NCBI RefSeq assembly: GCF_003970795.1
Contig: NZ_RWKW01000035.1
Span: 1 to 64,000, forward strand
DNA length: 64,000 bases
Origin: Aquibium carbonis
GTDB lineage: Bacteria > Pseudomonadota > Alphaproteobacteria > Rhizobiales > Rhizobiaceae
Reading direction: 5' to 3'
Shown: positions 1 to 64,000 of the stretch, one piece after another
Layout of the letters: the number at the start of each line of letters is the position of its first letter
How positions within the stretch are numbered: position 1 is the first letter of the stretch
Position numbers and translations under genes: made by a program
Notes under the pieces: generated by a model
Seen by the model: the letters and a program-made list of their open reading frames with translations, nothing else
Database searches by the model: none
What the model was told of the DNA's origin: nothing

Positions 1-783
1 GCCGCTTGCGATCCCAGGACCGAATATCCCGAGGCCGAGCAGCGACAGCGCCGCCAGCACGATCGCCATGGCCTGATCGATCGTCGGGCTGGCGCCACCG
101 AAGCCGGCGGTGAACTCGCCGAACAGCGTCGAACCGATGCCGATAATCACGGCGAGCACCAGCACCTTGATGCCGGAGCTGATGACGTTGCCGAGCACGC
201 GCTCGGCCATGAAGGCGGACTGGCCGAACAGCCCGAATGGGATGAGCACAAAGCCGGCAAGCGTAGTGAGCTTGAACTCGATGAGCGTCACGAACAACTG
301 CACGGCGAGGATGAAGAAGGCGAGCAGTACGAGCGCCCAGGCAAGGAAGAGGCACGCGATCTGAATGAAGTTCTCGAAGAACGACCAATAGCCCATGAGG
401 CCGGAGATCGAGTCGAGCAGCGGCCGTCCGGCGTCGAGGCCGGTTTGCGCAACACGGCCGGGGCGTAGCAGATCGGTGGTCGAGAAGCCGGTGCCGGAAG
501 CCTTGAGGCCGAGGCCGGCAAAGGACTCGAAGACGATGCGGGCGAGATTGTTCCAATTGCCGATGATGTAGGCGAAGACACCGACGAACAATGTTTTCTT
601 GACGAGCCTAGCGATGATGTCGTCGTCCGCGCCCCAGCTCCAGAACAGCGCTGCGAGCGTCACGTCGATCACGATCAGCGTTGTCGCGATGAATGCGACC
701 TCGCCGCCCAACAGGCCAAACCCGCTGTCGATGTAGCGGGTGAAGACCTCCAGGAAATGATCGATGACCCCCGTGCCCCCCAT
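1..783 (-). CDS. trbL: TrbL, conjugal transfer inner-membrane protein (C-terminus beyond window)
   Basis: This is an open minus-strand frame from the ATG at 781-783 to the window edge, 261 codons with no stop. It starts MGGTGVIDHFLEVF and has several long hydrophobic segments, roughly residues 20-50, 70-95, 140-175 and 180-215, plus a Gly/Ala-rich helix near residue 235. This is the P-type TrbL (VirB6-like) pattern: a polytopic inner-membrane subunit of the mating-pair-formation type IV secretion channel. It follows the TrbK-like gene by 4 bases in the trb operon. The C-terminal half is cut by the window edge. Confidence 0.9.
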   Translation of the reverse strand, partial: MGGTGVIDHFLEVFTRYIDSGFGLLGGEVAFIATTLIVIDVTLAALFWSWGADDDIIARLVKKTLFVGVFAYIIGNWNNLARIVFESFAGLGLKASGTGFSTTDLLRPGRVAQTGLDAGRPLLDSISGLMGYWSFFENFIQIACLFLAWALVLLAFFILAVQLFVTLIEFKLTTLAGFVLIPFGLFGQSAFMAERVLGNVISSGIKVLVLAVIIGIGSTLFGEFTAGFGGASPTIDQAMAIVLAALSLLGLGIFGPGIASG

Positions 784-787
784 GGCG

Positions 788-1150
788 CTACTCGGCGTCC
801 TCGGTCTGCGGCGCCGCTTCACGACGGCGCGCTTCGCTCGCGGATGAGCCTTCGGCGGGCGCTCGTGACTGTTCTCGATCCGCTGTCGTGTTGCCGGTCC
901 CAGGCGTCAGGAAGCGCCGGCGGCTCTCAGCCCAGGCGCGCAGACATGCGGGATCGCGCGGACCGGCCTCTCCGAGGCTCTGACAACGGAACAGTTCGGC
1001 GCTCAGCGGGTCCAACGCGTTTGTCTGCGCCGGACGGGCGGACTCCATCTCCGGCCGCTCCTCCTTCCGGGTCAGCTCGACGACCGTCGCGGTGATTGCG
1101 ACGGCAACGAAGGTGACGGCGCCGAGCCGGGCGAGCATCTTTCCGTCCAT
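788..1150 (-). CDS. trbK: TrbK-like putative entry-exclusion protein (TrbK-alt type)
   Basis: This 120-residue protein has one N-terminal hydrophobic segment (about residues 8-24) followed by a charged, low-complexity tail. The middle contains LDPLSAELFRCQSLGE, LRAWAESRRRF and two cysteines, which is the signature of the alternative TrbK family found between trbJ and trbL in alphaproteobacterial trb operons. TrbK proteins sit in the inner membrane and block redundant entry of the same element. It lacks the classical lipobox of RP4 TrbK. The call rests on position and short motifs. Confidence 0.75.
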   Translation of the reverse strand: MDGKMLARLGAVTFVAVAITATVVELTRKEERPEMESARPAQTNALDPLSAELFRCQSLGEAGPRDPACLRAWAESRRRFLTPGTGNTTADREQSRAPAEGSSASEARRREAAPQTEDAE

Positions 1151-1159
1151 AGCGTGGCC

Positions 1160-1927
1160 TCAGTTTCCTGCGGGGAACATGCTGGCGTTGCCGGGCTGGT
1201 AGCCGGAGCCGGGCGTGAGAAACCTCCGGCGCTGCTCGCGGCCCTGGTCCGCGGCGGCCGCGCGCTCGGCTTCTGCGAGCGCACGGGCGCGGCCGTCAGC
1301 GGCCACAACGGCGGTGAGGTCCGCGAGCTGTTGCGCTTGAAGGGCGAGGATCTGGTTGCCAGCCTGGGCGGCTTGCAGGGCGCCGGTCGCACCCTGGCTC
1401 TGGCCGACGAGCGCTGACATCTCGGTGCGGTTGGTGTCGAGGTTGCCGACCACCGTCGCCTGCACGCGCATCGCGTCCTGCAAGCCGCCCACGGTGTTCT
1501 GCCATCGGGTGCGCGCGTCGGCGATGAGCTGCTGGTCGGACGCGGACAGTGAGGCACTGCCATACGTCGTCTGAAACGCCTGGTCGATTTGCCGGACGTC
1601 GAAGGCGATGTTCTGCGCTTGGCCGAGGAGCTGCTGGGTCCGCTGGATCGACTGTTGCAGCCGCTGGAGCGAGGAGTACGGCAGGCTGGCGAGATTCCTT
1701 GCTTGGTTGATCAACATCTGGGCTTCGTTCTGAAGCGAGGTGATCTGATTGTTGATCTGCTCAAGCGCGCGTGCCGCCTGAAGCACGTTCTGCACGTAGT
1801 TCGTCGGGTCGTAGACGATCCACTGCGCCGACGCGGGCGTGATCACCAGCGGTACAAGCGACATTGGAAGCGAGAAGATGGTGGCGGCGAGGAGTGCCGC
1901 GCGCGAGCGGGATTTGCGGGTGCTCAT
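1160..1927 (-). CDS. trbJ: TrbJ, conjugal transfer periplasmic protein
   Basis: The 255-residue product has a clear signal peptide (basic start, hydrophobic run, cleavage near TPASAQW). The mature part begins QWIVYDPTNYVQNVLQAA and is a Gln/Asn/Leu-rich coiled coil (about residues 45-115 and 165-230). This is the TrbJ/VirB5 family: a periplasmic or minor pilus component needed for mating-pair formation. Its ATG overlaps the trbE stop neighbourhood (ATGA at 1924-1927), so it is co-translated within the trb operon. Confidence 0.93.
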   Translation of the reverse strand: MSTRKSRSRAALLAATIFSLPMSLVPLVITPASAQWIVYDPTNYVQNVLQAARALEQINNQITSLQNEAQMLINQARNLASLPYSSLQRLQQSIQRTQQLLGQAQNIAFDVRQIDQAFQTTYGSASLSASDQQLIADARTRWQNTVGGLQDAMRVQATVVGNLDTNRTEMSALVGQSQGATGALQAAQAGNQILALQAQQLADLTAVVAADGRARALAEAERAAAADQGREQRRRFLTPGSGYQPGNASMFPAGN

Positions 1928-4380
1928 CGTTGAGCCTCCTTTGAGGGTTCGGGGAGGAGCGTCGGGAAGTTAGGAAGGAGATCGATGGCCCAGCTCACGC
2001 CACGGGCCTCGAGCCACGCAGGGAGGAACCCCTCCCGGCCGTGCTCGGCCAGGATGCTGGCAATCAGCGCCTGATCATCCTTTGCGGACGCAGCGCAGAG
2101 GGCGAGGCCGACGTCGGAGAGGCCCAGCTCGAAAAGGCGATTGCCGCGTCGGGATTGGCAGTAGTAGTCCTGTTTCGGCGTGGCTCGCGCGAGAATCTCT
2201 ATCTGGCGATCATTGAGCCCAAACCGGCGATAAATGCTGGTGATCTGCGGTTCGATCGCCCGGTCGTTGGGCAACAGCAGCCGCGTGTGGCAACTGTCGA
2301 CGATTTCAGCAGCGATCGTGCTCTTCTCGATCTGTGCAAGCGACTGGGTTGCGAAGACGACCGACGCGTTCTTCTTGCGGAGCGTGACCAGCCACTCGGT
2401 GAGCTGCTTGGCAAATCCGGGATCGTTTAGCGCCAGCCACCCCTCGTCGATGATGAGCAGGGTTGGCGAGCCGTCGAGCCTGTCGGAGATGCGATGAAAC
2501 AGGTAAGACAGGACGGCCGGCGCGCCTCCGCTCCCGACAAGGCCTTCGATCTCGAAGGCTAGAACAGCGGCCGAACCCAAATGCTCGAATTCCGCGTCCA
2601 GCAGCCGGCCATAGGGGCCTCCGACGCAATAGGGTCGAATTGCCTGTTTGAGGTCGTTCGATTGTAGCAGCACCGTCAGGCCGGTAATCGTCCGCTCCTC
2701 GACAGGGGCGGAGGCAAGCGAGGTCAGCCCCGTCCAGATGTGCTCCTTGACTTCCGGGGTGATCGCAACGCCTTCGCGCATCAGGATGGCGACGATCCAG
2801 TCGGCCGCCCAGGCCCGCTCATAGGTGTCATGGATGCGTGCGAGTGGCTGGAGAGAGACGGATATTTCGGAACCTTCCGTGAGGCCGCCGCCGAGGTCGT
2901 GCCAGTCTCCGCCCATCGCCAGCGCGGCGGCGCGGATCGAACCGCCGAAGTCAAACGCGAAGACCTGGCTGCGCTCGTAGCGGCGGAATTGCAGGGCCAT
3001 TAACGCGAGCAGCACTGATTTGCCGGAGCCGGTTGGCCCCACGACCAAGGTGTGGCCCACATCGCCAACGTGAAGCGAAAAGCGGAAGGGCGTGCTTCCC
3101 TCGGTCTTGCCGAAGAACAGCGGAGGCGCTTTGAAGTGCTCATCTTGCTGAGGGCCGGCCCAGACGGCCGAGAGTGGAATCATGTGCGCTAGGTTGAGCG
3201 TCGAGATCGGCGGCTGCCGGACGTTGGCATACAGATGGCCGGGCAGGCTTCCGAGCCAGGCGTCGACCGCGTTGACGGTCTCGAGCATCGCAGTGAAGTC
3301 GCGGCTCTGGATCACCTTCTCGACGAGGCGCAGCTTCTCGTCAGCAAGGCGTGGATCGCCGTCCCACACGGTAATCGTAGCCGTCACGTAGGCCATGCCG
3401 GCGAGATCCGCGCCGAGTTCCTGAAGGGCCATGTCGGCGTCGGCGGCCTTGTTGGCGGCATCGGTGTCTACGAGGACAGACGCCTCATTCGTCATGACTT
3501 CCTTGACGATGGCCGCAATGCTTTTTCTCTTTGCGAACCATTGCCGCCTGATGCGGGTGAGCAGCTTGGTTGCGTCGGTCTTGTCGAGCAGGATCGCGCG
3601 TGTCGCCCAGCGATAGGGGAATGCGAGCCGATTCAGCTCGTCGAGGATGCCGGGCGTCGTCGCGGTCGGGAAGCCGACGATGGTGAGGGTTCGCAGGTGC
3701 TGATCGCCGAGACGGGGCTCAAGGCCCCCGGTGAGGGGCTGGTCGGCCAGCAGCGCATCGAGATACATCGGTGTTTCGGGAACACGGACACGATGGCGCT
3801 TGGTGGAAACGCAGGAATGCAGATAGGTCAGCGTCTCGCTGTCATCCAGCCAACGGCATTCCTTCATGAAGCCGTGGAGCAGCGCGAGCACACGGTCGGT
3901 GCGGTCGACGAAGGCTCGCAGAATCCCGTGAGGGTCGACGCCTGACCGTTCCCTTCCCTCGTAGAGCCAGGTCTCCGCGCGCGCGGCATCCTCGGCCGGC
4001 GGCAGCCAGGCGAACGTGAGGACGTAGCGGGACTCGAAATGCGCGCCTTCTTCCTCGAAATCAGCCTTGCGCTCGGCATCAAGCAACGCCGACGCGGGAT
4101 CGGGAAAGATGCTGTCCGGATAGCGGTTGGAGGGGTAGCGCTGCGCCTCTACGAAAATCGCCCAGCCCGATCCGAGACGCCGGAAAGCGTTGTTAAGCCT
4201 TGCCGCTACGCCTACCAGCTCGGCTGCAACAGCGGAGTCCAGGTCCGGACCGCGAAGGTTCGCGCTTCGTTGAAATGAACCGTCCTTGTTCAGAACGACG
4301 CCTTGGCCAACGAGCGCGACCCAGGGCAGAAAATCTGCGAGGCGAGTGGCGGTGCGGCGATATTCGGCGAGGTTCATCAT
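1924..4380 (-). CDS. trbE: TrbE, VirB4-family type IV secretion ATPase
   Basis: The 818-residue product carries an N-terminal CagE/TrbE-type domain and a C-terminal P-loop ATPase domain. Walker A reads VVGPTGSGKSVLLAL in the middle of the protein and Walker B reads LLIIDEGWLAL. This is the energising VirB4 ATPase of the conjugation channel, located at the inner membrane. Two Met codons open the gene (MMNLAEYRR). It starts 7 bases after trbD and overlaps trbJ by 4 bases. Length and motifs are complete, with no sign of damage. Confidence 0.97.
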   Translation of the reverse strand: MMNLAEYRRTATRLADFLPWVALVGQGVVLNKDGSFQRSANLRGPDLDSAVAAELVGVAARLNNAFRRLGSGWAIFVEAQRYPSNRYPDSIFPDPASALLDAERKADFEEEGAHFESRYVLTFAWLPPAEDAARAETWLYEGRERSGVDPHGILRAFVDRTDRVLALLHGFMKECRWLDDSETLTYLHSCVSTKRHRVRVPETPMYLDALLADQPLTGGLEPRLGDQHLRTLTIVGFPTATTPGILDELNRLAFPYRWATRAILLDKTDATKLLTRIRRQWFAKRKSIAAIVKEVMTNEASVLVDTDAANKAADADMALQELGADLAGMAYVTATITVWDGDPRLADEKLRLVEKVIQSRDFTAMLETVNAVDAWLGSLPGHLYANVRQPPISTLNLAHMIPLSAVWAGPQQDEHFKAPPLFFGKTEGSTPFRFSLHVGDVGHTLVVGPTGSGKSVLLALMALQFRRYERSQVFAFDFGGSIRAAALAMGGDWHDLGGGLTEGSEISVSLQPLARIHDTYERAWAADWIVAILMREGVAITPEVKEHIWTGLTSLASAPVEERTITGLTVLLQSNDLKQAIRPYCVGGPYGRLLDAEFEHLGSAAVLAFEIEGLVGSGGAPAVLSYLFHRISDRLDGSPTLLIIDEGWLALNDPGFAKQLTEWLVTLRKKNASVVFATQSLAQIEKSTIAAEIVDSCHTRLLLPNDRAIEPQITSIYRRFGLNDRQIEILARATPKQDYYCQSRRGNRLFELGLSDVGLALCAASAKDDQALIASILAEHGREGFLPAWLEARGVSWAIDLLPNFPTLLPEPSKEAQR

Positions 4381-4387
4381 AGCGGGC

Positions 4388-4666
4388 TCAGACTGCGAGA
4401 ACGGAGGGGATGCGCAGATGCCGGCGGATCACTTCGACGAACATTGGATCGCGCTTGGCTGCCCATACAGCCGCGAAGTGGCCGGCGGCCCAGACTGCGA
4501 GACCGACGAGCCAGAGCCGAAGGCCAAGGCCGAGAGCGGCCGCCAACGTACCATTGAGGATCGCGATCGACCTTGGCGCACCGCCGAGCAGGATATGGTC
4601 TGTCAGCGCCCGGTGAACGGGCACCGAGAAGCCGGGGACTTCTGCGTTGTCGGCGATGCCCGCCAT
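4388..4666 (-). CDS. trbD: TrbD, VirB3-like inner-membrane protein
   Basis: The 92-residue protein begins MAGIADNAEVPGFSVPVHRA and contains the TrbD hallmark PVHRALTDHILLGGAPR, followed by two close hydrophobic helices (about residues 34-70). VirB3/TrbD proteins anchor the VirB4 ATPase at the membrane. The ATG at 4664-4666 overlaps the trbC stop as TGATG, which fixes the start. A much longer open frame in the same register runs upstream, but that part is only the antisense-like shadow of trbC and trbB. Confidence 0.93.
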   Translation of the reverse strand: MAGIADNAEVPGFSVPVHRALTDHILLGGAPRSIAILNGTLAAALGLGLRLWLVGLAVWAAGHFAAVWAAKRDPMFVEVIRRHLRIPSVLAV

Positions 4667-4998
4667 CACACGAGCACTCCGCCGCCGAAGCTGAAGAAGC
4701 TGAGAAAGAAGGAACTGGCCGCGAAGGCGATCGAGAGACCGAAGACGATCTGAACGAGTCTCCGAAAGCCACCGCTCGTGTCGCCGAACGCGAGGGTCAA
4801 GCCGGTGACGATGATGATGATCACCGCGATGATCTTCGCGACGGGTCCTTCGATCGACTGAAGGATTTGTTCGAGCGGCTGCTCCCACGGCATTGAGGAG
4901 CCGGAGGCATGTGCGGCCGGAGCGAGCGCGAGGCTGACGACAGCGGCCACGGTTGCAGCAGCAATATGACGACGAAGGTTCTGGAGCTTGTGGATCAC
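4666..4998 (-). CDS. trbC: TrbC, VirB2-like conjugative pilin precursor
   Basis: The 110-residue protein has a long signal peptide ending near APAAHASGSSMPWE. It is followed by two hydrophobic helices (about residues 52-72 and 80-103) separated by a short polar turn, the usual pilin architecture. TrbC is the major pilus subunit, which in RP4 is cyclised by TraF; the TraF-like peptidase here is at 11756-12301. It overlaps trbB by 4 bases and trbD by TGATG, so pilin, ATPases and membrane anchor are co-translated. Confidence 0.93.
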   Translation of the reverse strand: MIHKLQNLRRHIAAATVAAVVSLALAPAAHASGSSMPWEQPLEQILQSIEGPVAKIIAVIIIIVTGLTLAFGDTSGGFRRLVQIVFGLSIAFAASSFFLSFFSFGGGVLV

Positions 4999-5978
4999 GC
5001 GCGATCTCCTGTGGCGGGCAATGTTGCGGGGGTGACGTGGTAGTCACCGTCGGGTGTGAGGCCGTGGACGCGTGCGAGTTCGGCGAGACGCCGCCTTGAT
5101 CCACGGCCGCTGAGGACAGCGACGAGGTCGATCGTCTCGGCGATGAGGGCGCGAGGCACCGTGACCACCGCCTCTTGGATGAGCTGTTCGAGACGCCGCA
5201 GTGCCCCGATGGCTGTGCCGGCGTGAATGGTGCCGACGCCACCGGGATGCCCGGTGCCCCAAGCTTTCAGAAGGTCCAGGGCCTCGGCGCCGCGCACCTC
5301 GCCGATGGGGATCCGGTCAGGGCGCAACCGCAGAGAAGAGCGCACCAGGTCGGAGAGCGTCGCGACGCCGTCCTTGGTGCGCATCGCCACGAGATTGGGG
5401 GCGCTGCACTGAAGCTCGCGCGTGTCCTCGATGAGAACGACGCGATCCGCTGACTTCGACACTTCTGCGAGGAGCGCATTGGTGAGCGTAGTCTTGCCGG
5501 TGCTTGTTCCCCCGGCGACGAGAATGTTGCGGCGATCGGTGACCGCGCTGCGAAGAGTCTCCGCCTGCTCGGCCGACATGATGCTGGCAGCGACGTAGTC
5601 CTGCAGCGTGAAGATCGCGATGGCGGGCTTCCGAATTGCAAAGGCAGGCGCGGCCACGATAGGCGGCAGCAGGCCCTCGAAGCGCTCCCCCGTTCCGGGC
5701 AACTCTGCCGAGACCCGCGGACTTCCGGCGTGGACCTCTGCGCCGACATGATGGGCGACGAGGCGGACGATGCGCTCTCCGTCGGCGGCCGACAGGTGCT
5801 CGCCTGTATCGGCGAGGCCTTCCGAGAGCCGGTCGATCCAGAGCCGCCCGTCGGGGTTGAGCATCACCTCGACGATCGACGGGTCTTCCAGGAATGCGGC
5901 GACCGCTGGCCCAAGGGCCGTTCGCAGCATGCGCGCGCCGCGAAGTATCGCCTCTGTCTGCTGGAAGGAATTCGCCAT
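4995..5978 (-). CDS. trbB: TrbB, VirB11-family secretion ATPase
   Basis: The 327-residue product is a complete VirB11-type hexameric ATPase. Walker A is [18 protein letters not shown], followed by an Asp box ([11 protein letters not shown]), an [14 protein letters not shown] segment and a His box ([11 protein letters not shown]). It drives pilus biogenesis and substrate transfer from the cytoplasmic face of the membrane. It is the first gene of the trb operon. The 170 bases before it hold a small inverted repeat (GTAC-N6-GTAC at 6081-6094) that may be an operator. Confidence 0.97.
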
Positions 5979-6147
5979 GTCGTCCCCGTTCTGCGCGGGA
6001 CCACTCGAGAGCGGCCCTGGATCGGGGATGAGTAGAAGAGGCAGAAATTCGGGCGACGCAACAACGAGAATGTGGTCGTCGTACTGTGGCGTACAATTAC
6101 AGGGAAACGGCTAAACCGCGGAAGTCTAGTGACTGGTCCTGTGCGCT

Positions 6148-6582
6148 CTATTCAGATGGTGAGTCACCAGGGACATCTTCGGCGACCTCCTGACGTAGCC
6201 GTGGTCCCTTGGCGAGGCGGCGACCGAGCGCTGCGACAAACGCATCGTAGCGTTCGCCCGCTTGTGCGCGCGCGGCCGCCTGGGCCGGCTCCGGCAGCGG
6301 CGGGTTTGTCATCAACCAGTTCCGGACGAAGACCGCGAGCGTCTCTACCGCGATCCCCAGGTCCCGTTCCAGGCGCGTCATACGCCTGTCGAGCTGATCA
6401 AGACGCTTCGCAATAGCAGCTTCCTGCCGCTCGGCGGCGTCAGGTGACAGGAAAGACGCGATCGCGGCTTCGGCGATGAGCGAGCGCGACTGGCCACGAC
6501 GCGCTGCGTATTCCGCGAGCGATTTGGTGACGCCGGGTTCAAGATAGACCGAGAGCCGCTGCTTCTTGTTCGGATTTGGCAT
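6148..6582 (-). CDS. CopG/ribbon-helix-helix regulator of the transfer region
   Basis: The 144-residue product has an N-terminal ribbon-helix-helix (RLSVYLEPGVTKSLAEYA, then SRSLIAEAAIASFL). A coiled coil follows (about residues 50-85, RLDQLDRRMTRLERDLG) and the tail is basic. CopG-like proteins at this position, between traG and trbB, are standard in these elements and are thought to act as transfer-operon regulators or auxiliary proteins. It follows traG's stop by 6 bases in the opposite order of translation, so it is probably the last gene read with the traG transcript. Function is inferred. Confidence 0.85.
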   Translation of the reverse strand: MPNPNKKQRLSVYLEPGVTKSLAEYAARRGQSRSLIAEAAIASFLSPDAAERQEAAIAKRLDQLDRRMTRLERDLGIAVETLAVFVRNWLMTNPPLPEPAQAAARAQAGERYDAFVAALGRRLAKGPRLRQEVAEDVPGDSPSE

Positions 6583-6588
6583 GGCGTC

Positions 6589-8574
6589 CTACAGCTCCAT
6601 GCCATCGTTCGGATCGAGCGAGACCTGCCGCGCGATGCCTTGCACGAGTCGGTTCATGCGGCTTAGCCGCGCGGCATCGTCGGGCTCGTCGTCGTTGGGG
6701 TCGATCTCGAACTCATTGGCGATGGGCGGCTTCTTCTCGATCGGTGCCACGCGATCCAGCTCCGGCTGGTGGCGCCTCTCGGAGCCCGTCGGGTCCTCGT
6801 CGTCCACGCCGCTCACTGACGGCGCGGCGTCCTGCAAGGGTCGCGGCGGCAAGGGCCTGCCTGTCCAGTCATCCGATTGCTGGTGATCTGTCTTCGTCAG
6901 GATGGGAGGCGGCAAGATTCGCGCCCGAAACCTGGCATCTTCGAAATAGCGCGCCTTCTTCGCGCGAATGGGCGGCGTGCCCGCCACCATTACGATCTCG
7001 TCTGCGGGCGGGAGCTGCATGATCTCGCCCGGCGTGAGCAGGGGCCGGGCCGTCTCGGAGCGCGAGACCATCAGATGGCCGAGCCACGGACTGAGCCGGT
7101 GCCCGGCGTAGTTCCGCATCGCCCGCAGTTCGGTCGCGGTGCCGAGGGCGTCGCTGACCCTTTTGGCTGTCCTTTCGTCGTTGGTCGCGAACGAGATTCT
7201 GACGTGGCAATTGTCCAAGATGGAGTTGTTCGGGCCGTATGCCTTTTCGATCTGGTTGAGGCTCTGCGCGATCATGAAGCTTTTCAATTTGTAGCCGGCC
7301 ATGAAGGCGAGTGCGCTCTCGAAGAAGTCAAGGCGGCCAAGCGCCGGAAACTCATCGAGCATGAGTAGAAGCCGATGCCGCCGGGCCTTGCTGTTCAAGT
7401 CCTCCGTCAGGCGGCGGCCAATCTGGTTGAGGATCAACCTGATCAACGGCTTGGTCCTAACAATGTCGGATGGCGGCACGACGAGATAGAGGGTCGTCGG
7501 CCGTGCATCTCCGACAATGTCGGTGATCCGCCAGTCACAACGGCGTGTGACGGCAGCCACAACAGGATCGCGATAGAGGCCGAGGAACGACATTGCGGTG
7601 CTCAACACTCCGCTTCGTTCGTTGTCCGATTTATTCAGCAGCTCTCGTGCTGCACTCGCAATCACCGGATGCGGTCCTGCCTCGCCGAGATGGGCAGTCT
7701 TCATCATCGCCGCGAGCGTGGACTCGATCGGACGCCGCGGGTCGGACAAGAACGACGCCACGCCGGCGAGCGTCTTGTCCTCCTCCGCGTAGAGCACGTG
7801 GAGGATGGCGCCGACCAGCAGCGCATGGGAGGTCTTCTCCCAATGGTTCCTCTTCTCCAACGAGCCTTCGGGATCGACCAGGATATCGGCGATGTTCTGG
7901 ACATCCCGGACTTCCCATTCCCCGCGCCGGACTTCGAGCAGCGGGTTGTAGGCGGAAGACTTCGCGTTGGTCGGATCGAACAACAGCACCCTGCCATGCT
8001 GCGACCGAAATCCGGCAGTGAGCTGCCAGTTCTCCCCTTTGATGTCGTGGACGATCGCGCTGCCTGGCCAGGTGAGCAGCGAGGGAATGACCAACCCCAC
8101 GCCCTTCCCACTCCTCGTCGGCGCAAAGCAGAGAACATGCTCGGGCCCGTCGTGCCGGAGGTAGTCGCGGCCCAGCTTGCCGAGTACGACGCCGTCGGGA
8201 CCGAGGAGGCCCGCCGCATCCACTTCGTCGGTCCGGGCCCATCGTGCCGAGCCGTAGGTGTCGACGTTCGTCGCCTCGCGGGCACGCCACACCGACATGC
8301 CGATCGCGACTGCGATCGCGATGAAGCCGCCTGACGCTGCGATGACGGCCCCTTCCACGAAGATCGGCGGCGCATAGGCGTCGTAAAAATACCACCACAG
8401 AAAGAAGGACGGTGGATAGTAGACTGGCCAGCCGAACACGATGAACCATGGCTCGCCGAGCTGGGCTTGAAAGCCCAATCGCCACGCCGTCCACTCGGTC
8501 GCGACCCACGTCGTGCCGAGGATGATCAGTGCGACGGCGAGGAGCTGGCCCCAGAGGATCTTGGTTGCGGACAT
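6589..8574 (-). CDS. traG: TraG/VirD4 type IV coupling protein
   Basis: The chosen ATG at 8572-8574 (MSATKILWGQLLAVAL) has a strong AAGGAGAG site upstream and gives 661 residues; a longer frame to 8802 would run into the relaxase. Two or three N-terminal transmembrane segments precede the ATPase. Walker A is FAPTRSGKGVGLVIPSLL and Walker B is LLLMLDEFPALGRL. The coupling protein hands the relaxase-DNA complex to the Trb channel. The acidic C-terminal tail is typical of the family. It lies 31 bases downstream of the relaxase gene. Confidence 0.95.
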   Translation of the reverse strand: MSATKILWGQLLAVALIILGTTWVATEWTAWRLGFQAQLGEPWFIVFGWPVYYPPSFFLWWYFYDAYAPPIFVEGAVIAASGGFIAIAVAIGMSVWRAREATNVDTYGSARWARTDEVDAAGLLGPDGVVLGKLGRDYLRHDGPEHVLCFAPTRSGKGVGLVIPSLLTWPGSAIVHDIKGENWQLTAGFRSQHGRVLLFDPTNAKSSAYNPLLEVRRGEWEVRDVQNIADILVDPEGSLEKRNHWEKTSHALLVGAILHVLYAEEDKTLAGVASFLSDPRRPIESTLAAMMKTAHLGEAGPHPVIASAARELLNKSDNERSGVLSTAMSFLGLYRDPVVAAVTRRCDWRITDIVGDARPTTLYLVVPPSDIVRTKPLIRLILNQIGRRLTEDLNSKARRHRLLLMLDEFPALGRLDFFESALAFMAGYKLKSFMIAQSLNQIEKAYGPNNSILDNCHVRISFATNDERTAKRVSDALGTATELRAMRNYAGHRLSPWLGHLMVSRSETARPLLTPGEIMQLPPADEIVMVAGTPPIRAKKARYFEDARFRARILPPPILTKTDHQQSDDWTGRPLPPRPLQDAAPSVSGVDDEDPTGSERRHQPELDRVAPIEKKPPIANEFEIDPNDDEPDDAARLSRMNRLVQGIARQVSLDPNDGMEL

Positions 8575-8605
8575 TACCTGCTCTCCTTTTCTTCCCGTCG
8601 CTTCG

Positions 8606-10345
8606 TTACAGGCCGATGCCCCGCTTGCGGCCGAAGCTCCAATCGATCCCGCCATCGCCACGTACGACGCCCGAGACATGGCGACCGAGATTCCGCTCGA
8701 GCGACGGCGACCACGGGACGAGCTGAAAGCCGAGCCCGTCGTCGAGCATCGCGAAGCGGCCGGAGGCGAGATCGAAGCGGCGATAGTATGTGCCGGCGAC
8801 ATACTCGCCGGCCGACGGTTTGGCGGCGGCTTGTCCTGTCTCGGCGGTCAGACGTTCGCTCAGTGCATCGAGTTCGCGTCGGCGCAGTGTTTCGATGAGG
8901 TTGCGGCTGAAACTCACGCCGCGCGCCTGGCGCTCGGCCAGGCCCTGACTGATGAGATGCTCGGCGCGGCGATCGAGCGCGTCGCGCACCTCGGCTCCGA
9001 AGCCACCGCCACCAAGGGCTACCGGTTCGCGCGCAATCGCTTGGCGGTCCAGCCAGGTGGCGCCGTTGGCAGTAATCTGCTGCTCGAGCGGGATGTCCGA
9101 TCGAACTGCGAGCGCAACGCGTCGCCGGCCCTGCGCGTCATCAAACTTGCGCAGCTCGACGATCGAACCTGGGCCCGAGTCCCCAGCAGCATCGAGGTCG
9201 GCGAGCTTGATGTGATGGGTCCGGCCGTCGACTCCATCTATCACGGCATAGGCCGTGCCGTTCAGCTCGTCATCGAGACCACGCGCTATGAGGCGACCAA
9301 CGATCTGGTCGTCGAGGCTCTCTCCGGCGAGCACGAAACTCGAGGTGCCACGCTCGATATTGCGCTCGGCCAGCCCGCGATGGATGCGCTTGATGATGTC
9401 GCCTCGCTCGCCAAGCTCGCGCAGAGTGGTTTCGGCATTCTCGACCATCACCCACTGGCCCGGGCCGATCTGATCGGCAAGGCCCAGAGCCTCCAGCTTG
9501 CGCAGCCGTCCGACTTTCAGGACGTGAAGCTCGTCAGGCTGGCGATCAGGGCTCGGAGCGAGATCGATGACGCCTGTCCGATACGCGTCACGCGAGAGTT
9601 GCCGGTCGAGGTTGGTCCAGCGCTCCGACTCGACCTGACGTTCGAGGTTGCGCCGGATCTCCTGATCCGTGCGTGGGCCCAACTCCTGCGTCACGAGATC
9701 CTGTGCGCGAGCACGCATGCCTTCCTTGATGTAGTCGCGCGAGATGACGAGATCCTGGCCGTCGTCGGAGCGGCCGCGCAGGATGATGTGGACGTGGGGA
9801 TTGTCGGTGTTCCAATGATCAATGCCCACCCAGTCCAGCTTGGTGCCGAGGTCCTTCTCCATCTGGTTCATCAGGTCGCGGGCGAAGATCTTGAGGTCCG
9901 ACATCTCGGTCGCATCCTCGGGCGAGACGATGAAGCGGAAGTGGTGGCGATCGTCCTCGCAACGCTCGGCAAACTCCTTGGCATCCAAGTCGTCGCCGCC
10001 GGGTCCGAAGAGACGGGCTTTCTCCCCATCCCGGGTCACGCCTTCGCGGCGGAGATAGCTGAGGTGTGTTGCAAGCGGCGCCGAGCGCGCCGAATGGCGA
10101 ACGACGCGGGTCTTGATGACCGTGATGCGCGAGCGGCTGGTGAGCAGACGGTTCGCCTGCACGGTCGCGCGGCGGCCACGTCCGAAGCGCGATCCCGTGC
10201 CGGAGCTGATGTTGCCCGAGCGTGAGACGTGACCGCCGGCCCGCTGCGCGGCCGCAAGCGCCTGCGCGATGAACGGCCGAGCGCGCTGGGCGCGCGTCGA
10301 GCGGATGCGGCCGGGGCGGATGCGGAACTCGTCCTCGACGCTCAT
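8606..10345 (-). CDS. VirD2-family relaxase/mobilization nuclease with DUF3363 domain
   Basis: The start is set at the ATG 10343-10345 (MSVEDEFRIRPGRIR), giving 579 residues. The upstream extension to 10483 looks non-coding and would cover the candidate oriT. The N-terminal relaxase domain shows THLSYLRREGVTRDG with the probable catalytic Tyr, HHFRFIVSPED, and the metal-binding His motif DHWNTDNPHVHIILRG. The C-terminal half is the DUF3363 region. It should nick oriT and stay covalently bound to the 5' end during transfer. The relative in symbiosis ICEs is RlxS. Confidence 0.93.
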   Translation of the reverse strand: MSVEDEFRIRPGRIRSTRAQRARPFIAQALAAAQRAGGHVSRSGNISSGTGSRFGRGRRATVQANRLLTSRSRITVIKTRVVRHSARSAPLATHLSYLRREGVTRDGEKARLFGPGGDDLDAKEFAERCEDDRHHFRFIVSPEDATEMSDLKIFARDLMNQMEKDLGTKLDWVGIDHWNTDNPHVHIILRGRSDDGQDLVISRDYIKEGMRARAQDLVTQELGPRTDQEIRRNLERQVESERWTNLDRQLSRDAYRTGVIDLAPSPDRQPDELHVLKVGRLRKLEALGLADQIGPGQWVMVENAETTLRELGERGDIIKRIHRGLAERNIERGTSSFVLAGESLDDQIVGRLIARGLDDELNGTAYAVIDGVDGRTHHIKLADLDAAGDSGPGSIVELRKFDDAQGRRRVALAVRSDIPLEQQITANGATWLDRQAIAREPVALGGGGFGAEVRDALDRRAEHLISQGLAERQARGVSFSRNLIETLRRRELDALSERLTAETGQAAAKPSAGEYVAGTYYRRFDLASGRFAMLDDGLGFQLVPWSPSLERNLGRHVSGVVRGDGGIDWSFGRKRGIGL

Positions 10346-10355
10346 AGCCACAGCT

Positions 10356-10535
10356 GCGCACATCGCGCTAACACTCTGATTGAACAGAGAGAGCGCCGAG
10401 GTCGCAGGCCGCGTCGACAGGGCGCACCTCGCGAATTCGGCTCGCAAGCTATTGAAAAACCACGACCGTCCTCGCGCGCACATCGCGCCTTTTTATCTCG
10501 CCATCGTGCGGTCGTGCTTCCAAGCTCCTGCCTCA
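10356..10535. other. Candidate origin of transfer (oriT)
   Basis: The 245-base gap between the relaxase start and the transglycosylase holds an inverted repeat, CACGACCG (10462-10469) and CGGTCGTG (10509-10516). Eight bases further on is CTCCTGCC (10525-10532), resembling the RP4-type nic core TATCCTG-C. A 13-base direct repeat GCGCACATCGCGC occurs at 10356-10368 and 10477-10489. An inverted repeat just before a nic-like site next to the relaxase gene is the usual MobP arrangement. The nic assignment is by resemblance only. Confidence 0.4.
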
Positions 10536-10589
10536 ACGCACTCCATTCCACGCCTGAACACGCCATGACGCGAATGGGGACGGCAGTCG

Positions 10590-11369
10590 TCATTGCGGCC
10601 TCTCGTTGCCGCCGCGTGCTACGAATAGAGCGGGTGAACGCGCTGAGAATGCGCTGGCGTCTTGCATTCGTGGCGCGTTCGGTCCGCTCTCGCGCTGACG
10701 CTGGGGATGCATTGCGGCTGCTTTTCCGACGTCATCAGAGCGTGCGACGAAGAGCGAGGCGCTCATCCAAGCAAGCGGATCAGCGCGCGTCGACGGCATT
10801 GCATACGGCGGCGGGTCAACCCCGAGAAGGGGTGCGATCGTGGCGACATAGGCCCGCGTCTCGGCCGGCAGATCGCGCGTGCCCGCAAGGTACTCGTCGT
10901 AACGCCGGGGCCCTGCATTGTAGGCGGCCAGCATGGCGCTGAGATTGCCGTATCGGTCGTACATCTCGCGCAGGTACGCGGCGCCGGCGAGAATATTGTC
11001 CCGTACATCGAAGGGGTTGCGACCAAGATCGTAGCGGGCGCGCAGCTCAAGCCAGGTTTCCGGCATGACTTGCATAAGGCCGATCGCGCCAGCAGAGGAT
11101 ACGGCGCGGATGTCATGTGCGCTTTCGGCGCGCATGACCGCGCGAATCCAGGACGCCGGAATGCGGAAGCGGCGCGAGGCCACGTCGATGTGGAGAGCGA
11201 TGGGGCTCGCCTGATCGGCGCTGGCGGACGACACCACCTGAGGGCTGGCCGAACCGCTGATCGTGACTACCGAGAGCAGGCCGGAAAGGAGAAGGGCGGT
11301 GAGACGCCGGGCGGGCAAACGCCGCCCGGGCCTCATGATCCGCGTTGGTGAGGTGCAGCAGATGGGCAT
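10590..11369 (-). CDS. Lytic transglycosylase (SLT domain), conjugation-associated
   Basis: The 259-residue form starts at the ATG 11367-11369, five bases after the DUF736 stop. A second ATG at 11336 would give a cleaner signal peptide (MRPGRRLPARRLTALLLSG). The SLT domain has the catalytic Glu in VMRAESAHD (about residue 82), then AIGLMQVMPETW and LAAYNAGP. It should cut peptidoglycan in the periplasm so that the secretion channel can be assembled, like VirB1. The roughly 70-residue C-terminal tail is low complexity. A longer frame to 11777 overlaps DUF736 and is rejected. Confidence 0.92.
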   Translation of the reverse strand: MPICCTSPTRIMRPGRRLPARRLTALLLSGLLSVVTISGSASPQVVSSASADQASPIALHIDVASRRFRIPASWIRAVMRAESAHDIRAVSSAGAIGLMQVMPETWLELRARYDLGRNPFDVRDNILAGAAYLREMYDRYGNLSAMLAAYNAGPRRYDEYLAGTRDLPAETRAYVATIAPLLGVDPPPYAMPSTRADPLAWMSASLFVARSDDVGKAAAMHPQRQRESGPNAPRMQDASAFSARSPALFVARGGNERPQ

Positions 11370-11373
11370 TCCG

Positions 11374-11709
11374 TCAGTCCCGCTCGGCGCGCTTCTGCGG
11401 ACGCGTCCAATGCAAACCCCAGGCGGACTTGCCCTCGCCCGACTGAAAGAGATTGGCGCGGATCGGCTGTCCGAGTGCGGGGTCGTCGATCTGGACCGAC
11501 ACGTAGTCGCCAGCCTTCTCACCGATGCGCTTCCAGCCTGCGCCGATCTCCGGGCCATCGCCGTCACCGAGATGCGCGCGATAGTCCGGCGCGTTCTCGG
11601 CGTCCGAATGTTCCGCCGGAACCAACACCATCTCGATGTCGAGTGAGAGCGTGCGGATGCGTCCGGAATAGCCATTCTTGGTGCGGGTGAACTCTCCGAT
11701 CTGAGGCAT
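11374..11709 (-). CDS. DUF736 family protein
   Basis: The 111-residue protein starts MPQIGEFTRTKNGYSGRIRT and ends with LGQPIRANLFQSGEGK, the DUF736 signature. The ATG at 11707-11709 has GGAG-type bases nearby (ccaccaaGGAGaccgaa). DUF736 proteins are small, widespread on alphaproteobacterial plasmids and ICEs between traF and the transglycosylase gene. No biochemical role is established. A paralogue lies at 16926-17249 in the same element. Confidence 0.93.
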   Translation of the reverse strand: MPQIGEFTRTKNGYSGRIRTLSLDIEMVLVPAEHSDAENAPDYRAHLGDGDGPEIGAGWKRIGEKAGDYVSVQIDDPALGQPIRANLFQSGEGKSAWGLHWTRPQKRAERD

Positions 11710-11755
11710 TTCGGTCTCCTTGGTGGTGCGATGAGAGGGACGACAGCGCGCACCG

Positions 11756-12301
11756 TCACCGCGTCGGTGCGCGCCATTCGAACTGTCCGGTGCTTTCCTC
11801 ATCGGTCCACAGCGGCAGCGCGTGGCCGACGATTGCGCTGGTGGGAAGCGGGCCGAAGTAGCGCCCGTCGAGGCTGTCCTCGACCCACCAGTTCATGAGG
11901 AAGACCTCGCCGTCGGCGATGCGGCGGCAGCCTTGCCAGATCGGCAGTTGCCGGCCGAGCCGGTCGCGCACCAGCGCATCGCCCATCTCGATGCCGTCGA
12001 CTGTGACGTGCGTGCCATGGCGGCAGACTTCTTGCCCCGGACGCCCGGCAACACGTTTCAGGAGCGGCACGCCGCGCGGCAGGTAGTGGCGCTCAGCCAG
12101 GAAGGAGGAGAGCGGTTCAGGCGCGTTGACGACGACCAGGTCGGTGACCTCGAGCCGATCCGCCGGCGCGATCGTATAGAAGCCAATCGGCATGCTGGCG
12201 GAAGCGTTCCAGATGAGTCGTGGCGTGACGGGGACGAAGAAGCCGACGCCGATCGACATCGCGGCGAAGTACGTGGTCATGACGTAGCCGAAGCGCGTCA
12301 T
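11756..12301 (-). CDS. traF: TraF, S26-family conjugative pilin peptidase
   Basis: The 181-residue protein has an N-terminal transmembrane helix. The catalytic Ser sits in SASMPIGFY (Ser36) and the catalytic Lys in LLKRVAGRPG (Lys82), the TraF/signal peptidase Ser-Lys dyad. A later GRYFGPLP block matches the S26 C-terminal box. In RP4 TraF processes and cyclises the TrbC pilin; the partner here is 4666-4998. It overlaps the DUF2840 gene by 4 bases. Confidence 0.94.
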   Translation of the reverse strand: MTRFGYVMTTYFAAMSIGVGFFVPVTPRLIWNASASMPIGFYTIAPADRLEVTDLVVVNAPEPLSSFLAERHYLPRGVPLLKRVAGRPGQEVCRHGTHVTVDGIEMGDALVRDRLGRQLPIWQGCRRIADGEVFLMNWWVEDSLDGRYFGPLPTSAIVGHALPLWTDEESTGQFEWRAPTR

Positions 12302-12807
12302 GACTCGATCTCGCGGCGCAGTAGGATCGCGCGATGTTGCTCGACCGTGTAGGCGCGCGGTTCCTGGCCCGCAGTCAAGCGATTGTGGACATGCCGCCAG
12401 TGATGCGGCGAGACCTCGCTCGGATCGATTCCAGCCGCCTCAATAGCGTCGATGACCTGGAGGACGCGCTCGACCTTTGGCCAGTTCTCCATCTTGAGGA
12501 GGAGGTCGCCGCCCGGCCGTACGAAAGGCAGTGTGGAATAGCGCTCGCCCGGCGTGATCGTGCGCACGATGTCGATGCGCGAGATGACCGTGCCGTGGTC
12601 GTTCGAGGCCCAGCGAACGAAGGCGAAGACGCTGTTGGGCGTGAAGCTCAGGACGCGGCGGCGCCGGTCGAGGATCTGCTCCGCCTTCTCCTTGCCGAAG
12701 CGAATCCAGTATTCGACCTTCTTCTCGATCCATGTCAGCTCGACGCGCGTGAGGCCGTCGACAGGAAGCGGCGAAGGCACGAGACGAAGATGCGACGCGC
12801 CGGTCAT
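12298..12807 (-). CDS. DUF2840 domain protein
   Basis: The 169-residue protein contains LTRVELTWIEKKVEYWIRFG, RRRVLSFTPNSVFAFVRW and PGERYSTLPFVRPGGDLLLKM, which I recognise as the DUF2840 family always found between the ParA/RHH pair and traF. Function is unknown. It is co-translated by 4-base overlaps with the RHH gene upstream and traF downstream, so it belongs to the same par-traF transcription unit. Confidence 0.9.
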   Translation of the reverse strand: MTGASHLRLVPSPLPVDGLTRVELTWIEKKVEYWIRFGKEKAEQILDRRRRVLSFTPNSVFAFVRWASNDHGTVISRIDIVRTITPGERYSTLPFVRPGGDLLLKMENWPKVERVLQVIDAIEAAGIDPSEVSPHHWRHVHNRLTAGQEPRAYTVEQHRAILLRREIES

Positions 12808-13058
12808 GGCAGGTCTCCTTCGGCTGGAGGGAATTCGCGGGCGAGGAGGTCGCGCAGCATGTCCGCAACGGTCAGGCCACGCTGGAAGGCGACGATCTTG
12901 ATGCGGCCGCGCAGTTCCGTCGTGATGTCGATCGTCAGCCGCGCGGTGTAAGCGGCCGCGTCGCCGTTGCTGTTGGAGCGCGGCGCAGGCGCCTTGATCC
13001 AGCGTTCGGGATCAGCCGGTCGCGCGATGAAGGCGCGTTTGGAGGATCGCTGGGTCAC
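12804..13058 (-). CDS. Small ribbon-helix-helix protein paired with ParA
   Basis: The 84-residue protein starts at GTG 13056-13058, which overlaps the parA stop as GTGA. Its C-terminal half (ARLTIDITTELRGRIKIVAF, then TVADMLRDLLAREF) is an RHH fold, preceded by a basic disordered N-terminus. It occupies the ParB/ParG position after ParA and probably binds a centromere-like site and stimulates ParA. No standard ATG start exists in this frame, so the GTG is needed. It was hidden inside a longer frame running to 13718. Confidence 0.8.
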   Translation of the reverse strand: MTQRSSKRAFIARPADPERWIKAPAPRSNSNGDAAAYTARLTIDITTELRGRIKIVAFQRGLTVADMLRDLLAREFPPAEGDLP

Positions 13059-13690
13059 CGCGCCAGCCTCCCGACTTCGCTCGCAAGGGCAGTGATCTCG
13101 CGCGCCGCAATCGTTGCGTGGGCTTCCCAGACGAGGCGGCCGGACTGGGCGGCGTCGGCAAAGGCGACACGCTGGCCGACCTTGGAGGCGAGCAGCGGCG
13201 GGTCGTGATCGGCGAGCGTGAGCGCCGTCTCGCGCGCGATGATCGTGCGTGCGCCGCACCGATTGAGAACGAAGCGGGCGACGATCTGGGGCCGGTAGAC
13301 GCGCGCCTCGCTGAGCAGCGCGAGCATCTCGGCCGAGCCCCAGCCGTCGAACGGCGATGGCTGGACCGGGATCAGGATGATGTCGGCCGCCAGCAGCGCC
13401 GAGCGCATCAGCCCGGCGACGCGCGGCGGGCCATCGATGACGATGTGATGGACGTTGCGCGCGAGCTCGGGCGCTTCGCGATGAAGCGTGTCGCGAGCCA
13501 GGCCGATCACGCCGAACAGGCGCGGAAGGCTTTCGCGTGCGCGTTGCTGCGACCAGTCGAGGGCAGAGCCTTGCGGATCGGCGTCGATGACGGTGACGCG
13601 CTGGCCGCGGCGCGCCCACTCGCCGGCGAGGTGAAGAGCGAGCGTCGTCTTCCCGACACCGCCCTTCTGGTTGAGCAGCGCGACAATCAT
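13055..13690 (-). CDS. parA: ParA-family partition ATPase
   Basis: The 211-residue protein opens MIVALLNQKGGVGKTTLALH, a deviant Walker A at the very N-terminus. It continues with VTVIDADPQGSALDWS and HHIVIDGPPR, the standard MinD/ParA switch motifs. It is the short plasmid-type ParA without an N-terminal HTH. It should position the excised circular form of the element at cell division together with the RHH partner. A perfect palindrome (13751-13769) lies 61 bases upstream of the start. Confidence 0.95.
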   Translation of the reverse strand: MIVALLNQKGGVGKTTLALHLAGEWARRGQRVTVIDADPQGSALDWSQQRARESLPRLFGVIGLARDTLHREAPELARNVHHIVIDGPPRVAGLMRSALLAADIILIPVQPSPFDGWGSAEMLALLSEARVYRPQIVARFVLNRCGARTIIARETALTLADHDPPLLASKVGQRVAFADAAQSGRLVWEAHATIAAREITALASEVGRLAR

Positions 13691-13750
13691 GGGGCGCCCC
13701 GCTCTCGGCGGCGCGCATGCACAGGTGTGGATTTCGGAGCGGCCGTTAGA

Positions 13751-13769
13751 AAGATTCCGAAGGAATCTT
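13751..13769. promoter_or_regulatory. Perfect inverted repeat between repA and parA
   Basis: AAGATTCC-GAA-GGAATCTT is an 8-base-arm palindrome. Read on the minus strand it is followed by TTTCT, so it may terminate repA transcription. Its position directly upstream of parA also fits a parA operator or centromere site. The sequence alone does not decide. Confidence 0.5.
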
Positions 13770-13828
13770 GGTTAGAAGAGTTACGGCGCGCGCAATGCCT
13801 TGAATCGGCGTGCGGATCCGACGATTCC

Positions 13829-13893
13829 GGTCCCCGATAGCACGAGGATCGGGTCCCCGATGGCACGATAGGTCCGGTCCCTGATAGCACGAG
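13829..13893. repeat. Three iteron-like direct repeats next to repA
   Basis: The 18-base unit GGTCCCCGATAGCACGAG occurs at 13829-13846. It recurs at 13852-13869 as GGTCCCCGATGGCACGAT and at 13876-13893 as GGTCCCTGATAGCACGAG. Start-to-start spacing is 23 and 24 bases, so all copies lie on roughly the same helix face. They end 6 bases from the repA stop codon. This is the expected layout of RepA binding sites forming a vegetative origin for the excised element. Confidence 0.8.
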
Positions 13894-13898
13894 ACGAT

Positions 13899-14777
13899 TC
13901 ACAGCTTATCCCCAACGCGCGAGGTCCCGCGCTGCCTCAGCGAAGCGAGGGCAGTGGGATCGATTGGCGCGAATGAGAGGCGTTCGGGGGCGTCCCGCGG
14001 CTGCTCGATGGTCAGCCGGTAGCCAGGCAGCGTCTGCCGGCGAACGATGTCGCGCAGGTCGTAGGCGAAATGCTTTAGCGGTGAGAGGCTGCCGGACTTC
14101 GCATGAAGATAGGCGATGTCGAGGCTCCAGCCGTTCTGTTGGCGGCCGCCATGCTTGCGCACCAGGCGATAGAGCCAGCGCTCCAGTCCGCCGGTCAGGC
14201 GGAAGTAGGCGCGGTCGATGGTCAGCACGAGCGCATCGTCGAGGACGGCGGCGAAGAACCAGTCCGGCACGATCAGCTCGAGGCCGAGCGGACGGCCGTG
14301 CGCGTCCGCGCGCTCCTTCCACTCGTTGATCCAGGAGAAGCGATGCATCCGCCGCTCGCTTGGCTGGCGGATCGAGGTTGCGACGGTGGTCGATTGCAGG
14401 CGGTCGAGCCCCGCCTTAAGGCGGTCGTAGTCGCGCGCACTCACGCCGCGACCGATGAAGTTAAGAATCTCGTAAGGCGTCGCCGCCATCAGGCGCGAGG
14501 GCTGCAGGCCGAGGTCGCGCGCCTCGACTATCTGCGAGGCTGCCCAGATCAGTACGTCGGCGTCCCAGATGGTCGCGAGGCCGTGCTCCGGGACCGCTTC
14601 GACGCGGATGACGATGGTGCCGGCCTTGAAGTCGATGGGCGTTAGCCGCTTTGACTTGGCGAGCGAAAAGAAGGGATAGGCCATGAGGTCCTGCGCGTCG
14701 CGCGGCGCGAGATCGCCGGGAAGAGCCCGGAAAAGATCGAGTTGCTCGCGCTCTGTGCTACGGCGCGCCGAAGGCAT
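13899..14777 (-). CDS. repA: RepA, replication initiator protein A (RPA family)
   Basis: The 292-residue protein matches plasmid replication initiator RPA: REQLDLFRALPGDLAPRDAQ, MAYPFFSLAKSKR, NEWKERADAHGRPLGLELI, and a winged-helix-like middle (RWLYRLVRKHGGRQQNGW). It should bind the adjacent iterons and start replication of the circular intermediate, which helps ICEs survive after excision. It lies 9 bases downstream of the AlpA-like gene, suggesting that excision and replication genes are transcribed together. Confidence 0.93.
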   Translation of the reverse strand: MPSARRSTEREQLDLFRALPGDLAPRDAQDLMAYPFFSLAKSKRLTPIDFKAGTIVIRVEAVPEHGLATIWDADVLIWAASQIVEARDLGLQPSRLMAATPYEILNFIGRGVSARDYDRLKAGLDRLQSTTVATSIRQPSERRMHRFSWINEWKERADAHGRPLGLELIVPDWFFAAVLDDALVLTIDRAYFRLTGGLERWLYRLVRKHGGRQQNGWSLDIAYLHAKSGSLSPLKHFAYDLRDIVRRQTLPGYRLTIEQPRDAPERLSFAPIDPTALASLRQRGTSRVGDKL

Positions 14778-14786
14778 CTGCCGGTC

Positions 14787-15059
14787 TCAGCGATGCTGAC
14801 GTCCGGCATGCAGCATCGACGGATGGCGCTTTGCCGGAAGAACGGAGCCGCGAGGATCGGATGTGGAGGTGACCGCGCCTCGGTCGGCCCAGGCCCGCAA
14901 GTCCTCGAGAGCGTAGACGACCCGGCCGCCGAGCTTTCGATATGCGGGGCCCGTGCCGTACGTACGATGCTTTTCAAGCGTGCGGCTGGACAGACCGAGA
15001 AAGTTGGCCGCCTCCGGCGTTCGTAGAAAGCGCGGCGGCAAGCCAGCGAGAGTGGACAT
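14787..15059 (-). CDS. AlpA/HTH_17 DNA-binding protein, probable excisionase (RdfS-like)
   Basis: The 90-residue protein has a winged-helix HTH_17 core: RFLRTPEAANFLGLSSRTLEKHR, then GPAYRKLGGRVVYALEDLRAW. This is the AlpA/RdfS type of recombination directionality factor, which bends att sites and turns integrase toward excision. In the rhizobial symbiosis ICE of strain R7A, rdfS is activated by the frameshifted DUF2285 protein FseA, and an FseA-like gene lies directly upstream here. A 16-base perfect palindrome sits 29-44 bases before the start. Confidence 0.8.
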   Translation of the reverse strand: MSTLAGLPPRFLRTPEAANFLGLSSRTLEKHRTYGTGPAYRKLGGRVVYALEDLRAWADRGAVTSTSDPRGSVLPAKRHPSMLHAGRQHR

Positions 15060-15087
15060 TTCGCACCTCCGGGCATTCGTTGAGGCT

Positions 15088-15103
15088 GCCGGTGATCACC
15101 GGC
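15088..15103. promoter_or_regulatory. 16-base palindrome upstream of the excisionase gene
   Basis: GCCGGTGATCACCGGC is a perfect palindrome 29 bases upstream of the AlpA/RdfS-like start codon. Its core GGTGATCACC shares the GGTGATCA half-site with the 20-base palindrome at 16727-16746 in front of the XRE gene, so one regulator may read both. Which protein binds is not visible. Confidence 0.55.
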
Positions 15104-15144
15104 GTTCGAAGGCCACAGTGGCGGAGAGAAGCTGCGAGGGGGGA

Positions 15145-15173
15145 GTGGAAAGGTGGGAGTCTAAGATTTCCAC
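15145..15173. promoter_or_regulatory. Inverted repeat between DUF2285 gene and excisionase gene
   Basis: GTGGAAA (15145-15151) and TTTCCAC (15167-15173) form 7-base arms around a 15-base spacer. It lies just past the stop of the DUF2285 gene and upstream of the AlpA-like gene. It could be an operator or a weak terminator; no T-run follows it on the minus strand. Confidence 0.35.
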
Positions 15174-15185
15174 ACCCGCAGGCGG

Positions 15186-15966
15186 CTAGAATCGCGGACG
15201 ATGCTGGAGAAGCTTTCGATATCCTCCCGCGATCATCATCAGACCGTGCTTGATGAGATCCATGGTGGCGTAACGCCGCGACGATGTCTTCCAAACCTCT
15301 TCGGCGACATGCTCGATCCCGAAGAGCACTTCCGCGATGGTGCGATAACTTTCACCGTAGAGATGGCCATCGACCGCTTGGATCATGTGTCGCGCACGGC
15401 GCGTCTGCTGCCGGGTTAGCCGAGGATCGCGTGGCACCGACCGACGGTGAACTGATCGCAGGAGGCGGTCGATTGCTTCGAGACGTCCGAAGCCGTGCTC
15501 GTCGAGCGGAACCAGTGCGGCGAGCGGTGCATCCGGGGGTGTGTTCGGCAGGCAGACGATATGGAGACGTTGGCCGTTTCGCAGGGTGTGGAGAAAATGC
15601 GTGCCACCTTCGTCGACCAACGCCTGTGCTCTTTCATCGGGATCGACGACCTCGAGCTCAATCTGGGGATTCAGAAGCACCGGTGCTGTCGTCACCACCA
15701 CCGTCCCCGTCTCTTCCTGGGGCTCCCAGAGCACTTCGGTGTCGATCGCCTTGAGGGCCGGCGCTATCGGGAAATCGGAGGCCCCAGCGCTGGCGAATGC
15801 GTATTGCCGGCGCTTGGGACTGCCTGTCCTGACGTTCTATTGCCGAGTAATCGCGCTCGTATTCGGAATTCCGACGCAGCCATTCCCAAGCGAGGTCGGG
15901 GGCGGCGAGCGTGTCGAGGTAGTCATAGTCAGCGGATGAGCGCCACTTGGACCTTTTCTGTGCCAT
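15186..15966 (-). CDS. DUF6499-DUF2285 activator split by a +1 frameshift (FseA-like)
   Basis: The ATG at 15964-15966 has a strong GGGAGGAG site. Frame one encodes the DUF6499 part (SADYDYLDTLAAPDLAWEWL, then RWGLRFP) and then runs into unrelated sequence, stopping at 15658. The DUF2285 part (IAPALKAIDTEVLWEPQ to YRKLLQHRPRF) lies in the +1 frame and ends at 15186. Joining them at codon 66, CCC at 15769-15771, by skipping one base gives a 259-residue protein of normal family length. In ICEMlSym(R7A) the equivalent pair msi172-msi171 is joined by programmed frameshifting into FseA, which activates excision. A decayed gene or a sequencing error is the alternative. Confidence 0.75.
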
Positions 15967-16087
15967 CTGTCTCCTCCCACGCGTGATTGAAAGTGCGTGC
16001 AGGGAGTCCGACGATCATGGGTTGCGGCGCGTGGGGATAGTCCAAGAGTCTGCGCGATGCGATGCAGATCGCGCGCATCGGCGACGT

Positions 16088-16354
16088 TCAGCCGCCTGAC
16101 TTCTCGCGCGCCAGGAAGCGGTATCCGCATTCCGTCATCCAGCGTGCGCGGGCCAGGTGAGAATCGTGAACCCGGCGAGCGTGTTCAGCGTCGCCGTCCG
16201 GATCGAGGCCGAAGAGGACTGTGGCTGCCTCACGCCAGTCTGCCCCATCAGCGGCCGCATCGAGCAGGCGCAGGTAGAGCTTGGTGTTCTTGCGGTCGTA
16301 GTCGGTCACCGCGTCGCTGGCCGGTGGTTCATCTAGGTAATATTGGTTCGTCAC
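16088..16354 (-). CDS. Stand-alone DUF2285 protein (QseM-like antiactivator candidate)
   Basis: The 88-residue protein starts at GTG 16352-16354. Its core LYLRLLDAAADGADWREAAT, VLFGLDP and ARWMTECGYRFLA matches the C-terminal DUF2285 helix bundle, without the DUF6499 part. In ICEMlSym(R7A), QseM is such a small DUF2285-type protein that binds FseA and TraR and keeps excision off. The position directly upstream of the FseA-like gene and downstream of an XRE regulator supports the same role. No experimental support is visible here. Confidence 0.7.
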   Translation of the reverse strand: MTNQYYLDEPPASDAVTDYDRKNTKLYLRLLDAAADGADWREAATVLFGLDPDGDAEHARRVHDSHLARARWMTECGYRFLAREKSGG

Positions 16355-16489
16355 AACCGCCTCATCGACAAACGAATTGCGTCCAGATACAGAATGTTAA
16401 CCAATTCCGCGAGCGACGGGCGATGCACCGACCGCATCGCGTGATGCTCCGGACGCAGATTGGCGAGCGGTTGCTAACGGCGCTGCTAT

Positions 16490-16735
16490 TCACGTTTGGG
16501 TGTTCTTATTCCTCATTACCATGACACCTTCACCTTGGTCCGAGCTGAGGAGGACCACGCCGCTCGCTTCGAGTGCGCGACGGACCTGGTCGCGTGTCGA
16601 TTCGTAGACTGCGAGGTCGCTCTCCGACTCAAGGCGCTTGAGCGCTGTAAGTGATACTCGGGCCTTGTCAGCGAGCGTCTCCTGCGTCCAACCCAGCAAC
16701 GCGCGCGCGGCCCGCGATTGTCGGGCGGTGATCAT
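16490..16735 (-). CDS. XRE-family repressor (QseC-like candidate)
   Basis: The 81-residue protein has an N-terminal HTH (SRAARALLGWTQETLADKAR, VSLTALKRLE) followed by a short regulatory tail, RALEASGVVLLSSDQGEGV. Small XRE proteins of this kind (QseC in ICEMlSym) control the antiactivator gene and themselves. The ribosome site GGGAGGTGA and the ATG lie inside a perfect 20-base palindrome, strongly suggesting autorepression. It precedes the QseM-like gene by 135 bases on the same strand. Confidence 0.8.
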   Translation of the reverse strand: MITARQSRAARALLGWTQETLADKARVSLTALKRLESESDLAVYESTRDQVRRALEASGVVLLSSDQGEGVMVMRNKNTQT

Positions 16736-16746
16736 GCATGATCACC
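16727..16746. promoter_or_regulatory. Perfect 20-base palindrome over the XRE start codon
   Basis: GGTGATCATGCATGATCACC is fully self-complementary and covers the Shine-Dalgarno sequence and ATG of the XRE gene. Binding there would block both transcription and ribosome access. The outer half-site GGTGATCA recurs upstream of the excisionase gene at 15088-15103. Confidence 0.75.
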
Positions 16747-16883
16747 TCCCATCGCCGGGCACACGCACGCCAGAACTACGACCATTTTAGTCGCTCTCGG
16801 CGACTGGCGCCAGGTAAAATCGCTGTGTTTACCGTCAGCAACGGGGTGGCGGTGGGACTGATTCGGTCGCTCTAGCGAGCGAA

Positions 16884-16912
16884 AGCCCCGCCCGGATGGC
16901 CCGGGCGGGGCT
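16884..16912 (-). terminator. Strong hairpin after the DUF736 gene
   Basis: The arms AGCCCCGCCCGG (16884-16895) and CCGGGCGGGGCT (16901-16912) are perfect over 12 bases with a 5-base loop. On the minus strand it lies 14 bases past the DUF736 stop and is followed by TTTCG, consistent with an intrinsic terminator despite the short T-run. Confidence 0.65.
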
Positions 16913-16925
16913 TGGGGCTCGTGCC

Positions 16926-17249
16926 TCACTCGCCGTTGCGACGGTTGGGGCGGGACCAGATCAGGCTGTAGCCTTCGCCGTCCTCGTCGTCGAAGAGGTT
17001 GGCATAGATGGGAGCCGTGAACGACGGGTCGTCGAGCTTGAGACCCAGATAGTCGCGGCCTTCGTTGGAGCGCTTGGCCCAGGCGGCGCCGATCTCGACG
17101 CGGCCCGCGAAGACGCGGTGGCTGGGGGCGTTCTCGCCCGAGCGGATGGTCTCGGGAACGATGCGGACGTTCTTGGCCTGGACGCTGAGGGTGACGATCT
17201 GGCCGACGAATTCGTTGCCGGACTTCTTGAAGGTGCCGATGGTCGCCAT
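16926..17249 (-). CDS. DUF736 family protein (second copy)
   Basis: The 107-residue protein starts MATIGTFKKSGNEFVGQIVT and ends TAPIYANLFDDEDGEGYSLI, clearly DUF736. The start at 17247-17249 has AAGGAGAAC seven bases upstream, so the longer frame to 17435 is rejected. It differs enough from the copy at 11374-11709 to be an old paralogue. Function is unknown. It appears to be a single-gene unit closed by the hairpin at 16884-16912. Confidence 0.93.
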   Translation of the reverse strand: MATIGTFKKSGNEFVGQIVTLSVQAKNVRIVPETIRSGENAPSHRVFAGRVEIGAAWAKRSNEGRDYLGLKLDDPSFTAPIYANLFDDEDGEGYSLIWSRPNRRNGE

Positions 17250-17830
17250 GGTAGTTCTCCTTGATCTCTGTTTCGAGCCCGCACCATTGCGGCCTCGATG
17301 GCGATCGGTTGGCCGGAGGCGATCGTCGCCGCACCTGCTTGCAGGCCGGAGCACAGCGGAGGATGGCAGCCGTGAGACTTTCTTGTTTCGCGAGGAATGG
17401 GCGCAGCCCAGGGGAAGAAAGTCGATCGGCGCCATTGCGGCTTAGGCGATCGAGGCGAAGCCGGCCTTCGGCCAGATCAGCCCATCAAAGAGGCCGCTTG
17501 GAGCGCTCGATCAGACAGAGAAGGATCAAGGAGAACTTGGCGACACCCGTCGTGCAGCCGCTGAGACACGGCGGACGGCGGCCAGTGCTTCACCATGTCG
17601 AGGCAAACGAACCTCCCGCCTCAATGCTCCCGACGAACAAGAAGTGGCGAGCGATCTGGCCACTGCCTTCGCAGGCGTCGTCGTTCGCTACGCGGCCTGG
17701 CCCGCATTTCAACGTGACGCGCCACCAGGGGCTCGCTCTGATCCGGGAGTTCCGCAGCGAACTGCCAACTGACGTGGTGGAGTCGAAGGCTACAGCCTGA
17801 TCTGGTGATGCCGCGCCGGCTCGAATGGCG
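17250..17830. other. Gap without a recognisable gene
   Basis: About 580 bases between DUF736 and the membrane protein gene. Short open frames exist on both strands, but none has a convincing start, composition or family resemblance. The region presumably contains the DUF736 promoter. I see no clear repeat or terminator in it. Confidence 0.5.
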
Positions 17831-18271
17831 TCAGGCGCGAACCACGCCCTGGCCGACCTGACCGGGCGGGGCCAGCGTCGCGAGGCGAGCGAAGGCAGTA
17901 ATGGCGACGACGATCGCGCCGACAACCGAAAAGGCGATCTGCCACGTTTCGGAAGGCATGGTGTGCTTCACGATGCCATGGGTTGCGTGATAGCCGGCGA
18001 TGGCCGCTGGCGCCACGAAGACCGCTGCGATCATGAGGCGGAGCCAGAGCGGCTTGACGAAAATGAGCAGCAAGTGGCCGATGAGGAGCGTTGCGAGACC
18101 GGCAATGATCCCAACGGCGATTCCTCCGAGCCAGCCAGCGCCGGTGCCGTAGGCCCAAACGCCTGCCGTCACGCCGGCGAACAGCGGTAGCGCGTAGACG
18201 GCGAGGTAGAACAACAGACAGCAGATCACGCCGATGGCGGCGATGCTGGCGAGGATGCTGATGACAATCAT
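17831..18271 (-). CDS. Small polytopic membrane protein, unknown function
   Basis: The start is placed at ATG 18269-18271 (MIVISILASIAAIGV) because GGAGG lies just upstream. This gives 146 residues; the frame could begin 8 codons earlier. Four to five hydrophobic segments fill most of the protein, with a charged loop near HATHGIVKHTMPSETW. I do not recognise a family, but similar membrane proteins occur at this place in related elements. A TATAAT box (18338-18343, minus strand) about 66 bases upstream could be its promoter. Confidence 0.75.
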   Translation of the reverse strand: MIVISILASIAAIGVICCLLFYLAVYALPLFAGVTAGVWAYGTGAGWLGGIAVGIIAGLATLLIGHLLLIFVKPLWLRLMIAAVFVAPAAIAGYHATHGIVKHTMPSETWQIAFSVVGAIVVAITAFARLATLAPPGQVGQGVVRA

Positions 18272-18357
18272 AATGGTGGCCTCCGTGAGAAGCATCTGAC
18301 GGTCGCGCCTTCCACCACCACCACGGCGCGAACGGATATTATAGCAAAGAAGAGAAG

Positions 18358-18384
18358 GCCGCGGCGAACCGAATTCGCCGCGGC
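18358..18384 (-). terminator. Hairpin terminator after the DUF2493 gene
   Basis: GCCGCGGCGAA (18358-18368) and TTCGCCGCGGC (18374-18384) are perfect 11-base arms with a 5-base loop. On the minus strand the hairpin lies 30 bases past the DUF2493 stop and is followed by the pyrimidine-rich CTTCTCTTCTTTG. It probably ends the long upstream operon. Confidence 0.7.
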
Positions 18385-18413
18385 GCTCTGATTGAGGCAG
18401 GTGTTGACGGCGA

Positions 18414-19343
18414 TCACTTCGGCTTGTCGCCGTAGCGCCAGACGGGAACTCCGATCTTGCGGGCCTTGTCGGTCAGGTTGTCCTGGATGCCCGTTCCCGG
18501 GAAGACGATGACGCCGATAGGCAGCACGGCCAGCATTGCGTCGTTGCGCTTGAATGGTGCGGCCTTCGCATGTTTCGTCCAGTCGGGCTTGAAGGCGATC
18601 TGCGGCACGTTGCGGTGATCGGCCCAGCGGGCGGCGATACGCTCGGCGCCCTTCGGTGATCCGCCGTGCATCAGCACCATGTCGGGGTGCTTGGCGCGCA
18701 CCTGGTCGAGCTTGTCCCAGATCAGCCGATAATCGTTAAAGTCGAGCCCGCCGCTGAGCGCGACTTTCGGGCCGGGCGGCAGCATGACCTCGGTCTCGGA
18801 CCGCTTCTTCGCGGCAAGGAAGTCCCGGCTGTCGATCATCGCTGCGGTCATGGCGCGATGGTTGACGAGTGAGCCGTTGCGCGGCCGCCAGGCCGAGCCG
18901 GTGTGGCGCTCGAAATGCTCGCAGGCCTGATCGCGCATCAGCTCGAAGGCGTCGCGTCGCTCGATGAGCGTCTGCCCCTCGGCGATGAGTCGCTCCAACT
19001 CGACGGACTTGACCTCGGTGCCGTCCTGTTCGCGCTGGCTGCGGCGCTGCGCCTGTTCGTTATCGTCGAGCTCGCGGGCGATGCGGTCGGCGGCGCGATG
19101 GAAGACGTTGGTGGTCGACCAGAGCAGGTCCTCGAGATCGGGCTCGAGGCGGGTATCGCTGAGCGTGGCGACGAGAGCGTCGAAGATGTCGGCGATAGCC
19201 CCGGCGACGAGGTTGCCTTCGGGAAGCGGCCGGGGATCGGGTTCGTCCTGGAAGGGGCGGAAACCGTAGAGCTGAAGCTCGGCGAGAACGTGATCGGTCG
19301 GAGACGAACTGTGGCGGGGTTCGAAGTCGTCGTCGGTGATCAT
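18414..19343 (-). CDS. DUF2493 (SLOG-superfamily, YspA-like) protein
   Basis: The start at ATG 19341-19343 (MITDDDFEPRHSSSPTDHV) gives 309 residues; the open frame further upstream is non-coding in character. The C-terminal domain (KVALSGGLDFNDYRLIWDKL, VLMHGGSPKGAERIAARWA, IAFKPDWTKHAKAAPFKRND, then VIVFPGTGI) is a Rossmann-like nucleotide or nucleoside-binding fold of the SLOG group. The N-terminal half is helical and unrecognised. It is commonly found next to the Toprim and methylase/helicase genes in these elements. The ligand is unknown. Confidence 0.88.
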   Translation of the reverse strand: MITDDDFEPRHSSSPTDHVLAELQLYGFRPFQDEPDPRPLPEGNLVAGAIADIFDALVATLSDTRLEPDLEDLLWSTTNVFHRAADRIARELDDNEQAQRRSQREQDGTEVKSVELERLIAEGQTLIERRDAFELMRDQACEHFERHTGSAWRPRNGSLVNHRAMTAAMIDSRDFLAAKKRSETEVMLPPGPKVALSGGLDFNDYRLIWDKLDQVRAKHPDMVLMHGGSPKGAERIAARWADHRNVPQIAFKPDWTKHAKAAPFKRNDAMLAVLPIGVIVFPGTGIQDNLTDKARKIGVPVWRYGDKPK

Positions 19344-19468
19344 GGAATGCTCCGTCGCTGGATTGGCCGCGACCCTCGCGGCCTTCATGGCGACGGAAGA
19401 CGGCGGGCGGGCCGGCCCTGCACCCGGAGCGAAGCGCAGGGCCGAAGCGCCAGCGGAGGACCGCAGGG

Positions 19469-19529
19469 GGCCGACTATTTTGCTTCGCGATGTAAAGGCG
19501 GCTCTGCCGCCGACGGAAAATAGTCGGCC
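19469..19529. repeat. Long inverted repeat with nested hairpin before the DUF2493 gene
   Basis: GGCCGACTATTTT (19469-19481) and AAAATAGTCGGCC (19517-19529) are perfect 13-base arms. Inside them GGCGGC-TCT-GCCGCC (19497-19511) forms a second hairpin. The element sits in a 335-base gap within an otherwise tight minus-strand operon. It could be a structured RNA, an attenuator, a single-strand signal or a small mobile repeat. The remainder of the gap shows no gene. Confidence 0.7.
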
Positions 19530-19677
19530 ACCAAGGTTGCCGGGCCGGGCCGTTTGCCGTCCCGATCGCCCTCTTGAAGGCCGAGGGTGCGGCTCTCTCC
19601 GGCGCTTCGGAGCATTGGCCGCAGGCGAGATTCCGGACCTCACCTTCGTTCCGGCCGTGCGTTCACGGTCGCGTGCT

Positions 19678-20739
19678 CTATGCGGCGTCGGCCATGAAGC
19701 GGGTGGCATCCCGGTGCGCGAGCTGGGCCCGAAGGTCTGCACCCAGCACGTCGGGGCCGAGCATGCGGAGATCCTCGTTGAAGTCGCCCAGCCTCGGCGA
19801 CAGCACGATCGCCTCGATACCGTCGTCGGACGCACGCTCGATCAGCGCGGCCATCGCACCGTCGCCGGCCGGATCGTTGTCGCGCGCGATGTAGAGGCGG
19901 CGCAGCGTGTCCGCGAACAGGATGGCCGAGAGATGGGCGGCCGACAAAGCGGCGACCATCGGCATGTCGGGTAGGGCCATCCTGAGCGACAGCATGGTCT
20001 CGATGCCTTCGCCACCAGCCATGACATCGCCGGCCACTCCGAAGCGGACAGCGTGTCCGAGAAGATCGCCCATCGCGCGACGCGGCGTGTTGATCGGCGC
20101 CTTGCCGAGGCGAATGGGGTCAAAGCCCTCGGGATCGAGCCAAGTCCGATGCGCTCCGGTGACGCGGCCGTCGAGATCGGTGACCGCTGCGATCATGGCG
20201 GGCCAGGTCTCCGTCGCGGAATGCTCGTCCGGCCGGTAGTAGCAGCGTGGGTGAAAGCGGAGCGATCCGGTTCCGTGCAAAGACGTAATACCGCGTCTAC
20301 GGAGATATGCCTCGACCAGCGTGCCGTGGATCGGTCGCGACATCGCGAACAAGCGCTGCGCAGCCTCCGGCGACCCTGTCGGGGTAGGATGTAACGCGTG
20401 GCGGCGCTCGTCGCGCGGCGGTTCGGCTTGCGGCAAGCTGAGGAAGGCGCGTGCCTCCTTGGCGACATCGGCGAAATCCAGGAGGCCGCAGCTCTCGCGG
20501 ATGACGTCGAGAAGGTCGCCATGCTCGCCGGTGGCGGCATCGGTCCATTTGCCCGACGCGCCCTTGCCGCTCTCGGGGCCGGCCAGGCGCACGAACATCG
20601 AGCGCCCAGGCGTGTTGCGCACGTCGCCCACCATCCAATAGCGACCTTCGCGATGGCCGTTGGAGAGATAGTGGCGGCACACCGCCTCGGCGTTGCGCGC
20701 GAGACGGTGTGCGAGTTCCGAAGCATCGAGCCGGGACAT
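19678..20739 (-). CDS. Toprim-domain protein (primase/DUF7146-like)
   Basis: The ATG at 20737-20739 overlaps the upstream gene's stop as TGATG and gives 353 residues. The N-terminal half contains RYWMVGDVRNTPGRSMFVRL, a primase-like zinc-free domain. The C-terminal half has Toprim motifs: GGEGIETMLSL (catalytic Glu) and RLYIARDNDPAGDGAM (Asp-x-Asp). It probably acts on DNA as a primase-like or nuclease-like enzyme during element processing. It is co-translated with the giant methylase/helicase. Confidence 0.85.
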   Translation of the reverse strand: MSRLDASELAHRLARNAEAVCRHYLSNGHREGRYWMVGDVRNTPGRSMFVRLAGPESGKGASGKWTDAATGEHGDLLDVIRESCGLLDFADVAKEARAFLSLPQAEPPRDERRHALHPTPTGSPEAAQRLFAMSRPIHGTLVEAYLRRRGITSLHGTGSLRFHPRCYYRPDEHSATETWPAMIAAVTDLDGRVTGAHRTWLDPEGFDPIRLGKAPINTPRRAMGDLLGHAVRFGVAGDVMAGGEGIETMLSLRMALPDMPMVAALSAAHLSAILFADTLRRLYIARDNDPAGDGAMAALIERASDDGIEAIVLSPRLGDFNEDLRMLGPDVLGADLRAQLAHRDATRFMADAA

Positions 20740-23700
20740 CACGCGGCCTCCCGCTCGCCGACGCGCGCGACCGGATAGCGATCCATCACCTTGGCGAGGA
20801 CCGCGGGGCCGCTCGCGTCGGTGGGCACGAACATGCGCAGCTTCCACGAAATGATCTCGTGGAAGAGGCCGTAGGCCGTGAGCCGTTCGCGCATGGTGTC
20901 GGTGAAGCCCGACAATTCGATGCGATGACTACCCATCAACCGTACGCGACGAAGCTGGAGCCCCTCGGCAAGATCGATGACGGTCTTGCCCTCGACAAGG
21001 GCGGCGAAGGCGTCGTCCGGCGTCAGCGAAGGCAGGCCGGTCGCCGTGGCGGTCGCTGCCCACGCCGGCGAGACCCTGCGACCGATGATGCGCTCGCCGT
21101 CGTCGGTTTGCAGCCGATAGACGCGTGTCGACTCGTTCGGCAGCCGCTTCCAGATCGGAAGCAACAAACCCGCGACCATGTGGATGGTCGAGTCGGCGAA
21201 CGCCGGCACCTCGTTCAGTTCCGTGGTCCAGGCCTCGGCGAAGGCCGCTTCGTCTGCCTCCTGCCAATGGCTCTCCGCCATCATGCGGACGGGGACGTTC
21301 GGTGCTTCCATCGGCCGGATCAGGCGCACGCGGTATTCGACCTCGCCGTCGTCGAGCATGACGGACGGCGCCCGGACCTGCATGGCCGCACGCCCGGAGC
21401 GTTCGTTGACAAGAAGCCGCGATCCGCGCTCGCGCAGCCGGCTCAGCGCTTCGTCCAGCGTGACGGGACAATTGCGCTGGCGCTGCATGATGGTCAGGAG
21501 GCGCGTCTCCGCGCCGGTGCCCGGATGCGTGTAGATCGTCTCGCGGTCGGTGACGACGAAACTTTCCGCCCGCAGCGTTTCCAGGCCCATGTCGTAGGTG
21601 CCGGCGGCGATCGCGCCCTCGATGCGGGCGTTCAACAGTTGCTCGAACGCCGTGAACAGGATGCCTTGCAGCTCGATGGTCAGCGCGAGCATGCGGTTGA
21701 GGAAGGTGGTGATCGGCGGCAGGTCATCCTTGATGCCGTTCGCATCCATGAGCTTCAGGCCAGTCGCCGCTTCGAAGCGCTGAAGCGAGCAGCCCTCGAT
21801 CTTGCCGCGAACGAGCAGCATGTAGAGCTGGCGCAAGGCGTCGCGTCCGTAGTGGCTTTCGAGATTATCTTCAGGCCTGAACAGGTTCTGGCCGCCGGTT
21901 TGGCGCTGACCGCGCGTGATCGCGCCGAGCGTATCGAGCCGGCGTGCGATGGTGCTCAGGAAGCGCTTCTCGGCCTTCACGTTCGTCGCGACCGGCCTGA
22001 ACAGCGGAGGCTGCTGCTGGTTGGTGCGATGCGTGCGGCCGAGTCCCTGGATGGCCGTATCCGCCTTCCAGCCGGGCTCGAGGAGATAGTGCACGCGAAG
22101 GCGCGTGTTCCTCGCCGTAAGCTCGGCATGATAGCTGCGGCCGGTGCCACCCGCGTCGCTGAACACAAGGATGCGCTTCTGGTCGTCCATGAACACCTGC
22201 GCCTCGGCGAGATTGGCGGAGGCCGCCCGGGTTTCGACGACAAGGCGATCGCTCCTGGTGGCGCCGCTCGACTTGCGGACGATGCGGCGCGATCGGCCGG
22301 TCACTTCGGCGACGATGTCTGTGCCGAAGTGCTGCACGAGCTGGTCGAGCGCGCCCGGAACGGGAGGCAGGCTCGCGAGCTTCGCGATCAGCGCATCGCG
22401 ACGCGCAACAGCCTCGCGGCTCTCGACCGGCTGTCCGTCGCGGTAGATCGGACGCGACGACAGTTTGCCTTCCGAATCCGTGAACGGCTCGTAGAGCTGG
22501 ACCGGAAAGGAATGGGCAAGATAGTCGAGGACGTACTCGCGCGGCGTGATATCGACGCGAACGTCGTTCCATTCCTCGGTCGGCAGCTCGGCGAGGCGGC
22601 GCTCCATCAGCGCTTCGCCCGTCGAGACGATCTGGATGACGGCGGCATGGCCGTCTTCGAGATCGCGCTCGATCGAGCGGATCAGGGTCGGCGTCTTCAT
22701 GCTGGTGAGCAGGTGCCCGAAGAAGCGCTGCTTCGCAGACTCGAATGCACTGCGCGCGGCTGACTTGGCCTGGCGGTTGAGCGTTCCCGATCCGCCTTCG
22801 CTTCCGCCGGTGATGTTGGCGGCCCGCATGGCGGCATCGAGGTTGTTGTGAATGATCGCGAAAGCATCCGCGTAGGCGTCGTAGATGCGGGTCTGGTTGG
22901 GCGTCAGCTCATGCTCGACCAGTTCGTATTCGACGCCGGCAAAGCTCAGCGAGCGCGAAGTGTAGAGGCCGAGCGCGCGCAGATCGCGGGCGAGCACCTC
23001 CATGGCGGCGACACCGCCGGCTTCGATCGCCTCCACGAATTCGGCCCGGGTCGAGAACGGGAAGTCTTCGCCACCCCAGAGGCCGAGGCGCTGCGCATAG
23101 GCGAGATTGTGCACGGTCGTCGCGCCGGTCGCGGAGACATAGACAATGCGGGCGTCCGGCAACGCGTGCTGGAGCCGTAGGCCGGCGCGGCCCTGCTGCG
23201 AGGCCTCCTGATCGCCGCGTTCACCTTTGGCGCCGACCGCGTTCTGCATGGCGTGCGCTTCGTCGAAAATGATCACTCCGTCGAAGTCGGAGCCCAACCA
23301 TTCAACGATCTGCCGCACGCGGGAAAGGCGTTCGCCGCGGTCGTCGGAGCGTAGCGTGGCATAGGTGGTGAATAGGATGCCTTCCCGAAGGGTGATCGGC
23401 TTGCCCTGCGGGAATCGGGAGAGCGGCGTGATGAGCAACCGCTCCATGCCGAGCGCGGACCAGTCGCGCTGGGCATCCTCGATGAGCTTGTCGGACTTGG
23501 AGATCCACACCGCCTTGCGGCGGCCCTGCATCCAGTTGTCCAGAATGATGCCGGCAGACTCGCGGCCTTTGCCAACGCCTGTCCCATCGCCGATCATGAA
23601 ACCGCGGCGGAAGCGAACCGCGCCCTTGGCGTCCTCGGCCGCGGCGCTCACGACGTCGAGGGTGTCATCCACGGTCCAGGCGCCGGCGAGATGGTCGCCA

Positions 23701-25094
23701 TGCGCCTCGCCCGCGTAGATCAGCGTTTCGAGCTGCGCGCCCGAAAGCAAGTTGACGATGTTCGCCGGAAGGCGCGGACGATAGCTCGGCTTGGGCGGCG
23801 CGACCGAGGCCATCGCTGCCGACTGGACGAGCTGCGTGGGGTGATCCTGAGCGCCGGGAATCCGGATGCTCTGGAGCGCATAGTCCTCGTAGATGGAGTC
23901 GGAGAGGCGCGCGCCCTGCGGCGGCGTCCAGTCGACCGTCTCATAGGCGAGCTCGATGCCGGCGGGCTCGGACGCGCTGGTGGTCTGCGATGCGGCTCGA
24001 GCGGAGCGTGCGATGTAGCCGCGAACGGTGCGCGGCGTGGTGACAGTGGGCACAGTCCGGGAGGCATTGACCGGCAGCCGTGCCGGAACGCGCTCCGCGA
24101 TCCAGGCCAGCAGCGTGGCGACGTCCGGCGCGACACCGGGCGCGACCGGGAACACGGTCGGATCCTCGGCCGGGCGCTTGTCGATGACGGTCAGCCGCGT
24201 CGGGAATGTCGTGCCGTGCTTGGCATAGACCCGCCCGTCGATGGCGGCGGAGAAGATCACGCGGCCGCGCTCCTGCAGCCGGACATAGGCGTCGCGCCAG
24301 GCTGGCGCGTCCGGCGCGAAATTGGCGCCGGTGACCGCGACTAGGCGGCCGCCGTCGGCGAGCCGCGCCAGGGCCGATGCGACATGGCGGAGTGCGGCGT
24401 CGGCCATGCGGCCTTGCACGTTCGCCATCGCCGAGAAGGGCGGATTCATGATGATGACGCTCGGCACGATGGCGGCGTCGAGGTGATCGTGAATCTGCGC
24501 CGCGTCGTGGCAGGTCGTGGCGATGTTCGGGAAGAGCCAGGAGAGAACACTGGCGCGGGTCTCGGCCAGCTCGTTGAGGACGAGTGATCCGCCCGCGATC
24601 TCGGCAAGGATGGCGAGCAGGCCCGTGCCCGCCGACGGCTCCAGCACGCGATCAGCCGGCGTGATCGCGGCGGCTGCCATGACCGCGAGGCCGAGCGGGA
24701 CCGGCGTCGAGAACTGCTGGTACGCCTCGCTCTCCAATGAGCGGCGCGTGTGGGTCGGCAGGAGCCCGACGATCTTCTCCAGCAAAGGGAGCGCCTGAGC
24801 CGGAGAACCGGCCTTGCGCAAAAGCGCCTTTCCGTATTTGCGGAGAAACAGGACGGTTGCGGCCTCGCAAGCGTCGTAGGCTGTCTTCCAGTCCCAGGCG
24901 CCGGACGCATCGGAGCCACCGAAGGCGCCCTCCATTGCGGCGCGGAGGGTCGCCGCGTCGACCTGCCGGCCCTGTTCGAGCTGCGGAAGGAGATGGTGCG
25001 CGGCTGTGCCGACGCAGCGGGCGATATCGGACGGAGATGCAAGCGGCGACGCCGCGACCGCAGGCGCGGCCGCGAGAGTGGTGGATGGGGTCAT
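20739..25094 (-). CDS. Methyltransferase/Strawberry-notch-like helicase fusion
   Basis: The 1451-residue protein has two enzymes in one chain. Near residues 130-260 is a class I methyltransferase (RVLEPSAGTGLLAILAE, then the N6-adenine type NPPF motif in VIIMNPPFSAMANV). From about residue 430 there is a superfamily 2 helicase (GDGTGVGKGRESAGI, DEAH in VIIFDEAHAMQNAV, LIYVSATGAT-like motif III). A Strawberry-notch C-terminal domain follows, with RTHRTNQ as motif VI. Such proteins are common on plasmids and ICEs and are thought to protect or remodel transferred DNA. It is preceded by a structured leader at 25120-25171. Confidence 0.92.
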   Translation of the reverse strand: MTPSTTLAAAPAVAASPLASPSDIARCVGTAAHHLLPQLEQGRQVDAATLRAAMEGAFGGSDASGAWDWKTAYDACEAATVLFLRKYGKALLRKAGSPAQALPLLEKIVGLLPTHTRRSLESEAYQQFSTPVPLGLAVMAAAAITPADRVLEPSAGTGLLAILAEIAGGSLVLNELAETRASVLSWLFPNIATTCHDAAQIHDHLDAAIVPSVIIMNPPFSAMANVQGRMADAALRHVASALARLADGGRLVAVTGANFAPDAPAWRDAYVRLQERGRVIFSAAIDGRVYAKHGTTFPTRLTVIDKRPAEDPTVFPVAPGVAPDVATLLAWIAERVPARLPVNASRTVPTVTTPRTVRGYIARSARAASQTTSASEPAGIELAYETVDWTPPQGARLSDSIYEDYALQSIRIPGAQDHPTQLVQSAAMASVAPPKPSYRPRLPANIVNLLSGAQLETLIYAGEAHGDHLAGAWTVDDTLDVVSAAAEDAKGAVRFRRGFMIGDGTGVGKGRESAGIILDNWMQGRRKAVWISKSDKLIEDAQRDWSALGMERLLITPLSRFPQGKPITLREGILFTTYATLRSDDRGERLSRVRQIVEWLGSDFDGVIIFDEAHAMQNAVGAKGERGDQEASQQGRAGLRLQHALPDARIVYVSATGATTVHNLAYAQRLGLWGGEDFPFSTRAEFVEAIEAGGVAAMEVLARDLRALGLYTSRSLSFAGVEYELVEHELTPNQTRIYDAYADAFAIIHNNLDAAMRAANITGGSEGGSGTLNRQAKSAARSAFESAKQRFFGHLLTSMKTPTLIRSIERDLEDGHAAVIQIVSTGEALMERRLAELPTEEWNDVRVDITPREYVLDYLAHSFPVQLYEPFTDSEGKLSSRPIYRDGQPVESREAVARRDALIAKLASLPPVPGALDQLVQHFGTDIVAEVTGRSRRIVRKSSGATRSDRLVVETRAASANLAEAQVFMDDQKRILVFSDAGGTGRSYHAELTARNTRLRVHYLLEPGWKADTAIQGLGRTHRTNQQQPPLFRPVATNVKAEKRFLSTIARRLDTLGAITRGQRQTGGQNLFRPEDNLESHYGRDALRQLYMLLVRGKIEGCSLQRFEAATGLKLMDANGIKDDLPPITTFLNRMLALTIELQGILFTAFEQLLNARIEGAIAAGTYDMGLETLRAESFVVTDRETIYTHPGTGAETRLLTIMQRQRNCPVTLDEALSRLRERGSRLLVNERSGRAAMQVRAPSVMLDDGEVEYRVRLIRPMEAPNVPVRMMAESHWQEADEAAFAEAWTTELNEVPAFADSTIHMVAGLLLPIWKRLPNESTRVYRLQTDDGERIIGRRVSPAWAATATATGLPSLTPDDAFAALVEGKTVIDLAEGLQLRRVRLMGSHRIELSGFTDTMRERLTAYGLFHEIISWKLRMFVPTDASGPAVLAKVMDRYPVARVGEREAA

Positions 25095-25119
25095 GGTGAT
25101 GAACCTCTGGGAGAGCGGA

Positions 25120-25171
25120 GACGGGCGAGCCGGCCGGCGCTCTCTCTAGACCGCACCGGCTCAAACCCGTC
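25120..25171 (-). ncRNA. Structured 5' leader, candidate radC RNA motif (copy 1)
   Basis: On the minus strand the element begins GACGGG and ends CCCGTC, forming an outer stem. An inner GC-rich stem (GAGCCGG with CCGGCTC) encloses an AGAGAGAG loop. It lies 25 bases before the methylase/helicase start. It is the longest and most divergent of three related leaders (others at 29758-29797 and 31255-31294). The radC motif is a published RNA structure located upstream of methylase, antirestriction and other DNA-binding genes; identity is my inference. Confidence 0.5.
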
Positions 25172-25192
25172 CCGGCCAAGCTCTCCCTCTCG

Positions 25193-25501
25193 TCACGCCG
25201 CGGCCTTCACCGCGCGCCACCAGGCGATGCGCTCGTCGCGCGTTGCGTTGGCGAGCCGAAGCAACAGATCGCCGTGGCAGGGACGCGGCGCGCAGAAGCA
25301 GACGAGATCGCGGCCACGCAGCTCGTCGAGCGCGCGCAGCAAGTGATGCTGGTCCGCGAGCCAGCGTTCGTGTTTCGCGATGACGGCGGCGCGGTCGCCG
25401 TCGGGGCCGATCCGGAACGGATTGCCCCATTTGCTCCCGCGACCGATGTAGAAGGCGCCCGCCGGCACGCCTGCGTGATGCTTGTTGAGTACCCTGCACA
25501 T
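25193..25501 (-). CDS. DUF4326 domain protein
   Basis: The start at ATG 25499-25501 gives 102 residues: MCRVLNKHHAGVPAGAFYIG, RGSKWGNPFRIG, AKHERWLADQ, LVCFCAPRPCHGDLLLRLA. The pattern GRGSKWGNPF...CFCAPRPCHGD is typical of DUF4326, also common in phages. The Cys/His-rich ending suggests metal or nucleotide binding, but function is unknown. A much longer frame in the same register up to 26158 is antisense-like and rejected. Confidence 0.88.
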   Translation of the reverse strand: MCRVLNKHHAGVPAGAFYIGRGSKWGNPFRIGPDGDRAAVIAKHERWLADQHHLLRALDELRGRDLVCFCAPRPCHGDLLLRLANATRDERIAWWRAVKAAA

Positions 25502-25647
25502 CCGACTTTTCTCCTGATCCCGTTGCGGCGGGCTGGCGACGGGGACGCGGTTGAGGCGCGGTAGGTCATGCATCGCGCGCGATGCGGAAACGGCTCGTCC
25601 GTTGACCGACGAGCCGCCGCATCCAGACAGGCCAAGTACGCGAGGGA

Positions 25648-25890
25648 TCAGGGAGTCGGCTCGTCCGGCAGGGTTGCGCACGGCGGCACGTAGGTATCGA
25701 AGGGATTGCCGTCGGCGAGATGGCCGAAGGGTGTGAACACGAAATCCGTGCCGTCGCGGCCGACAGCGCAGATGACGTAGCGCAGCTCGCCGGTCGCGGC
25801 GTCGGCGCACTCCATGAGCGCGAGGTTGCCGTCGGCCGCGGCTCGCAACAAGGTCGCGAAGTTGGCGCGCGCGTGATCGGGAACGCTCAT
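25648..25890 (-). CDS. DUF6117 family small protein
   Basis: The 80-residue protein starts MSVPDHARANFATLLRAAAD and continues ADAATGELRYVICAVGRDG and FVFTPFGHLADGNPFDTYVP, a conserved small protein of alphaproteobacterial plasmids and ICEs (DUF6117). Its start overlaps the stop of the upstream gene by 4 bases (25887-25890). Function is unknown. Confidence 0.82.
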   Translation of the reverse strand: MSVPDHARANFATLLRAAADGNLALMECADAATGELRYVICAVGRDGTDFVFTPFGHLADGNPFDTYVPPCATLPDEPTP

Positions 25891-26312
25891 GGCGCACCTC
25901 GCTTTCCAGGCCGCGCGGACAGAGTGCAGTCGAGCCAGCCATTGGTGGCGATCCACGCGACGGTCTTGCGTCGGCCAAGGTCGAGGACGTGCGCGCCGCC
26001 TCCGAAGCCGTTGGCGCGAGGGCGCGAGCATGTGTCGGCCCATTGAAAGCCCCAGCGCCCCGTGAGGCCGAATTCCTCGGCGCAGCGGAGCACGAAGTCC
26101 ACGACGGCTTGCGGATCGCCGGTCGCGTCATCGCGAACCCAAAGCTGGGTGCCGCCATGCTCGGGCTGGATGGACAGGAGGAACGCCTCTGAGGGCGGGT
26201 CCTCGGCGGCGTTCTCCTCCATCATGCGGTTGTAGAGATCGAGCGCACGCGCAGCGTTTCTCGGCGTGCCGACATCGAGAAGACAGGAGAAGTGGGTGAA
26301 GTAGTCGGCCAT
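25887..26312 (-). CDS. Conserved hypothetical protein of the ICE backbone
   Basis: The 141-residue protein starts MADYFTHFSCLLDVGTPRNA and contains TQLWVRDDATGDPQAVVDFV and GRWGFQWADTCSRPRANGFG. No domain of known function is recognised. The ribosome site AGGAGCCTG stands 4 bases before the ATG, right after a terminator-like hairpin (26322-26355), the same module seen before 26581-27234. It overlaps the DUF6117 gene by 4 bases. Confidence 0.82.
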   Translation of the reverse strand: MADYFTHFSCLLDVGTPRNAARALDLYNRMMEENAAEDPPSEAFLLSIQPEHGGTQLWVRDDATGDPQAVVDFVLRCAEEFGLTGRWGFQWADTCSRPRANGFGGGAHVLDLGRRKTVAWIATNGWLDCTLSARPGKRGAP

Positions 26313-26321
26313 GTCAGGCTC

Positions 26322-26355
26322 CTAAAACGACAAAGCCCGGCGCGATGGCCGGGCT
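26322..26355 (-). terminator. Hairpin plus T-run directly before a ribosome site (module A)
   Basis: On the minus strand AGCCCGGC-CATCGC-GCCGGGCT is followed by TTGTCGTTTT, a good intrinsic terminator shape. It is immediately followed by AGGAGCCTGAC and the ATG of 25887-26312. A near-identical module occurs at 27244-27277. It may terminate the upstream gene or attenuate read-through. Confidence 0.7.
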
Positions 26356-26384
26356 GGTTGAAGGACGGGATTGCGGCTGGAGCG

Positions 26385-26579
26385 TCAGAGCCGGAATTCG
26401 GCGACGAGCCGCTGCGCGTTGGCGTGATGCTCGAGCATCGCGCGGTAGAAGCGCTTGCGCGCCTCCCGCTTCGCCGGATCACGCTGCGCCGTTCGCGTGA
26501 GCTTGCGCCGAGCGGCGCGGATCACCGTGCGGTCGCTGGCCCAGACCGTGACGTCGAGGCGGAGATAGGTGCCGTACAT
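26385..26579 (-). CDS. Small basic hypothetical protein
   Basis: The 64-residue basic protein starts MYGTYLRLDVTVWASDRTVI and continues with RRKLTRTAQRDPAKREARKR, a helical basic stretch suggesting nucleic-acid contact. It lies 1 base downstream of the 26581-27234 gene and before terminator module A. No family with known function is recognised. The short length lowers confidence, but spacing and composition fit a real gene. Confidence 0.7.
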   Translation of the reverse strand: MYGTYLRLDVTVWASDRTVIRAARRKLTRTAQRDPAKREARKRFYRAMLEHHANAQRLVAEFRL

Positions 26580-26580
26580 C

Positions 26581-27234
26581 TCAGCCTCCGTTCGCCTGCT
26601 TGGCTGCTCGCAGGGCGGCTAGCGCCACGCGGAATTCCGCTGCGCCGACTTCCTCGGACAAGTCGATGTTGGCGGCGACGGACACGCAGGCGGCGTGAAT
26701 GTCAGCGTCCGACACTGTGGCCGAACGGAGACCCGCGAACTCGGGATCGGTTTCGACGATCGCGGTGATCTGGTCGCGAACGCGGTCCTCCTGAAGCTGC
26801 GCGAGGATGTGACATGCGCGCGGCCCCGCAACGGGCTCGTCGGGATCGCGTGCGCCGTCGATGATCGCCTCGGCTTTTGCGGCCGCGGCATTCGCTCGCA
26901 TGAGCCAATAGGCGTCCGTCCGCCGTTCCGCGGCCTGGTCGGCAATGACGATCTTGAGGAGTCCGAACAGGACCTCGAAGTGCGCGGCCTTGCGCTGGAC
27001 GGTTTCGTCGAAGTGCGATGGGACCGGGACGGTCTCACCCGAATACGCGGCGTCGGTTCCGAGCCAGATGCCGGTGACATAGGTTTCGCCGGCGGCCTCG
27101 TAGTCGAGCTTGTCGTTCGACCAGTCATCGTCCTCGATGGCCTGAAGGCAGGCCTCGGCCGGAGTCGCGGCCTCATACGTTCGCTGCCGGTAGACCGGCA
27201 CGCGGTAGGTCGTTTCGACGGTATAGGTGGGCAT
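26581..27234 (-). CDS. Conserved hypothetical protein
   Basis: The start at ATG 27232-27234 (MPTYTVETTYRVPVYRQRTY) gives 217 residues; the ribosome site AGGAGCCTG lies just upstream. Its N-terminal 60 residues are a beta-rich domain of a type repeated in small plasmid proteins (EAATPAEACLQAIEDDDWSN). The rest is helical (KAAHFEVLFGLLKIVIADQA). No known function. The longer frame to 27381 is rejected because it would cross the terminator-like module at 27244-27277. Confidence 0.8.
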   Translation of the reverse strand: MPTYTVETTYRVPVYRQRTYEAATPAEACLQAIEDDDWSNDKLDYEAAGETYVTGIWLGTDAAYSGETVPVPSHFDETVQRKAAHFEVLFGLLKIVIADQAAERRTDAYWLMRANAAAAKAEAIIDGARDPDEPVAGPRACHILAQLQEDRVRDQITAIVETDPEFAGLRSATVSDADIHAACVSVAANIDLSEEVGAAEFRVALAALRAAKQANGG

Positions 27235-27243
27235 GACAGGCTC

Positions 27244-27277
27244 CTGAAAAAGCGAAGCCCGGCGCGGTGGCCGGGCT
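27244..27277 (-). terminator. Hairpin plus T-run directly before a ribosome site (module B)
   Basis: On the minus strand AGCCCGGC-CACCGC-GCCGGGCT is followed by TCGCTTTTTC and then AGGAGCCTGTC-ATG of 26581-27234. The hairpin, loop size and ribosome site match module A at 26322-26355 almost base for base, so the unit has been duplicated as a block. Confidence 0.7.
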
Positions 27278-27304
27278 GTTGGGGTTGGATGGAGAGAAGG
27301 CGGG

Positions 27305-27526
27305 CTAGTAGCCGAATCGCCACGACGGCCAGGGCTGGCCGTCATCGGCGGCCTTGACCGCCTCCTCGAGATAATCGGCATTCCCTTCCACGACGGTCGG
27401 GATCTCGACGGGCGTTTCGTCGATCACCGTCACGGCGCAGACGAGGCCGTCCTCCACCTCCACATGGACTGGCACGAGATACTGAAAGACGACGCGGCGC
27501 GGCGTGGCCGAGCTGAGCTTGGTCAT
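27305..27526 (-). CDS. Small acidic conserved protein
   Basis: The 73-residue protein starts at ATG 27524-27526 (MTKLSSATPRRVVFQYLVPV) and contains VHVEVEDGLVCAVTVIDETP. The longer open frame to 27592 overlaps the ParB-like gene end and lacks a ribosome site. It is a small acidic beta-rich protein typical of this backbone region; function is unknown. Confidence 0.75.
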   Translation of the reverse strand: MTKLSSATPRRVVFQYLVPVHVEVEDGLVCAVTVIDETPVEIPTVVEGNADYLEEAVKAADDGQPWPSWRFGY

Positions 27527-27588
27527 CGGAATGCTCCTTGTTGAGAAATGGCGGGAGCGACCGAAGCCGCCCCCCGCCATGGTTCGCG

Positions 27589-29742
27589 TCACTCGGCGGC
27601 GATCATCGCCGGGTCGTCGGCGTCGGCTTCGCCGTCACCCGCTTGCTCGTCCTCGTCGTCGGCGAGGAAAGCCGGCAGCGCTTCGTCGCCGTCGGTCTCG
27701 CTGGCGTCCGCCGTGCTCGTTGCGTCGGGATCGGCGGGACGCAGGGGCTCCGGCAGCCAGCCGGTGTCCGCGAGCAGGCGCTCGGCCTCCTTGGCCATGT
27801 CGGCCTTCTTGAGGTGGTCGATGAGCTGCGCCTTCTCTTCACCGAGCGCTTCCCGCACGGCTTCGACGATTCGGCTCTTGGTGACGCGGCCGAGATAGTT
27901 CGCGGCCGTGGGTCGCCATCCAGCCTCCACTATGTCGAGACCCGTGGCACGCGCGAGCCGTTCGGCTTCGCGCATCCGCCGGTCGAGCCCGTGCTGGGAG
28001 ACGCCGTTGCCGCTATAGGGATTCGGACGCTCGTAAAGAGCGTTGATCCCGTAGCTGACGTAATGCGCGAGCAACGCGAGACGGCTTGCATCGTCAAGCC
28101 CTGCGATCCAGTCCCACAGGCGATCGTCGTCCTCGAGCGGCATGTCCGCCTTCCAGGCCTCGACGCGCGCCTCGATCGCCTTGGCGGAGGCGCTGTCCTT
28201 CAGGTCGGTGGCCTGAACGGGGAAGTGGACCTCGCGGACCGACGCCTCGACGGCGCAGCCGTGCGCGTTGTGCTTGAAGGCGTCGAGCACCAGCTTGTGC
28301 AGGAGCGCCGTGAGCGCGACGTGCGGGTGGGTGGCAACGGCTTCGCGCAGCGCCAGCGTGCGGTGGGCCGTGAGCTCGATCACCAGCCGCTCGGGCAACG
28401 GCTTTACGCCATCATCCTCTTCATCGTCTTCCGCCTCTGGATCTTGGCCGCCGATCGTGATGACAGCGCGCTGAACGGACGGTGTTGCCGGAGCATCGAT
28501 CCCGCCGCTCTCGCCATCGACCTCGGCGTCGCCGCCTTCGACGGCAACAGGCGCCTCGTCTTCGGGCCGTACATAGCCACGATCAACCACGATGTCGCCG
28601 TCGCGGTCCACGCTGACGAAGACGCCGGCGCGCGCGATCTCGGTCGGATCGTAGATGACGGGGCGCTTCTCGAAGGCGTCGAGAGCCTCCTCGATCTCGC
28701 CCAGGCGCTGATCGGCCTCGTCCGGCAGCTCGTCGGCGCCGTCATACTCGGCCTCGAGCCGATCGTATTCCGCGCGCAGCGACTCGCGCTCGGCCCGCTC
28801 CTCGTCTGTGAGATCGACGAAAGTGCCGGTGATCTGGCGCAGGCCGTGTTCGTAGCCATAAGGCAGGTCGAGATCGACCTTCCCCCACCTCCAGCCTTCG
28901 CTGGCGATCTCCTCGGCCACGGTCGTCAGCTTCTCGCTGACCAGGCGGTGAAGCAGCGTCGGGTCCTGGAGCCAGCCGCCGTTGTCATCCTCGAACAGGT
29001 CGCGCAGTACTGCGCCACCGGCGGCGACATATGCGTCGATGCCGACGAAGCGCGCACGCTTGTCGGACGCCGCAATCGTGCTCTCGGTGAGCAACTGGCG
29101 GATATGCCAGGGCTGCCGATTGTACGAATGCTGCACCGCCTCCCACACCTGCTCCTGACGCTCGTGATCGGGGTTGACAGTGAAGGCCATCAACATGTCG
29201 AGCGTCATGCTCTCCTCCGCATATGCATCGCGCAGCACGGGCGAGACGGCGTTGAGGCGCAGCCGCTGCTTCACAACCTGGACGGTCGCGAGGTAGGCCG
29301 CCGCGATCTCCTCTTCGGTCATGCCCTTGTCGAGCATGTCCTGGAATGCGCGGAACTGGTCGAGTGGATGAAGGCCCGCGCGCAGAAGGTTCTCGGCGAG
29401 GGAGTCGTCCTCGGCGAGGATCTTCGTGTCGGACTTGCGCACGACGCAGGGGACGAGGCCGTCCTTCGGGAAGCGCTTGGCCTTCACCAGGCGCTCGATG
29501 GCGCGATAGCGGCGCCCGCCCGCCGGCACCTCGAACATACCGGTCTCGTTGCCGTCCGCGTCGAGAATGGCGCGGACGTTGAGGCCCTGGACGAGATCCT
29601 CGCGCCGGCCGATGTCGTGGACCAATTCGTCGAGCTCGGCTTCCGGCCGGGTTCGCCGGACATTGGACTCCGAGAGCACGAGCTTGTTGAAGGGGATGTC
29701 GCGCGAGCGCGAGAAGACGATCTTCTTGGCAGCCTTTGGCAT
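27589..29742 (-). CDS. ParB/Spo0J-family nuclease-domain protein (ICE-type)
   Basis: The ATG at 29740-29742 (MPKAAKKIVFSRSRDIPFNK) gives 717 residues. The N-terminal ParB/Srx-like domain shows LVLSESNVRRT, VPAGGRRYRAIERL and DSLAENLLR. An HTH region follows (MTEEEIAAAYLATVQVVKQR). The C-terminal 400 residues are acidic and unrelated to chromosomal ParB. Large ParB-like proteins of this type sit beside ardC and the methylase/helicase in many plasmids and may bind incoming DNA rather than a centromere. A structured leader precedes the start at 29758-29797. Confidence 0.9.
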   Translation of the reverse strand: MPKAAKKIVFSRSRDIPFNKLVLSESNVRRTRPEAELDELVHDIGRREDLVQGLNVRAILDADGNETGMFEVPAGGRRYRAIERLVKAKRFPKDGLVPCVVRKSDTKILAEDDSLAENLLRAGLHPLDQFRAFQDMLDKGMTEEEIAAAYLATVQVVKQRLRLNAVSPVLRDAYAEESMTLDMLMAFTVNPDHERQEQVWEAVQHSYNRQPWHIRQLLTESTIAASDKRARFVGIDAYVAAGGAVLRDLFEDDNGGWLQDPTLLHRLVSEKLTTVAEEIASEGWRWGKVDLDLPYGYEHGLRQITGTFVDLTDEERAERESLRAEYDRLEAEYDGADELPDEADQRLGEIEEALDAFEKRPVIYDPTEIARAGVFVSVDRDGDIVVDRGYVRPEDEAPVAVEGGDAEVDGESGGIDAPATPSVQRAVITIGGQDPEAEDDEEDDGVKPLPERLVIELTAHRTLALREAVATHPHVALTALLHKLVLDAFKHNAHGCAVEASVREVHFPVQATDLKDSASAKAIEARVEAWKADMPLEDDDRLWDWIAGLDDASRLALLAHYVSYGINALYERPNPYSGNGVSQHGLDRRMREAERLARATGLDIVEAGWRPTAANYLGRVTKSRIVEAVREALGEEKAQLIDHLKKADMAKEAERLLADTGWLPEPLRPADPDATSTADASETDGDEALPAFLADDEDEQAGDGEADADDPAMIAAE

Positions 29743-29757
29743 GTCGGGATACTCCGC

Positions 29758-29797
29758 GACGGGCGCCGAGAGCCTCTCTCTCGGCTTGAAACCCGTC
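29758..29797 (-). ncRNA. Structured 5' leader, candidate radC RNA motif (copy 2)
   Basis: On the minus strand the outer stem GACGGG/CCCGTC encloses a 6-base bulge (TTTCAA), an 8-base inner stem GCCGAGAG/CTCTCGGC, the loop AGAGG, and a single 3' G. It matches copy 3 in every spacing while the inner stem bases differ in compensating pairs. It ends 15 bases before the ParB-like start codon, beside the CGGAG ribosome site. Confidence 0.7.
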
Positions 29798-29919
29798 ACG
29801 AAGCGAAGCGCCGCCCTCTTCCTCTGAGGACGGCGCCACCTTCCGGCGACCCGGAGAAGCGCAGAGCCGGAAACGCACAAACGTGCATCTCCGGCTCTGC
29901 GGATTTCAGGATGAGCGCG

Positions 29920-30291
29920 TCACACGCCGTCACGGCGAGCCTGCCGTGCGCGGTAGAGAATGCGTTCGGCGGCACGGATGCTCCCAGCCTCGCGGGCGGC
30001 TTCCGCCCAGACCGAGATCGGGAAATCGCCGGTGAAGAGGATGTCGCGCTCGATGCCCATACCGAACGGCAGGGTGATCGAGGCGAGTTCCTCCAGCGAG
30101 AAGCTGCCGAGCTCGGGATAGCTGAGATCGGCGAGGCCGAAGAGCGTGTCGCCGTCGGCGTCCAGCTCGCTCGCGAGCCAAACGCCCTCGCCGAGCGGGT
30201 TGAAGAACTTGACCACCGGCACATGGTCGGCGCCGCGATCGTGGCCATTGGCGAGCAGGCGCTCGCGCAGGTCGTCGGTCAGGAGGATCAT
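29920..30291 (-). CDS. DUF2958 domain protein
   Basis: The 123-residue protein starts MILLTDDLRERLLANGHDRG and continues HVPVVKFFNPLGEGVWLASE, DGDTLFGLADLSYPELGSFS, LPFGMGIERDILF. This is a textbook DUF2958 protein, almost always located after ardC in alphaproteobacterial plasmids and ICEs. Its start overlaps the ardC stop by 4 bases, so the two are co-translated. Function is unknown; association with antirestriction is by context. Confidence 0.92.
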   Translation of the reverse strand: MILLTDDLRERLLANGHDRGADHVPVVKFFNPLGEGVWLASELDADGDTLFGLADLSYPELGSFSLEELASITLPFGMGIERDILFTGDFPISVWAEAAREAGSIRAAERILYRARQARRDGV

Positions 30292-31241
30292 GCCGCCCTC
30301 CTGTCGTTCGCGGGTTCGCCGGCCGTCTCGGTTTCGGGGAGGAACGCAAGCAGCCAGTCGGCTGCCTTGCTGGCCTGGGACGCGGCGCGGACGATTGCGC
30401 GGTTGTCCTCGCGTAGCACCTCCAGCCACGAGCCGATGTAGTCGGCGTGGCGGACGGTCGGCACGATGCCGAGCGAGGCGCAGCAGAAGGCCGCGTTCAT
30501 CTCGGCGACCAGCTCCTCGAAGGCGTACTTCTTCGTGCCGAAGGAGCCCGACAGGTCGCGGCAGAGACGGGACGCATGGCCCGTCGCATGGCCGAGCTCA
30601 TGCAGGGCCGTGCGATGCCAGTTGATAGACTCAAAGTACGCTTGCGGCGGTGGGACCTGCACATAGTCGGCCGCGGGCATATAGAAAGCGCGATTGCCGC
30701 CGATGCGGAAGGCGATGCCTGTCTCCTTGATAAGCGCTTCGACCCGCGGCTCGATCAGACCGGGCTCCGGTGCGGACGGCGCGACGGCAAGATCGTCGGG
30801 CAGATCCTCGCACTGCGCCAGGTTGAAGACCGTGAAGCGCTTCAGGAACGGTATCGCCTGCGCTTTCTCGCCGGTCTCCTGCGCGCGCTTCTTCTCATCG
30901 TCGGGGATGAAGCGATCCGCGTAGACGACGGTGGTGCCACGCTCGCCTTTGCGTACGTGACCGCCGAGCGACAGCGCCTGGCGGAAGGTCAACCAGCTCT
31001 GGACCGGGAAGCCGTGCTCGATCACCGCACCCCAGAGGATCAGCACGTTGATCCCCGAATACTGCCGGCCGGTGGCCGCGTTCGCCGGCATGGCGAGCGG
31101 CGCCTTCGCCGCCGCCGTGCCCCACGGCTGGACCCAGGGTACGCGCCCGGCCTCCAGCTCGGCGATGATCTTGTTGGTGATGTCGTCGTAAAGGCTCGTC
31201 CGGTCCGCGCCGAAGCGAGCATTGCGTTCATGCCTGGACAT
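30288..31241 (-). CDS. ardC: ArdC-like antirestriction protein (DUF1738, zinc peptidase)
   Basis: The 317-residue protein has an N-terminal single-stranded-DNA-binding ArdC domain (SLYDDITNKIIAELEAGRVP, TGRQYSGINVLILW, VRKGERGTTVVYADRF). The C-terminal metallopeptidase has HELGH at about residues 214-218 and EELVAEM as the third ligand region. ArdC proteins protect incoming single-stranded DNA against host restriction during conjugation. It is preceded by a structured leader (31255-31294) and by a group of three hairpins (31336-31401). Confidence 0.93.
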   Translation of the reverse strand: MSRHERNARFGADRTSLYDDITNKIIAELEAGRVPWVQPWGTAAAKAPLAMPANAATGRQYSGINVLILWGAVIEHGFPVQSWLTFRQALSLGGHVRKGERGTTVVYADRFIPDDEKKRAQETGEKAQAIPFLKRFTVFNLAQCEDLPDDLAVAPSAPEPGLIEPRVEALIKETGIAFRIGGNRAFYMPAADYVQVPPPQAYFESINWHRTALHELGHATGHASRLCRDLSGSFGTKKYAFEELVAEMNAAFCCASLGIVPTVRHADYIGSWLEVLREDNRAIVRAASQASKAADWLLAFLPETETAGEPANDRRAA

Positions 31242-31254
31242 CGCGGTTCTCCGC

Positions 31255-31294
31255 GACGGGCGCCGGAGGCCTCTCCTCCAGCCCTCAACCCGTC
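31255..31294 (-). ncRNA. Structured 5' leader, candidate radC RNA motif (copy 3)
   Basis: On the minus strand the outer stem GACGGG/CCCGTC encloses TTGAGG, an 8-base inner stem GCTGGAGG/CCTCCGGC, the loop AGAGG and a single G, exactly the layout of copy 2. It ends 13 bases before the ardC start, beside CGGAGAAC. Published radC motifs occur upstream of antirestriction genes, which fits. Confidence 0.7.
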
Positions 31295-31335
31295 ACGGCA
31301 AACCCGGTCCGCACTCTTACTCTAGAAGGGGGCGT

Positions 31336-31401
31336 TGCGGGGTCTCCCCGCAGAAGGGGTCGGCCGAGACCTAGGCTCGGCCGCAGGGGAAGGCTTTCCC
31401 C
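31336..31401. repeat. Three consecutive hairpins between ardC and the caspase gene
   Basis: TGCGGGG-TCT-CCCCGCA (31336-31352), CGGCCGAG-N7-CTCGGCCG (31361-31383) and GGGGAA-GGCT-TTCCCC (31386-31401) stand one after another in the 274-base divergent intergenic region. They could be back-to-back terminators, or single-strand folding signals like the Frpo promoters of F, which drive early antirestriction genes. No other gene is visible in this gap. Confidence 0.6.
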
Positions 31402-31515
31402 ACCGGAAAATTGCTGCCTGACGGCCTTTCCGGGTTGGCGGGCTGCAGGCGATTATGGGATCGGGCCGACGATTGCGCGGCCAAAGGAAGAAATGACGAG
31501 GAATTCGAGTTGAGC

Positions 31516-32976
31516 ATGAAACGGAAAATGGCGGCGCTGGTGATCGGGAACGGCGCCTACCGCGATTGCGGCGTGCTGAAGAACCCGGTGAACGACGCCG
31601 ACGACATGGCGGCGAAGCTCAGGTCCTATGGATTCCACGTCGTCTCGGGCGCCGACGCGACGCGCGTCGACATGGACCGCAAGCTCCGCGAGTTCAAAGA
31701 CCTGCTCGAGACCAATGATGTCGGGCTGTTCTTCTTCGCCGGGCACGGCATGCAGATCGACGGGACGAACTATCTTCTCGCGACCGACACGGACACCTCG
31801 TCGGAACTCGACGCGAAGCACAGCTCGCTTTCGCTCGACAAGGTCATCGACACGATGGCGAAGTCGCAGGCCTCGATGAAGATCATGATTCTTGATGCCT
31901 GCCGGAACAATCCATGGGAGCGGGCTTGGCATCGCGATGCGTCAACGCGGGGCTTGGCTTCGGTGTATGCTCCAAAAGGCACGATCATCGGGTTTGCGAC
32001 CTCCCCGGGTGAGGTCGCCGAAGATGGCGCAGGCCGCAACGGCACCTATACCGCCGCACTCCTGCAGCACATCGACACGCCGGATTGCTCGATCGAGACG
32101 ATGTTCAAGCGGGTGCGGAATACCGTGGCCGCCGAAACGCGCGGGAAACAGACATCCTGGGAGCACACCTCGCTCTCGGGCGAGTTCTATTTCAACATGA
32201 GCCTTGGCCGCGTCATCCGGGCGTACAAGGAGACCTCGCTCGCCGACGGCCTCTTCGTCATCGACACGAGCAAGAAGTCACACCGGATCATTCAGGGCCT
32301 GAAGAGCCACAACTGGTACACGCAGAACGACGCCTTGGAGATGCTTGATGCGGCATCGGCTTCGAAGATGGCGGATGACAGTCTGTTCGTCGTGGGGCGC
32401 AACGTCTACCAAGCCGCCTGCGGCGGCGCGAATGCGGCGATTCCCTTCGCCACGCACTTCCTCACTGAGACGAGCGGCTATCCCGCGGAGAAGCGCAAGG
32501 CGCTTCTGGATGGCATGTTGTTCGAAATATTCTTCAACCCGAAGGGGGAACTGCGGGAGGCGATCAAGGACGGCTACTTCGACGAGCTCTTCGAGTTGCA
32601 GCGATATGCCGAGACCAAGCAGAGTTTCCAGTTCATCAGCGACGCGCTTCAGGCCGCCCGCGGCGATTTCTATGCGCTACCGGGCAAGAACCGGGAGGTC
32701 GCCGTCACTGTTGCGACCAAGAAGATGAAGGACGGTTATCGGGTGGAGGCCGTGTTCGTGGACGGCGCCGATGTCCTTCGGGCCAAAGATGAGGAATGGG
32801 ACGTGCCCGAGACGGAGCGCTTCTATGAGCGCACGGGCCCCGACGGGCTGGTCAAGCAGCTGTCGGCCGAGATGGTGGTCCCCAGCCGATCGCTCAAGGT
32901 GACATTCACGCCCGCTGCAGCGGCGAAGGCGGCCGAGTTGCGGTTCCCGACTGGATGGACGGTTCGCAAGGCTTGA
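31516..32976 (+). CDS. Caspase-like (C14) protease with unknown C-terminal domain
   Basis: The start at ATG 31516 (MKRKMAALVIGNGAYRDCGV) follows a GAGGAAT site; the frame further upstream is non-coding. Residues 1-250 form a caspase/metacaspase domain with the His in LFFFAGHGMQ (His77) and the Cys in IMILDACRNNPW (Cys129). Residues 270-486 are an unrecognised mixed domain without transmembrane segments. Caspase-like proteases act as effectors in several bacterial defence systems. The gene faces the sigma-factor operon 296 bases downstream on the same strand; a functional link is inferred only from position. Confidence 0.88.
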   Translation: MKRKMAALVIGNGAYRDCGVLKNPVNDADDMAAKLRSYGFHVVSGADATRVDMDRKLREFKDLLETNDVGLFFFAGHGMQIDGTNYLLATDTDTSSELDAKHSSLSLDKVIDTMAKSQASMKIMILDACRNNPWERAWHRDASTRGLASVYAPKGTIIGFATSPGEVAEDGAGRNGTYTAALLQHIDTPDCSIETMFKRVRNTVAAETRGKQTSWEHTSLSGEFYFNMSLGRVIRAYKETSLADGLFVIDTSKKSHRIIQGLKSHNWYTQNDALEMLDAASASKMADDSLFVVGRNVYQAACGGANAAIPFATHFLTETSGYPAEKRKALLDGMLFEIFFNPKGELREAIKDGYFDELFELQRYAETKQSFQFISDALQAARGDFYALPGKNREVAVTVATKKMKDGYRVEAVFVDGADVLRAKDEEWDVPETERFYERTGPDGLVKQLSAEMVVPSRSLKVTFTPAAAAKAAELRFPTGWTVRKA

Positions 32977-33271
32977 TCCCCACTCGCGTTCACGAGCGGC
33001 GGCCGCTCGGCTCACTAGAGCCAGTTGCGTCGTTAAATTCCAAAGAGATCAGACGGTTGCTGGCCAACGAGAGATATGCCGTGCTGGCCGCTCGGCGCGC
33101 TTTGCGCTAGGATGAGCCTGCGATTCGCTCGCGCGGTGTCGGTCGCCCCGCAAAAAATCGCGCGGCAGCAGATTCTCTTTCCGGGTTCCCCACGGCGACA
33201 CGATCAGGGTAGTGACGGGCCGGCCATCGGGTCACCCGGTCTGACCGCTGTTGCGAGAGCATGGGGGAACG
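32977..33271. other. Intergenic region before the sigma-factor operon
   Basis: These 295 bases separate the caspase gene from the sigma-factor gene and should contain the operon's promoter. No reading frame here looks coding. I could not identify a confident -35/-10 pair or an ECF-type promoter. Confidence 0.4.
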
Positions 33272-34063
33272 ATGGCGCGACCGTTAACGAAAACCGAACC
33301 GGACGGGACGCTCTACCGCCGACCTGTAGCCGTCGAGGCGCAGGTGGATGAGGCGGTGCAACTGAAGTTACCGGATCTGCGGCGCCAACTCTTGGTCACG
33401 GACAGGAATGATGCCGCTTACTTGCGGTCAGAATGCCTCGTGCACCTTCTGCGCCACGGCCGCCGGGCTGGGGATCAAGCGCTCATGAGCGCTGTGCTGC
33501 CGGTCCTGCTCAGTCGATGCGAGGCCAATCTTTTGGTCACCGTTCCTGACGGCCGCATGCCGGATGCGACCAGCCTGCGTCAGGACATCTTGGATGAGCT
33601 CACCGAACTCTTTGTGCTCGACGGCTTGGGAGAGAATCCCGCCGAGCTCGATTTCTATGAATGCCGCTTCAACAAGGCGTTTCGGACTCTTCGGATCGAC
33701 GCCGTTCGCAGGGCCGCCCGCCGCAGCAAGGAGATCATCGATGTGGCCGCGCTCCCGCCGTCCGAGGCCGAAGGTGAGCCCGATGCCTACGAGGATGCGT
33801 TCGCGCGCGTCTCGGACGCCTTCAAGGTCTTTCCGACCCAGGAGTGGGATGCTTTCCGGGAACCGTTCGTGAACGCGATTGAAGCCTTGCCGCCCGACGA
33901 GCGCGAAGCGGTCATCCTCGTCCATGTCCTCGGCTACAAGGAAGAGTCCGAAGACCCGAATGAGGAGACGGCGGCGACGCGCTGCAACTGCACCGGACGC
34001 ACCATTCGCAATCGGCTGACGCGCGCTGCGGGGAAGCTCGCGCGTTTCAAGGAGGATTTATGA
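33272..34063 (+). CDS. Divergent sigma-70-like factor
   Basis: The start is at ATG 33272 (MARPLTKTEPDGTLYRRPV) after GGGGGAAC, giving 263 residues. Residues about 35-140 resemble sigma region 2 (AAYLRSECLVHLLRHGRRAG, LDFYECRFNKAFRTLRIDAV). Residues about 200-260 resemble region 4 with a helix-turn-helix (IEALPPDEREAVILVHVLGY, AATRCNCTGRTIRNRLTRAA). It therefore probably redirects RNA polymerase. It overlaps the next gene by 4 bases (ATGA). The family is remote; a sigma-like DNA-binding protein is the safe statement. Confidence 0.75.
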   Translation: MARPLTKTEPDGTLYRRPVAVEAQVDEAVQLKLPDLRRQLLVTDRNDAAYLRSECLVHLLRHGRRAGDQALMSAVLPVLLSRCEANLLVTVPDGRMPDATSLRQDILDELTELFVLDGLGENPAELDFYECRFNKAFRTLRIDAVRRAARRSKEIIDVAALPPSEAEGEPDAYEDAFARVSDAFKVFPTQEWDAFREPFVNAIEALPPDEREAVILVHVLGYKEESEDPNEETAATRCNCTGRTIRNRLTRAAGKLARFKEDL

Positions 34064-34722
34064 GCCAGACCCTCAATGCCAATCCGCACAGCTTAAGGGA
34101 CGCGTTCTATGCGCTTTCCATCGCTCAGGACACTCCGGACGCCAAACTGCTGGACGACATCGTGCGGCGTTATCCCAAGTTCGGCGAGGAGCTGACCGAA
34201 TTCGCCATTGCGCTTGCGGTCGATGCGCTCCGGGGCGAGCACGTGATCGAGGCGGCCGAGGCGGCGCTCGATCCAAATGTGGTCAGTCCCGCGGTGAGCC
34301 GCGCGATCAGCCATTTCCAGAACCGGCTTCACGCGGTGACGGCGGGCGAACGCGCAACCGAGTCGAAATCGGCGGTGGTGACCTCCGCGGATGCGCCGAA
34401 TCCGTTCTTGGCACTGCCTCGTCAGGAATTCCGCGCGTTCGCCGAACGGCTGAACGCGAACGCAGTGTTTGTCGGGAAGCTGCGCGATCGCCAGATCGAC
34501 CCGAGGACAATGACACCGGGGTTTCAGCGGCGGGTCGCCGAGGAGCTGAAGGCACCCCTTGAGGTCGTAGTGGCGCATTTCGCTGCCAGCCAGGCGGCTC
34601 CAGCGCGACAGTTCTTCAAGGCCGAAGGCAAACCCTCGGCCGGTGGCCAGCAGACGTTCGAAGAGGCGGTCAGAAGTTGTGGCCTCACCGAGGCCCAACA
34701 ACAGGCCCTCTTGGAGCTTTGA
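34060..34722 (+). CDS. Unknown helical protein between the sigma factor and IrrE-UvrD
   Basis: The 220-residue soluble protein starts MSQTLNANPHSLRDAFYALS and is largely helical. It contains NPFLALPRQEFRAFAERLNA and MTPGFQRRVAEELKAPLEVV, the latter like a short helix-turn-helix or adaptor segment. I do not recognise a family. Its place between a sigma factor (4-base overlap) and an IrrE-type peptidase fusion (3-base gap) suggests an anti-sigma factor or a peptidase target, by analogy with ImmR-ImmA pairs. This is inference. Confidence 0.75.
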   Translation: MSQTLNANPHSLRDAFYALSIAQDTPDAKLLDDIVRRYPKFGEELTEFAIALAVDALRGEHVIEAAEAALDPNVVSPAVSRAISHFQNRLHAVTAGERATESKSAVVTSADAPNPFLALPRQEFRAFAERLNANAVFVGKLRDRQIDPRTMTPGFQRRVAEELKAPLEVVVAHFAASQAAPARQFFKAEGKPSAGGQQTFEEAVRSCGLTEAQQQALLEL

Positions 34723-34725
34723 CGC

Positions 34726-37700
34726 GTGGACGCCTTCGAGCCCATCCGGTCCAAGGCCGCAGCGCTCCATGGCCAGCTGGTCTCGGAGGGGTCCGACCCG
34801 TTCGACCCGCTGGCGCTCGTTCTGGCCGCCGCCGTCAAGCTCGATCTCCAGGTCGTCTGGCTTCCCGCGGGCGACCCTGCACTGAAGGGCGCGCGGGCTC
34901 TCTACGACGACCAGGGCGGCACGGTCTGTTGCGAGCAGGAGCCTGATCCGGCGACACGTGCTCTTTTGGTCGCGCACGAAATCGGACACGCCGATCTGCA
35001 CGCCGGATCCGCGGTGTGCGCCAGCGGTGACATCGATCCGTCCAGAAGTACGGAGGCGGCGCCCGTCGGATTGCAGCGGGTGGAAGACTACGGCGCTCGC
35101 GAGCGGCGCGAACTGCAAGCCAATGTCTATGCGCGCGAGTTCGTCCTCCCGCGCGCGCTCGCGCGGGACCTGCATGTCTCACGCGGGATGACGGCGAGCG
35201 CCATCGTCGATCGAACCAAACTGCCCGTGCCTCTGGTTCGCCAGCAATTGTTCGACGCGCTCCTCTTGCCGCCCTTGGGTGACATCGAAAGCGAGCCGCC
35301 CGCCGGTGTCGTCGCGACGCCGAGGCCCGATCCATCACAAGATCGCGCTGCCGCACACCGTGACACACCGTTTCAACTGCAAGCCGGTCCGGGCACGGGC
35401 AAGACGCGAACCTTGGTCAAGCGGGTGCTGTCCTTGCTGGCGGACGGCATCGACCCGGCAGCCATTCTTGTCCTGACATTCTCTAACCGTGCCGCTGGCG
35501 AACTCTCCGAGCGCCTGATCGCGGCCGCACCGAACGCGGCGCCTAAGCTCTGGATCGGCACCTTCCATGCCTTTGGTTTGGATCTGGTCCGCCGCTACCA
35601 TGACAAGCTCGGGCTAACGCCCAACCCGGCACTCTTCGACCGAAGCGACGCGATCGCGGTTCTCGAAGAAATTCTGCCGACCCTGCCGCTGGTCCACTAT
35701 CGCAATCTCTGGGACCCGGCGATGGTCCTGCGTGACATCGTCGCCGCTATCTCGCGCGCCAAGGACGAGCTGGCCGATCCGGCGCGCTATCGCGCGCTAG
35801 CACAAGCCATGGCGGCTACGGCTGGCGACGACGAGGCGCGCATCGCAGCCGCGAAGTGTCTCGAGATCGCGGATATCTATGATCTCTATGAGCAGGCGCT
35901 GCGAAAGCACGGCGGCGTGGATTTCGGCGATCTGATCATGCGCCCGGCGTGTCTCCTTGAAACGGATGAGGCCGCGCGCATCGCGGCGCAGTTGCGGCAC
36001 CGTCACGTGCTCGTCGATGAATACCAGGACGTCAATCGCGCCAGCGCCCGGCTCCTGAAGCTGGTCGCCGGCGACGGCGAGCGGCTGTGGGTGGTCGGTG
36101 ACGCACGGCAGTCGATCTATCGGTTTCGCGGCGCTTCATCGGAGAACATGGTGCGCTTCGGCCTGGACTATCCGGGCGCAGCGGTTGACCAGCTCGGCGT
36201 CAATTATCGCTCGACGGAGCAGATCGTCCGCAGCTTCGTCGCCGTCGCACCGCGGATGGGCGCCTCCCACGGCATGCTGGCGCTGGCGCTCGACGCGGAC
36301 CGCGGCTCCGGGCCGAGCCGCCCTGAAATTCGCCGCTTCGAAACGCTCGACGATGAGGCCGCGGGCTTGGCGGCGAGTATCCGTGAGCTCGAAGGCGCAG
36401 GCGTGCGGCTGCGCGATCAGGCCGTGCTCTGCCGCACCAACGGACGCCTCAATGAGATCGCCGCGGCGCTGGAAGCCCGCGGCATTCCCATTCTCCATCT
36501 CGGGAGCCTCTTCGAGCGCGAAGAGGTCCGCGATCTGCTCTGCCTGCTGAGCCTGGCCGTCGATCCGTTTGGCGACGCCATCGTGCGCGTCGGCGCGATG
36601 CCGCGCTACGGCCTCTCGCTGCAGGATGCGTATTGCGTTTCCCGGCACCTGCGCGCGCTCGGCAAGCCGGCGCTTGCCGGCCTCGCGCAGGCCTCGGCCG
36701 CGCCGGGCCTGTCAACAGCCGGGCGCGCGGGCGTCGAGCGGCTGGCCGGAGATTTGGCGGGTCTGCGCGTGAACGCCAGCGCCTGGGATTTTATGGCGAC
36801 CTACCTGCTGGACCGGACGGACCTTGCAAAACAGCTTGGTCAGGCCGACAGCCTCACCGCACAGATGCGTGCGGTCGCCATCTGGCAATTCCTCAACTTC
36901 GTCCGTGAACAAGTGCCGGTCGGCGGCGGCTTGCCGATCCAGCGGACGCTGGACCGTGTTCGCCAGCTCGTTTTGCTGGCCGAGGAGCGCGATCTGCGCC
37001 AAGTCCCAGCCGCCGCATTGCACCTGGATGCCGTGCGGCTGATGACGGTGCATGGCAGCAAGGGCCTCGAGTTCGAGGCTGTCCATATTCCGGGCCTGAC
37101 GGTCGCAAGCTTTCCGAGTTCGAATCGTGGCCAACGCTGTCCGCCGCCGCGCGGCATGGTCGACGGCGCCGGCGATCTTTCGCCCGCCGACGAGGCGAAG
37201 CGCGCGCATGACGACGAAGAGGAGTGCCTCTTCTTCGTCGCGCTCTCGCGCGCCCGCACGCACCTGCGTCTCTACCATGCGCGCAAGCAGCGCAATGGGA
37301 GCGGTCGATCTGCGTCGCCCTTCTTAAGTTGGATATCGGCGACTCTCCTGGACGAGGTTCCGAATCCGCCCGCTCTTTCGCCGCCAGCGGGTACGTCCGC
37401 GTCGCATCCGATCGCGATCGCCTGGCCGGCCGATTGGTCCGTCACGGACAGCCGTCTGGGGTCGTATGAGAAGTGTCCGCGCCGGTTCTTCTACACGCAC
37501 GTTCTGGGCCTCGGCGGGGCACGCAAGCCTACGGCCTTCTCGCGGACGCATGACTGTCTCTACGATCTGTTGCGTTGGCTTGCCGATGCGCGGCGCACGG
37601 CCGAGCCTACCGTCGCGGACGCGGAATCCGCATTCGAGAAAATCTGGGGCGCGCGCGGCCCCGCGGATCACGCCTTTGCGGCGGACTATCGCCGGCTCGC

Positions 37701-38157
37701 ATCCCGCCTGATTGCCGCATTGGTCAGATCCGGAGCCGGACGGCGGTTTCGCGAGGCGCAGCCTCTGGCGATTGATTTTCCCAACGGGCGCGTGCTGGTG
37801 GAGCCGAACGAGCTTGCGGAGCTGCCCGACGGCACGGTCGTCATCCGCCGGGTGCGGACCGGTTACAAGCGCAGCGACGAATACGACCGCCTTGAATACA
37901 CGCTTTATCATCTTGCGGCGGAGAGCCAGTTCGGCGGTCGCGCCGTCGTCCAGGCGCTGCATCTGACCGATGAAACGGCGGAGGCCGTCGCCATCAGCGC
38001 CACCAAGCTCGGCAACCGCAAGAAGAAGAGCGACGGGATGCTGGCCGGCATCGCCGGCGGCGTCTTCCCCACCGAGGTGGACGCTGTGACGTGCCCGCGC
38101 TGCCCGCACTTCTTCGTCTGCGCAGCGACGCCGCCAGGGTCCCTGACCCTCGATTAG
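34726..38157 (+). CDS. IrrE/ImmA peptidase fused to UvrD-like helicase and degenerate nuclease
   Basis: The start is GTG 34726, 3 bases after the previous stop, giving 1143 residues. Residues 1-180 are an IrrE/ImmA zinc peptidase (HEIGH at 84-88, Glu129 in RRELQANVYAREFVLP). Residues about 205-870 are a UvrD/PcrA superfamily 1 helicase (Walker A GPGTGKTRT at 221, VDEYQDVN, QSIYRFRGA, VNYRSTEQ, LMTVHGSKGLEF, FVALSRARTHL). The C-terminal part keeps an AddB-like iron-sulfur cysteine set (Cys917, 1123, 1126, 1132). Its nuclease core reads VIRRVRTG where DYKTG is expected, so both catalytic residues appear lost. Confidence 0.9.
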   Translation: MDAFEPIRSKAAALHGQLVSEGSDPFDPLALVLAAAVKLDLQVVWLPAGDPALKGARALYDDQGGTVCCEQEPDPATRALLVAHEIGHADLHAGSAVCASGDIDPSRSTEAAPVGLQRVEDYGARERRELQANVYAREFVLPRALARDLHVSRGMTASAIVDRTKLPVPLVRQQLFDALLLPPLGDIESEPPAGVVATPRPDPSQDRAAAHRDTPFQLQAGPGTGKTRTLVKRVLSLLADGIDPAAILVLTFSNRAAGELSERLIAAAPNAAPKLWIGTFHAFGLDLVRRYHDKLGLTPNPALFDRSDAIAVLEEILPTLPLVHYRNLWDPAMVLRDIVAAISRAKDELADPARYRALAQAMAATAGDDEARIAAAKCLEIADIYDLYEQALRKHGGVDFGDLIMRPACLLETDEAARIAAQLRHRHVLVDEYQDVNRASARLLKLVAGDGERLWVVGDARQSIYRFRGASSENMVRFGLDYPGAAVDQLGVNYRSTEQIVRSFVAVAPRMGASHGMLALALDADRGSGPSRPEIRRFETLDDEAAGLAASIRELEGAGVRLRDQAVLCRTNGRLNEIAAALEARGIPILHLGSLFEREEVRDLLCLLSLAVDPFGDAIVRVGAMPRYGLSLQDAYCVSRHLRALGKPALAGLAQASAAPGLSTAGRAGVERLAGDLAGLRVNASAWDFMATYLLDRTDLAKQLGQADSLTAQMRAVAIWQFLNFVREQVPVGGGLPIQRTLDRVRQLVLLAEERDLRQVPAAALHLDAVRLMTVHGSKGLEFEAVHIPGLTVASFPSSNRGQRCPPPRGMVDGAGDLSPADEAKRAHDDEEECLFFVALSRARTHLRLYHARKQRNGSGRSASPFLSWISATLLDEVPNPPALSPPAGTSASHPIAIAWPADWSVTDSRLGSYEKCPRRFFYTHVLGLGGARKPTAFSRTHDCLYDLLRWLADARRTAEPTVADAESAFEKIWGARGPADHAFAADYRRLASRLIAALVRSGAGRRFREAQPLAIDFPNGRVLVEPNELAELPDGTVVIRRVRTGYKRSDEYDRLEYTLYHLAAESQFGGRAVVQALHLTDETAEAVAISATKLGNRKKKSDGMLAGIAGGVFPTEVDAVTCPRCPHFFVCAATPPGSLTLD

Positions 38158-38265
38158 AATCTGCGCCGGCGCCTTTCCGGGTTCCTGCTCCGCCGTCGAT
38201 CAACTGGGCAAAGGGACGGAGACAGGCACTAGGGCCTCGCACTTCGATCCCCGGAGTGCAGACAC

Positions 38266-38775
38266 ATGAAGTCCATCGACCTGTTCTACCAGGGCGAGGG
38301 TGTCGGCGAGATCGCGCACATCGAGCTCGATCCCGACGCGACCTTCGCCATCCTCAAGGGCCTTCTGGCTGAAAAGCACGGCATCGCCGCCGACGCGATG
38401 CTCTTCCTCGAGGACGAGGACGAGCCCATCGACGAGGCAGCGCTGCTGAAGGATCGCGCCACGGCCAAGGGCCTCAAGGTCCACATTCACCGCTGCCGGC
38501 ACATCGAGGTGACGGTGACGTTCAACAACGAGACCGTCGAGCGCCGGTTCGCGCCGGGCGCCACGGTCGCGAGGGTCAAGCGCTGGGCCGCCGAGCACAA
38601 GTTCGGAATGTCCGGCGAGGACGCCGGCGAACACGTGCTGCAGATCGCCGGCACCCATGACCGGCCGGCGCCGGGCACGCATATCGGCGCGCTCACCGAC
38701 GGCAAGGTCTGCGCCCTCGCCTTTGACCTCGTCGCCGACGAGCGGGTGAACGGCGCCTCCGGGGCCAGCGCGTGA
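38266..38775 (+). CDS. Double ubiquitin-like modifier (BilA-like, multiubiquitin domain)
   Basis: The 169-residue protein holds two beta-grasp ubiquitin-like domains: residues 1-76 ([20 protein letters not shown] to KVHIHRC) and 78-160 ([20 protein letters not shown] to FDLVADERV). The tail is VNGASGASA and lacks a terminal diglycine. Processing by the JAB peptidase encoded downstream at Gly163 or Gly166 would expose a C-terminal glycine for E1 activation. It is the first gene of a four-gene operon Ubl-E2-JAB-E1. A clear start lies after CCCGGAGTGC. Confidence 0.88.
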
Positions 38776-39245
38776 GTGGGCCGGACCAGCGGGCCTTCGA
38801 GGCGGACGTGGCCAAGGCCGCGTTCCGCCTCGGCGCGGCCGAGGGTCGCTGGCGACTGGCTGGTGTCTCCTGGCCCTTCGTCTTCATCGGCGTGAGCGCC
38901 AGGGACGGTCGCGAATACATCCTGCGCTTGAACTGCGCCGGCTACCCGCAGGCCGCCCCGACGGGAGGGCCTTGGGATCTGAACACCAATCAGGTGCTCG
39001 CCTTCGACCTGTGGCCGCGCGGCCGCGGCGGGCGGGTGTCGGCGGTCTTTCGCACCGACTGGAAGAACGGCACCGCCCTTTACCTGCCCTGCGATCGCGA
39101 AAGCTTCGCAGGCCATGACAACTGGCGGCACGAGATGCCGTCGAAGATCTGGCGCCCGGCCGATGGGGTCGTTCAGTACCTGGAGCTCGTTCATGAACTT
39201 CTTCAATCTCGCGACTATACGGCGCCTGTTCGCGCCGCGGCATGA
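38772..39245 (+). CDS. E2-like ubiquitin-conjugating protein (BilB-like)
   Basis: The start is GTG 38772, overlapping the Ubl stop as GTGA. The 157-residue protein has an E2-like fold signature: [20 protein letters not shown] (the YPxxP region), then the probable catalytic Cys107 in [13 protein letters not shown], followed by helical [14 protein letters not shown]. It should accept the modifier from the E1 (39725-41092) and pass it to targets. Gene order and size match E2 proteins of prokaryotic ubiquitin-like operons. Confidence 0.82.
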
Positions 39246-39711
39246 GCTGTCCTGCTCGTGGCTGCTGTGGTTGCGGCTCTGCGGGAAGCTGCGTGAGCGC
39301 GGCCGCCGGTGCAGCCGGGAGAGCGGGGCATTTCTGCTCGGGCGCCGGGAAGACGGCCGCGCGCGCGTCGTAGACTTCGTACTCTACGACGACCTCGATC
39401 CGCACTGCCTCGACAGCGGCATCGTGCGCTTCGACGGACGCTACTTCAGCGACCTGTGGGCGATCTGCAAGGCGCGCGGCCTGTCGGTCGTTGCCGACAT
39501 CCACGTTCACCCAGGCGGCGCCGGACAAAGCGACTCCGACCGCGACCATCCCATGATCTCGCGCGCCGGGCACATCGCCTTGATCCTGCCGCGCTTCGCG
39601 ACCGGGCGTCAGCCGCGCCGCGACATCGGCATGTACCAGTACCTCGGCGGCAAGCGCTGGGCGACGGTCCCGGCCGAAGAGCGAAGCCGCTTCTTCCACA
39701 TCGGACTCTAA
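39193..39711 (+). CDS. JAB/MPN-domain isopeptidase (BilD-like deubiquitinase)
   Basis: The best start is ATG 39193 ([13 protein letters not shown]) with GGAG seven bases upstream, giving 172 residues and a 53-base overlap with the E2 gene. The JAMM motif is complete: Glu43 in [10 protein letters not shown], His104 and His106 in [15 protein letters not shown], Ser113 and Asp116. It should trim the modifier precursor and remove it from targets, using zinc. It is the third gene of the ubiquitin-like operon. Confidence 0.9.
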
Positions 39712-39724
39712 GGAGGCGGCCCTC

Positions 39725-41092
39725 ATGACCGCGCTGATCTCACCAGATTCGTTCCACCGGCTCGTCAAACACGCGATCGATAGCGGCACGGCCGCGAGCG
39801 TTGCGGAGGCCGAGGCCTTGTTCCGCGGCTACCGGCTCGCCGTCGAGATCGATGCATCCGCCGCTCAGGACCCGATCCACCAGGCCGCGCTCCTGACGAC
39901 CGTCGCCCTGGGCCACCGCGTCTTTCTGGGCGGCGTGACGGTTACTGGCGCGCTCGATGCGCCGCTGGCCCTGTCGATGCCGCTCGGGCGAACGCTCGCC
40001 GAGGCGGTTGTCGCGCTCGGCGGCGCCTTGGAGCGCCGCGATGACGAGAGCCCGACCATCATCATCGGGGGCGGGCCCGGCGCGCGGCGTGACGGTTTCT
40101 GCGTGCGCGCCGCGGCAAGCGGCTGGCGAGGTGGAATTCTGCCGATCCACTCCGATCTTCAGCCCGACGCCGGCGCAGCCATGCCGCTGAGCGGCATGCT
40201 GTCGGCCGCCTTGGCCGTCAACGAAGCCTATCTCCATGTGAGCGGCGGCATGCCGGCGGCGGGCCGCCGCGTGGTCGGGTTCTCGCTCTGGCGCCCCAGT
40301 CCCGACGCGGACTGGCTCGAGGCGGATGCGAGCGAGCCAGCTCTGACTTACTTGCCCTCCCGGCTGTGGCTGATCGGGTTGGGGCATCTTGGCCAAGCCT
40401 ATCTCTGGGGACTCGGGCTTCTCCCATACCGGGACCCTGCCGAGCTTTTGCTGGTGCTGCAGGACGTCGACCTCATCACCGCCTCGACCGAGAGCACCTC
40501 GATCCTCAGCGAAAGCGACATGATCGGGCAGCGGAAGACGCGTGCGATGGCGGCGTGGGCGGAGCGCCGCGGCTTCACGACGTCCATTCAGGAGCGGCTG
40601 TTTGCGGCCGACTTCAAGCGCCAGGCCGACGAGCCGGCGATCGCCCTGTGCGGCGTCGACAACGCGGCGGGCCGCCGCGCCCTCGACCAGGTGGGATTCG
40701 ATCTCGTCGTCGAGGCGGGCTTGGGCCGCGGCCATCGCGACTTCCGCACCATGCGCCTTCACCTGCTGCCCGGGCGGCGGCCGGCGGCGGAGATCTGGAA
40801 GGCAGCCGCAGGCGGCGAAAAGGTCGAGGCGCGGCCGGCCTATGCCAAGCTGGTTGCCGAAGGAGTCCTCGACCGGTGCGGGATGACGCTGCTGGCGGGC
40901 AAGGCGGTGGGGGCGCCGTTCGTCGGATCGGTAGCGGCCTGCCTGGCGCTATCGGAGGTGCTTCGCCTGCTGCATGGCGGCCAGCTCCATGGGCTGATCG
41001 ATCTCGACCTTCTGAGCCCAGAGCAGCGCACGGTGTCGCGCCATCCCGGCGACTTCAGTCGCTTCAATCCCGGGTTCTCAATGGCCGGGTGA
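39725..41092 (+). CDS. E1/ThiF-like ubiquitin-activating enzyme (BilC-like)
   Basis: The 455-residue protein starts after AGGAGGCGGCCCTC. Residues 1-190 are an unrecognised alpha-beta N-terminal domain. From about 213 there is a ThiF/E1 adenylation domain with the nucleotide loop LIGLGHLGQAYLWG (218-224), ALCGVDNAAGRRALDQ and, near the end, a candidate catalytic Cys385 in LDRCGMTLLAGKAVG. It should adenylate the processed modifier and load it on the E2. It completes the operon. Confidence 0.88.
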   Translation: MTALISPDSFHRLVKHAIDSGTAASVAEAEALFRGYRLAVEIDASAAQDPIHQAALLTTVALGHRVFLGGVTVTGALDAPLALSMPLGRTLAEAVVALGGALERRDDESPTIIIGGGPGARRDGFCVRAAASGWRGGILPIHSDLQPDAGAAMPLSGMLSAALAVNEAYLHVSGGMPAAGRRVVGFSLWRPSPDADWLEADASEPALTYLPSRLWLIGLGHLGQAYLWGLGLLPYRDPAELLLVLQDVDLITASTESTSILSESDMIGQRKTRAMAAWAERRGFTTSIQERLFAADFKRQADEPAIALCGVDNAAGRRALDQVGFDLVVEAGLGRGHRDFRTMRLHLLPGRRPAAEIWKAAAGGEKVEARPAYAKLVAEGVLDRCGMTLLAGKAVGAPFVGSVAACLALSEVLRLLHGGQLHGLIDLDLLSPEQRTVSRHPGDFSRFNPGFSMAG

Positions 41093-41363
41093 TCGCGTCC
41101 GGTCGGCTGACTTTGGTGATGTCCGTAGTTCTTGTGAGAGATCAGGTGGCGCCCGCCCCAGCCGAGATGTCGCCAAGCAATCGAGGCCGCAGGCGAACAG
41201 CCGACATGCAGGAGGCGGCCAAAAAGCCGAAGTTCTTGGAAATACGGCGTTCCGCTTTATTCGGCGCCTGGCGATTATGTTTCATGGGCGGCGGTGATCG
41301 ACAGGCTTCGATCTGGCGATTCGGCACGACGAAGTGGGAATGGAGAGGGGAGACCGGGGGACA

Positions 41364-44021
41364 ATGAATCGCCGGACCGTCATCGTTGAGGGACCGCTCG
41401 CCTTTCGCATGAGGCGGATCGCCGCCGCGCGCCAGGCGGAAGCCGGCGTGCAGATTATGACCTTGCCGCAGCTTGCGGCGCGGCTCGCCGGCGGCTTCAC
41501 GCGACCGGCCCGATCCGAGGACCTTGACCCGGCGATCCGGTCGGCGCTCGAGGCCGGCGGTTTCGCCGAACTCGAAAGCATCCGAAACCTGCCCGGCATG
41601 ACGCGGTCTGTGGCCTGGACGCTGACCCGGCTATGGAGCGCCGACTTCGCGTTGCCCGACCACGCCCATGAGAGCGCGCGGCTCCAGGATCTCACGATGA
41701 TCGAGGCGCGCGTGCGCGCGAGCCTGCCGGCGGGCGTCCTGTCGCCGCGCGATCTGCGCGATGCCGCCTTGCAGCGCGTGACGCATGCGCCAGCGGTCCT
41801 GGGCGCGGTCGAGCTTGATCGGGTCGTGCGCGTCGCCCCGGTTTGGCGCCCGCTGCTCCTTGCGCTCGCGCCGCAAGTGCCACTCGCCTGGCGCAATCCC
41901 GGTGATCCCAATGCCGCCTGGTTCACCGGCGAGCTTGCCTCCGATGCGCGGCCTATACCGGCGTCGCCCGAGATCGTCTCCTGCGCCTCACCGCGGGCCG
42001 AGGCCGTCGAGGCCCTGCGGTGGATCCGCGAGCTCATCGCGTCGGGCCGCGCCCGGCCGGAGGAGATCGCGGTCTGCGCCACGGCGACCGAGGATTGGGA
42101 CGACCACATGCTGGTGCTGGCGGCCGACGCCGGTCTCCCGTTGCATTTCTCGCACGGCGTACCGGCGCTGGCATCGTGGGAAGGCCAGGTCTGCGCCGCC
42201 TTGGCCGACGTCTTGCTCAATGGGTTGAGCCAGGATCGCGTTCGCCGGCTCTTCGGCCACGCCGCCGGCCGCAGCCGCGGCCTCGATGCGCTCCCTCCGA
42301 CCTGGGCGCAGGGCCTCCGGCCTGGCGCTGCGCTGTTCGAGCTTGAGCAATGGCGCCGCGCGCTCGACGAAGCCAATACGCACCGCGCCGATGGCGTCGA
42401 CGTGCGGCCGCTGCTTATCCCGGTTCTCGAGGTGCTCGCCAGAGGAGCCGGTGCCGCAGATGCGGCCGGCGGCCTGCTGCTCGGGCGCGCCGCACGGGCG
42501 CTCTGGGTCGAGGCGCTGCGCCGTGCGCCGCCGGAGGCGCTCGAATTCTCGCTGCAGGAGCTTCGGCTTCCTGACGGGCGCGACGCGGGCGCCTGCGCGG
42601 TCTGGTGTCCGGCGAGTCATCTCGCAGCGGCCCCGCGTCGCTTCGTGCGTCTGCTCGGCCTGACGACGCGATCATGGCCACGGCCGTCCGGCGAAGATCC
42701 GTTGGTGCCGAGCCACATCCTGTCGCGCGAGGCCCTCGATTCCGATTCCATCACCGAACAGGACCGGCTGGCTCATGCGATCATCACCGCGCGGGCCGAT
42801 GGCGCTCTTGTGGTCTCGCGGAGTCGCCGCAACGCCCAAGGCGGGCTGCAGGCGCCAAGTCCGCTCGTGCCGCATGGCCCGCGTACCGCGGCGTTGAAAC
42901 GCGCGCGTATCCCGAGCCATGCCTTCAGCGAAGCTGATCGCCTGCTCGCGCGGCCTGAAGAAGCGGCGAGCTCGCCCTTGGTGCTCGCGGCTGACGCCTG
43001 CTGGCGCAATCGCCGAAGCCCTGGGGTCACCATTCATGACGGCCGCGTGCGCGAAGATCATCCCGTCATCGCGCGCGCCATCGCACAGGTACAGTCCGCG
43101 ACGTCGCTTCGTCTCATGCTGCGCGACCCCCTTGCGTTCGTCTGGCGCTACGCCTTGGGCTGGCGGTCGCTGGTCGAAGACGAACAACCCTTGTCGCTCG
43201 ACGCTCGCGCCTTCGGCGAGCTCGTTCATGAGATGCTGAAGCGCACGGTCGACGAGCTCGAACCCGATCCGGGCTATGTGCGCGCGGCCCGCCGGGAGAT
43301 CGAGAACGCCCTCGATGCGGCATCCGCCGCCATCGCAGCGCAGTGGCCGGTCGAGCGTTCGACGCCGCCCTTCCTCTTGTGGCGCCACACGCTCGAGGCC
43401 GCGCGTGATCTCGCGGTGAAGGCGCTGACGCTCGACGAGGCATTTCAGCCGGTCACGCGCAGCTGGACCGAACTGGCGTTCGGCCGCGAGGACGATGGAA
43501 CGACCCCCGCCGGGGATCTGCTGTGGCCGCCGACAGGCCAGGTGATCATCCCCGGCACCGGGTTGCGCATTCGCGGGAGCATCGATCGGGTGGATTTCAA
43601 CAGCGCGCACAACGGCGTTCGCGTCTCCGACTACAAGACCGGCGCTGAACCCGCGAAGGCCAGCGAGATCGTTCTCGGGCGCGGCGCCGAGCTGCAGCGC
43701 GTGCTCTACGCCCTGGCCGCCCGCCAGCTCGTGGCGGACAATCCGCGGGTCATTGCGCGCCTGGTCTTCCTCGGGACCGATCGACCCCGACCCTACAATC
43801 TTCCTGATGTCGATCAGGCGATCTCCGATATCGGCGCGCATCTCAGTGCGGCCGTCGATCTCTTGCGTCGCGGCATCGCCTTGCCCGGTCCCGACGCACG
43901 CGAGGACTGGAACGACTTCGCGTTGGCCCTGCCGGCGGCGCCGGCGGTTTATTTCCAGAGCAAACAAGCAGCCTTGGGTCGCGCCTTCGGCGACTTCGCC
44001 CGGATCTGGAGCGTGCGATGA
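41364..44021 (+). CDS. AddB-like PD-(D/E)XK exonuclease
   Basis: The ATG at 41364 (MNRRTVIVEGPLAFRMRR) gives 885 residues; an earlier ATG at 41340 is possible. The N-terminal two thirds look like a divergent helicase fold without a Walker A motif, as in AddB. The C-terminal nuclease is complete: RIRGSIDRVD, then RVSDYKTGAEP, and the QxxxY helix AELQRVLYALAARQ. No iron-sulfur cysteine set was seen. It overlaps the AddA-like gene by 4 bases, as in chromosomal addBA. It probably degrades DNA ends together with that partner. Confidence 0.88.
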   Translation: MNRRTVIVEGPLAFRMRRIAAARQAEAGVQIMTLPQLAARLAGGFTRPARSEDLDPAIRSALEAGGFAELESIRNLPGMTRSVAWTLTRLWSADFALPDHAHESARLQDLTMIEARVRASLPAGVLSPRDLRDAALQRVTHAPAVLGAVELDRVVRVAPVWRPLLLALAPQVPLAWRNPGDPNAAWFTGELASDARPIPASPEIVSCASPRAEAVEALRWIRELIASGRARPEEIAVCATATEDWDDHMLVLAADAGLPLHFSHGVPALASWEGQVCAALADVLLNGLSQDRVRRLFGHAAGRSRGLDALPPTWAQGLRPGAALFELEQWRRALDEANTHRADGVDVRPLLIPVLEVLARGAGAADAAGGLLLGRAARALWVEALRRAPPEALEFSLQELRLPDGRDAGACAVWCPASHLAAAPRRFVRLLGLTTRSWPRPSGEDPLVPSHILSREALDSDSITEQDRLAHAIITARADGALVVSRSRRNAQGGLQAPSPLVPHGPRTAALKRARIPSHAFSEADRLLARPEEAASSPLVLAADACWRNRRSPGVTIHDGRVREDHPVIARAIAQVQSATSLRLMLRDPLAFVWRYALGWRSLVEDEQPLSLDARAFGELVHEMLKRTVDELEPDPGYVRAARREIENALDAASAAIAAQWPVERSTPPFLLWRHTLEAARDLAVKALTLDEAFQPVTRSWTELAFGREDDGTTPAGDLLWPPTGQVIIPGTGLRIRGSIDRVDFNSAHNGVRVSDYKTGAEPAKASEIVLGRGAELQRVLYALAARQLVADNPRVIARLVFLGTDRPRPYNLPDVDQAISDIGAHLSAAVDLLRRGIALPGPDAREDWNDFALALPAAPAVYFQSKQAALGRAFGDFARIWSVR

Positions 44022-47000
44022 CGAAGCTCGCCGACGAATCCGCGCGCCTCAAGGCGCTTACAGAACTCCATCTGACGCTGCTGGTGGAGGCGGCGGCGGG
44101 CACCGGGAAGACCGCCCTCATGGCCGGCCGCCTGGTGATGCTGTTGATGAGCGGCGCTGAACCGCGCTCGATCGCCGCCATCACCTTCACGGAGCTTGCG
44201 GCGAGCGCGCTCGGCGCGCGCGTCCACCGCTATGTCGACGATCTGCTCGCGGGACGTATTCCAAAACCGCTGCGGGAGGCTCTGCCCGACGGGCTGACCG
44301 ACGCGCAGCGGCGCGTCCTTTTCGAGGCTGCGGGTAAGCTCGATGAGCTGACCGCCACGACCATCCACGCGTTTTGCCAGACCATCATCTGCAGCTATGC
44401 GGTCGAGGCCGATATCGATCCTGGCGCGCGCATCCTCGATGCGACGCAGGCGGAAGCGGCGTTCGAGACCGTGTTCGAGCAATGGTTCAGAAGGCGGCTG
44501 AACGGACCGGCGCGGGCCGACGATCCGATCGCTTCCTTGTCGCAGTACGATCCGCATCACGTGGCCGCCACCTTGCGAAACCTTGCGCGGTTTCGCTTGG
44601 AGCATCGCGGCGCGCTGGCGCCCGCGGCCGATCTCAGCGGCCGACCGGACATCGACCTCGTCGAGGCCGTCGCGGATTTTCGCCGCTGGCTTTCGGCGCA
44701 GCCTATCGAGCCCAAGACGCTCGACCTGGTCGGACAGCTCGAGACGCTGGCCGATCACTTCGCCGGCAGCTTCGCGACGGCGCCTGTCTTCGACACGCTA
44801 TGGCGGCTCGCTCATCCGGCGCGCCTGTCTTGCATGCGGCGCTACACGTTCGATCTGCTGACCCCAAGGACGAAGGCGGCATGGGACAAGGCCGCCGGCA
44901 AGGATCGCGGCGCCGAGCTCAACGCCGAGGCCGGCCGCCACTTTGCGCGGGTGGATCACTGCTACCGCGCCATCCTCGGCCGTGTCGCGACCGCGCTGGT
45001 CGCCAAATTATCCGATGAGCTCGATGAGGTGCTCGCCGACTACGCCGCCTTCAAACGCGCAGCCGCCGTTCTCGACTTTGACGATCTCCTGGAACGGGCG
45101 CGCGCGCTCGTGCGCGGACACGATGCGGTCCGTCGCGCGCTGGGGCAGCGCTATCGCCACATCTTCGTCGACGAATTCCAGGATACCGACCCGAAACAGG
45201 CGGAGATCCTGTTTCGCATCGCCGCTGACGACAGCCCGCTGCGGTGGCAGGACAGCAGCCTGCGCGCTGGCGCTCTCTTCATGGTCGGCGATCCCAAACA
45301 GGCGATCTACCGCTTCCGGGGCGCCGACGTCGGCTCGTACGCAGAGGCGCGGGGCGCGATTGCCCGGCGCTGGCCGAACAACATCGTCCAGATCACGGCG
45401 AACTTCCGCTCACGGCCGGGAATCCTGAGCCACATCAACCGCTGTTTCGCTACGCCGCTTTCGGCCCAAAATCAGCCGGGCTACGTGGAGCTCGCGCCAA
45501 CGCTCGATCCGCCCGATCACGATCTGCCGTGCGCCGCCAAGATCACAATCGATCTGCCGCCGGATTCGCGGGCGGCGCAGATCCGCGACGCCGAAGCCGA
45601 AGCCGTCGCCGATCTCTGTGCGCGGCTGATCGGCAACGTGACGATCCGTGACGAAGACGGCGCGCTTGCGCCGCTCACGCCGGGTGGCATCGCGCTGCTC
45701 GCCCCCACGGGCTCGGAGCTGTGGCGTTACGAGCGCGCGTTCGAAGCGCGCGGGCTACCGATCGCCTCTCAGGCTGGGAAAGGCCTGTTCCGCCGCCAAG
45801 AGGTGCAGGACCTGGTCGCGCTCGTACGCGTGCTGGCCGACGGTGGCGACACCTTGGCGTTCGGCGCTTTGATGCGCGGTCCGCTTGTAGGGCTCAGCGA
45901 AGAGGAGTTGCTCGACATCACCGCGGGATTGCCGCCGCTTGCAGATCGGCCCGACGCCATCCCCCGGTTCTCGCTCGCGACGGATCCCGATCACGTCGCT
46001 CATCCCGTCGCGCGGCGGGTCCTCACGATCCTCCAGGACCTGCGCCGCCGGGCGCGGGCCACGACCCCCGCGCTGCTGCTCGCCGAAGCCGTCGAGCGGC
46101 TGGCTGTGCGGCCGATCCTGAGCGCGCGCGAAGGAGACCGCAGCGCGCGAGCCGCCGCCAACGTCGAGGCGCTGCTCGAACGGGCGCGGCCCTACGGCGT
46201 CAAAGGCATGAAGCGCTTCGCCCGCGACGTGAGCCGCGATTGGCGCGATGGCGCCGCCTACAACGAAGGGCGCGTCGACGCCGACGGAGACGCCATCGAG
46301 ATCATCACCATCCACAGCGCTAAGGGCCTCGAATGGCCGGTGGTGATCCCGATCAACACCGCAACCTTGCTCCGCTCCCGCGAGCCGTTTGTCCACCGGG
46401 CTGACGACGACACGCTGCATTGGGTGATTGGCGACGTCGTGCCGCCCGAACTGCGCTCGGCGCTCGAGACCGATGACGAAAGCCTGATGCGCGAACGCGA
46501 ACGGCTCTGGTACGTGGCTTGTACGCGGGCCCGTGAACTGCTGATCGTGCCGGAATTGGCGCAGGCCGAGCAGAAGTCCTGGGCGCGCATCGTCGATCTC
46601 GGCCATGATGCATTGCCGGAGCTGGACGTCTCCCGCATGACGCCGGCGCCGATGCCGACGATCGCCGACCCGCCGAATATGCAGACAGCTGAGCTGTTCG
46701 CCGCCGAACGCGCAATCATCGACGAAGCGGCCGTTCCGCTGACCTGGGTCCGGCCGAGCGATCATGATCCGGATCGTCTGGAGGCGGTCGAGGCCATCAC
46801 GCTTGATGCCGGGGACGCGCCCGAGGTCGATTTGCCTGTCGGCGCGGGACGTGTGCGCGGTCTTCTCCTGCACAAGCTGATGGAAGAGGTGCTGACTGGC
46901 GAGCTCGTCGAAGAGGTGGGCCGCTTTGCCAGGCGGACCCGCGAGCTGCTGGCTGAGCTGGTCCTCGATCCGGACGACAGCGAGAAGCTTCCGGACGCCG

Positions 47001-47326
47001 ATGAAATCGCGGCGACCGCCTGGCGCACGTTGCAGCTACCCGACGTCGCGGCGCTTCGCGAGCGCCTGACGCCCGAGTGGCCGATCTATGCGCTGCTCGA
47101 GGGCTCGAAGCCAAGGGCGCTCGCTGGACGCATCGACGCCATTGCCTACGCCGGAGATCGGGCCGAGGCGGTCATCGACTGGAAGAGCGACGTCGATCCG
47201 TCCGACGCGGATATTCGCCTGCATGCTGGTCAGCTCGAAGACTATCTGCGGGCAACGGGCGCCCCACGCGGCGCGCTGGTCTACATGACGCCGGGACTCG
47301 TGCGCTGGGTGGGCCGGACAAGATGA
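44018..47326 (+). CDS. AddA-like UvrD helicase-nuclease
   Basis: The 1102-residue protein opens with Walker A VEAAAGTGKTALMAGRLV near residue 23. It continues through superfamily 1 motifs (AITFTELAASALGARV, HIFVDEFQDTDPKQ, QAIYRFRGADVGSY, ITIHSAKGLEWPVV, ACTRARELLIV). It ends with a PD-(D/E)XK nuclease (LAGRIDAIAY, AVIDWKSDVDP, QLEDYLRAT). This is the AddA architecture. Being separate from the host's own addAB (which is not in this window), it is probably a defence-specialised end-processing enzyme. Confidence 0.92.
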   Translation: MTKLADESARLKALTELHLTLLVEAAAGTGKTALMAGRLVMLLMSGAEPRSIAAITFTELAASALGARVHRYVDDLLAGRIPKPLREALPDGLTDAQRRVLFEAAGKLDELTATTIHAFCQTIICSYAVEADIDPGARILDATQAEAAFETVFEQWFRRRLNGPARADDPIASLSQYDPHHVAATLRNLARFRLEHRGALAPAADLSGRPDIDLVEAVADFRRWLSAQPIEPKTLDLVGQLETLADHFAGSFATAPVFDTLWRLAHPARLSCMRRYTFDLLTPRTKAAWDKAAGKDRGAELNAEAGRHFARVDHCYRAILGRVATALVAKLSDELDEVLADYAAFKRAAAVLDFDDLLERARALVRGHDAVRRALGQRYRHIFVDEFQDTDPKQAEILFRIAADDSPLRWQDSSLRAGALFMVGDPKQAIYRFRGADVGSYAEARGAIARRWPNNIVQITANFRSRPGILSHINRCFATPLSAQNQPGYVELAPTLDPPDHDLPCAAKITIDLPPDSRAAQIRDAEAEAVADLCARLIGNVTIRDEDGALAPLTPGGIALLAPTGSELWRYERAFEARGLPIASQAGKGLFRRQEVQDLVALVRVLADGGDTLAFGALMRGPLVGLSEEELLDITAGLPPLADRPDAIPRFSLATDPDHVAHPVARRVLTILQDLRRRARATTPALLLAEAVERLAVRPILSAREGDRSARAAANVEALLERARPYGVKGMKRFARDVSRDWRDGAAYNEGRVDADGDAIEIITIHSAKGLEWPVVIPINTATLLRSREPFVHRADDDTLHWVIGDVVPPELRSALETDDESLMRERERLWYVACTRARELLIVPELAQAEQKSWARIVDLGHDALPELDVSRMTPAPMPTIADPPNMQTAELFAAERAIIDEAAVPLTWVRPSDHDPDRLEAVEAITLDAGDAPEVDLPVGAGRVRGLLLHKLMEEVLTGELVEEVGRFARRTRELLAELVLDPDDSEKLPDADEIAATAWRTLQLPDVAALRERLTPEWPIYALLEGSKPRALAGRIDAIAYAGDRAEAVIDWKSDVDPSDADIRLHAGQLEDYLRATGAPRGALVYMTPGLVRWVGRTR

Positions 47327-47400
47327 GCGGCAATCTTGAGGTCCGGAGCCGGAGGGAGTTCCGCATTGGGGCTGAAGAGGCCATCGCCGGAAAGGAGAGG

Positions 47401-47473
47401 TGTCAGAAGTTTGTAGGCATTTTTCTGACAGTGTCGACTCTGCGGTCAGAAACAGGTATACATTTTTCTGACA
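47401..47473. promoter_or_regulatory. Two tandem operators before the AbiE operon
   Basis: TGTCAGAA (47401-47408) with TTCTGACA (47423-47430), and GGTCAGAA (47444-47451) with TTCTGACA (47466-47473), form two inverted repeats. Both have 8-base arms and 14-base spacers and stand 43 bases apart. They occupy the short gap before the AbiEi-like gene. AbiEi antitoxins are known to bind paired inverted repeats and repress their own operon, so these are the likely sites. Confidence 0.8.
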
Positions 47474-47487
47474 AGGGGCGAGCGAGG

Positions 47488-48165
47488 ATGGATCTAAAAT
47501 CCCAGATTCAAAAGCGGATGGCTGCCCAGGCGCCGTTCGGCGTCTGGACGCCGACCGACTTTCTGGACATCGGCTCGCGCGATGCCATCGACCAGGCGCT
47601 GTCACGCATGACCAGCGCCGGAGAGATTCGTCGCATCACGCGCGGCCTTTACGATCTGCCTCGGCCCAACAGCCTGACAGGGAAGCCGACCAATCCCGAT
47701 CCACGCCGGGTCATCGACGCGCTTGTGCGACGAGACCAGGCGCGCATGTTGGTCGACGGGCTGACAGCGGCCAACGACCTTGGGCTGACGGATGCAGTCC
47801 CGGCCAAGATCTCGGTCCACACCGACGCGCGCCTGCGTCCGATCAAGTTGGGCGCCCAAACCATCACCTTCAAACTAACCGCGCCCAGCCGCCTGCACTG
47901 GGCGGGCCGTCCGGCGATGCGCGTCGTCCAAGCGCTGCAATGGCTCCGCGGCACGATCGACACCGATCGCGATCGTATTCACCGCCGTCTCGCCGCGATC
48001 CTCGCCGATCCCGATCACGGCGCAGCCATCGTGGCGGACTTGCGCGAGGGGTTCACCAGCCTGCCGGACTGGATGCAGAACTTCCTCCGCTCCTTGCTCG
48101 ACGAACCGCCGTCCTCCTCTTCCCGGAATAAACCGACCAAGCGACAGCCCGGGAGCCGCCGATGA
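47488..48165 (+). CDS. abiEi: AbiEi-like antitoxin (DUF6088)
   Basis: The start is ATG 47488 (MDLKSQIQKRMAAQAPFGVW), 15 bases past the second operator; the open frame from 47077 is a shadow of the AddA gene. The 225-residue protein has an N-terminal winged helix (IDQALSRMTSAGEIRRITRG) and the DUF6088 core (DGLTAANDLGLTDAVPAKIS, LQWLRGTIDTDRDRI). It neutralises and represses the AbiEii toxin gene, with which it overlaps by 4 bases. Confidence 0.9.
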   Translation: MDLKSQIQKRMAAQAPFGVWTPTDFLDIGSRDAIDQALSRMTSAGEIRRITRGLYDLPRPNSLTGKPTNPDPRRVIDALVRRDQARMLVDGLTAANDLGLTDAVPAKISVHTDARLRPIKLGAQTITFKLTAPSRLHWAGRPAMRVVQALQWLRGTIDTDRDRIHRRLAAILADPDHGAAIVADLREGFTSLPDWMQNFLRSLLDEPPSSSSRNKPTKRQPGSRR

Positions 48166-49262
48166 ATCCGGGTTTCGTCACCTTCCTTTCGGCTGCTGCG
48201 GAGGACCGCCGCGACGCTTTTCTCGGCGCGGCGCAAAGCTTGGGCGCCCCGGAGCAGAACATCGAAAAGGATTTTTGGGTCTGTTGGACCCTCGATGCGC
48301 TGTTCAACGGCGCCGAGGCGAGCGGCCCTCGACTGCTGTTCAAGGGCGGGACCTCGCTCTCGAAGGCGTTCGGATTGATCTCCCGCTTCTCGGAAGACAT
48401 CGACATCACGGTCTTCCGGGATGACCTGGGCGAGGGAGCGACGGTTGATGAACTGGAGGCGCTAAGCGGCAAGAAACGGCGACGGCGCCTCGACGCCATC
48501 AAGAGCGCGAGTCAAGCCTACGTGAACGAGTCGATGCGCCTGCAGGTCGAGGGGCATTTGCGCGAGACCCTGGAAACTGCGGGCCTGGAAGCTGATGCCG
48601 GGCGGGTGGAGCTCGATCCGGACGACCCCGACCGGCAAAGCTTATTGATCTGGTATCCGAAGGTGACGGCGGCTGACGAGGGCTACGTCAGGCCGGCGGT
48701 CAAGATCGAGTCAGGCGCAAAGTCGGCTCTCGATCCGAACCAACCCGCAATCGTCAAACCTTATGTCGCCGACGTGCTCGCCGATCTCGAGTTGAGCGTG
48801 CCCGAGGTCAGAACTGTCGTCGCGGAACGCACCTTCTGGGACAAGATCGTGATCTTGCATGGATTGCGCCAATGGTTCGATGCGCGTGGCGCGCTCCGCG
48901 GCGGCGGGCAGCGAATTTCACGGCACTACTATGATGTCTATCGGCTACTCGACTCCGATGTCGGACGCGCCGCTTCGAGCGATCTTGCGCTGGGCGCCGA
49001 CTGCGTGCGGCACGCCCGCATGTTCTTCAACAGTCCGGATCTGAATCTCGCGACTTCGGCGCCCGGCTCTTTCACGCTCTCGCCGAGCCGCGAAATGGCC
49101 ACTGAGCTCGCACGCGACTACGCCGCCATGGCGGGAATGATCTTCGGAACGGCGCCCGCGCTTGGAGAGGTCCTCGGACGGGTCGCCGAGCTCGAGGCGC
49201 GCATCAACCAAACCAAAGCAACTGAGGCGAGCGGAGGCCGGACCGGGGGCAGAGGAGCATGA
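48162..49262 (+). CDS. abiEii: AbiEii toxin, nucleotidyltransferase family
   Basis: The 366-residue protein has the AbiEii motifs: LLFKGGTSLSKAFGLISRFS followed by EDIDIT (Asp79 and Asp81 with Ser65), then RTFWDKIVILHGL and RHYYDVYRLLD. AbiEii toxins transfer nucleotides to a cellular RNA target and stop growth, giving abortive infection. Its stop overlaps the start of hsdR (ATGA at 49259-49262), so toxin and restriction enzyme are translated from the same message. Confidence 0.92.
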   Translation: MNPGFVTFLSAAAEDRRDAFLGAAQSLGAPEQNIEKDFWVCWTLDALFNGAEASGPRLLFKGGTSLSKAFGLISRFSEDIDITVFRDDLGEGATVDELEALSGKKRRRRLDAIKSASQAYVNESMRLQVEGHLRETLETAGLEADAGRVELDPDDPDRQSLLIWYPKVTAADEGYVRPAVKIESGAKSALDPNQPAIVKPYVADVLADLELSVPEVRTVVAERTFWDKIVILHGLRQWFDARGALRGGGQRISRHYYDVYRLLDSDVGRAASSDLALGADCVRHARMFFNSPDLNLATSAPGSFTLSPSREMATELARDYAAMAGMIFGTAPALGEVLGRVAELEARINQTKATEASGGRTGGRGA

Positions 49263-51634
49263 ACACAGAGGCCGACACCTGTCGAAAATTTGTTGTGCCG
49301 CGCTTGCAGGCTGCAGGATGGGATAACGCACCCCATGCGATCAACGAGCAGCGCACCTTTACAGATGGCCGAGTGATCTTCGTCGGGGGGCGTGCGCGCC
49401 GCGGCCGGCAGAAGCGGGCCGACTACATTTTGCGTTTCAGCGCCGACTATCCGATCGCTGTCGTGGAAGCGAAGGCAGGCTACAAGTCCGCCGCCGATGG
49501 TCTACAGCAGGCTAAGGATTACGCGGAGATTCTGGGGCTGAAGTTCGCGATCGCCACGAACGGCGATGAGATTGTGGAGTTCGACTTCTTCACCGGTGTT
49601 GAAACGCTGCGCGCCGACTTTCCAGCACCCGCGGAATTGTGGGCGCGGCAGCGCGCCGGCCTTGGCTTGGCTGACGATGCTGCGGCCAATCGGCTCCTCA
49701 CGCCCGGGTTTCCCGACCCAGGCAAGCCGCTGCGCTACTATCAAGAAGGTGCAGTCAATCAGGCGCTCCAAGCCATTCTGACCGGCAGGCGCCGCGCGCT
49801 CTTGACGCTGTGTACCGGCGCCGGAAAGACGGCGGTGGCTTTCCAGATAGCTTGGCGGCTCTGGAGTGCTGGGTGGAACAAACGTGGGGATTTCCGAAAA
49901 CCGAAGATCCTGTTTCTCGCGGACCGCAACATCCTCGTCGATGATCCAATGGGCAAGACGTTCGCGCCATTCGGCGATGCCCGGTTCAAAATCGAGAATG
50001 GTGTCGTCAGCCAGGCTCGCGATATTTATTTCGCGATCTACCAAGCGATCGCCCGCGACGAACGACGGCCGGGCCTCTATCGGGAATACGCGCGCGATTT
50101 CTTCGATCTGATCATCGTCGACGAATGCCATCGCGGCAGCGCGCGCGACGACAGCAGTTGGCGCGAGATATTGGAGTATTTCGAGCCGGCGTATCAGCTC
50201 GGCATGACCGCCACGCCGCTCAGGGACGACAATCGCGATACCTACGCCTATTTTGGCGCGCCGCTCTACACCTACTCGCTGGCGCAAGGCATAGCCGATG
50301 GCTTCCTTGCGCCGTACCGTGTGCACCGGGTGGTGACCGACTATGACGCCGCCGGCTGGCGGCCGACCAAGGGCGAGCTCGACCGCTTCGGACGTGAGGT
50401 TCCCGACGACGAGTATCACACGAAGGACTTCGAGCGCGTTGTCGCGCTGCGCGCCCGCACCGAAGCAATCGCCCGACATCTCACGCACTTCCTTGCGCAA
50501 ACGGACCGCTTCGCCAAAACAATCGTCTTCTGTGTCGATCAGGAGCATGCGAGCGAGATGCGCCGCGCGCTTGCCAACCTCAATTCAGATCTCGTCGTTG
50601 CCTATCCGGACTACGCCTGTCGCGTCACCGCCGACGAGGGGGACATCGGGAAGGGCAAGCTGAATGCGTTTCAGGATGTAGAAACGAAAGTTCCTGTCAT
50701 CCTGACGACGTCGCAGCTTCTGACGACGGGCGTGGACGCGCCGACCTGCAAAAATGTCGTTCTCGCGCGCGTCGTGGGCTCGATGACAGAGTTCAAGCAG
50801 ATCATTGGGCGTGGCACTCGCTTGCGCGAGGACTACGGCAAGCTCTTCTTCAACATCCTCGACTACACCGGCACCGCCACGGAGAAGTTCGCCGACCCGG
50901 AATTCGACGGCGAACCGACCGCCGAAACGGTCACCGAGATCGACGCCGACGGCGAGGTGGTGACGACCGAAGGCGAGGAGAAGCCTCCGCAGGAGACGGC
51001 CGACGAGCCGGAAGGCGAGCAGCCGCCGAGTGGGCTGCCGCCGGACGAAGAGTCGGGCGAACCGCGTAAGTATTACGTCGATGGCGGTGCGGTGGAGGTT
51101 GTTGCCCACCTCGTCTACGAGCTGGATACCGACGGCAAACGTCTCACTTGCAAGAAGCTGACGGACTGGACCGGTGAGAAGGTCCGAACGCTTTATCCGA
51201 CCGCAGCGAGCTTTCGCGCGGACTGGCTCGATGCCGATAAGCGCCAGGCCGTGGTCGAAGCGCTCGCCGAGCGCGGCATCGACCTTGAGACTTTGGCGCA
51301 GGAAACGGGCCGGCCAGACGACGATCCATTCGATCTGCTCTGTCATCTCGCCTGGAACGCGCCGTTGAGGACTCGCAGGGAGCGGGCGGAACGCCTGCAG
51401 CGTGACCGCCGAGATTTCTTCGATCAGTATGGCGCCGATGCACGAGCAGTGCTCGAAGCCCTGCTCGAAAAATACGCCGACCATGGCGCGGCTCAGTTCG
51501 TGCTGCCTGGCATCCTGAAAGTGCCGCCGCTCGCGGGCTTCGGCAATCCGAGTGAAATCGCGCGACGCTTCGGAGGTCCGGAGAAGCTTCGCGCGGCCGT
51601 CAACGAAATGTCCGGCCTCTTGTACGCCGCTTAG
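49259..51634 (+). CDS. hsdR: HsdR, type I restriction endonuclease subunit
   Basis: The 791-residue protein has the restriction nuclease motif RADYILRF (Asp55) with VVEAKAGY (Glu70, Lys72) and Q84AKDY. A superfamily 2 motor follows (LTLCTGAGKTAVAF, LIIVDECHRGSARDD, MTATP, IIGRGTRLREDYG). It is the EcoEI/type I-C-like form. It needs the HsdM-HsdS fusion 14 bases downstream. The acidic segment at about residues 545-605 is a linker. AGAGGAGC is its ribosome site inside the abiEii end. Confidence 0.94.
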   Translation: MNTEADTCRKFVVPRLQAAGWDNAPHAINEQRTFTDGRVIFVGGRARRGRQKRADYILRFSADYPIAVVEAKAGYKSAADGLQQAKDYAEILGLKFAIATNGDEIVEFDFFTGVETLRADFPAPAELWARQRAGLGLADDAAANRLLTPGFPDPGKPLRYYQEGAVNQALQAILTGRRRALLTLCTGAGKTAVAFQIAWRLWSAGWNKRGDFRKPKILFLADRNILVDDPMGKTFAPFGDARFKIENGVVSQARDIYFAIYQAIARDERRPGLYREYARDFFDLIIVDECHRGSARDDSSWREILEYFEPAYQLGMTATPLRDDNRDTYAYFGAPLYTYSLAQGIADGFLAPYRVHRVVTDYDAAGWRPTKGELDRFGREVPDDEYHTKDFERVVALRARTEAIARHLTHFLAQTDRFAKTIVFCVDQEHASEMRRALANLNSDLVVAYPDYACRVTADEGDIGKGKLNAFQDVETKVPVILTTSQLLTTGVDAPTCKNVVLARVVGSMTEFKQIIGRGTRLREDYGKLFFNILDYTGTATEKFADPEFDGEPTAETVTEIDADGEVVTTEGEEKPPQETADEPEGEQPPSGLPPDEESGEPRKYYVDGGAVEVVAHLVYELDTDGKRLTCKKLTDWTGEKVRTLYPTAASFRADWLDADKRQAVVEALAERGIDLETLAQETGRPDDDPFDLLCHLAWNAPLRTRRERAERLQRDRRDFFDQYGADARAVLEALLEKYADHGAAQFVLPGILKVPPLAGFGNPSEIARRFGGPEKLRAAVNEMSGLLYAA

Positions 51635-51648
51635 GAAAGCACCTCTGA

Positions 51649-53781
51649 ATGCCGCCACGTGAGAAAAAGAAGGACAACGCGCCAAAGACGACGGCTCAAC
51701 GCCTCGACAGCGTCATCAAGTCCGCGCGCAACAAGATGCGCAAGGATCGGGAGTTGAAGACGGACCTCACGCGGCTGCCGACCCTGACGTGGCTGATGTT
51801 CTTGAAGTTCGTGGACGACATGGAAAGGGTCCACGAAGACGAGGCCGTGCTTGCAGGCGAGACCTACCGCGGCTTGATTGATCCGCCATACCGGTGGCGC
51901 GACTGGGCCTCCGATTCTGCGGGCATCACGGGACCGGATCTGCTCTCGTTCATCAATGGAGAGCAGACCGTCCGAGCCGACGGAACGAAGGGTCCGGGCC
52001 TGTTCACATATCTCCGGAGCCTTCGTGGGAATGGCGAAGGCCGACAGCGTCGTGATGTTGTTTCAGCGGTGTTTCGTGACCTGCGCAACTACGCGACGAG
52101 TGGCTACGTCCTGCGGGACGTAATCAACCTCGTCAACGACATCCACTTCGACAGCACCGAGGACATCCAGACGCTCGGCCGGATGTACGAAACGTTGCTA
52201 CGGGAGATGCGGGATGCGGCGGGTCAGAACGGAGAGTTCTATACTCCGCGGCCTGTAGTCCGCTTCATGGTCGAGGTCGTCGACCCGAAGCTAGGCGAGA
52301 CCGTCCTCGATCCAGCCTGCGGCACCGGAGGGTTTCTCGCCGCAGCCTTCGATCACATGAGACCAAGCGCCGATACTGTGGAGAAGCGCGAGATCCTTCA
52401 GCGCTCGACGTTGCGCGGCGGCGAAGACTCATCGCTCCCGTTCCTGTTGGCGCAGATGAATCTGCTGCTCCACGGGTTGGAGGCGCCCCACATCGAGTTC
52501 GGAAATGCGCTGCGTTTCAAGCTGACGGAGATCGGTGAGCGTGATCGCGTCGAGGTCATCCTGACCAATCCTCCGTTTGGCGGAGAAGAGGAAGCAGGCA
52601 TCCTCACGAACTTCCCTGACGATCGGCGCACCGCCGAGACCGCTCTGCTGTTTCTGCAGCTCATTATGCGACGCCTGAAGCGAGCAGGCCACGGGCGAGC
52701 CGGCGTAGTCGTTCCGAATGGGATCTTGTTTGGCGACGGCATCGCGGCGCGCATCAAGGCGGATCTGCTAGAGCGGTTCAATCTGCACACTATCATCCGG
52801 CTGCCGGAAGGAACGTTTTCCCCCTACACCGATATTCCAACCAACATCATATTCTTCGACACTTCAGGGCCCACCGGTGACATTTGGTATTGGGAACAGC
52901 CGCTTCCAGAGGGTCGGCGCAAGTATTCAAAAACGCAGCCGTTACTGTACGAAGAACTCAGTGACTGCCTTGAGTGGTGGTCCGCGCGCGAGGAAGGACC
53001 ACGGGCATGGAAAGTCTTTGGGCCGAGTCTCATCAAGCGCGATTCAGAAGGTCGCACCATTGCTGTAGATTTGGACCTCAAGAATCCTCGTGCCAAGGAG
53101 GCGGACCACCGTCGGCCTGTTGAGATCATTGAAGGCGCAATCGCCAAGCAACGTAAATTGCTGGCTATGCTTGACGAGTTGGGAGCGCTGGTAGGCGCGT
53201 TCGACAAAATCACTTCGGACTCGCCTCGCGCAAGACTCGGCGATGTAGCGCCACTCGTTCGACGCCAGGTTCAAATAGATCCTGGTAAGACCTATACCGA
53301 GATAGGCGTGCGCAGCTTCTACAAGGGGATATTCCATCGCCGGACAATACCTGGGGCAGAGTTCACTTGGCAGAAGTTATTCCGCATCGCCACTGGCGAC
53401 CTCGTATTCAGTAATTTGATGGCGTGGGAACAGGCAATCGCGCTGGCCTCAGCTGCTGATGATGGCTGCGTCGGAAATCATCGGATGCTTACGTGTGAAG
53501 CCGATCGAACGAGATGTCTCCCGATGTTTCTGTGGTACTATTTTCGTACGCCGGAAGGTTTTGCGCAGGTTGTCGCGGCGTCACCGGGATCGATCGCACG
53601 AAATAAGACGCTGTCAGCCGAACTCCTGCCCAATATTACTGTTCCGGTCCCATCCCTGGACGCGCAGGAGTGGTTTGAGGCCCTTCACGCGAAAGCTCAT
53701 GCAGTCGAGCTTGGTCAAGCCGAGGTTGATAGGGCGCTAAGCGGACTGATGCCGTCCTTGCTGCACCATGCGTTCGGCTGA
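51649..53781 (+). CDS. HsdM-HsdS fusion with a single target-recognition domain
   Basis: The 710-residue protein begins with an HsdM N-terminal helical domain (RLDSVIKSARNKMRKDRELK) and a class I N6-adenine methyltransferase (ETVLDPACGTGGFLAAAF, VILTNPPFGGEEE). After about residue 480 there is a helix (RPVEIIEGAIAKQRKLLAML) and a single HsdS-type target-recognition domain (ARLGDVAPLVRRQVQIDPGK to HAVELGQAEVDRALSGLMPS). A normal HsdS has two such domains, so this enzyme probably works as a dimer on a symmetric site. The S part has lower GC than its neighbours, typical of recombining specificity regions. Confidence 0.9.
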   Translation: MPPREKKKDNAPKTTAQRLDSVIKSARNKMRKDRELKTDLTRLPTLTWLMFLKFVDDMERVHEDEAVLAGETYRGLIDPPYRWRDWASDSAGITGPDLLSFINGEQTVRADGTKGPGLFTYLRSLRGNGEGRQRRDVVSAVFRDLRNYATSGYVLRDVINLVNDIHFDSTEDIQTLGRMYETLLREMRDAAGQNGEFYTPRPVVRFMVEVVDPKLGETVLDPACGTGGFLAAAFDHMRPSADTVEKREILQRSTLRGGEDSSLPFLLAQMNLLLHGLEAPHIEFGNALRFKLTEIGERDRVEVILTNPPFGGEEEAGILTNFPDDRRTAETALLFLQLIMRRLKRAGHGRAGVVVPNGILFGDGIAARIKADLLERFNLHTIIRLPEGTFSPYTDIPTNIIFFDTSGPTGDIWYWEQPLPEGRRKYSKTQPLLYEELSDCLEWWSAREEGPRAWKVFGPSLIKRDSEGRTIAVDLDLKNPRAKEADHRRPVEIIEGAIAKQRKLLAMLDELGALVGAFDKITSDSPRARLGDVAPLVRRQVQIDPGKTYTEIGVRSFYKGIFHRRTIPGAEFTWQKLFRIATGDLVFSNLMAWEQAIALASAADDGCVGNHRMLTCEADRTRCLPMFLWYYFRTPEGFAQVVAASPGSIARNKTLSAELLPNITVPVPSLDAQEWFEALHAKAHAVELGQAEVDRALSGLMPSLLHHAFG

Positions 53782-53840
53782 CGCATGACGCTTTCGGTTG
53801 TGGCTCGCGAGGTGCAGCGACGTTGGGGATTTGTGCGGCC

Positions 53841-55376
53841 ATGCGGACGGTATCGGGAGCTGAAGCGAGGGCGCTGATCGAAAGCCAGTTGGCCGCGCAC
53901 GGCAACGGCGTGCTCTCCGTTCTCAGCCAATATCGGCGCGATGACGCGGTGGCTGCATGGCATGAGACGATCCGAGCCGTCGAGGAGTTCATCAATCTCC
54001 CGACATTCGGGATCGTCGACGATCGGATCCGAGCCTGGTTGTGCGCGGTTCGATTGGACGATGCGTTTGTTGCGAATCCGGGGCCGACCTGGCTAGCCGT
54101 GCGTCAGGCGCTCGCGCCACATCTCGAGCCGTCCGTCATCTCTCGCTTCACGCGGGTCATGCTCTACGCTGGGGCCATGGGCTCGGCCTTTGCGGCGCAT
54201 GGGCTGGATGCCCGTAGCGCAAGCATCACGCTCGACACGATAGGTGGGGCGGTCGACTACTTTCAGTCGCGGCGACGGCACTTCGTCTCGCTGCTGTACA
54301 CCATGCCCTACGCATGTTCCGGCTCGCTCGTTCTCCAGCCCTACGACGCTCTGACCGTTCTCATGCCGCAGGTCGAGCATAGCTGCATCGCCATCACCGG
54401 TTTCCATCAAAAGCTTGCGCTACTCGACGCTCTGCCTGATTTCAGTCTGGAGGTCGACCACGTTGGCGCCATGTCGAGCCACAGCTTCGAGACCTTGGAC
54501 GACTATTTTCTCGAACCGGAGCGCGCGTCTATCCATGTGATGGCGGAATTGCGCGGCGATCAGTTCACAATGCCCGCCATGGAGCCGTTGGATCGAGGCA
54601 AGATCTTTTCAGCCGCCGAACTGCGCAATGGCGCGAAGTTGATCGGGGCGACCTACGAGGCCTTTGGCCTGAAGGACTCCGATTTTTCCGCCATGGGCTT
54701 GCTGGTAGTCGCATTCGCACGCCATTGCCGCGACGATTATTACGTCGAGATCGGAAAGGAGAAGTTCCGCTCGATGTTGCGCGCGCAATCCGCGATCGAC
54801 CCCTTCGAGCTTGAGGCCCTCCTCGTCAACAAGCCCTCGGACTATGCGACGAACACCAATGCGTATCAGCCCTTCCTGGACCTTGGAGACAGGGTCGTCT
54901 CGAACATCAATCTTTTGTCGCGCTTCCTCTACGCGTTCAAGAACGTTCACCTGGGCAGCCGCCGGCGCTTCCAGATCCATGCGGGCTTCATCTTCGAGGA
55001 TATGGTGAAGCGCGACCTCGACCGCATGGGCTTCACCGTGACAAGCATCAAGCGGATTAATCGGAAGGAATTCGATGTCGTCGCCACCCGCGGCAGCGTC
55101 ATCTTCAACATCCAGTGCAAGAATAACTGGATTGATCTGTCGAAGATTGAGGCTGAGCGCGCGCTGTTCGTCCGATATAACCGGTCCCTGGCAAATTACT
55201 ATGCGCGCGCCCTGAAGAAGGAGCGTAGACGCGATCATCTGCTGAAACAGCAACTGGGAATGGACAAGGTCGTGCACTATGTGGTCAGCCGATTTCCAGT
55301 GATCGGCGCCGACCCCGCAGTAATCAACTACAATCAAATCGATCGGCTTCGTTTCGCCGGCCAGGCGGGGGCATGA
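53841..55376 (+). CDS. Putative PD-(D/E)XK nuclease, first gene of an unknown pair
   Basis: The start is ATG 53841 (MRTVSGAEARALIESQLAAH), giving 511 residues; the upstream TTG at 53823 is possible. The first 370 residues are helical and unrecognised. Near the C-terminus, RINRKEFDVVATRG and VIFNIQCKNNW (Asp412, Gln425-x-Lys427) fit the D...(D/E/Q)xK core of restriction-like nucleases. It overlaps the next gene by 4 bases and follows the type I restriction genes. I cannot name the family. Confidence 0.8.
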   Translation: MRTVSGAEARALIESQLAAHGNGVLSVLSQYRRDDAVAAWHETIRAVEEFINLPTFGIVDDRIRAWLCAVRLDDAFVANPGPTWLAVRQALAPHLEPSVISRFTRVMLYAGAMGSAFAAHGLDARSASITLDTIGGAVDYFQSRRRHFVSLLYTMPYACSGSLVLQPYDALTVLMPQVEHSCIAITGFHQKLALLDALPDFSLEVDHVGAMSSHSFETLDDYFLEPERASIHVMAELRGDQFTMPAMEPLDRGKIFSAAELRNGAKLIGATYEAFGLKDSDFSAMGLLVVAFARHCRDDYYVEIGKEKFRSMLRAQSAIDPFELEALLVNKPSDYATNTNAYQPFLDLGDRVVSNINLLSRFLYAFKNVHLGSRRRFQIHAGFIFEDMVKRDLDRMGFTVTSIKRINRKEFDVVATRGSVIFNIQCKNNWIDLSKIEAERALFVRYNRSLANYYARALKKERRRDHLLKQQLGMDKVVHYVVSRFPVIGADPAVINYNQIDRLRFAGQAGA

Positions 55377-56059
55377 CTAATCCAGCGGATATTCGCGACC
55401 TGCTCTTGCGGTTCACCGGCCCCGACCTCACGCAAACGCTTGCGCGGATCGAGAGTGCGGTGCGCGGAGTGGCGGCGAAGGATTGCGCAAACTTTCTAGA
55501 GGGCGCTGGCGTGGGTCGGGAGGCGTTGGCCGCGGCGGCCGCGATGAAGCGCTTGGCCGGGCAGATCAATGTGACCATCCATGCGCTCGGCATCCTGCTC
55601 TGCCTTCCGCACATCCTCGAACCGGATGAGCGGGTCGAATATGTGTCCCTCGGCGCCGGGAATACCGGGCGCGATTTCGACCTGGAGACCAACCTGCGGG
55701 TCGCCGAGTTCAAATTCATTCGGTGGCGGGGCGGCGCGGAGTCGATCCGCCAGAATTCCGTATTCAAGGATTATCTGCTGCTCGCCGAGCATCCGACGGC
55801 GAAGCGAAAATACCTCTATCTGCTCGGCACCGAACATGCGCTCAAATTCCTGCGGGGCGGTCGCGCCCTGTCGAGCGTGCTGAGTCGAAACGACAAGCTG
55901 CAGAAGATGTTCGCGGATCGCTTTGGCGAGGCGTTCCGGACGGTCGGTGACTATTACGCGGTCCACGCCGGCGCTGTGCAGATCGACGATGTCTCGCCGT
56001 GGCTTTCGGAGCTGGCGGAAGACTTGATCGCGGAGCCGGACACTGGCGCGGACGACTAG
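55373..56059 (+). CDS. Unknown protein with PD-(D/E)XK-like motif, second gene of the pair
   Basis: The 228-residue protein contains VEYVSLGAGNTGRDFDLETN followed by RVAEFKFIRWRGGAES (Asp103, Glu112-x-Lys114) and KDYLLLAEHPTAKRKYLYLL. This resembles a compact restriction-like nuclease fold. It overlaps the previous gene by 4 bases and ends face to face with the next gene, 3' ends overlapping by 4 bases. The pair looks like a two-component nuclease defence module. No name is claimed. Confidence 0.8.
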   Translation: MTNPADIRDLLLRFTGPDLTQTLARIESAVRGVAAKDCANFLEGAGVGREALAAAAAMKRLAGQINVTIHALGILLCLPHILEPDERVEYVSLGAGNTGRDFDLETNLRVAEFKFIRWRGGAESIRQNSVFKDYLLLAEHPTAKRKYLYLLGTEHALKFLRGGRALSSVLSRNDKLQKMFADRFGEAFRTVGDYYAVHAGAVQIDDVSPWLSELAEDLIAEPDTGADD

Positions 56060-57216
56060 GGAGCGGGGCGAGTGACGCGCGTGCGGCGTGCAGCGCGGCC
56101 CGCTGGTGGTCGCGTCGCGGTCAGGAGCGCTTCCTCCGCGGATTTCTGCGGTCCCATGAAGTCCATGCGATCGGCGATATAGGCGCCGAACGCGCGCGCA
56201 TCTTCGGATGATGGCATCGGGAACGCGTGTCTGAGCGGAAGAAACGCCGTCAACGCGATGCGATAGAGCGGCGCGGCATATTCGAAGATCGTCCGTTGGG
56301 GCGTGGGGAGAAAGAGATTGCTGCGCTCGACGGGATTGCCGTGGAGGAAATCGTTTCGGCACTCGTAGAGCACTTGATAGAGCCAGGACGCCAATGTGCG
56401 CTTTACCTTGGTCTTGCCGCCTGTGTCGTGGACGAGCTGGCTGCTCTCCGTCTCGGCCCAGGGCGTCCGCTCGATCATCTCGAACACCTTGTCGCGGTTG
56501 GCCTGGCCGCTTCCGCCGGGATGCACGAGAATCTCGAAAGCGCTGACCCAGAGGGAGACGACCCGACCGACGTCGTAGAACGTCGTATCGGTCCCGGCCG
56601 GCAAGAGGGAGGCTTGGTATGCCATGTTGAGCGAACGCATCAGCGCGACATCCTCCCAGGCAGGCTCCGCCGCTTCGTAGCGGCGACGCCAGCGAGCCAT
56701 GAGCGCCGCCAGGAGCGGCTGGTCGATATCTGTTTTGCCGAGTGACGTGCGGAACAGGGCCGGCGACGATTGTCCCTTGAAGCGAGAGAGCTCATGCGTG
56801 CCGAGGATTGCCGGCGTGCTGCCGATCACATCCTCATAGTGTCGGTCGAGCATCCAGGGGTAGATTGCGAAGGCCTCACCGAACAGCACGCGATGCCCGC
56901 GTGGATGTCGGAGTTCCTGCGCCCGGCCGTGAGTGACCGCCGAGAGCGCGATAAGGTCGCGGAAGCTCGCCAGGGCCGTCACGTCGCGAAAGAGCGGCGG
57001 CGCGGCCGCGTCGAGGATCAAGACCGAGGGCTCGAACTTCTCTCCGAAATTGTCCGCAAAGCGGTTGAGGAAGCGTCTGAACGAGGGATACGCCCGCTTG
57101 AGGGCCGCAACCCGAGGGTCATTCGCGGGCGCGAGCGCAGCGATCTCACAGCCGATGGCAACGTCCAGCGGAATATTCGGCAGGACGAACACCGGCGTCC
57201 AATCGGCATCGGTCAT
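56056..57216 (-). CDS. HEPN-like protein, unknown defence candidate
   Basis: The 386-residue protein starts MTDADWTPVFVLPNIPLDVA. The C-terminal third contains WLYQVLYECRNDFLHGNP, the R-x4-6-H motif of HEPN ribonucleases, preceded by an ALF/FEILVHPGGSGQANRDKVFE helix region. Many abortive-infection proteins carry such a domain. It is divergent from the AbiV gene with 74 bases between starts and convergent with the nuclease pair. The specific family is not recognised. Confidence 0.78.
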   Translation of the reverse strand: MTDADWTPVFVLPNIPLDVAIGCEIAALAPANDPRVAALKRAYPSFRRFLNRFADNFGEKFEPSVLILDAAAPPLFRDVTALASFRDLIALSAVTHGRAQELRHPRGHRVLFGEAFAIYPWMLDRHYEDVIGSTPAILGTHELSRFKGQSSPALFRTSLGKTDIDQPLLAALMARWRRRYEAAEPAWEDVALMRSLNMAYQASLLPAGTDTTFYDVGRVVSLWVSAFEILVHPGGSGQANRDKVFEMIERTPWAETESSQLVHDTGGKTKVKRTLASWLYQVLYECRNDFLHGNPVERSNLFLPTPQRTIFEYAAPLYRIALTAFLPLRHAFPMPSSEDARAFGAYIADRMDFMGPQKSAEEALLTATRPPAGRAARRTRVTRPAP

Positions 57217-57290
57217 GTGTTATTCCTGTCTCGACGGGCAAGCGTCTGCGGTCGCTGAAGTATTTGTGTTTACAATATGCCGGAACAACA

Positions 57291-58022
57291 ATGAACGATA
57301 TCAAACGGGAAGACGCAGGAGAGAAGGCTGCGAAAAGTGATCGCGCGCCGTTGGTGGTTCTCGTCCGCGGCGCCGAGAAGACATTCGATAATGCGGAGCG
57401 CCTTTTTTTCGAGGCGCAACTCTTGGCGAAAGCGGGCGCGGTGGCGCGTGCCCTTTGCCTCCACCAGATCTCGCTCGAGGAGTGCTCGAAGGTCAACAAC
57501 CTCGGTGCGTGGGCGGTCAGCTTGGTTCTTGGGTTGGAAGTCAATCAGAAGAAGGTGCTGGCCGCCTTCGGCCGTCACGCTGCCAAGAACAAATCGAATG
57601 CGTACATGCTGAAGGGCTCGGAGGCGGAAACCGATGCGAAGGCCCGTGGCGACTGGGAGGCTGCCATGGAGGCATTCAGGCAGACCCAAGATGAGTTTCA
57701 CGAGACGTCAAACCGAGCCAAGAACGCCTCCCTGTACGTGGACTGGGTTGACGGTGAATTCGCCGCGCCAAGCGAGCGCATCACCAAGGAGATGCTGGCC
57801 GAGATTACGGAGCGAAACGCTGAATTTCTCGGTTATGCCCAAAACGGCCTGAAGATGCTGAGACGGCTGGAGACGTCACCGGAGGAAATGAAGGGATTGC
57901 TCTCGGGTTTCGTCGAACAGGCGGAAAAGCTCCGCGAAGAGAAGCCGGACGACTTTATGGGGGCAATGGAGACATTGCTGTCGAGCTTCCTGGAAAAGGG
58001 AAAGCGGAAGCTAAAGGGTTAG
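57291..58022 (+). CDS. abiV: AbiV-family abortive infection protein
   Basis: The start is ATG 57291 (MNDIKREDAGEKAAKSDRAP), giving 243 residues. The AbiV HEPN-like signature is present: AEKTFDNAERLFFEAQLLAK, LCLHQISLEECSKVNNLGAW, then KNASLYVDWVDGEFAAPSER. AbiV arrests phage development in Lactococcus, and related proteins are scattered in defence islands. The gene has its own short upstream region shared with the divergent HEPN-like gene. Confidence 0.88.
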   Translation: MNDIKREDAGEKAAKSDRAPLVVLVRGAEKTFDNAERLFFEAQLLAKAGAVARALCLHQISLEECSKVNNLGAWAVSLVLGLEVNQKKVLAAFGRHAAKNKSNAYMLKGSEAETDAKARGDWEAAMEAFRQTQDEFHETSNRAKNASLYVDWVDGEFAAPSERITKEMLAEITERNAEFLGYAQNGLKMLRRLETSPEEMKGLLSGFVEQAEKLREEKPDDFMGAMETLLSSFLEKGKRKLKG

Positions 58023-58048
58023 AGACTTTTCGAGAGGCCAAGCTCGAA

Positions 58049-58468
58049 TCAGTTCCCGCCCTCGGCGACGCCGGCGTGGCGGAGCAGGTCGCCGATGCTG
58101 TCGGTTCCGATCTGACAGCGGGCGATCACACGGTCGTAGGAAATGACGCGACCGCCGCGTCCTCGTTCCGTTGTGCATATGACTGCGCTCAGGAGGGCGA
58201 TGCGCTCGAGGGCGGCCTTGGCTGCGGCACTACCCGGCTGGTGCAGTTCAGGCGCGTCAAAATCCGCGAGCCGAACTTCGATCCACTCCTTGGGATCGGC
58301 CGTCTTACCAACGCAAAGACCGTCCCCGTCACCGACGTATCGGACGACTCCAGAAAAGCTGATGCCGGCCTGGCTCGGTAGTGGCGCCTCGCACGGGTCG
58401 GCATGCACAGGAGCGGTGGGCCAGAGCAGGCCGAGCGCACCGGCGACGATGAGGACGCGATAGTTCAC
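58049..58468 (-). CDS. Secreted staphylococcal-nuclease-like protein coupled to integrase
   Basis: The start is GTG 58466-58468, overlapping the integrase stop as GTGA; the frame further up lies inside the integrase gene. The 139-residue product has a signal peptide ending near APVHADP. The SNase core follows (SFSGVVRYVGDGDGLCVG, EWIEVRLADFDAPELHQPG, SAAAKAALERIALLS, SYDRVIARCQIG). Arg and Glu positions fit a calcium-dependent thermonuclease, though key residues should be aligned. Why a periplasmic nuclease is translated with the integrase is unclear. Confidence 0.85.
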   Translation of the reverse strand: MNYRVLIVAGALGLLWPTAPVHADPCEAPLPSQAGISFSGVVRYVGDGDGLCVGKTADPKEWIEVRLADFDAPELHQPGSAAAKAALERIALLSAVICTTERGRGGRVISYDRVIARCQIGTDSIGDLLRHAGVAEGGN

Positions 58469-59718
58469 GCGGCTTGCTTCAACGGATTGTTGGCTTTCTT
58501 CCTCTTGAGCAGCGCCCGAACGAACCTGTCCCACTTGGCCATGCCGGCGCGCTTTTCGACCATATAGTGCCAGCGATCGTAGTGCTTGGAGCTGACGTCC
58601 TGGAGGGCGTGATTTTGGAGGCGATCGCGGATTTCCTTCGATACACCTGCCTTGCCGGCAAGCGTTTTGAAAGTCCGGCGGAGATCGCGGTTCGTCGCAT
58701 AGGGGATCACGCCGCGGTCCCGTTGTCGCCAGACGAAGCTATATAGCGTGCCATGGCTGACGGGTTTCTTCGGGTCTTTGGCAGAGGGGAAGAACCAGCC
58801 ATATTCGTTCGGCTTGATCGACTCGATCAGTTCGGCAGCGAGCAAGGGAACCGGAACGGCGTGGGGCTGCTCGTTCTTGGTCTTGGACCAGTCGATGATC
58901 CGCTCCTTGGCGTCCCATTGATCGACATGCAGCCGTGCAATCTCCTCGACGCGCTGGCCGGTCAGCATGATGAGTTGCACGGCGCGAGGATAGGAGGGGT
59001 GGACCGGCGTGTCGGGGCATTCCAGCCAGCGATAGAGTTGCACGAACTCGTCTTCGTCGAGCCAGCGAGTACCCTGGACCTTCGGCTCGGTCGGGATGCC
59101 CGTTGCGGGATTGAAGGGGAGCCGGAAGCGGCGAGAGGATTGCTGGCGATAGTCGTTGTCGGACTTCATGCCCCAGCTAAAGGCAGCATGGAGGTAGGAG
59201 CGAACATGATCGGCCATGGACTTTGCGCCTCGCTCGTAGATGGGGCGGATCAGCTCGATGATTTCCTCGGCCTCGATCTCACGTGCGAGGCGGTTGCGCC
59301 CCAGCGTATCGGCGATCTTGTTGAGGCCCTTTTCGGTTTCCTTCCATGATGGCTTGCCGGCTTCCTTGAGCGCCGCGACATAACCCTCGAACAAGTCGGC
59401 TACCGTGCCGGGACGTGTGTCGGTGGCTATCTTGATGCTTCGGCCCTTTTGGATGACGTCGGCAAAGTCGCGCTTGTAGATTTCGCGGGCCTGGGCCAGC
59501 GACATCGACGGATAGGCACCGATCTTCTTCTTAGTGCGTTTGCCGTCGCGCCATTGCTGCGCCATCCAATCGGCGGTGACACGCTTCGGCATGGGCTTGA
59601 GAACGAGGACGAGACGGCCGGTGCCACGTCCTTCGCCATCGGCGAGGTTTTCTTGTTTGCGGCTGATTTCGACGCGCTTCAGTGCGTGCCGGATCGCGGT
59701 GTCGGTTAGGACGGTCAT
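58465..59718 (-). CDS. int: Tyrosine recombinase, P4-type integrase (DUF4102)
   Basis: The 417-residue protein has an N-terminal arm-binding DUF4102 domain (KKKIGAYPSMSLAQAREIYK), a core-binding domain and a catalytic domain. Catalytic residues seen are Arg in MLTGQRVEEIARL, RDLRRTFKTLAG (the usual HxxR box reads RDLR, a variant also known in this group), His in RLQNHALQDVS and Tyr in SKHYDRWHY. It should catalyse recombination between the element's end and radC. Transcription runs away from radC into the SNase-like gene. Confidence 0.95.
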   Translation of the reverse strand: MTVLTDTAIRHALKRVEISRKQENLADGEGRGTGRLVLVLKPMPKRVTADWMAQQWRDGKRTKKKIGAYPSMSLAQAREIYKRDFADVIQKGRSIKIATDTRPGTVADLFEGYVAALKEAGKPSWKETEKGLNKIADTLGRNRLAREIEAEEIIELIRPIYERGAKSMADHVRSYLHAAFSWGMKSDNDYRQQSSRRFRLPFNPATGIPTEPKVQGTRWLDEDEFVQLYRWLECPDTPVHPSYPRAVQLIMLTGQRVEEIARLHVDQWDAKERIIDWSKTKNEQPHAVPVPLLAAELIESIKPNEYGWFFPSAKDPKKPVSHGTLYSFVWRQRDRGVIPYATNRDLRRTFKTLAGKAGVSKEIRDRLQNHALQDVSSKHYDRWHYMVEKRAGMAKWDRFVRALLKRKKANNPLKQAA

Positions 59719-59818
59719 GGCGTTTCCTCCCTTCCGGAACTGGGATCGGTCGAGGAGAAACAGGGATCGCTAGCTGGGAGCGGAAGGCCGTTTTCTACCC
59801 CTTTTACAGCCCCCAATT

Positions 59819-59851
59819 TGCCAAAACCGCCCCCACTACGCAATGCCAAAA
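59819..59851. repeat. Direct repeat TGCCAAAA before the integrase gene
   Basis: TGCCAAAA occurs at 59819-59826 and 59844-59851, 25 bases apart, between the integrase start and the radC junction. Together with the tandem CGTGATT/CGTGATC near 59886-59901, these are candidate integrase arm-type or excisionase sites. No experiment is visible to confirm this. Confidence 0.4.
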
Positions 59852-59901
59852 ATGCGCGATTTTGTTAGTGTTTCAAGGTGCTTGAGCGTGATTAAACGTG
59901 A

Positions 59902-60543
59902 TCAAAGGGGGCGAGTGGGGTGGTTGTGCACGAGGATGATCGCGGTGGCCGAGAGTTCCAGCGCCCGCCGCACGATCTCGCGCGGATAGACCGGCGTGTG
60001 GTCGACGGTGCCGGTCTGCTGCACCTCGTCGGCGATCAGCGCGTTCTTCTTGTCGAGGAACAGGATGCGGAACTGCTCGCGCGCCTCGAAGGCCATCGCC
60101 ATCCGGCAATAGTCGATCACCGCGCTCCACGAGGTGAGCACCTGGCGGCCGCGGATCGCGCTTTTCAGCATGCGTTCGGCGGCGGCGGCGGCGAGTTTGA
60201 TCTCCAGCGCCACGGCCGGGCCGACGCCCGTGACTTCGCCCAGCAGGCGAGGGGGCGCGCCGAGCACTTCGGCGAAGGATCCGAACCGGGCGAGCAGCGC
60301 CTTGGCCACCGGCTTGGTGTCGGCGCGGGGAATGGCGCGAAACAGCAGCAGTTCGAGCAGCTCGTAATCCGCCAGCGCGTCCGCGCCGGCCTGGACGAAG
60401 CGTTCGCGCAGCCGCTCGCGGTGGCCGGCATAGTGCGGTTTCGGCTTCTCGACCACGGACGAGGCACGGCCGGGCGCGACGCTGCGTTCGGAAAAGAACC
60501 CGCGCTCGTCCTCGTCCTCGATCGTCATCGACGCCCTCGCCAT
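59902..60543 (-). pseudogene. radC: RadC, 3' end cut off by the element
   Basis: The 213 residues cover the helix-hairpin-helix-like N-terminal part ([40 protein letters not shown]) and most of the MPN/JAB domain ([40 protein letters not shown]). The frame ends at [11 protein letters not shown], so the Ser and Asp that complete HxHx7SxxD are missing and the enzyme core is broken. The missing 3' part is expected at the far end of the element. Confidence 0.9.
59905..59930. other. Attachment-site junction (element end in radC)
   Basis: The radC coding sequence reads normally through LVHNHP (minus strand CTCGTGCACAACCACCC) and then changes to TRPL and a stop, where RadC proteins continue with SGDPTPS. 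The recombination core must lie at or just before this break. The other copy of the core, at the left end, is outside the window, so its exact length cannot be given. Confidence 0.7.
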
Positions 60544-60620
60544 CGCCCGCCCCGTGTGCTGGCCAGGGCAAGCTTAGTGCAAGACGCGGCAAGAGAGAAC
60601 AGGCCGTTGCGGTGGTGGCG

Positions 60621-61454
60621 TCAGGCCGCTTCGGGCAGGCCCGGGCGGTCGAGCCCGCCGGGTGACAGCGTGAAGATCTCGCAGCCCGTGGCGGTCACGC
60701 CGACCGTGTGCTCGTACTGTGCCGACAGCGAGCGGTCGCGCGTCACCGCCGTCCAGCCGTCCGACAGCACCTTCACGTGCGGCCGGCCGAGATTGATCAT
60801 CGGCTCGATGGTGAAGATCATGCCGGGGCGCATTTCCACGCCCTCGTTGCGGCTGCCATAGTGCAGGATGTTCGGCGCGTCGTGGAACAGCCGCCCGACC
60901 CCGTGACCGCAGAAGTCGCGCACCACCGAGCAGCGCTCGGCCTCGGCGAAGGACTGGATCGCGGCGCCGATCGCGCCGGTGCGGGCGCCGGGTACCACGG
61001 CCGCGATGCCGCGCATCATGGAATCATGCGTGACCTCGAGCAGCCGTTCGGCGGCGCGCTTGATGCGTCCCACCGGATACATGCGCGAGGAATCGCCGTG
61101 CCAGCCGTCGAGAATGTAGGTGACGTCGATGTTGACGATGTCGCCCTCGCGCAGCGGCTTGGCATCGGGAATGCCATGGCAGACCACGTGGTTGATCGAG
61201 GTGCAGGAGGATTTCGTGTAGCCGCGATAGTTGAGCGTGGCCGGCAGCGCACCATGATCCATGCCGAATTCGAAGACGAAGCGGTCGATCTCTTCGGTGG
61301 TCACGCCCGGCGCCACGCGTGAGGCCAGTTCGTCGAGCGCGCGTGCGGTCAGCTGGCAGGCCTTGCGCATGCCTTCGAAGGCCGCCTCGTCGTAGAGACG
61401 AATCTGGCCGGTGTTCTTCAGCGGCGCAAGCGCTGCATCCTGGTAGGTGACCAT
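60621..61454 (-). CDS. map: Type I methionine aminopeptidase
   Basis: The start is ATG 61452-61454 (MVTYQDAALAPLKNTGQIRL), giving 277 residues; an extension to 61532 is possible but has no ribosome site. MetAP motifs are complete: SCTSINHVVCHGIP, DIVNIDVTYILDGWHGDSSR (two Asp ligands), FCGHGVGRLFHDAP (His), IFTIEPMINLG (Glu) and AQYEHTVGV (Glu). It removes N-terminal Met in the cytoplasm. The map-radC neighbourhood is chromosomal and common in this order. Confidence 0.96.
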   Translation of the reverse strand: MVTYQDAALAPLKNTGQIRLYDEAAFEGMRKACQLTARALDELASRVAPGVTTEEIDRFVFEFGMDHGALPATLNYRGYTKSSCTSINHVVCHGIPDAKPLREGDIVNIDVTYILDGWHGDSSRMYPVGRIKRAAERLLEVTHDSMMRGIAAVVPGARTGAIGAAIQSFAEAERCSVVRDFCGHGVGRLFHDAPNILHYGSRNEGVEMRPGMIFTIEPMINLGRPHVKVLSDGWTAVTRDRSLSAQYEHTVGVTATGCEIFTLSPGGLDRPGLPEAA

Positions 61455-61626
61455 GATCTGGCTTTCGTGGCGATCGGTGGCAGGTGAGGCGGACCCTGCC
61501 CCTGATTTGGCATCGATCGGTCCGGGCATCAAGGCCGCAGATCGCCTGCCGCGAAATCAGCCCCGGTTCGGCGGCCATACCGGCCGTCCGTCTGGCCGCG
61601 CTCCCGGCCGGGAACCAATGGCTGCC

Positions 61627-62649
61627 TCAAACCTCCGGAATGTTCTCCTTGAGGATCAGGTGCAGCCGCGGCGGATGGCTTTCGTAGGCCAGTCCCCTGA
61701 TCGACGACGTCAGCAGGTTCAGCGCCTCGCGGGCCTCGACCCTGGGATTCTGGTCGATGACGGCGTCCATCGTGCCGTCCAGCAGCAGCCCCTTGGTGTC
61801 CTCGGTCAGTTCGTGGCCGATCAGGATCACCGACCGCGCGCGACCGCTCTCCCGCAGCGCCCGCGCGATTCCCTGATTGCCGGCCCCGATGTTGTAGATG
61901 CCTGCCAGGTCGTCATGCCGTTCGAGCAGGGCCGACGCCTCGGCATAGGCGCGCTCGCGATCGTCGAGCATCTCGCGCAGTTCCACGATGGTCAGGTTGG
62001 GGAACTCCTCCACCAGGATGTGGCGGAACCCCATCTCGCGCTCCTGGTGCCCCCGGTAGGACAGGGAGCCGGCGAACATGGCGACCTTTCGCGGTGCGTC
62101 GCGCCCCAGCAGGCGCCCGATCAGATGTCCCGCAAGCCGGCCCGCCTGCCGGTTGTCGATGCCGACATAGGCGATGCGCGGCACATGCAGCACGTCCGTG
62201 GCGAGGGTCACGACCTTCGTGCCGCCATTCGACAGGGCGCGGATGGCTTCCCGCACGGTCGGGTGATCGAGGGCGATCAGCCCGACGCCCTGCGTGACCC
62301 CGGCGAGATCGTGCAGGGTGGCCGCCAGCGTATCGGGGTTGAAACCCTCGATGCCATGCATGTGGACGTCGAGCTCGGGGCGAGCGGCGGCTTGCAGCCG
62401 AAGCTGCTCGTGCAGGATGCGGATGAAGGAATTCGTCCCGACGGGCAGCACGAAGTCGAGGCGGAGCGTTCCCGCGCGCGTGCTCATGGCAGATCCGGGG
62501 TCGGGCGCGATGTAGCCGAGCCGCCGCGCGACCTCCAGCACCACTTCGCGCGTGCGTTCACGCACCCCGGGGCGGTTGTTGAGGACCCGGTCGACCGTGG
62601 CGGCCGATACGCCGGCCTCGCGCGCAACGTCCGTTACTGTGGAACGCAT
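61627..62649 (-). CDS. LacI-family transcriptional regulator
   Basis: The 340-residue protein has an N-terminal LacI HTH (VTDVAREAGVSAATVDRVLN) and a periplasmic-binding-protein-like sensor (DFVLPVGTNSFIRILHEQLR, GVGLIALDHPTVREAIRAL, VILIGHELTEDTKGLLLDGT). It likely senses a sugar or sugar-like compound. It is divergent from a Tat-exported solute-binding protein gene and a 14-base palindrome lies between them, so it probably controls that transport operon. Confidence 0.93.
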   Translation of the reverse strand: MRSTVTDVAREAGVSAATVDRVLNNRPGVRERTREVVLEVARRLGYIAPDPGSAMSTRAGTLRLDFVLPVGTNSFIRILHEQLRLQAAARPELDVHMHGIEGFNPDTLAATLHDLAGVTQGVGLIALDHPTVREAIRALSNGGTKVVTLATDVLHVPRIAYVGIDNRQAGRLAGHLIGRLLGRDAPRKVAMFAGSLSYRGHQEREMGFRHILVEEFPNLTIVELREMLDDRERAYAEASALLERHDDLAGIYNIGAGNQGIARALRESGRARSVILIGHELTEDTKGLLLDGTMDAVIDQNPRVEAREALNLLTSSIRGLAYESHPPRLHLILKENIPEV

Positions 62650-62920
62650 GGTCGGTGTCTCGGGTCAAAACGCATATGTCGAGGCCGGGCGAGATGTGTC
62701 CGGACCCGCCTGAGCCTGATGGGAAATGATGAACACACCAAGCCGGGCGCGGCAACCCTTGCGTCCGGATATCCACCGCACCCGGGAAAGCCGGCCTGCA
62801 GTACGATCCCATCAAATTCCATCATGTGCGATGCAAACCGGATTTGGTGCATCGCGGGAGGTGTTTGAATTCGCAATTGTTTCCCTTTGGGCCTTCGATG
62901 TGAGGGCAGATGAGTGGAAA

Positions 62921-62934
62921 TGATGTTGACATCA
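62921..62934. promoter_or_regulatory. Palindromic operator and promoter of the transport gene
   Basis: TGATGT-TG-ACATCA is a perfect inverted repeat 64 bases upstream of the solute-binding gene. It contains TTGACA (62926-62931), a consensus -35 box; no strong -10 is seen 17 bases on. A LacI-type repressor bound here would block the promoter. The rest of the 348-base divergent gap shows no gene. Confidence 0.65.
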
Positions 62935-62997
62935 TCATCTTGAAACGTCAATCTTCCTCATATGGGCGCTCTCATTCGCCCACAGGGAGGAATTTCG

Positions 62998-64000
62998 ATG
63001 ACAGATCTGATGCGCATGTCGCGTCGCAGGCTGCTTGCGACCGGAGGAAAGGCAGCACTCTATGCAGGCGCGATCGGGATCGCGCCGAAGTTCATTCGGC
63101 CGGGACGCGCCTACGCAGCGGACGCGCTCGCGCCCGGCATGATCGGCGGTCCGACCGGCTTCGAGGGCGCCGAACGCTACCAGTACGGCGCCGAAACGCC
63201 CGAGGGACGCGCCATCGAGGCGGCGAAGCAGTTGAAGGCCTCCGGCGTGGACCGGATCGTGCTCGGCCTGTCGGACGGCTCCATCGGCCAGCTGACGCAG
63301 CCCTTCCCGGCAGGTGCGCCGTCGATCAAGGAGCTGTGGGAGCGGGAAACCGGCATCACGCTCGAGATCGTCGGCGTGCCGAACGGCCAGGAATTCACCA
63401 AGACGATGCAGGACATCTCCACCAGGGGTGGGGCCTACGACATCTATGCCGTCGAGTGGAATCGCCTCGGCGACCTCGCCGAGACCGGCGGCATCATCAA
63501 GCTCGACGATTTCGTCGAAAAGCACCGGCCGGAATGGGACGATCCCGAGACTGGCTATGTCGGCGGCGCCAAGGGCGTCTCGCTGCTCAACCAGTATCGT
63601 GGTTCCACCTATGGCGTGTCGCTCGATGGTGATTTCCAGACCTGGGTGTACCGCACCGACCTGTTCAACGATCCGGCCGAGCAGAAAGCCTTCAAGGACA
63701 GGTACGGCTACGATCTCGCGCCGCCGCGCACCTGGAAGCAGCTCGACGAAATCGGCATGTTCTTCCACCGCCCCGACAATGGCCTGCTCGGTTCCACCGA
63801 CATCCGCAACCAGGGCTGGGGCTACACCAACTGGTACCAGCGCTACGTGTCGATGGGTTCGCCCAACCAGTTCCTGTTCGACGATGACGGCAGGGCGCTG
63901 ATCAACTCCGAAGCCGGCATCGCCGCAACGCAGGAATACATCGACTCGCTGGCCTACAAGTCGCCGGATGCCATCTCCTGGGGCTGGCCCGAGCAGTACG
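62998..64000 (+). CDS. ABC transporter solute-binding protein, Tat-exported (cut by window end)
   Basis: The start is ATG 62998 after GGGAGG. The N-terminus carries a twin-arginine signal (MSRRRLLATGGKAALYAG, cleavage near GRAYAADA). The mature part has a family-1 extracellular solute-binding fold (LWERETGITLEIVGVPNGQE, GAYDIYAVEWNRLGDLAETG, YGVSLDGDFQTWVYRTDLF). 334 codons are present and the frame is open at the window edge. It probably delivers a carbohydrate to an ABC permease encoded downstream. Confidence 0.92.
   Translation, partial: MTDLMRMSRRRLLATGGKAALYAGAIGIAPKFIRPGRAYAADALAPGMIGGPTGFEGAERYQYGAETPEGRAIEAAKQLKASGVDRIVLGLSDGSIGQLTQPFPAGAPSIKELWERETGITLEIVGVPNGQEFTKTMQDISTRGGAYDIYAVEWNRLGDLAETGGIIKLDDFVEKHRPEWDDPETGYVGGAKGVSLLNQYRGSTYGVSLDGDFQTWVYRTDLFNDPAEQKAFKDRYGYDLAPPRTWKQLDEIGMFFHRPDNGLLGSTDIRNQGWGYTNWYQRYVSMGSPNQFLFDDDGRALINSEAGIAATQEYIDSLAYKSPDAISWGWPEQY

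Follow-up and report, generated by a model that had tools for sequence, protein, structure and literature searches.

FseA of ICEMlSym(R7A), the closest described counterpart of the protein considered here, is the product of programmed +1 frameshifting (PMC10359603, in the parts of its text available to us). According to the same text, ~61% of 4709 curated homologues have a conserved +1 site, and UGGGGG is noted at the codons for the amino acids WGL. Accounts of the functional steps in R7A (the slip, FseA, rdfS, excision, and QseM) are found in the accessible portions of PMC10359603, PMC5882170, and PMC11963761. Recoding of FseA, which the initial annotation of the present locus had cited for ICEMlSym(R7A), is indeed in print for the family (PMC10359603, available text).

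We analysed a window of 64,000 nucleotides from Aquibium carbonis (positions 1 to 64,000 of contig NZ_RWKW01000035.1) and report the sequence, homology, site conservation, neighbours, and associated repeat of an fseA homologue within it. The system itself is already described in Mesorhizobium, and the gene in the window is a further member.

An fseA Homologue in Two Frames

Between 15966 and 15186 on the minus strand, a DUF6499 half and a DUF2285 half meet by the skipping of one base:

15769-15966, minus strand: 5' part of fseA, the DUF6499 half, frame 0, codons 1-66 (PF20109, E 3.1e-23; AWEWLRRN in the translation)
15186-15770, minus strand: 3' part of fseA, the middle region and DUF2285 half, +1 frame, TAG at 15188-15186 (PF10074, E 1.3e-32)
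15768-15786, minus strand: putative +1 frameshift site, TGG GGC CTC CGA TTT CCC G (TTT-Y at the junction in 134/135 split loci; GGG/CGA codon bias relative to fused homologues)
15971-15978, minus strand: ribosome-binding site of fseA, GGGAGGAG (from the sequence; four bases 5' of the ATG at 15966)

Frame 0 extends from 15966 to 15658 (102 aa), remaining open past codon 66 until the stop at 15660-15658, and covers DUF6499 completely (1-60 of the 60 profile positions); the +1 frame, which runs to 15186, covers DUF2285 completely (1-107 of 107). The AWEWLRRN of the first half is the AWEFLRRN-like motif of the FseA family, here joined to a DUF2285. At the junction, TGG GGC CTC CGA TTT CCC GAT, the protein reads WGLRF with TTT-C, and the G run, TGGGGC, is weaker than the UGGGGG printed for the family (PMC10359603, available text). 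The DUF2285 half has a net charge of +6, and the charge of this half is positive in 134 of the 135 split loci described below.

The initial annotation had seen two intact halves in different frames joined by a one-base skip, a strong ribosome site, and no other damage. All of this holds: both Pfam matches are full-length, GGGAGGAG at 15978-15971 is a real ribosome site, and there are zero stops within either half. Alternatively, the split frame could be an error of sequencing or assembly, or the gene could be decaying and have recently acquired a disabling mutation. Drafts often contain single-base errors, and this genome is a draft of 188 contigs. However, a Nitrobacter relative (L003; Nitrobacter sp. 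62-13 MAG, NZ_MKRN01000069.1), which differs from the window by six substitutions and zero indels over the 781-base gene, has the same number of Ts and Cs at the frameshift site. Because this relative was separately assembled, a sequencing error is unlikely, and on the strength of L003 we rejected it as the cause of the split. The same +1 layout is found in 135 of 175 distinct loci and both halves of the window gene are free of stops, leaving error or decay with a very small probability.

Conservation of the Junction among Homologues

Homologues were collected from public genomes, both halves being located by profiles built from the set itself, and near-identical copies were dropped. PF20109 had matches in 86/397 genomes sampled from the order and in 43/398 sampled from the phylum (these samples overlap). 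The C half lies in the +1 frame in 135 of the 175 distinct loci and is fused in a single frame in 34; one further locus (L052) has it in the third frame, and five have no C half in reach. A +1 split is therefore the usual layout in this sample. No homologue was found in viral contigs. A peptide-pattern search of a collection of genome contigs returned one locus, and a sequence search with the C half of the window gene against solved structures gave zero matches.

Counted without assuming the site, TTT-Y occurs within the span that could contain the junction in 133/135 split loci. One of the two misses (L038) has TTT CCC and a stop later in its C half; counting it brings the total with TTT at the junction to 134/135. 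The other (L024) has TGT. At other positions in these genes, 27% of the 925 Phe codons are TTT. The 130 proteins in the codon tests are related to one another (116 clusters at 90% identity, 84 at 70%, and 39 at 50%), and we therefore give no probability for the conservation of TTT. The next base is C in 123 of 130 loci and T in the other seven. The codon that follows is CCC in 66 cases, CGC in 41, CGT in seven, CCT in four, TCC in three, and TGT, TGC, and CAC in two each, with single occurrences of CGG, CAT, and CTT. The junction of L157, whose row was misplaced in this tally, is TTT CGC. In L152, also split, TTT is followed by the stop codon TGA.

The fused loci that also encode WGL (26 in number) serve as a natural control, since the amino acids are retained in them and the codons are not. 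WGL has GGG as its Gly codon in 97/130 split loci compared to 6/26 fused loci (Fisher p 1e-6), and CGA precedes TTT in 77/130 split loci and in none of the 26 fused loci (p 3e-9). TTT is present at the matching place in 3/26 of the fused loci as well. The commonest form before TTT in split loci is TGG-GGG-TTG-CGA. The context in the window, GGC-CTC-CGA, is weaker than the family's usual GGG TTG, and such a weakened ribosome-site-like run would suggest a lower rate of shifting here. The tail added by unshifted ribosomes varies from 2 to 236 codons (median 21), which argues that the shift, and not the tail, is what is kept.

As another possibility, each half could be translated from its own start and the two proteins work together as a complex, with no frameshifting at all. 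GTG at 15734 could serve as a start for the second frame, and for Azorhizobium homologues separate genes have been proposed and function without frameshifting has been argued (PMC9601964, in its available text), so the frameshift switch may not be universal. A two-protein arrangement leaves unexplained the near-invariant TTT-Y, the biased GGG and CGA codons upstream of it, and the existence of 34 single-protein homologues, and we consider it highly improbable for the window. FseA-like programmed +1 recoding, which the initial annotation had put forward as a candidate, is the best reading of a split +1 layout in 135/175 loci with TTT at the junction in 134/135.

A second fseA homologue exists in the same genome (G000:C123:37119-37812; L002, L116). 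It is ~31% identical in the C half, and is likewise split in +1 with a TTT TCC junction.

Position of the Slip

The initial annotation had placed the slip at CCC, codon 66 (15769-15771), and on this point the comparison of loci favours the preceding codon, UUU, codon 65 (15774-15772). The two cannot be told apart by their product: a UUU-C slip and a CCC-G slip yield an identical protein. In favour of CCC, where tRNA-Pro would move from CCC to CCG, that codon follows TTT in the window and in 66/130 split loci, against a 24.6% share among other Pro codons in these genes. The remaining 64/130 have some other codon after a nearly invariant TTT, however, and L152, with TTT TGA, has no CCC on which to slip; slipping at CCC is accordingly improbable. 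The pattern of a near-invariant TTT and a variable next codon whose first base is always C or T is what places the slip at UUU, as it fits re-pairing of tRNA(Phe) from UUU to UUC or UUU and is not a requirement of a slip at CCC. Most likely, then, judging from the aligned sites, the slip occurs at UUU onto UUC, with CCG (15770-15768) as the next codon read. No stimulatory RNA structure stood out 3' of the slip site (z 0.60; 143 of 200 shuffles fold equally well).

The comparison provides a rule open to testing, in which a pyrimidine comes after UUU and GGG-UUG-CGA usually before it. Such a rule helps in finding genes that annotation has broken in two.

Neighbouring Regulators and Quorum Sensing

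The genes on either side of fseA resemble those of the R7A circuit:

16088-16354, minus strand: qseM-like lone DUF2285 gene, 88 aa, net charge -4 (PF10074, E 2.3e-8; PDB 7UQT, QseM, E 3.5e-16)
14787-15059, minus strand: rdfS-like recombination directionality factor gene, HTH_17 (PF12728, E 1e-9; PDB 8DGL, E 7.7e-10)
16490-16735, minus strand: Xre-type HTH gene, for which position alone suggests a qseC-like role (PF01381, E 1.6e-5)

An RdfS-type gene directly after fseA, as the initial annotation had it, is borne out by the match to R7A RdfS (8DGL), which covers 61 residues of a small winged HTH protein. By analogy with R7A, whose QseM also binds TraR, the QseM homologue is predicted to bind the DUF6499 part of FseA.

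A lone DUF2285 gene lies upstream in 85 of the 133 split loci with enough flanking sequence, compared to one of 33 fused loci, and that single case (L182) is a tandem fused copy. On a tree of 162 rows (128 split and 34 fused), the split or fused state changes at least eight times and the neighbour state at least six times, giving two independent pairs on well-supported branches. With two such pairs an independent test of the association between the frameshift and the lone DUF2285 gene is not possible, and what we claim for it from these sequences is probable shared descent and no more.

In the element as sampled, no traR or traI was found linked to fseA; the window starts at a contig end. One LuxR-type autoinducer-binding domain is present in the genome, on another contig (C147). 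LuxI gave no match in the genome, a result of little weight, as control genomes likewise gave none. The locus thus presents the recoding switch, the antiactivator, and the target in the element of another genus, with no quorum-sensing genes in view, and so offers a setting in which to study the roles of the frameshift and QseM in the absence of TraR.

An FseA-Box-Like Repeat

The published FseA box, located upstream of rdfS, comprises two hexamers in inverted orientation with a spacer of 15 or 16 bases (PMC10359603, available text). A similar repeat is present in the window:

15145-15173, minus strand: FseA-box-like inverted repeat GTGGAAA-N15-TTTCCAC, between fseA and rdfS (sequence pattern, relatives)

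The pattern TGGAAA-N15/16-TTTCCA has its sole match in the 64 kb here and none in 100 shuffles, the pattern having been taken from this site. In L003 the arms are identical and 3 of the 15 spacer bases differ. Relatives have similar repeats at the same place between fseA and rdfS: an exact six-base repeat with a spacer of 15 or 16, no more than 80 bases from the stop, occurs in 30/129 split loci, compared to a mean of 4.1 and a maximum of nine in 50 base shuffles. In a search for FseA boxes across the loci, spacers of 5 and 7 were also enriched, more so than 15 and 16, which is due to the hairpin in the rdfS leader.

A Covarying Hairpin in the rdfS Leader

The leader of rdfS contains a further dyad:

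15088-15103, minus strand: dyad or hairpin GCCGGTGATCACCGGC, 28 bases 5' of the rdfS start codon (58/88 leaders have a hairpin at the corresponding position; covariation)

We compared the leaders of 88 split loci in which the rdfS start could be placed, defining a hairpin as at least six Watson-Crick pairs between -80 and -11. Hairpins were found in 60/88 leaders (base shuffles: mean 10.1, at most 17/88), and in 58 of these 60 the hairpin ends 25-30 bases before the ATG. Among 86 distinct aligned leaders, each of the seven base pairs in the inner helix varies at both partners. Two-sided changes number 64 cells, compared to 17.7 (sd 3.5) with shuffled partners, and sliding the partner abolishes the signal. 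An outer stem of at least five pairs is seen in 21/69 leaders (swapped partners: mean 8.0, at most 14), and one of at least four pairs in 39/69, a level that base shuffles reached at most once; at six or more pairs the count of 6/69 falls inside the control range. The outer stem thus appears less well supported than the inner helix. On average the leaders are more stably folded than their shuffled versions, with a mean z of -1.75 (n = 88), compared to -0.41 for a stretch inside rdfS.

The window's own leader folds unremarkably (z 0.11 and -0.68), and RNAalifold kept three pairs on a MAFFT alignment of the leaders. No Rfam family was matched over 13500-17500 to E 0.1, and a sigma-70 promoter scan found none. 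The hairpin is not mentioned in the available text of PMC10359603 or PMC11963761 (word search), or in what a literature search on it returned. The R7A rdfS transcript starts 25 bases before the start codon (PMC5882170, available text), although R7A RdfS begins approximately eight residues earlier. The leader hairpin may represent an RNA control of rdfS or, should the stem prove to lie outside the transcript, a DNA site. If it does act on rdfS, it would add a control step to a well-studied circuit.

Backbone and Cargo of the Element

The order behind rdfS is repA, parA, DUF2840, S26 peptidase, transglycosylase, and a DUF3363 gene:

13899-14777, minus strand: replication initiator protein A gene, repA (PF10134, E 3.2e-85)
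13055-13690, minus strand: ParA-like partition ATPase gene (PF13614, E 3.5e-21)
12298-12807, minus strand: DUF2840 gene (PF11000, E 3.4e-75)
11756-12301, minus strand: TraF-like S26 peptidase gene (PF10502, E 1.3e-27; TraF name by position and family)
8606-10483, minus strand: DUF3363 gene of the transfer region, relaxase-type by position and the annotation of similar plasmids (PF11843, E 4.6e-87)

Similar records have a VirD2-family relaxase annotated under the DUF3363 match. Sharing with the Nitrobacter contig is mosaic, with pieces between window positions 6339 and 31400 aligning at 87-99.5%. The alignment to L003 breaks at 14371-14311, inside repA, where the flanking piece is 89% versus 97% alike; repA of L003 matches in two frames and may be broken or mosaic, and a masked stretch of L003 lies nearby.

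The region 31411-53781 looks like defence-island cargo. It includes a caspase-domain gene, UvrD-type helicases with PD-(D/E)XK nuclease domains, a BilD-like gene (39725-41092, E 1.4e-175), an AbiEii gene, and type I restriction genes. A tyrosine-integrase gene is located at 58465-59718 (PF00589, E 1.1e-9). No tRNA genes were found within the 64-kb window.

A Model for the Locus

We are highly confident that this is an fseA homologue in which a minority +1 slip at CGA-UUU-CCC makes the activator of rdfS, with the QseM homologue restraining FseA. The slipping, its rate, the binding of DNA, the binding of QseM, and the effect on transfer are carried over from work on R7A. Ribosomes would start at 15966 and translate the DUF6499 half. 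At CGA-UUU-CCC a minority would slip by +1, most likely as peptidyl-tRNA(Phe) shifts its pairing from UUU to the UUC that overlaps it, and would read on through the DUF2285 half. The fused protein alone could be the activator, and unshifted ribosomes would append a short non-conserved tail. FseA would then bind the inverted repeat just downstream and turn on rdfS and the genes behind it, and RdfS would turn the integrase towards excision, leading to excision and transfer. The gene just upstream encodes the QseM homologue, which would restrain FseA by binding its DUF6499 half. If R7A is a guide, recoding probably limits transfer in A. carbonis, as the initial annotation had supposed. A more elaborate scheme, in which the frameshift and QseM gate excision with no linked quorum-sensing operon and the covarying stem-loop, which would end immediately 5' of the rdfS ribosome site, sets the amount of excisionase after the promoter has been opened by FseA, is offered tentatively, and we think it rather doubtful.

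To the described system the present analysis adds the slip codon, the flanking genes and repeat with which the circuit is complete, and, as a lead, the hairpin in the rdfS leader.

Comparison with Known Systems

FseA of ICEMlSym(R7A) in Mesorhizobium japonicum (msi172-msi171) shares with the window a DUF6499 and a DUF2285 in two frames, joined in +1. In ICEMlSym(R7A) rdfS is switched on from an inverted repeat, as would be the case in the window judging from its sequence, and homologues of QseM and RdfS are present in both. The layout differs: in the window, fseA directly follows the qseM-like gene on the same strand and is itself directly followed by rdfS. R7A has fseA under the control of a TraR/AHL promoter, as part of the operon traI2-msi172-msi171 (PMC5882170, available text), whereas traR and traI were not found in the window. 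RovC of Yersinia and other single-frame relatives share the DUF2285 with the window but have no frameshift (PMC10359603, available text).

Plasmid pUnnamed1 of Agrobacterium vitis CG957 (CP146241.1, L188) has the same order as the window, DUF2285 - DUF6499 - DUF2285 - HTH - repA - parA - DUF2840 - S26 peptidase, and likewise has TTT at the junction; its C half differs, being 49.7% identical.

In prfB, the gene for release factor 2, the tRNA in the P site slips by +1 with a ribosome-site-like run upstream, and the window gene would be alike in both respects. In prfB, however, a UGA stop follows the slip codon, whereas the window has a sense codon at that place and its G run lies one codon further upstream. 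The TTT TGA of L152 puts a stop directly after the slip codon, as in prfB.
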